Positions 1 to 64,000 of a stretch of 64,000 nt of DNA are shown here, piece by piece. Position 1 is the first letter of the stretch; every line of letters begins with the position of its first letter. This DNA comes from Kitasatospora sp. NA04385 (GTDB taxonomy: Bacteria; Actinomycetota; Actinomycetes; Streptomycetales; Streptomycetaceae): positions 6,015,001-6,079,000 of the forward strand of contig NZ_CP054919.1 in NCBI RefSeq assembly GCF_013364235.1, read 5' to 3'. The translations under genes were made by a program, and so were the position numbers. The notes under the pieces are model-generated. The model searched no databases, had not been told where the DNA came from, and saw nothing but the letters and a program-made list of their open reading frames with translations.

Positions 1-2055
<2,055 letters not shown>

Positions 2056-2111
2056 TCAGACGCTCGCGTTCACTGTGTGGTTCCCGGGTAGCGAACAGCT
2101 ATCACCGGCAT

Positions 2112-2132
2112 GGAACCAGATCTCTTGGTTCC
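2112..2132 (+). other. hairpin in the 23S-5S spacer
   Basis: Inverted repeat GGAACCA / TGGTTCC with a 7-base loop in the 135-base spacer between 23S and 5S. It could be a processing stem of the rRNA precursor. No tRNA gene is visible in this spacer. Confidence 0.4.
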
Positions 2133-2190
2133 GCCAAGGTAAGCAACACAACTTTCAACTAAAAAGTGTGTTCGCTGAATACCCGATAGG

Positions 2191-2309
2191 GTTTCGGTGG
2201 TCATAGCGTGAGGGAAACGCCCGGTTACATTCCGAACCCGGAAGCTAAGCCTCATAGCGCCGATGGTACTGCAGGGGGGACCCTGTGGGAGAGTAGGACG
2301 CCGCCGAAC
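2191..2309 (+). rRNA. rrf: 5S ribosomal RNA
   Basis: About 119 bases beginning GTTTCGGTGGTCATAGCG and ending GACGCCGCCGAAC, matching the Streptomyces 5S pattern, including the internal CCGAACCCGGAAGCTAAG loop. It follows the 23S gene in the same operon and is followed 9 bases later by a strong terminator. Ends are accurate to a few bases. Confidence 0.97.
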
Positions 2310-2317
2310 AATTCTTC

Positions 2318-2362
2318 AAAAGGCCGAGGCCCCAGCGATGAGCTGGGGCCTCGGCCTTTTTT
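2318..2362 (+). terminator. rRNA operon terminator
   Basis: A 19-base arm (AAAAGGCCGAGGCCCCAGC) pairs perfectly across a 5-base loop and runs into a T tract (CCTTTTTTG). This is a textbook Rho-independent terminator right after 5S. Confidence 0.95.
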
Positions 2363-2567
2363 GTTGGGCCTCGGCCGGACACGTGCACGGCCGGCGGACA
2401 GCGCGGTCGGGCACCCGGACGCGGTGTCCTGCCGCATGCCGGACAATGGACAAGGCGGACGTTCCGGACCCTGGTGGGGACCGGAGGGCGTCCGGATCTC
2501 GCGCTGGTGTCGACGGATCGGCAGTGGCGCCTCTCGAACTCGCAGTGTGCAGACAGGAGTCACCAGC

Positions 2568-4856
2568 ATGTCGAACCCGCCCCAGGACCGGCCCGAGCGC
2601 CGTAACGACGGCGGCCGGGGTCACGAGCCCAGGTCGCGCGGGGGCTGGTCGAACGACCGTGGCCCGCGTCGTGACGATCGTGGCGAAGGCGGCGGCTACC
2701 GGGGTCGTGACGACCGCGGTGACCGTGGCGGCGATCGCGGGGGCTTCCGCTCGCGCGACGACCGGCCGTCGTACGGCGGCGGTGGTGGCGGTGGGTACCG
2801 CGGCAACCGTGACGACCGCCCGCAGGGTGGCGGCGGCTACCGTCCGCGGGACGACCGCCCCTCCTACGGCGGTGGCGGTGGCGGTGGTTACCGTCCGCGT
2901 GAGGACCGTCCCCAGGGCGGCGGTTTCCGTGACCGGGATGACCGTCCGCAGCGCAGTGGCGGTTTCGAGCGTCGTGACGACCGCCCGCAGGGTGGGTACC
3001 GGGGTAACCGGGACGACCGCCCGCAGGGTGGCGGTGGTTACCGTCCGCGTGAGGACCGCCCGCAGGGCGGCGGTTTCCGCGATCGGGACGACCGTCCGCA
3101 GCGCAGTGGCGGTTTCGAGCGCCGTGACGACCGCCCCCAGGGTGGGTACCGGGGCAGCCGGGATGACCGTCCGCAGGGTGGCGGTGGCTACCGTCCGCGT
3201 GAGGACCGTCCCCAGGGCGGCGGTTTCCGTGACCGGGACGACCGTCCGCAGCGCAGCGGTGGTTTCGAGCGCCGTGACGACCGCCCGCAGGGTGGCTTCC
3301 GTGACCGCGACGATCGCCCCCAGGGTGGGTACCGGGGCAACCGGGACGACCGTCCGCAGGGTGGCGGCGGCTACCGTCCGCGTGAGGACCGCCCCCAGGG
3401 TGGTGGCTTCCGTGGGCGCGACGACCGTCCGCAGGGCGGGTACCGGGGCAACCGGGACGACCGCCCGCAGGGTGGTGGCTTCCGTGACCGGGACGACCGT
3501 CCGCAGCGCAGCGGCGGTTTCGAGCGCCGCGACGACCGCCCCCAGGGTGGCTTCCGTGACCGCGACGATCGCCCGCAGGGCGGGTATCGGGGTAACCGGG
3601 ACGACCGTCCGCAGGGTGGCGGTGGCTACCGTCCGCGTGAAGACCGCCCCCAGGGCGGCGGTTTCCGTGACCGGGACGACCGTCCGCAGCGCAGCGGTGG
3701 CTTCGAGCGCCGTGACGACCGCCCGCAGGGTGGGTACCGGGGCAGCCGGGATGACCGTCCGCAGGGTGGCGGTGGCTACCGTTCCCGGGACGACCGCCCC
3801 CAGGGTGGTGGCTTCCGTGGGCGCGACGACCGTCCGCAGGGCGGGTACCGGGGTGGGCGGGACGACCGTGGGGACCGTGGCGGCTTCCGGGGTGGGCGGG
3901 ACGACCGTCCGCGCGGGGGCGGGTACGACCGTGGGGACCGCGGTGGGTACGACGAGCGGCGTCAGGAGCCGGTGAAGCGGCTGCCGATCCCGGACGACGT
4001 GACCGGGTTCGAGATCGACGCGGACGTCAAGCAGGACCTGAAGAGCCTGCCGAAGACGCTGGCCGACGACGTGGCGCGCAACCTGGTGATGGTGGCGCGG
4101 CTGCTCGACAGCGAGCCGGAGGAGGCCTACAACTACTCGCGGGTCGCGCTGCGGCTGGCTTCGCGGGTGGCGAGCGTGCGCGAGGCGGCCGGGTTCGCCT
4201 CGTACATGACGCAGCGGTACGCGGAGGCGCTGACCGAGTTCCGGGCGGCGAAGCGGATGACCGGTCGGGTCGACCTGTGGCCGGTGATGGCGGACTGCGA
4301 GCGCGGTCTGGGTCGTCCGGAGCGGGCGCTGGCGATGGCCGGCGAGCCCGAGGTGAAGCAGCTGGACAAGGCCGGCCAGGTCGAGATGCGGCTGGTCGCG
4401 GCGGGTGCCCGGGCCGACCTGGAGCAGTTCGACGCCGCCGTGGTGACGCTGCAGAGCCCGGAGCTGGCGTCCTCGGCGATCCACCCGTGGACGGCGCGGC
4501 TGCGCTACGCGTACGCGGACGCGCTGATCGCGGCGGGTCGGGCGGACGAGGCGCGGGACTGGTTCGTGAAGGCCGTGGAGGCGGACACGGACGGGTCGAC
4601 CAACGCGGCCGAGCGGCTGGCGGAGATCGACGGCATCGAGTTCACCGACGCGCTGGACGAGGACGCCGAGGTCGAGGACGAGGGCGCGGAGGCCGTGGAG
4701 CCGGTGCGCCGTCAGATCGACAAGGACGACGTCGGCGACGACCGGATGATCTTCGAGGACGAGGAGGACGTCGAGGAGTTCTACGACGAGGACGACCTCG
4801 AGATCGACGAGGACTACGACGAGGACTCGTTCAAGGAGCAGCCGAAGCAGGGCTGA
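2568..4856 (+). CDS. Arg/Gly-repeat (RGG-like) protein with TPR-type domain and acidic tail
   Basis: 762-residue protein. The ATG at 2568 follows ACAGGAGT at 2552-2559; longer in-frame extensions run into rRNA-proximal sequence and lack support. Residues about 12-465 are low-complexity repeats of the type DDRPQGGxxRxR, including five copies of QRSGGFERRDDRPQGG inside a longer repeat of about 48 residues. Residues about 468-690 are helical and TPR-like (VARNLVMVARLLDSEPEEAYNYSRVALRLASRV), and the C-terminal 65 residues are strongly acidic. The net charge is therefore split, with a basic head and an acidic tail. RGG-type segments commonly bind RNA, but no enzymatic domain is visible and the function is unknown. 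It is monocistronic, between the rRNA operon and a terminator. The number of repeats may be unreliable if the assembly used short reads. Confidence 0.85.
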   Translation: MSNPPQDRPERRNDGGRGHEPRSRGGWSNDRGPRRDDRGEGGGYRGRDDRGDRGGDRGGFRSRDDRPSYGGGGGGGYRGNRDDRPQGGGGYRPRDDRPSYGGGGGGGYRPREDRPQGGGFRDRDDRPQRSGGFERRDDRPQGGYRGNRDDRPQGGGGYRPREDRPQGGGFRDRDDRPQRSGGFERRDDRPQGGYRGSRDDRPQGGGGYRPREDRPQGGGFRDRDDRPQRSGGFERRDDRPQGGFRDRDDRPQGGYRGNRDDRPQGGGGYRPREDRPQGGGFRGRDDRPQGGYRGNRDDRPQGGGFRDRDDRPQRSGGFERRDDRPQGGFRDRDDRPQGGYRGNRDDRPQGGGGYRPREDRPQGGGFRDRDDRPQRSGGFERRDDRPQGGYRGSRDDRPQGGGGYRSRDDRPQGGGFRGRDDRPQGGYRGGRDDRGDRGGFRGGRDDRPRGGGYDRGDRGGYDERRQEPVKRLPIPDDVTGFEIDADVKQDLKSLPKTLADDVARNLVMVARLLDSEPEEAYNYSRVALRLASRVASVREAAGFASYMTQRYAEALTEFRAAKRMTGRVDLWPVMADCERGLGRPERALAMAGEPEVKQLDKAGQVEMRLVAAGARADLEQFDAAVVTLQSPELASSAIHPWTARLRYAYADALIAAGRADEARDWFVKAVEADTDGSTNAAERLAEIDGIEFTDALDEDAEVEDEGAEAVEPVRRQIDKDDVGDDRMIFEDEEDVEEFYDEDDLEIDEDYDEDSFKEQPKQG

Positions 4857-4873
4857 TCCGCAGCGCGTGAGGA

Positions 4874-4904
4874 GGGCCCCCGTTCCGGGTAGGAGCGGGG
4901 GCCC
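4874..4904 (+). terminator. terminator after the RGG/TPR gene
   Basis: GGGCCCCCG pairs with CGGGGGCCC across a 13-base loop, 17 bases after the stop codon. It could also serve the convergent gene on the other strand. Confidence 0.7.
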
Positions 4905-4932
4905 TTCGCGTTCCCGGGGCGGCGGGGGCGGG

Positions 4933-6297
4933 TCAGCCGAGTTCGAGGGAGCGCAGGACGAGCCCGGTGGCCGGTTTGGGGCCGAAGGAGGTGGACTTGC
5001 GGGGCATGGTGACGCCCTGCTCGGCGAGGCGGCGCACCACGCGTTCCTCGACGGGGTGGAGCAGGACGGCGGTGCCGCCGGTGCGGGCGGCCTCGCGGAC
5101 GGCGGCCTCGGCGGCGTGCAGGTAGCCGATGTGCTCGGGGCTGTCCGGGACGTGCCAGGTGCGGTCGAGCAGGACGGCGTGCAGGACGGTGGCGTCCAGG
5201 CGGCGCCACTCCTCGGGGCGGTCGGTGCGGACGGCGTCGGCGAGGGTGGCCTCGTCGGGGCCGGTGAGCAGGTGGAAGCGGCCGTCGCCGGCGGTGAGGA
5301 CGAAGGAGTTGCCGGGGGAGCGGTGGGCCTCGGTGAGGGCGTCCAGCGCGTCGGGGAGGGCGCCGGGCAGGGCGGTGACCCGCCAGGCGGCGGGGTCGAG
5401 GGCGGCGAGCGCGGCGTCGAGCGGGAGGCGGTGCAGGACGCGGTGGATGGCGCGGACCCGCAGCGGGTAGCGGTCGGTGTCGACGAGCAGGACCAGGCCG
5501 CGGTCCCAGGGGCTGCGGGGGAGGTGGCGGTGTTCGCGCTGCAGCCGCAGGTACATCTCCCAGCGGTGGTGGCCGTCGGCGATCAGGGCGCGGCAGGTGG
5601 CCAGGTCGCGGGTGACGGCGGCGAGGTCGGCCGGGTCGGTGACGGCCCACAGGCGGTGGTGGGTGCCGTCGCTGGTGGTGGTGGCGAGCAGCGGTTCGGT
5701 GCCGGCGGTGCGGTCGACGACGTCGGCGGCGCGGCCGTGGCCGCGGTAGGTGAGCAGCAGCGGTTCGAGGTTGGCGCGGGTGGTGCGCATCAGGCCGACC
5801 CGGTCGGCGACCGGTTTGGGCATGACGTCCTCGTGCGGGAGCACGACGCCGGCCTCGGGGCCGCTGACGGCGAGGGCGCCGATCAGGCCGCGCTGGAGGG
5901 TGCCGGAGGGGGTGCGCTGCTCGTAGACGTACAGGGCGGGGCGCGGGTCGGCGGTCAGGACGCCCTGTCGGCGCCAGTCGCGGAGCAGGCGGGCGGCGTG
6001 CCGGTAGCGGGTGTCGCGGTCGGGGCGGTCGCCGGCGTCCTCGGGTTCGGGGCGGGGGAGGATCAGCCGGACGATGTTGTGCGGGTCGGCGGTCTCCAGG
6101 TCCAGGCGCCGTCCGGGGTCGACCACGTCGTACGGCGGGGAGGTCACCGCGGCCAGGTCGCCGACCCGGTGCGGGTCGTAGCGCAGGCCGCGGAACGGGG
6201 ACAGGGACAGCCCTGCGGTGGCGACGTGCCCGGGGTCTCCGGGGCCGCCCGAGGGCTCGTTGCCGGTTTCGGCACGAGGGGCGCTCATTCTGGGCAT
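4933..6297 (-). CDS. DUF1015 family protein
   Basis: 454-residue protein. The N-terminal part after about residue 30 carries the DUF1015 signature FRGLRYDP, then VTSPPYDVVD, NIVRLILPRPEP and a YVYEQ segment. Later it has LIADGHHRWEMYLR, also typical of the family. The family is widespread and of unknown biochemical function. The start is uncertain: ATG at 6297 has only a distant AAGGAC, and a second ATG lies 9 bases inside. It is convergent with the upstream RGG gene and divergent from the small TPR gene that follows, with about 97 bases between the divergent starts. Confidence 0.9.
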   Translation of the reverse strand: MPRMSAPRAETGNEPSGGPGDPGHVATAGLSLSPFRGLRYDPHRVGDLAAVTSPPYDVVDPGRRLDLETADPHNIVRLILPRPEPEDAGDRPDRDTRYRHAARLLRDWRRQGVLTADPRPALYVYEQRTPSGTLQRGLIGALAVSGPEAGVVLPHEDVMPKPVADRVGLMRTTRANLEPLLLTYRGHGRAADVVDRTAGTEPLLATTTSDGTHHRLWAVTDPADLAAVTRDLATCRALIADGHHRWEMYLRLQREHRHLPRSPWDRGLVLLVDTDRYPLRVRAIHRVLHRLPLDAALAALDPAAWRVTALPGALPDALDALTEAHRSPGNSFVLTAGDGRFHLLTGPDEATLADAVRTDRPEEWRRLDATVLHAVLLDRTWHVPDSPEHIGYLHAAEAAVREAARTGGTAVLLHPVEERVVRRLAEQGVTMPRKSTSFGPKPATGLVLRSLELG

Positions 6298-6394
6298 GTT
6301 AGCCGGGTAGTCCTTGTTGGGAGATCGCGACGAAGGCGGACGTCCAGGTCATGGGCGGGGCGAACGGGACGAGCGGGAAGCGGGGTAGGTGCGG

Positions 6395-6901
6395 ATGAGT
6401 CACCCGGAGTACGAGGACGGCGGCAGCGGCACCGACGGCGGCGGCAGCGGCGGGGTGCCGGGCGGCGGGGTGTACGACTGGTACCGGCGCGGGGTGCGGC
6501 TGCTGGAGGAGAAGCACCCGGCGGCGGCGGTGCAGCTGCTGGCGCGGGCGGCGGAGGCCGAGCCGGGGTCGGGGTCGATCCGGGAGGCGCTGGCGCGGGC
6601 GCAGTTCGACGCGGGGCAGTACGGGCAGGCGCTGGTGAGTTTCCGGGCGGTGGCGGAGGCCGATCCGTCCGACGACTACGCGCAGTTCGGCTGGGGGGTG
6701 TCGGCGGCCCGGCTGGGCGACTTCGAGACCTCGGCGGAGCACCTGGCGCTGGCGGTGGCGATGCAGCCGGGCAACCGGCACTACCAGGCGGCGCTGCGGC
6801 AGACCAGGGCGACGCTGGCGGCCCGGGCCGGGGCGTACGGTCCGCTGCTGCCGGGGGCGCCCGGGTACCTGGCTCCGCCGGAGGATCCGGCCGCGCCATA
6901 G
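6395..6901 (+). CDS. small TPR-repeat protein
   Basis: 168 residues from the ATG at 6395 (GGGTAGG upstream); a GTG two codons earlier at 6389 is an alternative. After a Gly/Ser-rich N-terminus of about 28 residues there are helix pairs with TPR spacing (YRRGVRLLEEKHPAAAVQL, then the QYGQALVSFRAVAEADP segment, then DFETSAEHLALAVAMQP). It has no signal peptide and is probably a cytoplasmic scaffold. It lies 47 bases upstream of the HAD phosphatase gene in the same direction, so co-transcription is likely. No specific function can be assigned. Confidence 0.85.
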   Translation: MSHPEYEDGGSGTDGGGSGGVPGGGVYDWYRRGVRLLEEKHPAAAVQLLARAAEAEPGSGSIREALARAQFDAGQYGQALVSFRAVAEADPSDDYAQFGWGVSAARLGDFETSAEHLALAVAMQPGNRHYQAALRQTRATLAARAGAYGPLLPGAPGYLAPPEDPAAP

Positions 6902-6948
6902 GGTGGCGGGTGTTCGGTTCGGTTCGAGGTGACGAGGGTGGAGCAGCG

Positions 6949-7995
6949 ATGACGGAGAACGCCGCGGCGGTGCGGAGCGTGCCGGGTGCCAGTGCCGAGG
7001 TGCTGACGGAGGCGTACGACACGGCGCTGCTGGACCTGGACGGCGTGGTGTACGCCGGGCCGCACGCGATCGTGCACGCGGTGGAGTCGCTGGACCGGGC
7101 CCGGGCGGCCGGGATGCGGTTGGCGTACGTCACCAACAACGCGTCGCGGCCGCCGCGGGTGGTGGCGGAGCACCTGACCGAGCTGGGCGTGCCGGCCGAG
7201 CCCGCGGACGTGATCAACTCGGCGCAGGCGGCGGCGCGGCTGGTGGCGGAGAAGGTGCCGGCCGGGTCGCGGGTGCTGGTGATCGGCGGGGCGGGCCTGC
7301 TGGAGGCGCTGGAGGAGCGCGGGCTGGTGCCGGTGCGCTCGCTGGAGGACGACCCGGCGGCGGTGGTGCAGGGCTACGACCCGTCGGTCGGCTGGACGGA
7401 CCTGGCGGAGGCCTCGTACGCGGTGGGCCGGGGGCTGCCCTGGGTGGCCTCGAACACCGACCTGTCGATCCCGACGGCGCGCGGCGTCGCGCCGGGCAAC
7501 GGGACGCTGGTGGCGGCGGTGCGGGCGGCGACCGGCGTGGAGCCGGAGGTGGCGGGCAAGCCGCTGCCGCCGATGCACCGGGAGACGGTGCTGCGGACGG
7601 GGGCGAAGCGTCCGCTGGTGGTCGGCGACCGGCTGGACACCGACATCGAGGGCGCGTTCAACGGCGGGGTGGACTCGCTGCTGGTGTTCACCGGCATCGC
7701 CACGCCCGAGCAGGTGCTCGCGGCGCCGGTGCAGCACCGGCCGACGTACCTGGCCGAGGATCTGCGCGGCCTGCTGGAGGCGCAGCCCGAGGTGGCGGCG
7801 CTGGACGGCGGCCGGTTCGGCTGCGGCGGCTGGACGGCGGGCGCGGAGGGCGGCGTGCTGGCGCTGGACGGCACGGGCACCCGGATCGACGCGGTGCGGG
7901 CGCTGTGCGCGGCGGCCTGGACGTGGGCGGACGGGCACGACGGCGCGGCGCCGGAGTCGGCGAAGGCGCTGGCGGGGCTGCCCGCGGCGGAGTGA
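6949..7995 (+). CDS. HAD-superfamily (class IIA) sugar-phosphate phosphatase-like hydrolase
   Basis: 348 residues, ATG preceded by GGTGGAGC. Motif I is TALLDLDGVVYAG near residue 25, motif II is YVTNNASRPP, the motif III lysine lies around GKPLPPMH, and motif IV is VVGDRLDTDIEGA. The class IIA cap lies between motifs II and III. Relatives are NagD- and 4-nitrophenylphosphatase-type enzymes, so the substrate is probably a small phosphoester, unknown here. The C-terminal 100 residues extend beyond the HAD fold, as in many actinobacterial members. It is likely co-transcribed with the TPR gene upstream. Confidence 0.92.
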   Translation: MTENAAAVRSVPGASAEVLTEAYDTALLDLDGVVYAGPHAIVHAVESLDRARAAGMRLAYVTNNASRPPRVVAEHLTELGVPAEPADVINSAQAAARLVAEKVPAGSRVLVIGGAGLLEALEERGLVPVRSLEDDPAAVVQGYDPSVGWTDLAEASYAVGRGLPWVASNTDLSIPTARGVAPGNGTLVAAVRAATGVEPEVAGKPLPPMHRETVLRTGAKRPLVVGDRLDTDIEGAFNGGVDSLLVFTGIATPEQVLAAPVQHRPTYLAEDLRGLLEAQPEVAALDGGRFGCGGWTAGAEGGVLALDGTGTRIDAVRALCAAAWTWADGHDGAAPESAKALAGLPAAE

Positions 7996-8096
7996 CGCCC
8001 CGCGGGTTCCCCTCCTCCCGGGCGGGCCGGGCGCGTTGACGGTCCGTCGGATGCTCGGTGTACGGTGCGTCCGACGGATCCGGGGGAGGAGCAGTC

Positions 8097-8807
8097 GTGC
8101 GGGGTGGACGGGGGAGGGCGGCGGCCGCGGTGTGCGGCGTGCTGCTGGCGGGGGCGGTCGGGTGCACCTCGGCGGGGCACCCGGCGGCGGCCGGGGGTTC
8201 GCCGGTCGCCGGGGGGCTGCCCTCGGCGGGCGGGGTGACGGGCGGGGCACCGGTGGCGGGCGACGGCGCCGGGGCCGTCGATCCCGCGGAGACCGACGCC
8301 CGGGTGGTGCGGATGCGGGAGCGGATCGAGGCGGCGGACGGCACGGTGCCGGGCTCGGTCCGGCTGGTCCACCGCGAGGGGGCGGTCGGCTTCCTGACCT
8401 GGACCGGGTCGGACGGGCGGCAGTGCCTGGGCCACACGGCGGGCGCGGAGTCCCCGGGCCCGGTCACCCGGTGCGACCCCGGGGCGCCGGGGCCGCTGGC
8501 GGAGCGGCCCGCGCTGCGGGTGGTGCCGGACGGCCGGGCGGACGCCCGCTGGTACGTCCAGATCGACGCGGACCGGGAGCAGGTGGTCGGGGTGGGCTGC
8601 GGCGGCGAGCAGCTGAAGGTGGTGCCGATCGGGGAGGAACACTTCCCGGAGGGCGGCCGCCGGCACTACCTGGTGTTCTCCGACTGGCAGTTGACCGGCC
8701 GCCCGGTGGCCCGGCTGCTGGTCGACGGGGGGCAGCAGACCGAGGAGCCGCTGGAAGTCCCGCAGGAACCGGCCGACGGCGGGCTGCCGTTCCGGGACTG
8801 CGGCTGA
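8097..8807 (+). CDS. putative lipoprotein, function unknown
   Basis: 236 residues. The GTG at 8097 is chosen because GGGGGAGGAG lies 6-15 bases upstream; an upstream in-frame start lacks a ribosome site. The N-terminus has basic residues, a hydrophobic stretch (AAAAVCGVLLAGAVGC) and a lipobox-like AVGC with Cys at residue 19-20, so membrane anchoring is likely. An Ala/Gly-rich linker follows, then a globular part with four further cysteines that could form disulphides. I do not recognise the family. It stands alone between the HAD gene and a convergent SCP2-type gene. Confidence 0.75.
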   Translation: MRGGRGRAAAAVCGVLLAGAVGCTSAGHPAAAGGSPVAGGLPSAGGVTGGAPVAGDGAGAVDPAETDARVVRMRERIEAADGTVPGSVRLVHREGAVGFLTWTGSDGRQCLGHTAGAESPGPVTRCDPGAPGPLAERPALRVVPDGRADARWYVQIDADREQVVGVGCGGEQLKVVPIGEEHFPEGGRRHYLVFSDWQLTGRPVARLLVDGGQQTEEPLEVPQEPADGGLPFRDCG

Positions 8808-8823
8808 GGGCCCGGGGGCGTCC

Positions 8824-9171
8824 TCAGAGCAGGGTGCGCAGGCGCAGCAGGTCGCGGAAGCTCGCGTCGAGCTTGAGGCGGCCGGTGGCCCAGGCGGTGG
8901 GGAAGGGCAGCTTGCCGTCGACCAGGGCCACCAGGTCGTCGCCGGTGGTGGTGAGCTTGATGTCGGCCTTGGTGGCGGGCGGGCCGGGGGCGTCGGTGAT
9001 GCCGGTGAGCCGTCCGTCGGCCAGCCGACCGGTGAAGGTCAGGTCGAGGTCGGTGAGGTGGCAGCTGAGGGAGCGGTCGAGGGCGGCGGCCTTGCGGACG
9101 TCGCCGTCGGCGGCCGCGAGGTTGCGGCTGAGTTGTTCCAGCGCGGTGCGGCACTCCTCGATGGTGGCCAT
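8824..9171 (-). CDS. SCP2 sterol-carrier-fold domain protein
   Basis: 115 residues. The segment DLTFTGRLADGRLTGI, then KADIKLTTTGDDLVALVDGKLPFPTAWATGRLKLDASFRDLLRL, is the SCP2 pattern of beta strands followed by the FxxAxxxGxLKxxG helix. Such proteins bind lipids or acyl chains. The ATG at 9171 begins MATIEECRTALEQL. It is convergent with the lipoprotein gene (stops 17 bases apart) and divergent from the next gene with about 120 bases between starts. Confidence 0.85.
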   Translation of the reverse strand: MATIEECRTALEQLSRNLAAADGDVRKAAALDRSLSCHLTDLDLTFTGRLADGRLTGITDAPGPPATKADIKLTTTGDDLVALVDGKLPFPTAWATGRLKLDASFRDLLRLRTLL

Positions 9172-9291
9172 GTGTGCGGCTTGCTCCCGTCGGTGGTCGT
9201 TCGGCGCTCCACGCTAGCGCAGCGCCGTACGGCGGCGGCCGGGAACGGGTAGCGTCGGTGCGGGCGGTCGGTGCGCAGAGGAGGCGGACGG

Positions 9292-9870
9292 ATGCTGCAG
9301 GACGCGGTGCGGGGTGTGCGGGGCGTGCTGGTGGTGGCGGGCGAGCTCGTCGAGGAGGCGGGCCGCCGGGTACTGGACACGGCCGGTGGGCTGCTCCAGA
9401 AGGGCGGTGAACTGCCGCCCGGCGTCGAGCAGTTGCGGGTGCTCGCCGGTGAGGTGGTGACGGCCGGGCAGGCCGGGGTGGACCTGGTGGCCGGGGTGGC
9501 CCGGGGCGAGGCGGAGCGGGTGTTCGAGAAGGTCGGCGACCAGGTGGTGAAGGTCGGCGTGGTGCTGAGCTTCCTGGAGTCGAAGCTGCGCGAGGTCGAG
9601 GAGGAGCCGGTGGCGGCCGGCCCCCGGGTGGAGGAGCCGCTCGGGGAGGGGCCGTTCGGGGAAGGGCCGTTCGGGGAGGGGCCGGAGGAGCCGCCGTTGG
9701 TCCGTCCGGCGGCACGGGCCCAGGGCCTGTTCGACGCGGGCTGGGACGCGGAGCCGGAGCCGGAGCCCGGGTCGGCCCCGGACCGGGCGGGCGCGGAGCC
9801 GGGCCGGGACCGGAGGACGGCGGCGCGCAAGGCGGCGGCCCGCAGGCGGCCGGTTCGGCGTCGGGCGTGA
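9292..9870 (+). CDS. conserved hypothetical protein with basic C-terminus
   Basis: 192 residues from the ATG at 9292, with AGAGGAGGCGG just upstream. The first 105 residues form amphipathic helices (DAVRGVRGVLVVAGELVEEA, LLQKGGELPPGVEQLRVLAG) reminiscent of phasin- or coat-like helical proteins. An acidic segment with three GEGPFGE-type repeats follows. The end is Arg/Ala/Lys-rich (RTAARKAAARRRPVRRRA). The next open frame continues the same Ala/Lys/Arg composition in another frame without a convincing start of its own. The two may therefore be one gene with a histone-H1-like tail, split by a frameshift between about 9800 and 9920. Confidence 0.65.
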   Translation: MLQDAVRGVRGVLVVAGELVEEAGRRVLDTAGGLLQKGGELPPGVEQLRVLAGEVVTAGQAGVDLVAGVARGEAERVFEKVGDQVVKVGVVLSFLESKLREVEEEPVAAGPRVEEPLGEGPFGEGPFGEGPEEPPLVRPAARAQGLFDAGWDAEPEPEPGSAPDRAGAEPGRDRRTAARKAAARRRPVRRRA

Positions 9871-9919
9871 AGCGGGCGGCGGCCGCCGGCCCCGGCGGCG
9901 GACGGCGCGGCCGCGGACG

Positions 9920-10510
9920 GTGGCGCGGCGGCGGGCCCCGGCGCGCAAGACCGCCACCCGCAAGGGCGCGGCGGCCAAGCAGGCGACGGCGCAGCGCTCG
10001 GTGCCCCGCAAGGCGGCCCCGGCGGCGGGCGGGGAGGCGGCCGTGACGCCGCGGACGGTGGCGAAGAAGGCCGCCGCCAAGAAGACCGCGGCGAAGAAGT
10101 CGGCCGTCCGGCCGCCCGCCGGGGGAGCCCCGGCCGAGGCGCTCGCGGACGCGCTGCCGAGTGCGCCGCTGCCCGCGAAGAAGGCTCCGGCGCGGAAGGC
10201 GGCGGCGAAGAGGGTTGCGGTGGGGGAGGCGGGGCCGTTGTCGTCTGCGGAGGGTGCGGCGGTGGTGGCGTCCGCGGGTGGGCAGTCGTCCGGGGCGAAG
10301 AAGGCTCCGGCGCGGAAGGCGGCGGCGAAGAAGGCTCCGGCGAAGAGGGTTGCGGTGGGGGAGGCGGGGCCGTTGTCGTCTGCGGAGGGTGCGGCGGTGG
10401 TGGCGTCCGCGGGTGGGCAGTCGTCCGGGGCGAAGAAGGCTCCGGCCAAGAAGGCGACGGCGAAGAAGGCTCCGGCCAGGCGGCCCGAGGCGGGTGGCGG
10501 CGGTGAGTGA
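9920..10510 (+). CDS. histone H1-like Ala/Lys-rich ORF, possibly the continuation of the preceding gene
   Basis: 196 residues, GTG at 9920 with no real ribosome site. The frame is open further upstream without a better start. Composition is dominated by KKAPARKAAAKK and KKAAAKKTAAKK units, as in bacterial H1-like nucleoid proteins, interrupted by two identical neutral blocks (VAVGEAGPLSSAEGAAVVAS). The reading frame is shifted by one base relative to the gene ending at 9870. If that is a sequencing indel, the true product would be a helical head with a DNA-binding-like tail of about 410 residues. The stop overlaps the next GTG start (GTGAGTGA), so it is coupled to the small gene downstream. 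Confidence 0.55.
   Translation: MARRRAPARKTATRKGAAAKQATAQRSVPRKAAPAAGGEAAVTPRTVAKKAAAKKTAAKKSAVRPPAGGAPAEALADALPSAPLPAKKAPARKAAAKRVAVGEAGPLSSAEGAAVVASAGGQSSGAKKAPARKAAAKKAPAKRVAVGEAGPLSSAEGAAVVASAGGQSSGAKKAPAKKATAKKAPARRPEAGGGGE
10203..10446 (+). repeat. in-frame direct repeat, 109 bp identical, 135 bp period
   Basis: Positions 10203-10311 and 10338-10446 are base-for-base identical. The period of 135 bases is 45 codons, so the duplication keeps the frame. Perfect identity, including unusual TCT and GTT codons, points to a recent duplication. Confidence 0.9.
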
Positions 10511-10724
10511 GCCGTCCGTCCACGCGGGCGTCCCGGCCGGTCCGGGCGTCGGGGCCGGGGCGGTTCCGGGCGGGGAGGCCGTCCGTACCGGCGTGCCCGA
10601 GGTGGACGAGGTGCTGGCCCGGCTGGGGGAGCCGGACGGGGCGGGGGCGGAGCAGTGGGCCGAGGTGTACGAAGATGTCCATGCGCGGCTCGCCGCGACC
10701 CTCGCGGCGCTGGACCGCGGGTGA
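10503..10724 (+). CDS. small conserved hypothetical protein upstream of tlyA
   Basis: 73 residues. The GTG at 10503 overlaps the stop of the preceding ORF (GTGAGTGA), indicating translational coupling. The N-terminal 25 residues are Gly/Val/Ala-rich. The C-terminal half (VPEVDEVLARLGEPDGAGAE, then YEDVHARLAATLAALDRG) is a clear amphipathic helical module. A short protein of this kind commonly sits before tlyA in streptomycetes. The function is unknown. Confidence 0.75.
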   Translation: MSEPSVHAGVPAGPGVGAGAVPGGEAVRTGVPEVDEVLARLGEPDGAGAEQWAEVYEDVHARLAATLAALDRG

Positions 10725-10754
10725 GGACCGTCCGATGTGGGAGCTGACGTAGCA

Positions 10755-11567
10755 GTGGCAGTGGCACGACGCCGTCTGGACGCGGAGCTGGTGCGCCGCA
10801 AGCTGGCCCGTTCGCGGGAGCACGCGAGCGAGTTGATCGCGGCGGGCCGGGTGACGGTGGGCGGGACGGTGGCGACGAAGCCCGCGACGCAGGTGGAGAC
10901 CGCGGCCGCGGTGGTGGTCGCCAAGGACGACGCGGACCCGGACTACGTGTCGCGCGGCGGGCACAAGCTGGCGGGCGCGTTCGCGGCGTTCGTGCCGCAG
11001 GGCCTGGTGGTGGCGGGCCGCCGGGCGCTGGACGCGGGCGCGTCCACCGGCGGGTTCACCGACGTGCTGCTGCGCGCGGGCGCGGCGCACGTGCTGGCGG
11101 TGGACGTCGGCTACGGGCAGCTGGCCTGGTCGCTGCAGAGCGACGGGCGGGTGACGGTGATGGACCGCACCAACGTGCGGGAGCTGACGCCGGAGCTGAT
11201 CGGCGGCGAGCCGGTCGACCTGGTGGTGGGCGACCTGTCGTTCATCTCGCTGGGCCTGGTGCTGCCGGCCCTGGCGGGCTGCGCGGCGCCGGACGCGGAC
11301 CTGGTGCTGATGGTGAAGCCGCAGTTCGAGATCGGCAAGGAGCGCCTCGGCTCGGGCGGGGTGGTGCGGTCGCCGGAGCTGCGGGCCGAGACGATCCGGC
11401 AGGTCGCGGGGCAGGCGTGGGCCGCGGGCCTGGGCGTGCGGGCGGTGGCGGCGTCGCCGCTGCCGGGGCCGTCGGGGAACGTGGAGTACTTCCTGTGGCT
11501 GCGCCGGGATGCGGAGCCGCTGGATCCGGCGGCGGCGGACCGGGCCGTGGCCGAGGGGCCCCAGTAG
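10755..11567 (+). CDS. tlyA: TlyA family rRNA (cytidine-2'-O)-methyltransferase
   Basis: 270 residues. TlyA 2'-O-methylates cytidines in 16S and 23S rRNA and influences capreomycin sensitivity in mycobacteria. An S4 RNA-binding domain occupies residues about 1-65 (LDAELVRRKLARSREHASELIAAGRVTV), followed by an FtsJ/Rossmann methyltransferase with DAGASTGGFTDVLL as the AdoMet loop, VVGDLSFISLGLVLP, and LMVKPQFEIGKERL containing the catalytic-type lysine. The start is uncertain: GTG at 10755 is 11 bases after GGGAG, GTG at 10761 would give MARRRLDAEL as in homologues, and a GTG at 10737 is less likely. It is probably in one operon with the upstream small gene and nadK. Confidence 0.92.
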   Translation: MAVARRRLDAELVRRKLARSREHASELIAAGRVTVGGTVATKPATQVETAAAVVVAKDDADPDYVSRGGHKLAGAFAAFVPQGLVVAGRRALDAGASTGGFTDVLLRAGAAHVLAVDVGYGQLAWSLQSDGRVTVMDRTNVRELTPELIGGEPVDLVVGDLSFISLGLVLPALAGCAAPDADLVLMVKPQFEIGKERLGSGGVVRSPELRAETIRQVAGQAWAAGLGVRAVAASPLPGPSGNVEYFLWLRRDAEPLDPAAADRAVAEGPQ

Positions 11568-11658
11568 GGTACTTGGCAGGCGTCCGGGCGTTGCGCAGAC
11601 TGGCAGGCCGTGGCCGGGCCGCGGTGGCCCGGCGGGCGTAGGGAGAGGGCAGCGGGTA

Positions 11659-12561
11659 ATGAGCGATCGTCGTACGGTCTTCCTGATCGCGCACACCGGC
11701 CGGGAGGCGGCCCTGCGCAGCGTGGAGGGCCTGGTGGACGGCCTGCTGCGGGCGGGGATCCGGATCCGGCTGCTGGAGGCGGAGGCGGTGGGCCTGGACC
11801 TGCCGGACGGGGTGGAGCTGGTGCCCGGCGGGCACGGCGCGGCGGACGGCTGCGAGCTGATCCTGGTCGCGGGCGGGGACGGCACGCTGCTGCGCGGCGC
11901 CGAACTGGCCCGCGAGTCGGGGCTGCCGATGCTCGGGATCAACCTGGGCCGGGTGGGCTTCCTCGCCGAGGCGGAGCGCGACGACCTGGCGACCGTGGTG
12001 GAGCGGGTGGTGGCCGCCGACTACGAGGTCGAGGAGCGGATGACCGTCGACGTGCTGGTGCGCACCAACGGTGACGTGCTGCACGAGGACTGGGCGCTGA
12101 ACGAGGCCTCGGTGGAGAAGGCCGCCCGGGAGCGGCTGCTGGAGGTGGTCACCGAGGTGGACGGCCGCCCGGTGTCGAACTTCGGCTGCGACGGGGTGGT
12201 GCTGTCCACGCCGACGGGTTCCACGGCGTACGCGTTCTCCGGCGGCGGCCCGGTGGTGTGGCCGGAGGTGGAGGCGCTGCTGATGGTGCCGATCAGCGCG
12301 CACGCGCTGTTCGCCCGCCCGCTGGTGACCTCGCCGGACTCGGTGCTGGCGGTGGAGCTGCAGCCGAAGACCCAGCACGGGGTGCTGTGGTGCGACGGCC
12401 GCCGCTCGGCCGAACTCCCGCCCGGGGCCCGGGTGGAGGTCCGCCGGGGCAAGACCCCGGTGCGCCTGGCCCGGCTGCACCGGGCCCCGTTCACCGACCG
12501 GCTGGTGGCCAAGTTCGCGCTGCCGGTGACGGGTTGGCGCGGGCGCTCGGAGAACTGCTGA
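11659..12561 (+). CDS. nadK: NAD kinase
   Basis: 300 residues, ATG after GGGAGAGGGC. It phosphorylates NAD to NADP. It shows the GGDGTLLRGAEL motif near residue 74, followed by NLGRVGFLAE, and the conserved STPTGSTAYAFSGGGPVVWP segment with VPISAHALFARPLV. Length matches the family. It lies 91 bases after tlyA, in the order tlyA-nadK that commonly precedes recN in actinobacteria. Here recN is separated from nadK by the MocR/YczE pair. Confidence 0.96.
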   Translation: MSDRRTVFLIAHTGREAALRSVEGLVDGLLRAGIRIRLLEAEAVGLDLPDGVELVPGGHGAADGCELILVAGGDGTLLRGAELARESGLPMLGINLGRVGFLAEAERDDLATVVERVVAADYEVEERMTVDVLVRTNGDVLHEDWALNEASVEKAARERLLEVVTEVDGRPVSNFGCDGVVLSTPTGSTAYAFSGGGPVVWPEVEALLMVPISAHALFARPLVTSPDSVLAVELQPKTQHGVLWCDGRRSAELPPGARVEVRRGKTPVRLARLHRAPFTDRLVAKFALPVTGWRGRSENC

Positions 12562-12585
12562 CCCCGCACCGGGACTGACGCCCGC

Positions 12586-14058
12586 TCAGAGCGCGGCGGG
12601 CGCCTGGTCCCCGCCGGAGCGGCGTTCGGTGCGGGCCAGCTCGGCGGCCCCGGCGATCCGCCGCAGCGCGTCGGGGACGTGCGCGGCGGGCAGGGTCAGC
12701 GGCAGCCGCAGGTGCTCCTCGAAGGCGCCGTCGACGCCGAAGCGGGCACCGGAGGCGATCCGGACGCCGGTCCGCTCGCCGGCCCGGGCCAGCGCGGTGG
12801 CGGGCAGCCCCGGGGTGGCCGCCCACAGGGCGAGGCCGCCGGGCGGCAGGGCGAAGCGCCAGCCGGGGAAGTGCCGGGGCAGCTCGCGGGCGAACGCCTC
12901 GGCGGTGGCCCGCAGCCGCGCGTGCCGCTCGGCCCGGACGGCGGGCAGGTGCTCGGTCAGCAGCCGGGCCGCGATCAGCTGCTCCAGGACGGGCGTGCCC
13001 AGGTCGTACAGCGCCCGGTCGGCGGCCAGCTTCCGCACCAGGGACGGCTGGGCGCGCAGCCAGCCGATCCGCAGGCCGGGCCAGAGGATCTTGCCGGCCG
13101 AGCCGACGGTGATCACCTGGGCGTCCCGGTCGAGCGCGGCCAGCGGCCGGGGCAGGTCCCGGTCGGCGACGTCCCAGCCGAGTTCGGCGCAGGTCTCGTC
13201 GGCGATCACGGCGGTGCCGGCCGCCCGGGCGTGGGCGAGCAGGGCGCGGCGCTGCTCCTCGTCGACCAGCGCGCCGGTGGGGTTCTGGAAGTCGGGGATG
13301 ACGGAGGCCAGCCGGGGCGCCGCGCCGCGCAGCACCCGCTGCCACTGGGCGAGGTCCCAGCTGGTGCGCCCGGCCCCGTCCTCGGTCAGCGGGACGGGCA
13401 CCAGGCGGGCGCCGGCCCGCTCCAGGGCGCGCAGCGTGTTGGCGTAGCTGGGGGCCTCGACGGCGACCCGGTCGCCGCGGGTCAGCAGCGCCTGGTGGGC
13501 CAGGTGCAGGGCGCTCATCGCCCCGGTGGTGACCAGGACCTGTTCGGGGCCGGTGGGCAGGCCGCGCTCGGTGTACCGGCGGGCGACGGCCTCGCGCAGC
13601 GCGGGCAGCCCGGTCGGGTAGTTGCCGTGCCCGGCGGTGTACGCGGGCAGTTGGGCGAGGGCGTGCGCGGCCGCCTCGGCGAGCTGCTCGGGGGCGGTGG
13701 GCGCGGCCAGGCCCAGGTCGAGGACGGCGTCCTGGTCGGGGGAGACGGGGTGCAGCGCGTCGGCGGGCGGGCGGGTGCCCTCGGGCAGGGCCGTCCAGGA
13801 GCCGGCGCCGCGCCGCGAGCGCAGGTAGCCGTCCGCGCGCAGCGCCTCGTACGCGGCGGCGACGGTGGTGCGGGAGAGGTGCAGCTCGGCGGCGAGTTCG
13901 CGCTCGGCGGGCAGCCGGGTGCCGACCGGCAGGCGGCCGTCGGCGACCAGCCGGGAGACCTGGGCGGCCAGCGCCCGGTAGGCGGGGCGGCGGCCGTCCC
14001 CGGCGGGCAGCTGGCGGGCGAGGGCGTGCGGGGTGAGCGTGCTGTGCCACTCGGACAT
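12586..14058 (-). CDS. MocR-type regulator (GntR HTH fused to PLP-dependent aminotransferase domain)
   Basis: 490 residues. The N-terminal winged helix (residues about 25-90: YRALAAQVSRLVADGRLPVG, then RTTVAAAYEALRADGYL) is GntR type. Residues about 120-480 have the fold-type I aminotransferase pattern with VTTGAMSALHLAHQAL, a DETCAELGWD-type aspartate region, and the PLP lysine in SAGKILWPGLRIGWL. MocR proteins act as regulators rather than enzymes, often responding to PLP or amines. It diverges from a YczE-type membrane protein gene, a pairing seen repeatedly for MocR regulators, and probably controls that gene and itself. Confidence 0.93.
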   Translation of the reverse strand: MSEWHSTLTPHALARQLPAGDGRRPAYRALAAQVSRLVADGRLPVGTRLPAERELAAELHLSRTTVAAAYEALRADGYLRSRRGAGSWTALPEGTRPPADALHPVSPDQDAVLDLGLAAPTAPEQLAEAAAHALAQLPAYTAGHGNYPTGLPALREAVARRYTERGLPTGPEQVLVTTGAMSALHLAHQALLTRGDRVAVEAPSYANTLRALERAGARLVPVPLTEDGAGRTSWDLAQWQRVLRGAAPRLASVIPDFQNPTGALVDEEQRRALLAHARAAGTAVIADETCAELGWDVADRDLPRPLAALDRDAQVITVGSAGKILWPGLRIGWLRAQPSLVRKLAADRALYDLGTPVLEQLIAARLLTEHLPAVRAERHARLRATAEAFARELPRHFPGWRFALPPGGLALWAATPGLPATALARAGERTGVRIASGARFGVDGAFEEHLRLPLTLPAAHVPDALRRIAGAAELARTERRSGGDQAPAAL

Positions 14059-14083
14059 CGCGAATCAGTCCACCTGGTTCGGA

Positions 14084-14121
14084 TTGGCCCTTTCGGGGTG
14101 CGTTTTGGCCTCCCCATAGTG
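14084..14121 (+). promoter_or_regulatory. candidate MocR operator and yczE promoter
   Basis: Two direct TTGGCC repeats at 14084-14089 and 14105-14110 are 21 bp apart, two helical turns, as expected for dimeric MocR proteins. A possible -10 (CATAGT, about 14115-14120) follows for the rightward gene. This is read from pattern and gene context only. Confidence 0.4.
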
Positions 14122-14172
14122 GCGTGCAGTGCCGGAGAACGGCAAGCACCGCACCGAGAAGAGGTCCACCCG

Positions 14173-14856
14173 ATGGCGGCCGTCCTGACCCCGTCCCTGC
14201 TCCCGACCCGCACCGGCACGCCCCGCCGCCTACCCCGCCGGCTCCTGCAGCTCGCCGTCGGCCTGGTGCTCTACGGCGTCTCGATGGGCCTGGTGCTGCG
14301 TTCCGCGCTCGGCGGCAACCCGTGGGACGTCCTCCACCAGGGCCTGGCCCGGCACCTGCGCCTCAGCGTCGGCGCCTGGGTGACGCTGGTCGGCGTGCTG
14401 GTCCTGCTGCTGTGGATCCCGCTGCGCCAGAAGCCCGGCGTCGGCACCGTCGGCAACGTGCTCGTCCTCGGCGCGGCCATGGACGCCACCCTCTCCCTCG
14501 TCCCCCACCTGCACTCCCTCGCCGTCCGCGTCCCGCTGCTGGCCGCCGGCATCCTCCTCAACGCCGTCGCCACCGGCCTGTACATCGGCGCCCGCCTCGG
14601 CCCCGGCCCCCGCGACGGCCTGATGACCGGCCTGCACCGGCGCACCGGCCGCTCCGTCCGGCTGATCCGCACCGGCATCGAGCTGACCGTCCTGACCGCC
14701 GGCATCGCCCTCGGCGGCACCTACGGCCTCGGCACGCTCGCCTACGCGCTGGCCATCGGCCCGCTGGTGCAGTTCCTCCTGCCGCGGCTCACCGTCCCGG
14801 CCTCGCCGTTCCCCGAGCCCCTGACGGGGCCGGAGGCCCGCGCCACTCAGGGGTGA
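14173..14856 (+). CDS. YczE/YyaS/YitT-type integral membrane protein
   Basis: 227 residues, ATG preceded by GAGAAGAGGTCC. Five or six hydrophobic segments are visible at about residues 22-44, 58-78, 88-108, 113-140 and 163-205. A GNPWDVLHQGLARHL motif after the first segment and GPRDGLMTGLHRRTGRSVRLIRT in the fourth loop are typical of YczE-like proteins. The family is uncharacterised and thought to be transporter-like. Its divergent neighbour is a MocR regulator, so an amine, amino acid or vitamin B6-related substrate is a reasonable guess but unproven. Confidence 0.88.
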   Translation: MAAVLTPSLLPTRTGTPRRLPRRLLQLAVGLVLYGVSMGLVLRSALGGNPWDVLHQGLARHLRLSVGAWVTLVGVLVLLLWIPLRQKPGVGTVGNVLVLGAAMDATLSLVPHLHSLAVRVPLLAAGILLNAVATGLYIGARLGPGPRDGLMTGLHRRTGRSVRLIRTGIELTVLTAGIALGGTYGLGTLAYALAIGPLVQFLLPRLTVPASPFPEPLTGPEARATQG

Positions 14857-14907
14857 AAGGGGGGCGGTCGTCGCAAAGCGACGGTGGAACCTCGTAAGGT
14901 CGTCTCC

Positions 14908-16653
14908 GTGTTGGACGAGATGCGGATACGGGATCTGGGTGTCATCGACGATGCGGTGGTCGAGCTCGCCCCCGGCTTCACCGCCGTCACGGGCGAGACC
15001 GGTGCGGGCAAGACCATGGTGGTGACCAGCCTGGGCCTGCTGCTCGGCGGCCGGGCCGACCCGGCGCTGGTGCGCAACGGCTCCGAACGGGCGGTGGTGG
15101 AGGGCCGGTTGACGCTCGACCCGGCCTCGCCGGTGGTGGCGCGGGCGCTGGAGGCGGGCGCGGAGCTGGACGACGGCGAGCTGCTGGTCAGCCGCACCGT
15201 CTCCGCCGAGGGCCGCTCCCGGGCGCACGTCGGCGGCCGCTCGGTGCCGGTCGGGCTGCTCGCCGAGCTCGGCGAGGACCTGATCGCCGTGCACGGCCAG
15301 ACCGACCAGCAGCGCCTGCTGCGCCCGTCCCGGCAGCGCGGCGCGCTGGACCGGTACGCGGGCGAGGCCGTCGCCGAGCCGCTGGCCCGCTACCGGCTGG
15401 TGTACCGGGAGCTGCGGGAGGTCTCCGCGACGCTGGAGGAGCTGACCACCCGGGCCCGGGAGCGGGCCCAGGAGGCCGACCTGCTGCGCTTCGGGCTGGA
15501 GGAGGTCGCCGCCGCCGAGCCGGTCGCCGGGGAGGACGCCGAGCTGGCGGTGGAGGCCGAGCGGCTGGGCCACGCCGACGCGCTGTCCTCCGCCGCGACG
15601 CTCGCGCACGCCGCCCTGGCCGGCGACCCCGCCGACCCGGAGGCCGTCGACGCGGGCACCCTGCTCGCCCAGGCCCGCCGCGCCGTCGACGCGGTGCGCC
15701 ACCACGACGAGCGCCTGGCGGCGCTGGCCGACCGGCTCGGCGAGTGCGGCTACCTGCTCGCCGACGTGGCCGGCGACCTCGCCGGGTACGCCGACGACCT
15801 GGACGCCGACCCGGTCCGGCTGGCCGCGGTCGAGGACCGCCGCAGCGTGCTGGGCCACCTGGTGCGCAAGTACGCGGGCGCGGAGGGCACCCTCGCCGAG
15901 GTGATCGACTGGGCCGAGAGCAGTTCGGCGCGGCTGCTGGAACTCGACGGGGACGACGAGCGGATCGACGAACTCGGCGCCCGGGAGACCGAGTTGCGCG
16001 CCCGGCTGGCCGACCTGGCGGCCGAGGTCTCGCGGGCCAGGCACGCCGCCGCCGACAAGTTCGCCGCCGCGGTCTCCGACGAACTCGCCGAACTCGCCAT
16101 GCCGCACGCCCGGGTGACGTTCGCGATCAGCCAGGTCGACGACCTGGCCGGCATCGAGCTGGAGGGCCGCAGCGTCGCCTACGGCCAGCACGGCGTCGAC
16201 GAGGTCGAGGTGCTGCTCGCCCCGCACCCCGGCGCCCAGCCCCGCCCGATCGCCAAGGGCGCCTCCGGCGGCGAGCTGTCGCGCGTCATGCTGGCCGTCG
16301 AGGTGGTGTTCGCGGGCGCCGACCCCGTCCCCACCTACCTGTTCGACGAGGTCGACGCGGGCGTCGGCGGCAAGGCCGCCGTCGAGATCGGCCGCCGGCT
16401 GGCCAAGCTCGCCCGCAGCGCGCAGGTCGTGGTGGTCACCCACCTCCCGCAGGTCGCCGCGTTCGCCGACCGGCACCTGGTGGTGGAGAAGACCAACGAC
16501 GGCACCGTCACCCGCAGCGGCGTCAAGACCCTCGACGACGAGCAGCGGGTGCGCGAACTCTCCCGGATGCTCGCCGGGTTGGAGGACTCCGAGCTCGGCC
16601 GCGCCCACGCCGAGGAGCTCCTGGAGGCCGCCCGGACGGCCCGGGCCCGCTGA
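14908..16653 (+). CDS. recN: DNA repair protein RecN
   Basis: 581 residues. The GTG at 14908 is chosen because AAGGT lies 8 bases upstream; ATG at 14920 would start MRIRDLGVIDD. RecN is an SMC-like ATPase acting in double-strand break repair. Walker A is GETGAGKT at residues 29-36. A long coiled-coil middle includes REVSATLEELTTRARERAQE. Near the C-terminus are the ABC signature KGASGGELSRVMLAVEVV and the Walker B segment TYLFDEVDAGVGG. It lies 51 bases after the YczE gene. Confidence 0.96.
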   Translation: MLDEMRIRDLGVIDDAVVELAPGFTAVTGETGAGKTMVVTSLGLLLGGRADPALVRNGSERAVVEGRLTLDPASPVVARALEAGAELDDGELLVSRTVSAEGRSRAHVGGRSVPVGLLAELGEDLIAVHGQTDQQRLLRPSRQRGALDRYAGEAVAEPLARYRLVYRELREVSATLEELTTRARERAQEADLLRFGLEEVAAAEPVAGEDAELAVEAERLGHADALSSAATLAHAALAGDPADPEAVDAGTLLAQARRAVDAVRHHDERLAALADRLGECGYLLADVAGDLAGYADDLDADPVRLAAVEDRRSVLGHLVRKYAGAEGTLAEVIDWAESSSARLLELDGDDERIDELGARETELRARLADLAAEVSRARHAAADKFAAAVSDELAELAMPHARVTFAISQVDDLAGIELEGRSVAYGQHGVDEVEVLLAPHPGAQPRPIAKGASGGELSRVMLAVEVVFAGADPVPTYLFDEVDAGVGGKAAVEIGRRLAKLARSAQVVVVTHLPQVAAFADRHLVVEKTNDGTVTRSGVKTLDDEQRVRELSRMLAGLEDSELGRAHAEELLEAARTARAR

Positions 16654-16778
16654 CCCGCCGGACGACCGGCACCGCCGCGGGCGACGCGCCAGCGGCGGTG
16701 CCGACTGTCCAAGAGGTGGACCGACCTGGCATGGTGGCGAGCGGACACCTGCTGACAACGAGTCGGAGCGAGACAGAC

Positions 16779-17939
16779 GTGGAGCATTCCGCCGCCCGGG
16801 CCGCCGCGGCCCCCCAGTTGCACGTGGTGCTGGTCCTGGCCGCCGCGACCGGCGGAATCGGCGCCCACGTGCGCTCCCTGACCCGGGGCCTGGTGGCGCA
16901 CGGCGTCGCGGTCACGGTCTGCGCGCCCGAGGGCACCGACCGGCTGTTCGGGTTCTCCGCGGCCGGGGCCCGGCTGCACACCGTCGACATCACCCCGACC
17001 TCCGGCGCCCGCAGCGACGCCACCGCGATCGGGGAGCTGCGCCGGGCCTTCACCGGCGCCGACATCGTGCACGCCCACGGCCTGCGGGCCGGCCTGCTGT
17101 CCGACCTGGCGCTGCGCACCGCCGGCCGCTTCCCCGGCATCCGCCCCCAGACGCCGCTGGTGGTCACCTCGCACCACGCGCTGCTCACCACCGGGCTCGA
17201 CCGCCGCCTGCAGCGCCTGATGGAGCGCCGGGTGGTGCGGGCCGCCGACCTGGTCCTCGGCGCCTCCTCCGACCTGGTCGCCCGGGCCCGCGAACTGGGC
17301 GCCACCGACGCCCGGCTGGGCCCGGTCGCGGCCCCGCCGATGCCGCCCGGCACCCTGGACCGGGACACCGCCCGCAAGGCGCTGCCCGGCGGCGACGACG
17401 GCCGCCCGGTGGTGCTGGCGATCGGCCGGCTCGTCCCGCAGAAGTGCTTCGGGCTGCTGCTGGACGCCGTCGGGCACTTCGCCGCGCCCGGCGCCCCGGC
17501 GCCGCGCGTCCTGCTGGCCGGGGACGGCCCCGAGCGGCAGGGCCTGGGCGAGCGGATCGCCGCCGAGCGGCTGCCGGTGGAGCTGCTCGGCTACCGCACC
17601 GACATCCCCGACCTGCTGGCCGCCGCCGACCTGGTGGTGCTCTCCTCCCGCTGGGAGGCCCGCTCGCTGGTCGCCCAGGAGGCGATGCGGGCCGGCGCCC
17701 CGGTGGTGGCCACCGCGGTGGGCGGCGTGCCCGAACTGGTCGGCGACGCCGCCGTGCTGGTCCCGTTCGCCGACCCGCGGGCGCTCGGCGGGGCCGTCCG
17801 CGAGCTGCTCGCCGACCCGGAGCGGCGCGCCGCGCTCGCCGCCGCCGGCCGGGCCCAGGCCCGCACCTGGCCGGACGAGGCGGCCACCGTCGCCCAGGTG
17901 CTGTCGATCTACGACGAGCTGGCGCAGCGCCGGGCCTGA
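16779..17939 (+). CDS. glycosyltransferase, GT4-like
   Basis: 386 residues from the GTG at 16779 (GGAG 10 bases upstream); an ATG at 16731 would add 16 residues. The N-terminal Rossmann part has LAAATGGIGAHVRSLTRGLVAHG, and the C-terminal part has LAIGRLVPQKCFGLLLDAVG and RWEARSLVAQEAMRAGAPVVATAVGGVPELVGD, the GT4 nucleotide-sugar region with the EX7E-type glutamates. The acceptor is unknown. It follows recN by 125 bases and ends 7 bases from the convergent GH15 gene. Confidence 0.9.
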   Translation: MEHSAARAAAAPQLHVVLVLAAATGGIGAHVRSLTRGLVAHGVAVTVCAPEGTDRLFGFSAAGARLHTVDITPTSGARSDATAIGELRRAFTGADIVHAHGLRAGLLSDLALRTAGRFPGIRPQTPLVVTSHHALLTTGLDRRLQRLMERRVVRAADLVLGASSDLVARARELGATDARLGPVAAPPMPPGTLDRDTARKALPGGDDGRPVVLAIGRLVPQKCFGLLLDAVGHFAAPGAPAPRVLLAGDGPERQGLGERIAAERLPVELLGYRTDIPDLLAAADLVVLSSRWEARSLVAQEAMRAGAPVVATAVGGVPELVGDAAVLVPFADPRALGGAVRELLADPERRAALAAAGRAQARTWPDEAATVAQVLSIYDELAQRRA

Positions 17940-17946
17940 GCCGCCG

Positions 17947-21887
<3,941 letters not shown>

Positions 21888-21908
21888 GCCGCTCCCCGGA
21901 GCGACCGA

Positions 21909-21937
21909 GCGCCCGCCGGGATCCTCCCGGCGGGCGC
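21909..21937 (+). terminator. pyrG terminator
   Basis: A 13-base perfect inverted repeat (GCGCCCGCCGGGA) with a 3-base loop, 22 bases after the pyrG stop. Confidence 0.85.
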
Positions 21938-22002
21938 TTCGGCGTGTCGCGGGGGCGGCGTCCGGTAGATTGTGTCTATCTGACGAGAAGGGGTGGTGCC
22001 CG

Positions 22003-22623
22003 GTGTCCGGGATTCACGACACGGCCGAGGAGTGGGACGTCCGGGACGGGCACACGCCCTTCCGCGGCAAGGTGACGGGCGTGCGCAGCGAGCAGGTCAG
22101 GATGCCCGACGGCGTCTGGGCGCAGCGCGACTACCAACTGCACCCCGGGTCGGTCGCGGTGCTCGCCCTCGACGAGCAGGACCGCGTGCTGACCCTGCGC
22201 CAGTACCGGCACCCCGTCCGGCACCGGCTCTGGGAGCTGCCGGCGGGGCTGCTCGACGTGCCCGGCGAGAACCCGCTGCACGCGGCGCAGCGGGAGCTCT
22301 TCGAGGAGGCCCACGGCAAGGCCGGGCAGTGGCGCGTCCTGGTCGACTTCTTCACCTCCCCGGGCGGCAGCGACGAGGCGGTGCGGCTGTTCCTGGCGAC
22401 GGAGCTCTCCGAGGCCGAGGAGGAGCGCTACGCGGCGCACGGCGAGGAGCTGGAGATCGAGGCGGCCTGGGTGCCCCGGGCGGAACTGGTCCGGCTGATC
22501 CTGGCCGGCGAGCTCCACAACCCGACCCTGGTCACCGGCGTCCTCGCCCTCACCGCGGCCCTGCCGGGCGGCCTCGACGCACTGCGACCCGCGGACGCGG
22601 AGTGGCCGGCCCGACCGTACTAG
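22003..22623 (+). CDS. NUDIX hydrolase, ADP-ribose pyrophosphatase type
   Basis: 206 residues. The GTG at 22003 follows GAAGGGG by 9 bases; the longer in-frame start at 21970 has no such site. The NUDIX core is seen in LWELPAGLLDVPGENPLHAA followed by RELFEEA, a slightly divergent box in which the usual final Gly is His, as in actinobacterial ADP-ribose pyrophosphatases. DFFTSPGGSDEAVRLFLAT follows, a segment shared by that subfamily. It likely hydrolyses ADP-ribose or a related nucleotide sugar. It sits downstream of the pyrG terminator with its own promoter region. Confidence 0.9.
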   Translation: MSGIHDTAEEWDVRDGHTPFRGKVTGVRSEQVRMPDGVWAQRDYQLHPGSVAVLALDEQDRVLTLRQYRHPVRHRLWELPAGLLDVPGENPLHAAQRELFEEAHGKAGQWRVLVDFFTSPGGSDEAVRLFLATELSEAEEERYAAHGEELEIEAAWVPRAELVRLILAGELHNPTLVTGVLALTAALPGGLDALRPADAEWPARPY

Positions 22624-22827
22624 CGGGACCGCGGACGGCCCGCGCACCGGCAGCCCGCCCCTGCCTTCGCAGCGGCGGGCGCGGCGCAGCGGGTTGCGCC
22701 AGCAAGGTGATTCGGCCGTTGGTCATACCGGGGCGTCTCGGCGGGGCGGGGTGATCGAACTACGCTTCGCGGACAGGGCCCGGCGTGCGGGTCGGGTTCG
22801 CTGGGCGACGGGTCGGGAGTGGCGCGG

Positions 22828-24725
22828 GTGGCGAGGAAGACGGCGGCGGTGGCCGAGGCGGCCGGGATCTTCGACGTGCTGCCCGCGGGTGCCCGGCCGT
22901 TCGCCGGGCGGGCCGCGGAACTGGCGGCGCTGACGGTCGCGGCCGGACGGCCGCCCGCGGCGGGCCGGGGCGGCTGCTGGTGCTGGCCGGGCGGCCCGGC
23001 TCGGGGCGCACCGCGCTCGCGGTGCGGTGGGCCGGGTCGGTGGCCGGGGACTACCCGGACGGGCTGCTGTACGCGCGGCTGTCGGCGCCCGACGGGGGCC
23101 GGGTGGGGGCCGGGCGGGCGGCCCGGATGCTGCTGGACCAGCTGGGCGAGCGCCCGGGCGCGGCGCTGCTGCCGGGCGCCGCGGAGGAGGACCCGGCCTG
23201 CGAGGCGCTGCGCGAGGCGCTCGGGCAGCGCCGGGTGCTGGTGCTGCTGGACGACGTCCGGGACGCCGGGCAGGTGTGGCCGCTGCTGGCGGAGAAGACG
23301 CAGTCGCTGCTGCTGGCCACCACCTCGGGGCCGCTGATGGGCATCGACGGCATCGACCCGGTCATCCTCGGCGGGATGGACCACCGGGCCGCCGTCGACC
23401 TGCTGGGCGAGCTGGTCGGGGGGACCAGGATCTCCTGCGACCCGGTCGGCGCCGCCGACCTCGCCGAGGCGTGCGCCAACCGCCCGGCCGCGCTGCGGCT
23501 GGTCGCGGGCTGGCTGCGCGGCGAGCCCCGGCTGGCGGTGACCGACGCGGCGGCCCGGCTGCACGCCGTCCCGCCGCCCGCGCCGGTGGTGGTCGAGGGG
23601 CCGCAGCGGCCCGCCGACCCGGAGCGGGAGACGGTGCCGGTGGTGGAGGGCGACCCGCTGCGCGGGGCGTTCGAGCTGGCGTACCGGCGGCTGCCCGCGG
23701 CCCGGGCCCGGCTGCTGCGGCTGTGCACGCTGGCGCCGGGCCAGCAGGTGGACCTGCGGACCGCGTCCGCGCTGGTGGGCTGCCCGGCCCCGGAGGCGGG
23801 GGCCTCGCTGGCCGAGCTGGCCGAGCTGGAGCTGCTGGAGCGCGAGCCGGACGCCGCGGACGGCACCGAGCGCTACCGCGTCCCGGGCCGACTGTACGGG
23901 CGGCTGGTGGAGCTGCGCCGGGAGAGCGACCGCGCCTCGGAGGTGGAGCTGGCCCGGGCCCGGCTGCTGGAGCGGCTGGTGCGGCTGGTCGACTCGGCGC
24001 GGCTGCTGCTCGACCCGGCGGCCGGCCCCAACCCGGACCCGCTGCCCGGCCCGCTGCGGCTGCGCACCGCCGCGCACGCCGAGGGCTGGCTGCTGGGGGA
24101 GCGCGAGCAACTGCTGGCCGCGGTCGCCGACGCGGTGGGGCAGGGGGACCTGGACGGTTCGGCGGGCCGGCTGGTGACCGCGCTGCTGCGCGCCCTGCCG
24201 CTGACCGGCGAGGCCGCCCCCGCCGACCTGCACGCGCTGCACGAGTCGGTGCTGAAGGTCGCCGAGCGGCAGGGCAACCCGCGCCGGGCCGCCGCCGCGC
24301 TGCTGAACCTGGGCGACCTCCAGGCCGCCGCCGGGCGGTGGGAGCAGGCGGGCGAGCGCTACCGCCGGGCGGTCGAGCTGGCCCGGGGGGCGGGCGACGA
24401 GGCCGGCTGCGCCCGGGCGCTGGAGGGCGTGGGCCACGGTCACCGGGCGCTCGGCGATCCGCTGCGCGCCGCCGACGCGTACGGGCGGGCGCTGGTGCTG
24501 CGGCAGGCGCTGGGCGACCAGGCCGCGGAGGCCCGGCTGCTGGTGCGGCTGGCCGAGGCGCACGCCGGGCTGCGGCGCTTCGAGGAGGCGCTGCGCGAGT
24601 ACCGGTCGGCGGCCGCGGTGCTGCGCCGGACCGGCGACGGGCGGGGGGAGCGGGAGGTCGCGGCGCTGTCGGCCCGTCTTCAGCGGCACCTCGGCCGGGA
24701 GGGTTCGGGTCCGCTTTCGGAGTAG
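22828..24725 (+). pseudogene. NB-ARC-like ATPase with C-terminal TPRs, frameshifted near its start
   Basis: The N-terminus reads in one frame from GTG 22828 (GGGAG upstream; alternative GTG 22819): [20 protein letters not shown], then ARPFAGRAAELAAL, the usual entry to an NB-ARC/STAND ATPase. The Walker A loop LLVLAGRPGSGRTALAVRWAG is in another frame. Adding one G to the GGGG run at 22967-22970 restores a continuous protein of about 632 residues: P-loop near residue 55, a RRVLVLLDDVRDA Walker B, a winged-helix-like region, and three to four TPRs at the end (RRAAAALLNLGDLQAAAGRW onward). Everything downstream is open and well conserved in style. A sequencing deletion is therefore at least as likely as a real mutation. 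STAND proteins act as signal-responsive switches; the ligand here is unknown. Confidence 0.8.
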
Positions 24726-24823
24726 TGTCGTAGGTGCGGAGTTCGCCCCGCAATGTGGCCTTGGATCCCGTACAAGCCTACGAACCTGCCAATGAGTCCG
24801 ACTGATTTGGTCACTTTGGAAGG

Positions 24824-24852
24824 CTGACACGCCGACTTGGCTTCATTACACT
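24824..24852 (+). promoter_or_regulatory. ald promoter
   Basis: CTGACA (24824-24829), 17-base spacer, TACACT (24847-24852): a good match to a vegetative promoter. Transcription would begin near 24859, giving a leader of about 107 bases. Confidence 0.6.
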
Positions 24853-24865
24853 CGAACTCAGTCGC

Positions 24866-24879
24866 GCATAGATCTATGC
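24866..24879 (+). promoter_or_regulatory. 14-bp palindrome downstream of the ald promoter, candidate operator
   Basis: GCATAGATCTATGC is a perfect palindrome at about +8 to +21 from the predicted transcription start. AT-containing palindromes of this size are rare in this genome. Binding there could block transcription; an Lrp/AsnC-type (AldR-like) regulator is one candidate. Confidence 0.5.
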
Positions 24880-24965
24880 ACCGGCCTGTCCGTTGTGCCC
24901 TCCGTGTGCGTCGCCGCCGGTCTTCCCCGGTAGGTATTTCCCCATGGCAAGAGGACGTGTTAGCC

Positions 24966-26081
24966 GTGAAGGTCGGCATCCCCCGCGAGGTCAAGAACCA
25001 CGAGTACCGCGTGGCCATCACGCCCGCCGGCGTGCATGAGCTGGTCCGCAACGGACACGAGGTCGTCATCGAGGACAACGCCGGTGTCGGCTCCTCGATC
25101 CCCAACGAGGAGTACGTCGCCGCCGGTGCGACCATCCTCCCCACCGCCGACGAGGTGTGGGCCGCGGCCGACATGATCCTCAAGGTGAAGGAGCCCATCG
25201 CGCAGGAGTACCACCGCCTGCGCAAGGGCCAGACCCTCTTCACCTACCTGCACCTGGCCGCCGACCGGGCCGGCACCGACGCGCTGGTCGCCTCTGGCAC
25301 CACCGCGATCGCCTACGAGACGGTGCAGCTGCCGGGCGGCGGGCTGCCGCTGCTCGCCCCGATGTCCGAGGTCGCGGGCCGGCTGGCCCCGCAGGTCGGC
25401 TCCTACCACCTGATGCGCCCGGCGGGCGGCCGCGGCGTGCTGCCCGGCGGCGTGCCCGGCACCCACCCGGCCAAGGCGGTCGTCATCGGCGGCGGCGTCT
25501 CCGGCTGGCACGCGGCCACCATCGCCATCGGCATGGGCTACGACGTGACCCTGCTCGACCGCGACATCAACAAGCTGCGCGAGGCCGACAAGGTCTTCGG
25601 CACCAAGGTCAAGGCGATCGTCTCCAACTCCTTCGAGCTGGAGAAGGCCGTCGTCGAGGCCGACCTGGTGATCGGCGCCGTGCTGATCCCGGGTGCCAAG
25701 GCCCCCAAGCTGGTCACCAACGAGCTGGTCGCGAAGATGAAGCCGGGCTCCGTGCTCGTCGACATCGCCATCGACCAGGGCGGCTGCTTCGAGGACTCGC
25801 ACCCCACCACGCACGCCGAGCCGACCTTCCAGGTCCACGACTCGGTCTTCTACTGCGTGGCCAACATGCCGGGCGCCGTCCCGAACACCTCCACCTACGC
25901 GCTCACCAACGCGACCCTGCCGTACGTGGTCGAGCTGGCCAACCGCGGGTGGAAGGAGGCGCTGCGCCGCGACGCCGCGCTGGCCAAGGGCCTGAACGTG
26001 CACGAGGGCCAGATCACCTTCCCCGCCGTCGCCGAGGCCTTCGGCCTGGAGTCGGTGTCGCTGGAGAGCGTGCTCGCCTGA
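24966..26081 (+). CDS. ald: alanine dehydrogenase
   Basis: 371 residues, the standard family length. The GTG at 24966 gives [27 protein letters not shown] lies about 10 bases upstream. It interconverts L-alanine and pyruvate plus ammonia with NAD. Visible are KVKEP (catalytic lysine region), FTYLHLAAD with the catalytic histidine, and the Rossmann loop [20 protein letters not shown]. It is monocistronic, with its own promoter, a palindrome and a downstream terminator, which fits regulation by alanine or oxygen state as in other actinobacteria. Confidence 0.97.
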
Positions 26082-26100
26082 CCCCCCCTCACCCGCTGTC

Positions 26101-26134
26101 GCCCCCGGCCGTCCTTCCCCTCCGCGCCGGGGGC
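26101..26134 (+). terminator. ald terminator
   Basis: GCCCCCGGC pairs perfectly with GCCGGGGGC across a 16-base loop, 19 bases after the ald stop. Confidence 0.7.
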
Positions 26135-26438
26135 TTCGGCATGCCCGCGCGGGCGGGCGGTCGGCCCCCGGGTGACCGCCGGCGGTCAATTCCGGTGCGG
26201 TTTGTCACCCGCTCTGTCGACAAGGACACCTGACGGGCCCTCACGGCCCGGCGACCGCGCGGAAACGTTAGGGTCGTGTCTTGACACGGGGTGGGTGAAC
26301 GGCCGACACAAGCGGCCCACTACCGTGGATTGTGTTGCTGCCAATGCCCGAAACGGCCTAGAGTCGCAAACCGTTGGCATGCTGCCACGCTGACGAATCG
26401 ACATAGAGTCCTGGACGTCCAAGGAGGTAAGACGACTT
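26135..26438 (+). promoter_or_regulatory. upstream region of parA with a 16-bp palindrome
   Basis: No gene is seen. The stretch holds a perfect 16-bp palindrome TGACCGCCGGCGGTCA at 26173-26188 and a TGGCA-TGC-TGCCA inverted repeat at 26375-26387. A possible promoter is TTGCTG (26335-26340) and TAGAGT (26359-26364), 18 bases apart. A second TAGAGT lies at 26404-26409, close to the parA ribosome site. Confidence 0.4.
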
Positions 26439-27593
26439 GTGAATGAGTCGACATTTGCTCCCGGGGGTGGTCAGCCAGGACTGGCGGAGCTCTCCGCCGG
26501 GCAGCCGAACGAGGAAGCCCGGCAGGCCACGGTGGGCGCGCAGGAGGTCGGCTCGGTCGCGGTCCGCACCTTCGAGGCCCGCCAGAGCGCGGCGGCAGCC
26601 GCCACCGACTACGACGCCGACTTCGCGGCGTACGGGCTGGCCTACAACGAGCTCGGCTACGGGCCCTACGACGACCCGGACGCCGAGTACGAGCCCGACC
26701 CCGAGTACGCCGCCACGCTGGCCCCCGACGCGGCCCGCCAGCGCCGCGAACGGGTCGGCCCGACCGGCCGGCCGCTGCCGTACTTCCCGATCCCCGCGCC
26801 GCTCGCCGAGCACGGCCCCGCGCAGATCATCGCGATGTGCAACCAGAAGGGCGGCGTCGGCAAGACCACCTCCACCATCAACCTGGGCGCGGCGCTCGCC
26901 GAGTACGGCCGCCGGGTCCTGCTGGTGGACTTCGACCCGCAGGGCGCGCTCTCGGTCGGCCTCGGCGTCAACCCGATGGAGCTGGACGTCACCGTCTACA
27001 ACCTGCTCATGGAGCGGGGCCTGACGGCCGACGAGGTGCTGCTGAAGACCGCCATCCCCGGCATGGACCTGCTGCCGTCCAACATCGACCTGTCGGCCGC
27101 CGAGGTGCAGCTGGTCAGCGAGGTCGCCCGGGAGTCGGCGCTGGCCCGCGCGCTCAAGCCGCTGCTGCCCGACTACGACTACGTCATCATCGACTGCCAG
27201 CCCTCGCTGGGCCTGCTGACGGTCAACGCCCTGACCGCCGCGCACAGCGTCATCGTCCCGCTGGAGTGCGAGTTCTTCGCGCTGCGCGGCGTCGCGCTGC
27301 TCACCGAGACCATCGAGAAGGTCTGCGAGCGGCTCAACCCCGACCTGCGGCTGGACGGCATCCTGGCCACCATGTACGACTCCCGCACGGTGCACTCGCG
27401 CGAGGTGCTGGCCCGGGTCGTCGAGGCGTTCGGCGAGCACGTCTTCCACACCGTCATCGGGCGGACCGTCCGGTTCCCCGAGACCACCGTGGCCGGCGAG
27501 CCGATCACCACCTACGCCACGAACTCGGTCGGCGCCGCCGCCTACCGCCAGCTCGCCAGGGAGGTGCTCGACCGGTGCCGCCCCGCCGAGTGA
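26439..27593 (+). CDS. ParA/Soj-family ATPase
   Basis: 384 residues. The GTG at 26439 has the near-perfect ribosome site AAGGAGGTAAG. An acidic, low-complexity extension of about 125 residues precedes the Walker-type ATPase: deviant Walker A NQKGGVGKTT near residue 133-144, DFDPQGALSVGLGV, then DYVIIDCQPSLGLLTVNAL and VPLECEFFALRGVALL. It is the ParA-like gene that streptomycetes place before scpA and scpB, distinct from the parAB locus near oriC. The product probably acts with condensin in chromosome organisation. It starts a run parA - small gene - scpA - scpB - rluB. Confidence 0.93.
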   Translation: MNESTFAPGGGQPGLAELSAGQPNEEARQATVGAQEVGSVAVRTFEARQSAAAAATDYDADFAAYGLAYNELGYGPYDDPDAEYEPDPEYAATLAPDAARQRRERVGPTGRPLPYFPIPAPLAEHGPAQIIAMCNQKGGVGKTTSTINLGAALAEYGRRVLLVDFDPQGALSVGLGVNPMELDVTVYNLLMERGLTADEVLLKTAIPGMDLLPSNIDLSAAEVQLVSEVARESALARALKPLLPDYDYVIIDCQPSLGLLTVNALTAAHSVIVPLECEFFALRGVALLTETIEKVCERLNPDLRLDGILATMYDSRTVHSREVLARVVEAFGEHVFHTVIGRTVRFPETTVAGEPITTYATNSVGAAAYRQLAREVLDRCRPAE

Positions 27594-28121
27594 GCCTTCC
27601 GGGGGCCGACGAACTGTTCCGGGCAACCGGCGGAATGGCCCTGTCGCCCTCGCTCGCACGCAACGGCAACGGCTCCGGCCCCGGCTCCGCGAACGGTCCG
27701 GCCAACGGCTCCGCGAACGGCTCCGCCGCGGCGGGGCAGGAGAGCCCCGGGGACGGCCAGGGCGCCGCCCCGGCGCCGCGCACCGCGGAGGTGCCCGCCG
27801 CCAGACCGGAAGCCGCTCCGGCGGCCCCGCGGGCGCGCGGAGGACCCCGCGGAGGCCCGCCGGACGGGCCCGGCGACGGTGCGCGGGCGCGGACGAGCCC
27901 GGCGGCCCTCCGGCCGGGAGCGGCACGACGAGAAGATCACCGTGTACGTGTCCGCCGAGGAACTGATGGACCTGGAGCACGCCCGCCTGGTGCTGCGCGG
28001 CGAGCACGGCCTCGCGGTGGACCGCGGCCGGGTCGTCCGGGAGGCCATCTCGGTGGTCCTGGCGGACCTGGAGCAGCGCGGCGAGGCCTCGATCCTCGTG
28101 CGCAGGCTGCGCGGCCGCTGA
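27590..28121 (+). pseudogene. small conserved gene between parA and scpA, frameshifted in a Gly/Pro/Arg-rich linker
   Basis: The GTG at 27590 overlaps the parA stop (GTGA) and reads MSLPGADELFRATGGMALSP followed by an Asn/Gly/Ser-rich tail. The conserved C-terminal module (RPSGRERHDEKITVYVSAEE, LMDLEHARLVLRGEHGLAVD) is in a different frame from about 27900 to the stop at 28121. It resembles a ribbon-helix-helix-like segment beginning KITVYVS and ending SILVRRLRGR. A one-base surplus (or two-base loss) somewhere in 27825-27905 accounts for the break. The intact product would be about 176 residues, translationally coupled to ParA. Both halves look conserved, so a sequencing indel is the simpler explanation. 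Confidence 0.7.
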
Positions 28122-28194
28122 GGGCCGGGCCGGGCGGGGCGCGCGGCCCCGCGCGCGCCCGGGTTCGCCCGGCGTTCTGCCAGAATGTTCCGTT

Positions 28195-28995
28195 ATGGCG
28201 TTCCAGGTCCGGTTGGAGAACTTCGAGGGGCCGTTCGACCTGCTGCTCGGGCTGATCGCCAAGCACAAGCTGGACGTCACCGAGGTGGCGCTGTCGAAGG
28301 TCACCGACGAGTTCGTCGCCCACATCAGGGCGATGGGCCCGGAGTGGGACCTGGACGCGGCCACCGAGTTCCTGGTGGTCGCGGCCACCCTGCTGGACCT
28401 CAAGGCGGCCCGGCTGCTGCCGGTCGCCGAGGTCGAGGACGAGGAGGACCTCGCCCTGCTGGAGGCGCGCGACCTGCTGTTCGCGCGGCTGCTCCAGTAC
28501 CGGGCGTACAAGAAGGTCGCGGCGCTGTTCGCGGAGCGCTGGGAGGCCGAGGCGCTGCGCCGGCCGCGGACGGTCGCGCTGGAGCCGCAGCACGCGCTGC
28601 TGCTGCCCGAGGTGGTGCTGACGGTCGGCCCGGAGCGGTTCGCCCGGCTCGCCGCGAAGGCGTTCGCGCCCAAGCCGAGGCCGACGGTGTACGTGGACCA
28701 CATCCACGTGCCGCCGGTGAGCGTGCGCGAGCAGGCCGCGCTGGTGGCGGAGCGGCTCGGCGCGCTCGGCGCGGCCACCTTCGGGCAGTTGGCCGCGGAC
28801 GCGGAGAGCACGCTGGTGGTGGTGGCCCGGTTCCTGGCGCTGCTGGAGCTGTACCGGGAGAGGGCGCTGGACTTCGAGCAGCCGCAGCCCCTGGAGGAGC
28901 TGCTGGTGCGCTGGATCGCCGGGGCCGGGCGGCAGGTCGAGGTGACCGACGAGTTCGACCGCCCGGCGGGCGGCGGGGAAGGCGGTACGGCATGA
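28195..28995 (+). CDS. scpA: segregation and condensation protein A
   Basis: 266 residues. ScpA is the kleisin that bridges SMC heads. It begins MAFQVRLENFEGPFDLLLGLIAKHKLDVTEVALSKVTDEF, the family hallmark, with the typical VEDEEDLALLEARDLLFARLLQYRAYKKVA middle and a C-terminal winged-helix segment (FLALLELYRERALDFEQPQP). The ATG at 28195 has only a weak ribosome site. Many Streptomyces orthologues carry an N-terminal extension, but none is open here without crossing poor sequence. The stop overlaps scpB by ATGA. Confidence 0.95.
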   Translation: MAFQVRLENFEGPFDLLLGLIAKHKLDVTEVALSKVTDEFVAHIRAMGPEWDLDAATEFLVVAATLLDLKAARLLPVAEVEDEEDLALLEARDLLFARLLQYRAYKKVAALFAERWEAEALRRPRTVALEPQHALLLPEVVLTVGPERFARLAAKAFAPKPRPTVYVDHIHVPPVSVREQAALVAERLGALGAATFGQLAADAESTLVVVARFLALLELYRERALDFEQPQPLEELLVRWIAGAGRQVEVTDEFDRPAGGGEGGTA

Positions 28996-29774
28996 CGGAG
29001 CGGCCCGCGCGGCGGTCCCTGGGCCTGCCGGGCACCCCCCGGCCCGGCGAGTGGCAGGAGCCGGCGTACCCGGACGGCGCGCGCGTCGAGCCGGTGGAAC
29101 GCGTCCCGGCGCTGCCGGACGGCGAGCCGCAGCGGCCCGGCGGCGTGCCGCTGCGGGCCGCCCTGGAGGCGGTGCTGATGGTCGCCGACGAGCCGGTCGC
29201 GGAGGCCAGGCTGGCCGGGCTGCTGGACGCCTCGAAGGACGAAGTGGCCTCGGTGCTGCGGGAGTTGGCGGGCGAGTACACCGCGCAGGGGCGCGGCTTC
29301 GAGCTGCGGCAGGTGGCCGGCGGGTGGCGGTTCTACAGCCGCGCGGAGTGCTCGGCGGCGGTCGAGCGGTTCGTCCTGGACGGGCAGCAGGCCCGGCTGA
29401 CGCAGGCCGCGCTGGAGGCGCTGGCGGTGGTCGCGTACCGGCAGCCGGTGTCGCGCGGGAGGGTTTCCGCCGTCCGTGGTGTGAACTGCGACGGCGTGAT
29501 GCGTACCCTGGTACAGCGAGGACTGGTCGAAGAAGCCGGCACCGAGCCCGAGACCGGAGCGATCCTGTATCGGACGACGAACTACTTCCTGGAACGGATG
29601 GGGCTGCGCGGCCTGGACGAGCTGCCGGAGCTCGCGCCCTTCCTGCCCGAGGTCGACGACGTGGAAGCGGAGTCCCTGGAGGGCACGATGATCGCGCAGG
29701 CGGTCGCCGCCGCACAGGAAGGGCCGAGGCCGAACCAGGCCGACCAGACGGATATCGACGTACGGACATTTTGA
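28992..29774 (+). CDS. scpB: segregation and condensation protein B
   Basis: 260 residues, ATG overlapping the scpA stop (ATGA). After a Pro-rich leader of about 50 residues come the two winged helices of ScpB: RAALEAVLMVADEPVAEARL with GFELRQVAGGWRFYSRAE, then LTQAALEALAVVAYRQPVSR and GTEPETGAILYRTTNYFLERMGL. It works with ScpA and SMC in chromosome condensation. Its stop overlaps the next ATG (TGATG), so the four genes are tightly coupled. Confidence 0.95.
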   Translation: MTERPARRSLGLPGTPRPGEWQEPAYPDGARVEPVERVPALPDGEPQRPGGVPLRAALEAVLMVADEPVAEARLAGLLDASKDEVASVLRELAGEYTAQGRGFELRQVAGGWRFYSRAECSAAVERFVLDGQQARLTQAALEALAVVAYRQPVSRGRVSAVRGVNCDGVMRTLVQRGLVEEAGTEPETGAILYRTTNYFLERMGLRGLDELPELAPFLPEVDDVEAESLEGTMIAQAVAAAQEGPRPNQADQTDIDVRTF

Positions 29775-31075
29775 TGCGTAGCAGTGGCAACGGTGGCAAC
29801 GGCAGGAACAGCGGCGGCCAGGGCCGGGGTGGGCAGGGCGGCCGAGGCGGCCAGCAGGGCGGGGGCCGGGGCGGATCGTCGTCCTACGGCGGCGGTGGCG
29901 GCCAGCAGGGCGGCCGCGGCGGGCAGTCCTCGCGCGGCGGCTCCGGCTCGTACGGCGGCGGCTCGGGCTCGGGCTCGGGCTCCTCGTACGGCGGCGGGCG
30001 CGGCGGCTCGGGCTCGGGCTCCTCGTACGGCGGCGGCTCGGGCCGCGGCGGGGCGGGCTCCGGCTCCGGCGCGGGCTCGTACGGCCGGGGCGGCGAGCGG
30101 CGCGAGGAGCGCCGGCAGCCGCGTCCGGAGGAGCGCAGGTACGACCGCCCCGAGTACGGCGGCGGCCCGAACGCGACGCCCGGGCGCGGGGCGTACGACT
30201 CCCGCAAGCCCGGGGCGGCGCCCCGGCCGCGCCGGGAGGGGCAGGGCGCGCCCGGCGACCCGCGGCGCCAGCCGCAGCGCTCCCGGGAGCTCCAGGGCCG
30301 GATCGAGGACCGGGTGCTGGCCCGGCACGAGGGCCCCGACAAGGAGGTCGGCGAGGACGGCGAGCGCCTGCAGAAGGTGCTCGCGCGGGCCGGCATGGGC
30401 AGCCGCCGGGCCTGCGAGGAGCTGATCGCGCAGGGCCGGGTCGACGTCAACGGCCAGACCGTGCTGGAGCAGGGCCGCCGGGTCGACCCGGTGAAGGACG
30501 AGATCAAGGTGGACGGCCTGACCGTCGCCACCCAGTCCTACCTGTTCTTCGCGCTCAACAAGCCGGCCGGCGTGGTCTCCACCATGGAGGACCCCGAGGG
30601 CCGGCAGTGCCTGGGCGACTACGTGACCAACCGGGAGACCCGGCTGTTCCACGTCGGCCGCCTGGACACCGAGACCGAGGGCCTCATCCTGCTCACCAAC
30701 CACGGCGAGCTGGCCCACCGCCTCACCCACCCCAAGTACGGCGTCACCAAGACCTACCTGGCCGCGATCCAGGGCCCGTTGCCGCGCGACCTCGGCAAGA
30801 CCCTGGCCAAGGGCGTCGAGCTGGAGGACGGCTGGGCCCGCGCCGACAGCTTCAAGGTGGTCTCCAACCTCGGCAAGAACTACCTGGTCGAGGTGACCCT
30901 GCACGAGGGCCGCAAGCACATCGTGCGCCGCCTGCTGGCCGAGGTCGGCTTCCCGGTCGAGAAGCTGGTGCGCACCGCGTTCGGCCCGATCTCGCTGGGC
31001 GACCAGAAGTCCGGCTGGCTGCGCCGCCTGACCAACCCCGAGGTCGGCACCCTGATGCGCGAGGTCGGCCTGTAG
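29774..31075 (+). CDS. RsuA/RluB-family 23S rRNA pseudouridine synthase with long Gly/Arg/Ser-rich N-terminus
   Basis: 433 residues. The ATG at 29774 overlaps the scpB stop. Residues 1-190 are low complexity (GGQQGG, SSYGGG, GSGSGSS and RGG units). An S4 domain follows (RLQKVLARAGMGSRRACEEL), and then the catalytic domain with HVGRLDTETEGLILLTNHGE carrying the catalytic aspartate and LHEGRKHIVRRLLAEVGFPV. The enzyme isomerises a uridine in 23S rRNA. The N-terminal extension is roughly as long as the enzyme proper and resembles the RGG region of the TPR protein at 2568-4856. It is the last gene of the parA-scpAB run, followed by a terminator. Confidence 0.93.
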   Translation: MRSSGNGGNGRNSGGQGRGGQGGRGGQQGGGRGGSSSYGGGGGQQGGRGGQSSRGGSGSYGGGSGSGSGSSYGGGRGGSGSGSSYGGGSGRGGAGSGSGAGSYGRGGERREERRQPRPEERRYDRPEYGGGPNATPGRGAYDSRKPGAAPRPRREGQGAPGDPRRQPQRSRELQGRIEDRVLARHEGPDKEVGEDGERLQKVLARAGMGSRRACEELIAQGRVDVNGQTVLEQGRRVDPVKDEIKVDGLTVATQSYLFFALNKPAGVVSTMEDPEGRQCLGDYVTNRETRLFHVGRLDTETEGLILLTNHGELAHRLTHPKYGVTKTYLAAIQGPLPRDLGKTLAKGVELEDGWARADSFKVVSNLGKNYLVEVTLHEGRKHIVRRLLAEVGFPVEKLVRTAFGPISLGDQKSGWLRRLTNPEVGTLMREVGL

Positions 31076-31083
31076 CGGCCGAC

Positions 31084-31127
31084 CACCGGAGCCCGCCCGC
31101 CGTGACCACGGCGGGCGGGCTCCGGTG
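31084..31127 (+). terminator. terminator after the pseudouridine synthase gene
   Basis: A perfect inverted repeat of about 21 bases (CACCGGAGCCCGCCCGCCG...) with a 2-3 base loop, 9 bases after the stop codon. Confidence 0.9.
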
Positions 31128-31197
31128 CGTGTGCGGACGGACGCGGCGGGCCCTTGACATGTGAGGCGCACCGCACGCCCTTGCTATCGTTCCGCCC

Positions 31198-31252
31198 GGT
31201 GGCAGAAGATTGCCACCGAAGTTCGCCCCGACGCGTGGCGGAAGTGCGCCAC
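31198..31252 (+). promoter_or_regulatory. two tandem inverted repeats, candidate autoregulatory operator
   Basis: GGTGGCA-GAAGAT-TGCCACC at 31198-31217 and GTGGCG-GAAGTG-CGCCAC at 31235-31252. Both are perfect inverted repeats with a 6-base spacer that itself begins GAAG, and their centres are 36 bp apart. They lie 41-95 bases before the start codon of the TrmB/LuxR-type regulator. A TTGACA at 31154-31159 is upstream without a well spaced -10. Confidence 0.65.
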
Positions 31253-31292
31253 CGCGTCAGGCCACAGGGCGGCGGGGGAAGGAACCACCACC

Positions 31293-32270
31293 ATGCTGGA
31301 CGCATTCACCGTGCTGGGCCTCGGCCGCCCCGACGGCCAGGTGTACGCCGCGCTGGTCGTCGCGCCGCAGTCCACCGCCGAGGAGCTGGCCGAGCACTGC
31401 GGCCTGACCCTGGAACAGTGCCGCGAGGCCCTGGACCGGCTCGCCGAGCAGGGCATGGCCACCCGCGCCCCGGTCGACCGCGAGCGCTACCTGTCGGTCG
31501 CCCCCGACGTCGCCATCGGCACCCTGATCGGCCACCGCGAGGCCGAACTGCGCTCCGCCCGCGCCGAGATGCACCGGCTGATGGACGCCTTCCGGGAGGC
31601 CTCCCGGTACACCGACCCGGCGCACTCGGTGGAGGTGCTCACCGGCGGCGAGGCGATCGCCCAGCGGCTGGAGCACCTGATCGAGTCCAGCCAGTACCAG
31701 ATCCGCGGCTTCGACTGCCCGCCGTACGTGCAGGACCCGACGGTGGAGCAGCCCCGGCAGCGGGCCAAGCTCAAGTCGGGGGTGCGGATCCGCACCGTCT
31801 TCGACAAGGAGGCGATCGCCTGGCCCGGACGGCTGGAGCAGGAGATCCTCACCGGCGTCGAGGACGGCGAGGAGGCCCGGGTCCGCCCGGTGCTGCCGAT
31901 GAAGATGATGATGGCCGACGACAAGATGGCGATCATCCCGATCAGCGTCGGCGACAGCGTGCTGGACGCCGCCTACGTGATCCACCCCTCCGCGCTGCTG
32001 CAGGCCCTGGACGCGCTGTTCGAGGCCGAGTGGGAGCGGGCCGTGCCGCTGCAGACCGTGCTCGGCGACGGCGAGGGCCCCGGCCCGGAGGCCGACCACC
32101 TCAAGCTGCTCGGCCTGCTCGCGGCCGGCCTCACCGACGAGTCGATCGCCCGCTCGCTGGGCTGGAGCGCCCGCACCACCCAGCGCCGCCTGCAGGGCCT
32201 GATGCGCGAACTCGGCGCCACCACCCGCTTCCAGGCCGGCATGGCGGCCCGCGAGCGCGGCTGGCTCTGA
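31293..32270 (+). CDS. TrmB/LuxR-type helix-turn-helix transcriptional regulator
   Basis: 325 residues. The ATG at 31293 follows GGGGGAAGG by 10 bases. The N-terminal winged helix (LGRPDGQVYAALVVAPQSTA with ELAEHCGLTLEQCREALDRL) is TrmB/MarR-like. A PLD-like or sensor-like central part includes SSQYQIRGFDCPPYVQDPTV. The C-terminal LuxR-type HTH is LLAAGLTDESIARSLGWSAR followed by RRLQGLMRELGATTRFQAG. The architecture is common in streptomycetes; the targets are mostly unknown. Two identical-style inverted repeats just upstream suggest autoregulation. Confidence 0.9.
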   Translation: MLDAFTVLGLGRPDGQVYAALVVAPQSTAEELAEHCGLTLEQCREALDRLAEQGMATRAPVDRERYLSVAPDVAIGTLIGHREAELRSARAEMHRLMDAFREASRYTDPAHSVEVLTGGEAIAQRLEHLIESSQYQIRGFDCPPYVQDPTVEQPRQRAKLKSGVRIRTVFDKEAIAWPGRLEQEILTGVEDGEEARVRPVLPMKMMMADDKMAIIPISVGDSVLDAAYVIHPSALLQALDALFEAEWERAVPLQTVLGDGEGPGPEADHLKLLGLLAAGLTDESIARSLGWSARTTQRRLQGLMRELGATTRFQAGMAARERGWL

Positions 32271-32379
32271 CCCGGCCGGCCCGCAGGCCGCCCCCGACGG
32301 GCCCCGAGGGGCCCTGACGGGACGTCAAGGGGCCGCCAAGGGGCCGGAGCGGCCCGTTCCGGCCCGCCGGGCCTCCCGC

Positions 32380-32742
32380 TCAGCTCCAGGGGCTCAGCGC
32401 CGCCCAGCGGCCGTCCGGGCCGCGCTCCAGCTTCTCCAGGCCGAGCACCGCCGTCCGGTTGAGCCGGCCGTAGATGTGCGGGAACAGCGCCCCCTCGGTG
32501 GCCCCCGGGGGCGGCCCGCCGGTGGCCGCCTCCCACTTCACCATCGGCTCGACCAGCCGCTCCTCGATCAGCAGCGCCATCAGCGGCTCCGGCACGTCCC
32601 GGAAGAACGCGTTGGCCACCGCCAGCGCCGTCGGCTCGTCCGGCGAGCAGTGCAGGAAGCCCTCGGTCAGCAGCGACGCGGCGGTGTACGGCCGGCCCGG
32701 GTCGCGCAGCCAGTCGTCCAGCGGGGCGAGGTGGTAGATCAT
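32380..32742 (-). CDS. DUF952 family protein
   Basis: 120 residues, starting MIYHLAPLDDWL. The family pattern is complete: ASLLTEGFLHCSPDEPTALA, a LIEERLVEPMVKWE segment, then FPHIYGRLNRTAVLGLEKL with the conserved PHIYG. DUF952 proteins are small and uncharacterised, with a likely binding pocket around the HCS and PHIYG motifs. It is convergent with the TrmB/LuxR gene and 64 bases downstream of the DUF4139 gene on the same strand. Confidence 0.92.
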   Translation of the reverse strand: MIYHLAPLDDWLRDPGRPYTAASLLTEGFLHCSPDEPTALAVANAFFRDVPEPLMALLIEERLVEPMVKWEAATGGPPPGATEGALFPHIYGRLNRTAVLGLEKLERGPDGRWAALSPWS

Positions 32743-32806
32743 GAGTCTTTTGTACCCCCGGCGGGCCGGGCCGCGCGGTGCCCCGCGCGGCCGGGACGGG
32801 CCCGGC

Positions 32807-34378
32807 TCACAGCCCCGACACCTTCGCCGTCGCCGCGATCTCGTACACCAGCGTCACCGTCCGCCGGCCGCCCGGTGGCAGCGGCACCTCCCAGCGGGCG
32901 ATGCCCTCCGCGTCCAGCTCGTCCGGCGGCGGCGAACAGTGCTCCTTGCGCAGCCGCACCTGGACCTCCGACACCTCCGAGACCGGGATCCGCTCGCGCA
33001 GCACCACCACCCGCTCGGCCTGCTCGTCCGGGCCGGAGAAGCGCGACAGGTGCAGCCGCACGGTGCGGGTCACCAGGGTCCGCTGCCCGCCCAGGCCCGC
33101 GCCCTCGCGGCGCTCGTCGGCCTCCCGGACCACCCGCAGCCCGTCCGAGGAGCCGAACGCCAGGCGCACCGGCGCGCCCGCCGCCGCGAACTCCAGCGCG
33201 CCCCGGCCGGTGTAGCCCGAACCGCGCACCAGGTCCACCGGGCCGGCCAGCAGCGCGTGCCCCGAGGCGTTGCGGAACGACACCACCTCGGTCACCGCCT
33301 CCGACAGCTCCGGCGCCGCCGCGAACTCGCTGCGCGCCGCCGTCTCGAACGCGCTCACCGGCACCCGGTGCGCCCGCCCGTCGGACGGCACCGACACCGG
33401 GTCCCCGACCCGCAGCACCCGCACCTCGCCGCCGTCGTCCACCCCCGGCAGGCCCGGCTCCAGCGGCCCCGCGTCGGAGACCGCCTGCTCGCGCAGCTCC
33501 ACCTCCACGGTCTTCTTCTCCTGCGCCGAGCGCTCCCGCAGCACCAGCCGGTCCTCGACCAGCCCCGGCGGATCGCCCGCCAGCGCCGAACGCGCCGTCG
33601 ACAGCGTCAGCCGCACCCCCGACCAGTCCTCGCCGGTGCGCTGCCACACCACCGCGTCGCTCTCCAGCCGCAGCGTGCCGCCCACCAGCTCGGCCCGGTA
33701 CGCCGGACGCCACAGCGCGCACGCCGTCAGGTGCCCCACCCGGACCAGGAACCGGCCCGGCTCGGCGCACTCCACCGACAGTTCCACGAACGCCAGCAGC
33801 TCGGCCGGCTCCCGCTCCGCCAGCTCCAGCGCCTCCTCGGCCCGGGCCAGCTCGGCGGCCAGCTCCACCGAGCGCACCCGCGAGGCGCGCAACCGCTCGC
33901 CGTACGACTCGCGCTCCGCGTCCACCCGGTCCAGCTCGCGCGACCAGCGGGCCTGCTCCAGCTCGCCGCAGCCCGCGCCCTCGCCGATCTCCCGCAGCAG
34001 GTCCGCCGCGAGCTGCCCGAGCAGCGCCAGCCGGGCCTGCAACCGCTCCTGGCGGTGCGACTCGGCCAGGTGCTCGCGCTCCAGGGAGTGCACCCGGCGG
34101 CGCAGCTCCGAATCGTCCGGCCCCGGCGGCACCGGCGCCGGCGGCTGCCAGGACCGCACCAGCCGCACGTCCAGCACCTTCGCCGCGCCGGTCGGCCCGC
34201 CCCGCCCGTCCAGCACCGCGGCGTGCAGCGAACGGTCCACCGCCAGCGCGGTCACCGGGCCCAGCCGCAGCCGGTGCGCGCCCGGCGCCAGCTCCAGCTC
34301 CGCCGTCCGCTCCAGCTGCGCCCGGTCCTCCAGGCACGTCACCGCGGTCACCGGAAGGGCGATCGTCTCCTCGTACAC
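32807..34378 (-). CDS. DUF4139 / mucoidy-inhibitor-A-like protein, first of a pair
   Basis: 523 residues; the GTG at 34378 is preceded by GGAGGAG. The N-terminal DUF4140-like part (TAVTCLEDRAQLERTAELEL, LRLGPVTALAVDRSL) is followed by a coiled coil (residues about 95-190) and a DUF4139 beta-rich domain with PAYRAELVGG, QRTGEDWSGVRLTLSTARSA and the ending GGRRTVTLVYEI. There is no signal peptide. The function is unknown. The gene begins 2 bases after the stop of a related gene upstream on the same strand, so the two paralogues are probably translated together and may form a complex. Confidence 0.88.
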   Translation of the reverse strand: MYEETIALPVTAVTCLEDRAQLERTAELELAPGAHRLRLGPVTALAVDRSLHAAVLDGRGGPTGAAKVLDVRLVRSWQPPAPVPPGPDDSELRRRVHSLEREHLAESHRQERLQARLALLGQLAADLLREIGEGAGCGELEQARWSRELDRVDAERESYGERLRASRVRSVELAAELARAEEALELAEREPAELLAFVELSVECAEPGRFLVRVGHLTACALWRPAYRAELVGGTLRLESDAVVWQRTGEDWSGVRLTLSTARSALAGDPPGLVEDRLVLRERSAQEKKTVEVELREQAVSDAGPLEPGLPGVDDGGEVRVLRVGDPVSVPSDGRAHRVPVSAFETAARSEFAAAPELSEAVTEVVSFRNASGHALLAGPVDLVRGSGYTGRGALEFAAAGAPVRLAFGSSDGLRVVREADERREGAGLGGQRTLVTRTVRLHLSRFSGPDEQAERVVVLRERIPVSEVSEVQVRLRKEHCSPPPDELDAEGIARWEVPLPPGGRRTVTLVYEIAATAKVSGL

Positions 34379-34380
34379 GT

Positions 34381-36427
34381 TCAGCTCCTCCGGTTCCCGC
34401 CGACCACGGCCCTACCGGCCGGGATACGGATCACATAACCGCCCGTCAGCTCCACCGAGCCCCCCGGCGGCACCACCACCCGGCGGATCCGCGCCGAGGA
34501 GGGCAGCCCCTCGGACGGCTCCGCGGGCGCCGACCAGCCCGGCCGCTCCTCGACCCGCACCTCCGGGTCGCCCGGCACCGGCACCCGCTCGCGGACCTCC
34601 ACCGACGCCTCGTGCGGCAGCCGGTTCACCAGCTCGATCCGCACGCCGTGCTCCAGCACCGTCGTCGAGTTCAGCACCCCCGACGTCGACTCCCGCAGCT
34701 CCGTGCGCCGGGCCACCCGGACCTCCTCCGCCCGGCCCAGGCCCAACTCCCGCACCCCGCCCGGCGCCAGCGTCGGCAGCCCCGCCGTCAGCAGGAATTC
34801 GCCGTCCACCGACACCTCCACCGGGCCGGCCAGCAGCGCGTGCGCCGTCGCGTTCGACAGCTCCAGCACCCCGTACACCGCCTCCTCCACCGAGGGCACG
34901 CACACGTAGCCGGTGCGCACCCCCACCGGCAGCTCCGCCACCGCGACCGTGTGCCACACCCCGTCCGCGGGGACGGTCGCCGGGGCCTGCGCGTCGAAAC
35001 GGTGGTCGAACGAGCCCGCCGACACCCGCGGCCACGACCCGTACCGCGGCAGCGGCAGCAGGCCCACCTCCTCCGCCCCGCGCAGCGCGCCGCCCGGCCG
35101 GGACGGCGACGGCTCCGGGAACAGCCGGCCCCGGCGCGGCGACTCCTGCTCCGGGCCCGCCAGCACCAGCGAGGCGTAGTCCAGCTGGTCCGCGGAGGGC
35201 CGCGGGTCCGGCGGCAGCGGCGGCTCGGCCGCCACCGGCGGGGCGCCCCGGAAATCGGCCGAACCGTACGCCATGGGCGCCCCCGCACCCGGCGGGGGCG
35301 GCGGGGGAGCGGCCGACGCCAACGGCATCGGCACCGGCGCGGCCGGGGCGACCGGTGCGGCCGGCATCGGCGGGGCCTGCGGGACGAAGGGCGAGCCCGC
35401 GCCCGCGCCGCCCACCGGACGTCCCCGCCCGGCCGGGCCGCCCGGGCGGACGGCTTCGGCGGGGCACCGGCCGCGCCGCCGACACCGCCACCGGCAGGCC
35501 GGGCGGCTCCGGTTTCGACCGCTGCGCGTCCTGCCAGCCGTCGAACAGCCCCGACAGGCCGGCCGGCTGCGCCCGCCACCCCGACGGCGCGGGCACCGCC
35601 TGCCGGCGGCCGATCCGCAGCGACGCCAGCTCCGGCAGCCCGCCCGGGCCCGTCAGGCTCGCCGTCGACAGCGCCAACCGCACCCCCGACCAGTCCTCGC
35701 CCGTCCGCTGCGCCACCGACGCCCGCAGCACCAGCCGGGCCGAACGCTCGCCCCGGCGGTGCGCCAGCCGGTACGTCGGCACCCACACCGCGCCCGGCAC
35801 CGTGTACTCCACCTCCAGCTCCACCGGGCCCTCGCCGCGCACCACCAGGTCCGCGCACGCGCCGCGCTCCACGCCCCCCGGCTGCTCGGCGTTCGAACCG
35901 GCCCGCACCCGCTCCGCCGCCACCCGGAAGGCGTGCTCCGCCGACCGCAGCTCCTGCTCCAGCTCCACCGCCCGCTCCTGCAGCACCTCCAGCCGGGCGT
36001 CCACGAAGTCCGCCAGCGCCAGCACCGCGTCCGCCGGGGCCCGCCGGTGCCCCTCGTCCCGGCGGCGCTGCGGCGGCACCGCGCGCAGCGCCGAGACCTC
36101 GGCGATCCGCTCGGCCAGCCGGGACCGGCGCTCCTCCAGCAGCTCCACCCCGCTCCGCAGCTCGGCCAACTCGCTTTCCCAGGAGGGAAGTTCGTCTTCG
36201 GTGCGGACCCGCGCCGGATGGCCCATCCGGGCCTCGGCGACCCGGCCGCCGCCCGACAGCACCCGCACCCGCAGCGAACCCGCCGCGGCCAGCCGCGGCA
36301 GCCCCGCCACCCGCACCCGGCCGTCCGCCGGCAGCACGCCCGACGCCCGGCGCCGGCACACCGCGCCCACCGCGTGCACCACCACCGAGTCCAGCCTCGA
36401 CTCCCACACCGCCCGCTGCCCCGCCAC
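34381..36427 (-). pseudogene. second DUF4139-type gene, frameshifted in a Pro-rich linker
   Basis: The GTG at 36427 (AGGGGGCC just upstream) reads about 320 residues: VWESRLDSVVVHAVGAVCRR, a coiled coil, then YTVPGAVWVPTYRLAHRRG and QRTGEDWSGVRLALSTASLT, up to a Pro/Gly-rich linker. The rest of the domain (FRGAPPVAAEPPLPPDPRPS, LLPLPRYGSWPRVSAGSFDH and the terminal VPPGGSVELTGGYVIRIP) is in another frame, ending at 34381. One extra base somewhere in about 35405-35480 explains the switch. The intact product would be about 680 residues and paralogous to the downstream neighbour. Both halves are otherwise clean, so an indel error in the GC-rich linker is likely. Confidence 0.75.
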
Positions 36428-36619
36428 CTGGCCCCCTTAGCCGCCTGGCCCGCTCCCCGGACCCGGGCGCCCAGTCTGCACCCAACCCCCGTCACGGCAC
36501 CCGGATTTCCGCTGCGAGTCGGCCCGCGGACCGGGCCGGGGCGGTATGCGGGGGCGCGCGGCCGTACGAGAGGATGGGCACGACAGACGTGCACCGCACC
36601 CGGGAGACGAGAAGCCGCC

Positions 36620-37705
36620 ATGCGCACAGCCGCCGTCATCGGCACCGGACTGATCGGCACCTCCGCCGCGCTCGCCCTCACCCGCCGCGGCATAAGCGTC
36701 CACCTGGCGGACGCCGACCAGGACGCCGCCCGCACGGCCGCCTCGCTCGGCGCGGGCACCACCGAACTCCCCGACGGCCCCGTCGACCTGGCGGTCATCG
36801 CCGTCCCCCCGGCGCTGGTCGGCAAGGTCCTCGCGGACTGCCAGCGGCGCGGCCTCGCCCGCTGCTACACCGACGTCGCCAGCGTCAAGGCCGGACCGCG
36901 CGGCGAGATCACCGCGCTCGGGCTCGACACCGTCCACTACATCGGCTCGCACCCGATGGCCGGCCGCGAGCGCTCCGGCCCGCTCGCCGCCACCGCCGAC
37001 CTGTTCGAGGGTCGGCCGTGGGTGCTCACGCCCACCGCCGACACCGACACCGAGACGCTCAACGCCGCGCTCGAACTCGTCGCGCTGTGCGGGGCGATGC
37101 CCATCGTCATGGACGCCGCCGAGCACGACCGGGCCGTGGCGCTGGTCTCGCACGCCCCGCAACTGCTCTCCTCGCTGGTCGCCGCGCGGCTGGAGCACGC
37201 CGAGGAGACCGCCGTCCGGCTCTCCGGGCAGGGCGTGCGCGACGTCACCCGGATCGCCGCCTCCAACCCCGCGATGTGGATCGACATCCTCTCCGCGAAC
37301 GCGGGCGTCGTCGCCGACGTCCTGGACGACCTCGCGGTGGACCTCGCCGAGACCGTCACCGCGCTGCGGGCCCTGCAGGCGGCCGACGAGGGCGAGCGGC
37401 GCGCGGGCGCGGCCGGCATCGAGGCGGTCATGCGCCGCGGCAACACCGGCCAGGCCCGCATCCCGGGCAAGCACGGCGCACCGCCCACCCGCTACGAGAC
37501 GGTCACCGTCGTCCTCGGCGACCAGCCCGGCGAGCTCGGCCGCCTCTTCGGCGAGGTCGGTGCCCTCGGGGTGAACATCGAGGACGTGACGATCGAGCAC
37601 TCGACCGGCCAGCAGGTCGGCCACGTCCAGCTGGCCATCGCACCGGCGATGGTGCGGACGCTGGTGGAGGGGCTGCGCGGGCGCGGGTGGGGGGTTCGGG
37701 AGTAG
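36620..37705 (+). CDS. tyrA: prephenate dehydrogenase with C-terminal ACT domain
   Basis: 361 residues, ATG after GAGACGAGAAG. It makes 4-hydroxyphenylpyruvate for tyrosine. It shows the NAD loop VIGTGLIGTSAALALTRRG, the catalytic segment HYIGSHPMAGRERSGP with the key histidine, and EHDRAVALVSHAPQLLSS. Residues about 290-361 form an ACT domain (TVTVVLGDQPGELGRLFGEV), suggesting feedback control by tyrosine. The order tyrA-cmk-der is shared with other actinobacteria. Confidence 0.95.
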   Translation: MRTAAVIGTGLIGTSAALALTRRGISVHLADADQDAARTAASLGAGTTELPDGPVDLAVIAVPPALVGKVLADCQRRGLARCYTDVASVKAGPRGEITALGLDTVHYIGSHPMAGRERSGPLAATADLFEGRPWVLTPTADTDTETLNAALELVALCGAMPIVMDAAEHDRAVALVSHAPQLLSSLVAARLEHAEETAVRLSGQGVRDVTRIAASNPAMWIDILSANAGVVADVLDDLAVDLAETVTALRALQAADEGERRAGAAGIEAVMRRGNTGQARIPGKHGAPPTRYETVTVVLGDQPGELGRLFGEVGALGVNIEDVTIEHSTGQQVGHVQLAIAPAMVRTLVEGLRGRGWGVRE

Positions 37706-37760
37706 GCGGGGCGGGGGGCGGGAGTAGGCGGCGTGGGGGGTTCGGGAGTAGGCGGGGCGG
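37687..37760 (+). repeat. 28-bp direct repeat of the tyrA 3' end
   Basis: Positions 37687-37714 and 37733-37760 are identical, 46 bp apart. The first copy contains the tyrA stop codon, so the non-coding copy looks like a short tandem duplication. The region is extremely G-rich on this strand. Confidence 0.8.
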
Positions 37761-37859
37761 CCGCTGCGCGGGGCTGGGACGGGTGGTCGGGGCGGGGGTG
37801 GGTGGGAGTCCATTAACCTTGGGGGTGAGTGTGTGTGCCGTGAGAGAGAGGTTCGTCCC

Positions 37860-38576
37860 GTGGAGAGTGCCGACCGAGCGTCGAGCGGCCCGGTCGTCGT
37901 CGCGATCGACGGACCTTCGGGGTCCGGGAAGTCGACCGTTTCGCGGGCGGTGGCCGCGCGGCTGGGGTTGAGCTTCCTGGACACGGGCGCGATGTACCGG
38001 GCGATGACCTGGTGGATGCTCGCCAACGAGGTGGACGTCGAGGACGCCGAGGCGGTGGCCATCGCCTGCGGCAAGCCGGTGATCGTGTCCGGGACGGACG
38101 CCGCCGGGCCGACCATAACGGTGGACGGGCAGGACGTGTCCGGGCCGATCCGCGGGCCCGAGGTGACCGGCAAGGTGAGCGCCGTGGCGGCCGTTCCGGC
38201 CGTGCGGGCGCGGCTGGTGGAGCTCCAGCGCGGCTGCGCCTCGCACGCCGAGCGGGGCATCGTCGCCGAGGGCCGGGACATGGGCTCGGTGGTCTTCCCG
38301 GACGCCACCGTGAAGGTGTTCCTGACCGCCTCCGAGCGGGCCCGGTCCGCGCGCCGGGCCGCGGAGCTGCGGGCGAAGGGCGTGGACGAGGCGACCATCA
38401 CCGCGATGGCCGCCGACCTGGCCCGCCGGGACGCCGCGGACTCCTCGCGGGAGACCGCCCCGCTGACCCAGGCCGCCGACGCGGTGCTGGTGGACACCAG
38501 CGAACTCACCCTCGACCAGGTGATCGACACGATCACCGCCCTGGTCGAGGAGAAGGCCGGCCTGACCGCCGCCTGA
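37860..38576 (+). CDS. cmk: cytidylate kinase
   Basis: 238 residues. The GTG at 37860 lies 8 bases after GAGAGAGAGG; a GTG at 37833 would add nine residues with no site. It phosphorylates CMP and dCMP. The P-loop is [14 protein letters not shown] near residue 17. [16 protein letters not shown] (CMP-binding) and [21 protein letters not shown] with [14 protein letters not shown] follow, all typical. It is upstream of der. Confidence 0.95.
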
Positions 38577-38716
38577 CCGGCGGACCACGGTCCGCCGGAC
38601 TCAACGGACAGACCACGCTCCGACCGCGCGAGATCCGCGCGGTTCGCGCTGCCCACCGGGCAGGTACGCACGGCACGCCCCTGGGAAGGGCCGGGCCGGG
38701 AAACGGAAAACGGAAC

Positions 38717-40171
38717 ATGAGCAACGACACCACCGCCCACCACGGCGAGCTGGGCGACGCCGAGTACGCCGAGTTCATGGCGCTGGCCGCCGAGGAGGGC
38801 TTCGACAGCGACGAGGTCGACGCCGACCTGGACGGCCACGGCCCGCTGCCGGTGCTGGCCATCGTCGGCCGCCCGAACGTCGGCAAGTCGACCCTGGTCA
38901 ACCGCATCATCGGCCGCCGCGAGGCGGTCGTCGAGGACCGCCCCGGCGTCACCCGCGACCGGGTCAGCTACGAGGCGATGTGGGCCGGGCGCCGGTTCAA
39001 GGTGCTGGACACCGGCGGCTGGGAGATCGACGTCCTCGGCATCGACGCGATGGTCGCCGCCCAGGCCGAGCTGGGCATCGAGCAGGCCGACGCGGTGCTG
39101 TTCGTGGTGGACGCCACCATCGGCGCCACCGACACCGACGACGCCCTGGTCCGGCTGATCCGCCGCTCCGGCAAGCCCGTGGTGCTGTGCGCCAACAAGG
39201 TCGACGGCCCGTCCACCGAGGCCGAGGCCGCGTACCTGTGGTCGCTCGGCCTGGGCGAGCCGTACCCCGTCTCCGCGCTGCACGGCCGCGGCTCCGGCGA
39301 CCTGCTGGACGCCGTCCTGAAGGTGCTGCCGGAGGCCCCGCCGCAGCTGTTCGGCGACGGCCTGGCCCCCGGCGGCCCGCGCCGGGTCGCGCTGATCGGC
39401 CGGCCGAACGTCGGCAAGTCCAGCCTGCTGAACAAGGTCGCGGGCGAGGACCGGGTGGTGGTCAACGAACTGGCCGGCACCACCCGCGACCCGGTCGACG
39501 AGCTGATCGAACTCGGCGGCAAGACCTGGAAGTTCATCGACACCGCGGGCATCCGCCGCCGGGTCCACCTGACCTCCGGCGCGGACTTCTACGCCTCGCT
39601 GCGCACCTCCGCCGCGCTGGACAAGGCCGAGGTCGCGGTCGTCCTGGTCGACGCCAGCGAGACGCTCGCCGAGCAGGACACCCGGATCATCTCGATGGCC
39701 GTCGAGGCCGGGCGCGCCGTGGTCATCGCCTACAACAAGTGGGACCAGCTGGACGAGGAGCGCCGCTTCTACCTGGAGCGCGAGATCGAGCGCGACCTCG
39801 TGCAGGTGCAGTGGGCGCCCCGGGTGAACGTCTCGGCGAAGACCGGGCGGCACATGGAGAAGCTCGTCCCGGCGATCGAGACCGCGCTGGCCGGTTGGGA
39901 GACCCGCATCCCGACCGCCCGCCTGAACGCCTTCCTCGGCGAGCTGGTCGCCGCGCACCCGCACCCGATCCGCGGCGGCAAGCAGCCGCGCATCCTGTTC
40001 GGCACCCAGGCGGGCACCCGCCCGCCGCGGTTCGTGCTGTTCTCCTCCGGCTTCCTGGAGGCCGGCTACCGCCGGTTCGTCGAGCGCCGGCTGCGCGAGG
40101 AGTTCGGCTTCGTGGGCACCCCGATCTCGATCTCGGTCCGGGTCCGGGAGAAGCGCAACAAGAAGAAGTAG
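38717..40171 (+). CDS. der: ribosome biogenesis GTPase Der (EngA)
   Basis: 484 residues. It assists 50S subunit assembly. Tandem GTPase domains have P-loops GRPNVGKS at residues 51-58 and about 228-235, each followed by DTGGWEID- or DTAGI-type G3 motifs and NKVDG or NKWDQ G4 motifs. The C-terminal KH-like domain ends in a lysine-rich tail (REKRNKKK). An acidic N-terminal extension of about 45 residues is usual for actinobacterial members. The ribosome site is weak (CGGAAC). The gene is 140 bases downstream of cmk. Confidence 0.96.
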
Positions 40172-40190
40172 CAAACGGGCGGGGAGACCC

Positions 40191-40232
40191 GGAAGGAGGG
40201 GAGGGGCCGCACGCGGCCCCTCCCCTCCTTCC
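40191..40232 (+). terminator. der terminator
   Basis: Perfect 19-base inverted repeat (GGAAGGAGGGGAGGGGCCG) with a 4-base loop, 20 bases after the stop. It may also stop transcription from the converging gene. Confidence 0.9.
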
Positions 40233-40280
40233 GTGCTTGTGCCGTGCTTGTGCCGTGCCGTGCTGTGCTTGTGCCGTGCG
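40231..40280 (+). repeat. short degenerate repeat (CCGTGCTTGTG units)
   Basis: About 50 bases made of CCGTGCTTGTG, CCGTG and CTGTG variants between the der terminator and the convergent hypothetical gene. It looks like slippage-generated simple sequence with no coding sense. Confidence 0.7.
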
Positions 40281-40289
40281 GGCGCCGGG

Positions 40290-40949
40290 TCAGGCGTCCC
40301 GGCCCGGGGGCAGCGACAGCACCGAGCGGTGCCGCCCGCCCGAGGTGCCGCCGCCGCCCGGGGCGCCCAGGTAGCCGGTGGCCACCCAGCCCTGCCCGTT
40401 GGCCTGCGCGGCGGAGGTCTGCGCGGGCATGAACTGCGGGGTGCCCGCGCCCTGCCCGGCGTACGTCTCGAACGACTGGTGCTGCTGCGGGTACGCCAGG
40501 GCGCCCGGACGGTCGGCGGCCTCCCGGGCGGGCTGGGCCGAGTGCGGCTGCGGTTCGCGGACCGCGAAGCCGGTGAACTTCATCCCCTCCTCGCCGGAGC
40601 GGTCGCCGGGCAGCGCCCGGAACATCCGCCGGTACTCGGAGTACAGCGTGTCGTAGATCGGGGTGGCCGACACCGGGTTCTCGGCGTCGTACGACGGGCG
40701 CATGTTCGGGATCGACCGGCCGGCGCCGCCGGGGCCGGACTGGGCGGAGGGACGGCCGGGGGACGCGAGGTCGTAGCTGTACACGTAGGAGCCAACGAGC
40801 GAGACGGGCTTCGGATGCGGGGGCGCGGCCCCCAGTCCTATCCCGGCCGGGGTGCTCACGGGCTGGTCAACGGCGGCTCGGGCGGCTGGAATTGACGGTT
40901 CGTCAGCTGCGTCCTCGGCGGCGGCCGGGTCGTTCACGGGGTCGGTCAT
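40290..40949 (-). CDS. conserved hypothetical protein
   Basis: 219 residues, ATG at 40949 with GCGGGGGCG upstream. The N-terminus is Ala/Pro/Asp-rich. The middle has a distinctive patch (LVGSYVYSYDLASPG, YDAENPVSATPIYDTLYSEY, FRALPGDRSGEEGMKFTGF), and the C-terminal 80 residues are Gln/Gly/Ser-rich and probably disordered. There is no signal peptide or membrane segment. It starts 14 bases after the stop of the gene at 40964-41833, so the two form an operon. I do not recognise a family. Confidence 0.78.
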   Translation of the reverse strand: MTDPVNDPAAAEDAADEPSIPAARAAVDQPVSTPAGIGLGAAPPHPKPVSLVGSYVYSYDLASPGRPSAQSGPGGAGRSIPNMRPSYDAENPVSATPIYDTLYSEYRRMFRALPGDRSGEEGMKFTGFAVREPQPHSAQPAREAADRPGALAYPQQHQSFETYAGQGAGTPQFMPAQTSAAQANGQGWVATGYLGAPGGGGTSGGRHRSVLSLPPGRDA

Positions 40950-40963
40950 CGGCGCGCCCCCGC

Positions 40964-59324: not shown

Positions 59325-60224
59325 ATGACCCACGTGACCCAGGTGCTCGACCAGCCCGCCGCCGCGGACGGCGGCCAGGCCCGCGCGAAGGGCCGCCGGG
59401 CGCGCTCGCCGCTGCACGGCGGGCCGCTCGCCTACGCGGTGCTGATCGGCGCCACCCTGCTCGCCGTGTTCCCGTTCTACTGGACGCTGGTCGCCGCCAG
59501 CCGCTCCAACTCCGAACTCAGCTCCGCCACGCCCGCGTTGACGCCGGGGCCGAACCTGTTCCACAACATCGGCGAGGCGCTCCAGCAGGCCGAGATCGGC
59601 AAGGCGCTGCTCAACTCGCTGATCGTCGCGAGCGTGGTCACCGCCGGCGTGGTGCTCTCCTCGACGCTCGCCGGGTTCGCCTTCGCCAAGCTGCGCTTCC
59701 GCGGCCGCGGCGCGCTGCTCGCGCTCACCGTCGGCACCATGATGATCCCGCCGCAGCTCGGCGTCATCCCGCTGTTCATGGTGATCGTCAAGCTCGACCT
59801 GCAGAACAAGCTGCCCTCGGTGATCCTGCCCTCGCTGGTCTCCGCGTTCGGCGTGTTCTTCATGCGCCAGTACCTGGTGCAGGCCCTCCCGGACGAACTC
59901 GTGGAGGCCGGCCGGATGGACGGCGCCTCGCTGCTGCGGATCTTCCGCTCCATCGTGCTGCCCGTCGCCCGCCCCGGCATGGCCGTGCTCGGCATGCTCA
60001 CCTTCATGGCCACCTGGAACGACTTCTTCTGGCCGATCGTCGCGCTCAGCTCGCAGAACCCCACCGTCCAGGTCGCGTTGAAGTCGCTCGGCCAGGGCTA
60101 CGTCCCCGACCAGTCCGTGGTGATGGCCGGCACCCTGATCGGCACCCTGCCCGTCCTGGTGGTGTTCGCCCTGCTCGGCCGACAGATCGTCGGCGGCATC
60201 ATGCAGGGCGCCGTCAAGGGCTGA
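59325..60224 (+). CDS. ABC sugar transporter permease (MalG-type)
   Basis: 299 residues, ATG 4 bases after the stop of the first permease, so the two are coupled. Transmembrane segments include LAYAVLIGATLLAVFPFYW and the C-terminal LIGTLPVLVVFALLGRQIVG. The EAA loop is LVEAGRMDGASLLRIFRSIV followed by LPVARPG. It pairs with the MalF-type permease for uptake of the oligosaccharide bound by the lipoprotein. Confidence 0.94.
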   Translation: MTHVTQVLDQPAAADGGQARAKGRRARSPLHGGPLAYAVLIGATLLAVFPFYWTLVAASRSNSELSSATPALTPGPNLFHNIGEALQQAEIGKALLNSLIVASVVTAGVVLSSTLAGFAFAKLRFRGRGALLALTVGTMMIPPQLGVIPLFMVIVKLDLQNKLPSVILPSLVSAFGVFFMRQYLVQALPDELVEAGRMDGASLLRIFRSIVLPVARPGMAVLGMLTFMATWNDFFWPIVALSSQNPTVQVALKSLGQGYVPDQSVVMAGTLIGTLPVLVVFALLGRQIVGGIMQGAVKG

Positions 60225-60281
60225 CCCCCGCAGGTGCCCGATGGGCTGACAGACACTCAACTCGTTTGGATGGAACGCGAC

Positions 60282-61730
60282 ATGACCCTCGACACTCTTC
60301 CCATGACCACTGCCTCCGCCGCTGCCGAACCTGCCCGCTTCCCGGCCGGATTCGTCTGGGGCGCCGCCACCGCCGCGTACCAGATCGAGGGTGCCGCCGA
60401 CCAGGACGGCCGCACCCCGTCCATCTGGGACACCTTCGCCCGCCGCCCCGGCGCCGTGCGCAACGGCGACACCGGCGATATCGCCGCCGACCACTACCAC
60501 CGCTACCGCGACGACGTCGCCCTGATGTCCGAACTCGGCCTGGGCGCCTACCGGTTCTCGCTCGCCTGGCCGCGCATCCAGCCCGGCGGCCGCGGCCCCG
60601 CCAACGAGGCCGGACTCGACTTCTACGACCGCCTGGTCGACGAACTCCTCGGCGCCGGCATCACCCCCGTCGCCACCCTCTACCACTGGGACCTCCCGCA
60701 GGAACTGGAGGACGAGGGCGGCTGGACCAACCGCGAGACCGCCTACCGCTTCGCCGAGTACGCGCGGATCGCCGCCCGCCGCCTCGGCGACCGCATCCCC
60801 ACCTGGACCACCCTCAACGAGCCCTGGTGCGCCGCCTTCCTCGGCTACGGCAACGGCGTCCACGCCCCCGGCCGCACCGACCACGCCGCCGCCCTCGCCG
60901 CCCACCACCACCTGCTGCTCGCCCACGGCCTCGGCACCGCCGCGCTGCGCGCCGAACTCCCCGACACCGCGCAGGTCTCGCTCACCCTCAACCTGGCCGC
61001 CGTCCGCCCGCTGTCCACCGACCCCGCCGACCTCGACGCGGCCCGCCGGATCGACGGCCTCGCCAACCGGATCTTCCTCGACCCGGTGTTCCGCGGCAGC
61101 TACCCCGAGGACGTCCTCGCCGACACCGCGCACGTCACCGACTGGTCCTTCGTCCACGACGGCGACCTCGCCGAGATCTCCCGCCCGATCGACTCGCTGG
61201 GCATCAACTACTACACGCCCACCGTCGTCGCCGCCGAGGAGCCGGCGCAGAGCGCCGAGGACGGCCCGCGCGGCGACGGCCACCAGGGCGGCAGCCCCTG
61301 GCCCGCCGACCAGGGCATCCGCTTCCTGCCCGCCCCCGGCACCCGCACCGCCATGGGCTGGCCGGTCGACGCCGACGGCCTGTACGAACTGCTCACCCGG
61401 CTGCGCGACGACCTCCCCGGCGTCCCGCTGCTGGTCACCGAGAACGGCGCCGCGTACGAGGACTACACCGACCCCAGCGGCGCCGTCCACGACCCCGAGC
61501 GGATCGAGTACCTGCACACCCACCTCGCCGCCGTGCACCGCGCCATCGCCGACGGCGCCCCCGTCCGGGGCTACTTCCTGTGGTCGCTGCTCGACAACTA
61601 CGAATGGGCGTACGGCTACAGCAAGCGCTTCGGCATCGTCCACGTCGACTTCGCCAGCCAGCGCCGCACGCCCAAGGACAGCGCGCACTGGTACGCCCGG
61701 GTGATTCGGGACGGGGCGCTGCCGCAGTAA
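60282..61730 (+). CDS. GH1 beta-glucosidase
   Basis: 482 residues; the ATG at 60282 is 8 bases after GGATGG, with an ATG four codons earlier (60270) as alternative. It shows the GH1 signatures [20 protein letters not shown] near the start, TLNEPW with the acid/base glutamate (near residue 180) and [13 protein letters not shown] with the nucleophile (near residue 387). The region ending [20 protein letters not shown] is also typical. There is no signal peptide: it should hydrolyse imported laminari-oligosaccharides to glucose in the cytoplasm. It is the last gene of the operon. Confidence 0.96.
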
Positions 61731-61745
61731 CCGCGGGACCGCGGT

Positions 61746-61772
61746 CGGACGGCCCGCCCGGAGGGCCGTCCG
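61746..61772 (+). terminator. terminator of the glucan uptake operon
   Basis: CGGACGGCCC pairs perfectly with GGGCCGTCCG across a 7-base loop, 15 bases after the GH1 stop. Confidence 0.8.
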
Positions 61773-61887
61773 GGCCTGCGACTGCCCGGTCGTCCGGGTC
61801 CGTGACTGCCCGGCCGCCCGGGCCTTGGGAGGAGCCGGCGGCCGGGCGCTACGATCTGCCTCCGGATCGAGAGGGGTGGGGTCGGAC

Positions 61888-63213
61888 GTGGGATTCCTGG
61901 CTGAACGCAGGGCCCGGCAGGCCGGGAACAGGGCGGCCGTCGCGGCCGCCGGGGCGAGGCAGCAGGCCGGGCAGGAGACCGACCGGCTCACCGCCGAGGG
62001 CCGCGCCCAGCGCCGGGCCGGCGCCCGGGAGGCCGCCGCCGCCACCCTGGCCGAGGCCGCCCGGCTCGGCACCGACCTGCTCGGCCCGGACGACCCGCGC
62101 ACCCTGCTCGCCGGGTCGGAGCACGGCCGCACCCTGATGCTGCTGCGCCGCTGGGCGGAGGCCGAACAGGCGCTCCGTGCCGTCGCCGACGCCGCCGCCC
62201 CGCACCCCGACCAGCGCCGCCTGGCCCTCCGGCTCGACGCGCTCGGCGCCCTCGGTGCCGTCCTGCTGCGGCACGGGCGGCCCGCCGCGGCGGCCGCCGT
62301 CCTGGAGGAGCACCGGGAACTGGCCCGGCAGTTGGAGTACGACCTCGCCGGGAGCCTGTCCGCCGAGGACCTGGCGGACGCCTACGTCCTGCTCGCCCGC
62401 GGGGCGGAGGCCGTCCACCTCTACGCCGACACCGCCGCGCACCGGGAGGCCGGGGCGGCCGCGGGGCGCTCCGACGCCGCCGTCCTGCGGCTGCGGGCCA
62501 AACTGGCCCGGGCCCTGCTGCTGCTCGGGCACCACGTCCAGGCCGAGCGGGCGGCGCGCGCGGTGCTCGGGGCCGCCGCCGACGACCCGGCGGGGACCGG
62601 CCGGTGGATGGCCGCGGCCGCCCTCTCCCGCGCGCTGGTGCTACAGGACCGGGCCGCGGAGGGCGAGGCCGTCGCCCGGGAGGCCGCCGCGTGGCCCCGG
62701 GCCGGGGGGCCGGAGAGCGCCCTCCCGCTCCGGATCGGGCACGCGCTGGCGGCGGCCCTGAACGCGCAGCAGCGCCACCGGGAGGCGCTGGAACTGGTCC
62801 TCGCCCAGCTCGCGGTCAGGGCGGCTGCGGCGGGCCCGGCAGGTACGGCGGGCCCGGCTGATGCGTCGGCTGCGCCGGGCGGGGAGCCCGGGGAGACCGG
62901 TGAGGCCGCCACGGTGTACCACTACGACCTGGCCGCCGCCCTCCTCGGGCTCGGTCGTCCCGAGGAGGCCCGGCAGGCCGTCGAGGGGCTGGTCGCCCAC
63001 TGCCGGGCCGCCCTCGCCCCGCACGACCACACCGGGCTCGTCGTCGGCACCCTGTACGGGCGCGTCCTGGCCGCGCTCGGCCGCACCGAGGAGGCCCGGT
63101 CCGAGCTCGCCGCCAACGTCGCCGCCTGGCGCGAGGGTTACGGGCCCGAGCACGTCCGCACGCTGGCCGCCGAGCGCGCACTCGCGGCGGTGCGGGAGCC
63201 GGACGAGGGGTGA
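61888..63213 (+). CDS. tetratricopeptide-repeat protein
   Basis: 441 residues; the GTG at 61888 follows GAGAGGGGTGGGG. It is Ala/Arg/Leu-rich with repeated helix pairs of TPR type through the whole length (LLAGSEHGRTLMLLRRWAEA, LARALLLLGHHVQAERAARA, YDLAAALLGLGRPEEARQAV). One interruption by a low-complexity Ala/Gly/Pro segment lies near residues 313-335. There is no catalytic domain, signal peptide or membrane segment. It is probably a scaffold or regulatory protein and shares no operon with its neighbours. Confidence 0.85.
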   Translation: MGFLAERRARQAGNRAAVAAAGARQQAGQETDRLTAEGRAQRRAGAREAAAATLAEAARLGTDLLGPDDPRTLLAGSEHGRTLMLLRRWAEAEQALRAVADAAAPHPDQRRLALRLDALGALGAVLLRHGRPAAAAAVLEEHRELARQLEYDLAGSLSAEDLADAYVLLARGAEAVHLYADTAAHREAGAAAGRSDAAVLRLRAKLARALLLLGHHVQAERAARAVLGAAADDPAGTGRWMAAAALSRALVLQDRAAEGEAVAREAAAWPRAGGPESALPLRIGHALAAALNAQQRHREALELVLAQLAVRAAAAGPAGTAGPADASAAPGGEPGETGEAATVYHYDLAAALLGLGRPEEARQAVEGLVAHCRAALAPHDHTGLVVGTLYGRVLAALGRTEEARSELAANVAAWREGYGPEHVRTLAAERALAAVREPDEG

Positions 63214-63282
63214 GGCGGGCCAGGGCCTACGGTTGCTCAACTCGGCTGCGGGGGACGCTGGTTGGAGGACCGGCAAAATGTG

Positions 63283-63312
63283 GTGACGGCGGGCGGGCGG
63301 CGTCCCTAGACT
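63283..63312 (+). promoter_or_regulatory. promoter upstream of the EF-G paralogue
   Basis: GTGACG (63283-63288), 18-base spacer, TAGACT (63307-63312). Transcription would start near 63319, leaving a leader of about 350 bases before the EF-G-like ATG. The 458-base gap between 63213 and 63672 otherwise holds only the small ORF described next. Confidence 0.5.
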
Positions 63313-63388
63313 CTGCTCGCTGGACAACGCCCGGGCCGGACGGCCGATCGGGCGCACCGTGACGTGAGTGGAGAGGGAGGGACCGGTC

Positions 63389-63484
63389 GTGCGTGGCACC
63401 GCTGCTGTCGTTCCCCCGTCGCGGTTCGAGGTGATCCTGGTGTCCCGGGCGGGCCGGTGCCCGCTGCGCGGCCGGTGCCGGTAG
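63389..63484 (+). CDS. possible 31-residue leader peptide
   Basis: The GTG at 63389 has a strong ribosome site (GAGAGGGAGGG, 8 bases upstream) and reads 31 codons to a TAG at 63482: [20 protein letters not shown], then [11 protein letters not shown]. It lies within the predicted leader of the EF-G-like gene and ends 188 bases before it. The site strength and position suggest translation, perhaps as a regulatory leader, but the peptide is unrecognised and the ORF could be fortuitous. Confidence 0.4.
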
Positions 63485-63671
63485 GAACCACGAACTCCCT
63501 GCCTTTTTGCCCTCGTTGACCACCCGTTCCACCTGCCCGCCCGTCGGCCCGTCCGGCGCGGTGGGCGCGGTGGGCGCCGCACGGGTGTGCACCGGGCCGG
63601 TGGGCGTCCCCCGTGGTGCCGTGAATCGCGCTGCCGATTCCAGGAACGAACTCCGAAGGGCCCGGGCCGCC

Positions 63672-64000
63672 ATGCGCACCGACCTCGTCACCACCGTCCC
63701 CACCGCCACCGCCGCCTCCACCGCTGCCGCCTCCGCCGCTGCCGTCGCCGCGGTCCGCAACCTGGGCATCCTGGCCCACGTGGACGCGGGCAAGACCACC
63801 GTCACCGAGCGGATCCTCTTCCTGACCGGCGAGACCCACAAGCGCGGCGAGGTCCACGACGGCACCACCGTCACCGACTTCGACCCGCAGGAGCGCGACC
63901 GCGGCATCACCATCTTCGCCGCGGCCGTCAGCTGCCGGTGGGACGGCCACCTGCTCAACCTGATCGACACCCCCGGCCACGTCGACTTCGCCGACGAGGT
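63672..64000 (+). CDS. elongation factor G-like GTPase, N-terminal part (runs off window)
   Basis: 109 codons are inside the window. The ATG at 63672 begins with a Thr/Ala/Ser-rich extension of about 28 residues, then the translational GTPase domain: G1 [17 protein letters not shown], the switch I region [20 protein letters not shown] followed by ITI, and G3 DTPGHVDF. The wording [16 protein letters not shown] differs from housekeeping EF-G and from TetM-type protection proteins, so this is more likely a second EF-G (EF-G2-type). Without the rest of the gene the exact class cannot be fixed. Confidence 0.85.

Follow-up and report, generated by a model that had tools for sequence, protein, structure and literature searches.

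A conserved tandem inverted repeat at the putative promoter of a TrmB/LuxR-type regulator gene in Kitasatospora, with an 18-bp period in relatives from other genera

Tandem-operator autorepressors that cover the -10 element of their own promoter form a general regulatory class. Many regulators of the NarL/LuxR type, on the other hand, are activators, and activator sites normally lie further upstream. Archaeal TrmBL2 (structures 5BOX, 5BPD, 5BPI and 5BQT) is built from a winged helix, a long helix and a phospholipase-D-like domain; it is reported to be a tetramer on DNA in the crystal and to coat DNA cooperatively as a stiff filament (PMC4877046). For DosR, the base-contacting residues named in a review are Lys179, Lys182 and Asn183 (PMC4082495).

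The locus described here lies in a window of 64,000 nucleotides from Kitasatospora sp. NA04385 and shares features with each of these systems. Its regulator has the three parts of TrmBL2 in common, but adds a C-terminal LuxR-type helix-turn-helix and conserved, specific dyads at its own promoter; it resembles NarL and DosR in the C-terminal part, whereas the partner domain is TrmB-like. As in the tandem-operator autorepressors, one dyad sits on the proposed -10, a second lies just downstream, and the target would be the regulator's own gene. The differences are the 18-bp period, a middle unit that has apparently decayed in one genus alongside fuller arrays in others, and a repressing role that is presumed here. 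We regard this as a new operator of a familiar kind for an apparently uncharacterised family: no characterised member was found in the literature searched, a search whose coverage excluded most subscription papers, and the main text of a census of LuxR proteins in Actinobacteria, in the sections available, makes no mention of TrmB (PMC3466318). The features are as follows.

31181..31186, forward strand: putative -35 element TTGCTA (TTGTCA in most orthologues)
31199-31216: dyad 1, GTGGCAGAAGATTGCCAC, a perfect inverted repeat read from the window sequence
31200..31215, forward strand: operator 1, TGGC-N8-GCCA over the proposed -10, its 8 half-site positions invariant in 69/69 orthologues
31205..31210, forward strand: putative -10 hexamer GAAGAT, inside dyad 1 and 18 bp after the -35 element
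31218..31233, forward strand: register of the putative decayed middle operator, 18 bp after operator 1, assigned from orthologue matches and from middle dyads in other genera
31235-31252: dyad 2, GTGGCGGAAGTGCGCCAC, a perfect inverted repeat read from the window sequence
31236..31251, forward strand: operator 3 (the second perfect dyad, site 2), TGGCG-N6-CGCCA, 10 positions invariant in 69/69 orthologues
31274..31283, forward strand: purine-rich stretch resembling a ribosome-binding site, GGGGGAAGGA, read from the sequence
31293..32270, forward strand: regulator gene (325 aa, ATG at 31293) with a TrmB-type winged helix, a long helix, a phospholipase-D-like domain and a C-terminal NarL/LuxR-type helix-turn-helix

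The initial annotation called the product a TrmB/LuxR-type regulator, and this label holds broadly. Pfam TrmB (PF01978) matches residues 7-71 (1.8e-8, 34.5 bits against a cut-off of 25.6), but GerE (PF00196) stays below its threshold (18.0 bits against 23.5). A family profile aligns with TrmBL2 over residues 6-246 (5.5e-17) and, around residues 251-315, with the DNA-binding domains of DosR (2.7e-9) and NarL (1.8e-8), so that the C-terminal domain looks like a divergent GerE/LuxR relative. The AlphaFold model (mean pLDDT 85.5, pTM 0.59), based on alignment A1 with L006, L014, L025 and L032 left out, shows a winged helix, a 34-residue helix (71-104), a mixed domain and a four-helix C-terminal domain. 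Its best Foldseek match is again TrmBL2 (1.6e-13), with TM-scores of only 0.36-0.38 over the query. A phospholipase-D-like domain after the long helix is indicated by the profile match, the model and Foldseek matches to TrmBL2 and to phospholipase-D folds, the global TM-scores for TrmBL2 being low. No receiver or autoinducer domain appears among the regulator's domain and profile matches. The product is best read as a fusion in which the body resembles TrmBL2 and the DNA-binding domain is of the NarL/LuxR type.

The dyads themselves are as first described, two perfect inverted repeats of equal spacing that start 36 bp apart, at the coordinates originally given. They were said to lie immediately upstream of the start codon; upstream they are, but about 41 bases separate the end of the second core (31251) from the ATG. 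A lone GTGGCR-N6-YGCCAC dyad is not above chance in the source genome, with 15 sites in 8.4 Mb versus 16 for the reversed control pattern, and this count is what speaks for chance similarity in a GC-rich genome. For the pair the figures differ: the chance of any two of 15 random sites falling within 36 bp of each other in a genome of this size is about 0.0009, and there is a single occurrence of the exact 36-bp TGGC-N8-GCCA tandem. The statement that chance is unlikely is sound for the pair. With both copies perfect in every Kitasatospora orthologue, as detailed below, conservation already refutes chance as an explanation, and we give it a negligible weight.

A search of 70 genomes assigned to Kitasatospora by most of their named contigs (some are filed as Streptomyces or Saccharothrix) found an orthologue in 69 of them, at 77-100% identity, and distant matches only in one (G044). 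Upstream DNA was compared for all 69 with up to two mismatches permitted per site. Both dyads are perfect TGGC-N8-GCCA in 69/69, spaced at 36 bp in 55 and at 37 bp in 14. A comparison of orthologue upstream regions had been named at the outset as a point on which the proposal could fail, and the outcome favours it: the dyads are kept in all 69 orthologues, and in other genera many relatives have arrays of a similar kind upstream. Genome-wide, the exact 36-bp tandem occurs at 60 places in 55 of the 70 genomes, compared to 6 for the reversed control. All but five of these places (55/60) are at the orthologue; the exceptions are one in G001 and four that fall within short repeats of G034. Once orthologues at least 90% identical were dropped, 36 of the 55 spaced at 36 bp remained, and in this non-redundant set flanks and spacers are far more variable than half-sites. 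The 36-bp set was chosen by exact pattern, which all 69 orthologues passed, so that none was lost.

This variability changes the motif. The GTGGCR/YGCCAC description captures the dyad, but its outermost G/C and the R/Y pair of site 1 vary among orthologues. The site 2 spacer is GGACTG in 21 orthologues, GAAGTG in 13 and something else in 35. The GAAG proposed as a shared spacer is present in both sites of only 11/69 orthologues, and was rejected as an operator component. Its presence in both window spacers is probably in part a coincidence, because the spacer of site 1 doubles as the proposed -10 hexamer. On sequence grounds the motif becomes a TGGC-N8-GCCA unit with a period of 18 bp, in the form TGGCG-N6-CGCCA at site 2.

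The spacer of site 1, GAAGAT, is most likely the -10 hexamer of the regulator's promoter. The register reads xAxxxT in 69/69 orthologues (GAGGAT 30, GAAGAT 24, CAGGAT 7, CAAGAT 4, CACGAT 2, GAAAAT 1, GATCAT 1), and the -35 register reads TTGTCA in 55, TTGCTA in 10 including the window, TTGCCA in 2 and TTGAAA in 1, with one out of register. The proposed -10 matches TATAAT at 3/6 positions only, and a consensus promoter scanner detected no promoter at the locus. A pattern that joins the -35 element, the spacing, the dyad and the two constant letters of the -10 (A and T) has one exact match in the source genome; eight further matches, all at two mismatches, compare with 26 for the control. As a search for a regulon in the source genome this was negative, yielding no second promoter with the promoter/dyad combination and single dyads at background. 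Purine-rich stretches comparable to that of the window precede the orthologue starts (by eye).

Operator 1 thus lies on an xAxxxT hexamer 18 bp past TTGTCA or a variant of it, which is the position of a repressor. The same geometry bears on the idea that the product binds the dyads yet activates its own gene in positive feedback. Activation is usual for many NarL/LuxR-type regulators, but here the proposed -10 falls within site 1 and is followed downstream by site 2, not the more distal placement usual for activators, and we consider positive feedback very unlikely.

A further reading would have the repeats act as RNA, forming two tandem leader hairpins with related loops that are bound by a protein or tune translation. 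The window leader does fold strongly (-52.7 kcal/mol, z -3.2, no shuffle equal), and both six-base loops start with GAAG in the window. The core pairs, however, are invariant in the 69 orthologues, the loop of site 2 varies in sequence, and if the -10 is right, site 1 is mostly untranscribed. Among 16 inner and outer neighbouring pairs in the 36 non-redundant orthologues, only two isolated outer ones were somewhat above shuffles (their values were equalled or exceeded in 18 and 13 of 500). Leader hairpins were rejected for lack of consistent covariation or compensatory change; a DNA site fits better, and the RNA reading seems to us extremely improbable. Rfam gave seven matches, all under their gathering scores and none covering the dyads.

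The spacing of 36 bp becomes easier to interpret when relatives are included. A family search of 200 genomes gave a match at 1e-60 in 89, of which 25 are outside the genus, and upstream DNA was compared at 33 places outside it (L172 gave no match). Two perfect dyads exactly 18 bp apart occur at 12 of these places and one or more exact dyads at another six; the remaining 15 lack an exact dyad. Relatives with the 18-bp pair are 41-48% identical to the window's protein, and in many of them, judged by eye, a hexamer similar to CAAGAT stands one period ahead of the pair. In the protein comparison, L248, L249, L247 and L246 are repeats of L173, L175, L181 and L142. Upstream of the Streptacidiphilus jeojiense orthologue (57%), an exact dyad at 0 is followed by dyads at +18 and +36 that have one mismatch apiece. 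Three Nonomuraea and one Sphaerisporangium carry a series of three GGC-N8-GCC units at intervals of 18-19 bp, the last being a perfect TGGC-N8-GCCA.

Within Kitasatospora the +18 register retains a trace of such a unit. At least 6/8 positions of TGRC-N8-GYCR are present there in 18 of the 36 non-redundant orthologues, compared to 14 at +10, which overlaps site 1, and 0 to 5 at every remaining offset between +8 and +28; in the window itself the middle register has 4/8. Given the relatives' 18-bp pairs and this residual match, 36 bp looks like two 18-bp periods whose middle unit has decayed. One period is 1.7 helical turns (at 10.5 bp), so adjacent dimers would not share one DNA face, which counts against the proposed array. 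As a separate observation, the TTGTCA -35 of most orthologues contains a TGTC half-site that precedes operator 1 by exactly 18 bp and is in register with the array.

Independently of protein similarity, the 200 family genomes were scanned blind for pairs of TGGC-N8-GCCA dyads at an 18-bp offset. There were 23 such places, in 23 genomes, and the reversed control gave 15. At 15 of the 23 a regulator-family gene follows directly, 14 in one genus (g7) and one in another (g3), and three of these (L192, L194, L197) were absent from the matches of the protein search. The other eight have no family member within 1.5 kb, a number within the control yield of 15. Together with the 69 orthologues, these places amount to conserved sites at the regulator's own promoter, as in an autoregulatory operator. 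Two syntenic orthologues at about 70% identity depart from this: L132 (Streptacidiphilus sp. ASG 303) and L133 (Peterkaempfera griseoplana) keep the recognition helix and rluB without the dyads. In a phylum-wide protein search, a match at 1e-55 was found in 4/396 genomes, the source genome included.

L132 and L133, which retain the protein but not the sites, are what favours the proposal that the dyads belong to another regulator, e.g., a global or developmental repressor acting from outside. Against it stand the 15 blind tandem places before family members in two genera and the uniqueness of the tandem and promoter combination in the genome, which would be odd for a global regulator. The helix comparison described next points the same way, and we judge an outside regulator improbable.

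The helix comparison covered 65 distinct proteins, with identical ones collapsed, those under 250 aa dropped and the Kitasatospora orthologues counted as one row. Exact TGGC dyads precede 22/29 proteins with a C-terminal RT[TVAF]QRR helix versus 8/36 others, kinship being ignored in both counts; in a control stretch of 430 bases further upstream the numbers are 0/29 and 3/36. Without the three proteins found by pattern (L192, L194, L197), the first fraction is 19/26. Among QRR-helix relatives, L177 and L182 have no dyads, and L178, L181 and L235 have one-mismatch dyads only. The eight non-QRR proteins with dyads are L222-L225 (RTMTRR), L227, L232, L244 and L245. In L222, L223, L224 and L225, another Kitasatospora paralogue group, we observed a single TGGC-CACAA(G/C)TC-GCCA dyad a few tens of bases before the start. 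The six compared paralogues of the source genome (L035-L040) have no TGGC dyad upstream.

By eye, the half-sites are of the TGAC type in two RTVQRH proteins (L179, L238) and of the TGTC type in four RTVHRH proteins (L180, L239-L241); the link is loose, because two further RTVQRH proteins (L242, L243) carry mixed TGTC-N8-GCCA sites. The N-terminal recognition helix differs widely among proteins that have TGGC dyads in common (by eye). The association of the QRR helix with the dyads, together with this variation, points to the C-terminal domain as the reader, a correlation in sequence only. Counted along the aligned 3C3W chain, the DosR contacts named above correspond to R294, Q297 and R298 of the regulator. 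The apparent link between half-site and recognition helix is a possible start to a recognition code.

We propose, with a probability of roughly 0.75, that the regulator represses its own gene, its product limiting expression through the dyads on their 18-bp period. The protein encoded downstream would bind as one dimer per TGGC-N8-GCCA unit, most likely making its DNA contacts through the C-terminal LuxR-type helix-turn-helix. On the 18-bp period, operator 1 would lie on the -10, the degenerate middle unit would follow, and operator 3 would fall in the early transcribed region. Occupancy, probably cooperative, would shut out RNA polymerase, and release might come from a ligand of the phospholipase-D-like domain or from a drop in protein level.

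A more elaborate form of this arrangement, in our estimate unlikely, would make use of two unlike DNA-binding domains per subunit. The LuxR-type domain would read the 18-bp dyads and the TrmBL2-like winged helix would hold the intervening DNA, such that the array seeds a short cooperative coat over the promoter. A coat that still covers the decayed middle site would account for the retention of 36-37 bp despite the freer sequence between.

The proposed operator offers a binding motif that can be tested, together with its period and the domain likely to read it, for a regulator family with many members in Kitasatospora. Each of the 70 genomes has 7 to 24 family matches with an E value of 0.001 or lower, and the source genome has 20; many of these matches are distant or partial.

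The dyads travel with the regulator and not with one neighbouring gene, as judged from sequence, because the upstream neighbour differs between genera. The gene rluB is upstream in 69/69 Kitasatospora loci and also in L132 and L133. At 27 other loci, representing 24 distinct places, no rluB was found in the sequence retrieved. In S. jeojiense the upstream neighbour is a divergent 936-aa protein with no Pfam match, and no homologue of this protein was found at 1e-5 in G000, G001, G015 or G044. The gene after the S. jeojiense regulator is presumably DUF952-like, as in the window. Nine neighbours of relatives were scanned, and five match Peptidase_S8 (L136, L138, L175 and L181, with L178 just below the cut-off); of the remaining four, L173 shows only weak similarity to a fervidolysin prodomain, and the others contain different domains or no domain at all. 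The neighbour in L178 is codirectional with the regulator. The same sites may govern secreted proteases too, since some relatives adjoin secreted-looking proteins with a subtilase domain.

Several minor observations concern the neighbouring genes. In L136, L138, L175 and L181, all from other genera, the regulator is divergent from a large, secreted-looking Peptidase_S8 protein, and in L136 and L138 the dyads are within the short intergenic stretch between the two genes. In the window, a strong inverted repeat lies just past rluB (31085-31126). It matches Rfam P37 below threshold (41.2 bits for a cut-off of 50), with a weaker match on the opposite strand, and is probably just a hairpin terminator. 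The rluB frame itself has a long Gly/Ser/Arg-rich, low-complexity start (about 29780-30250) ahead of its conserved domain.
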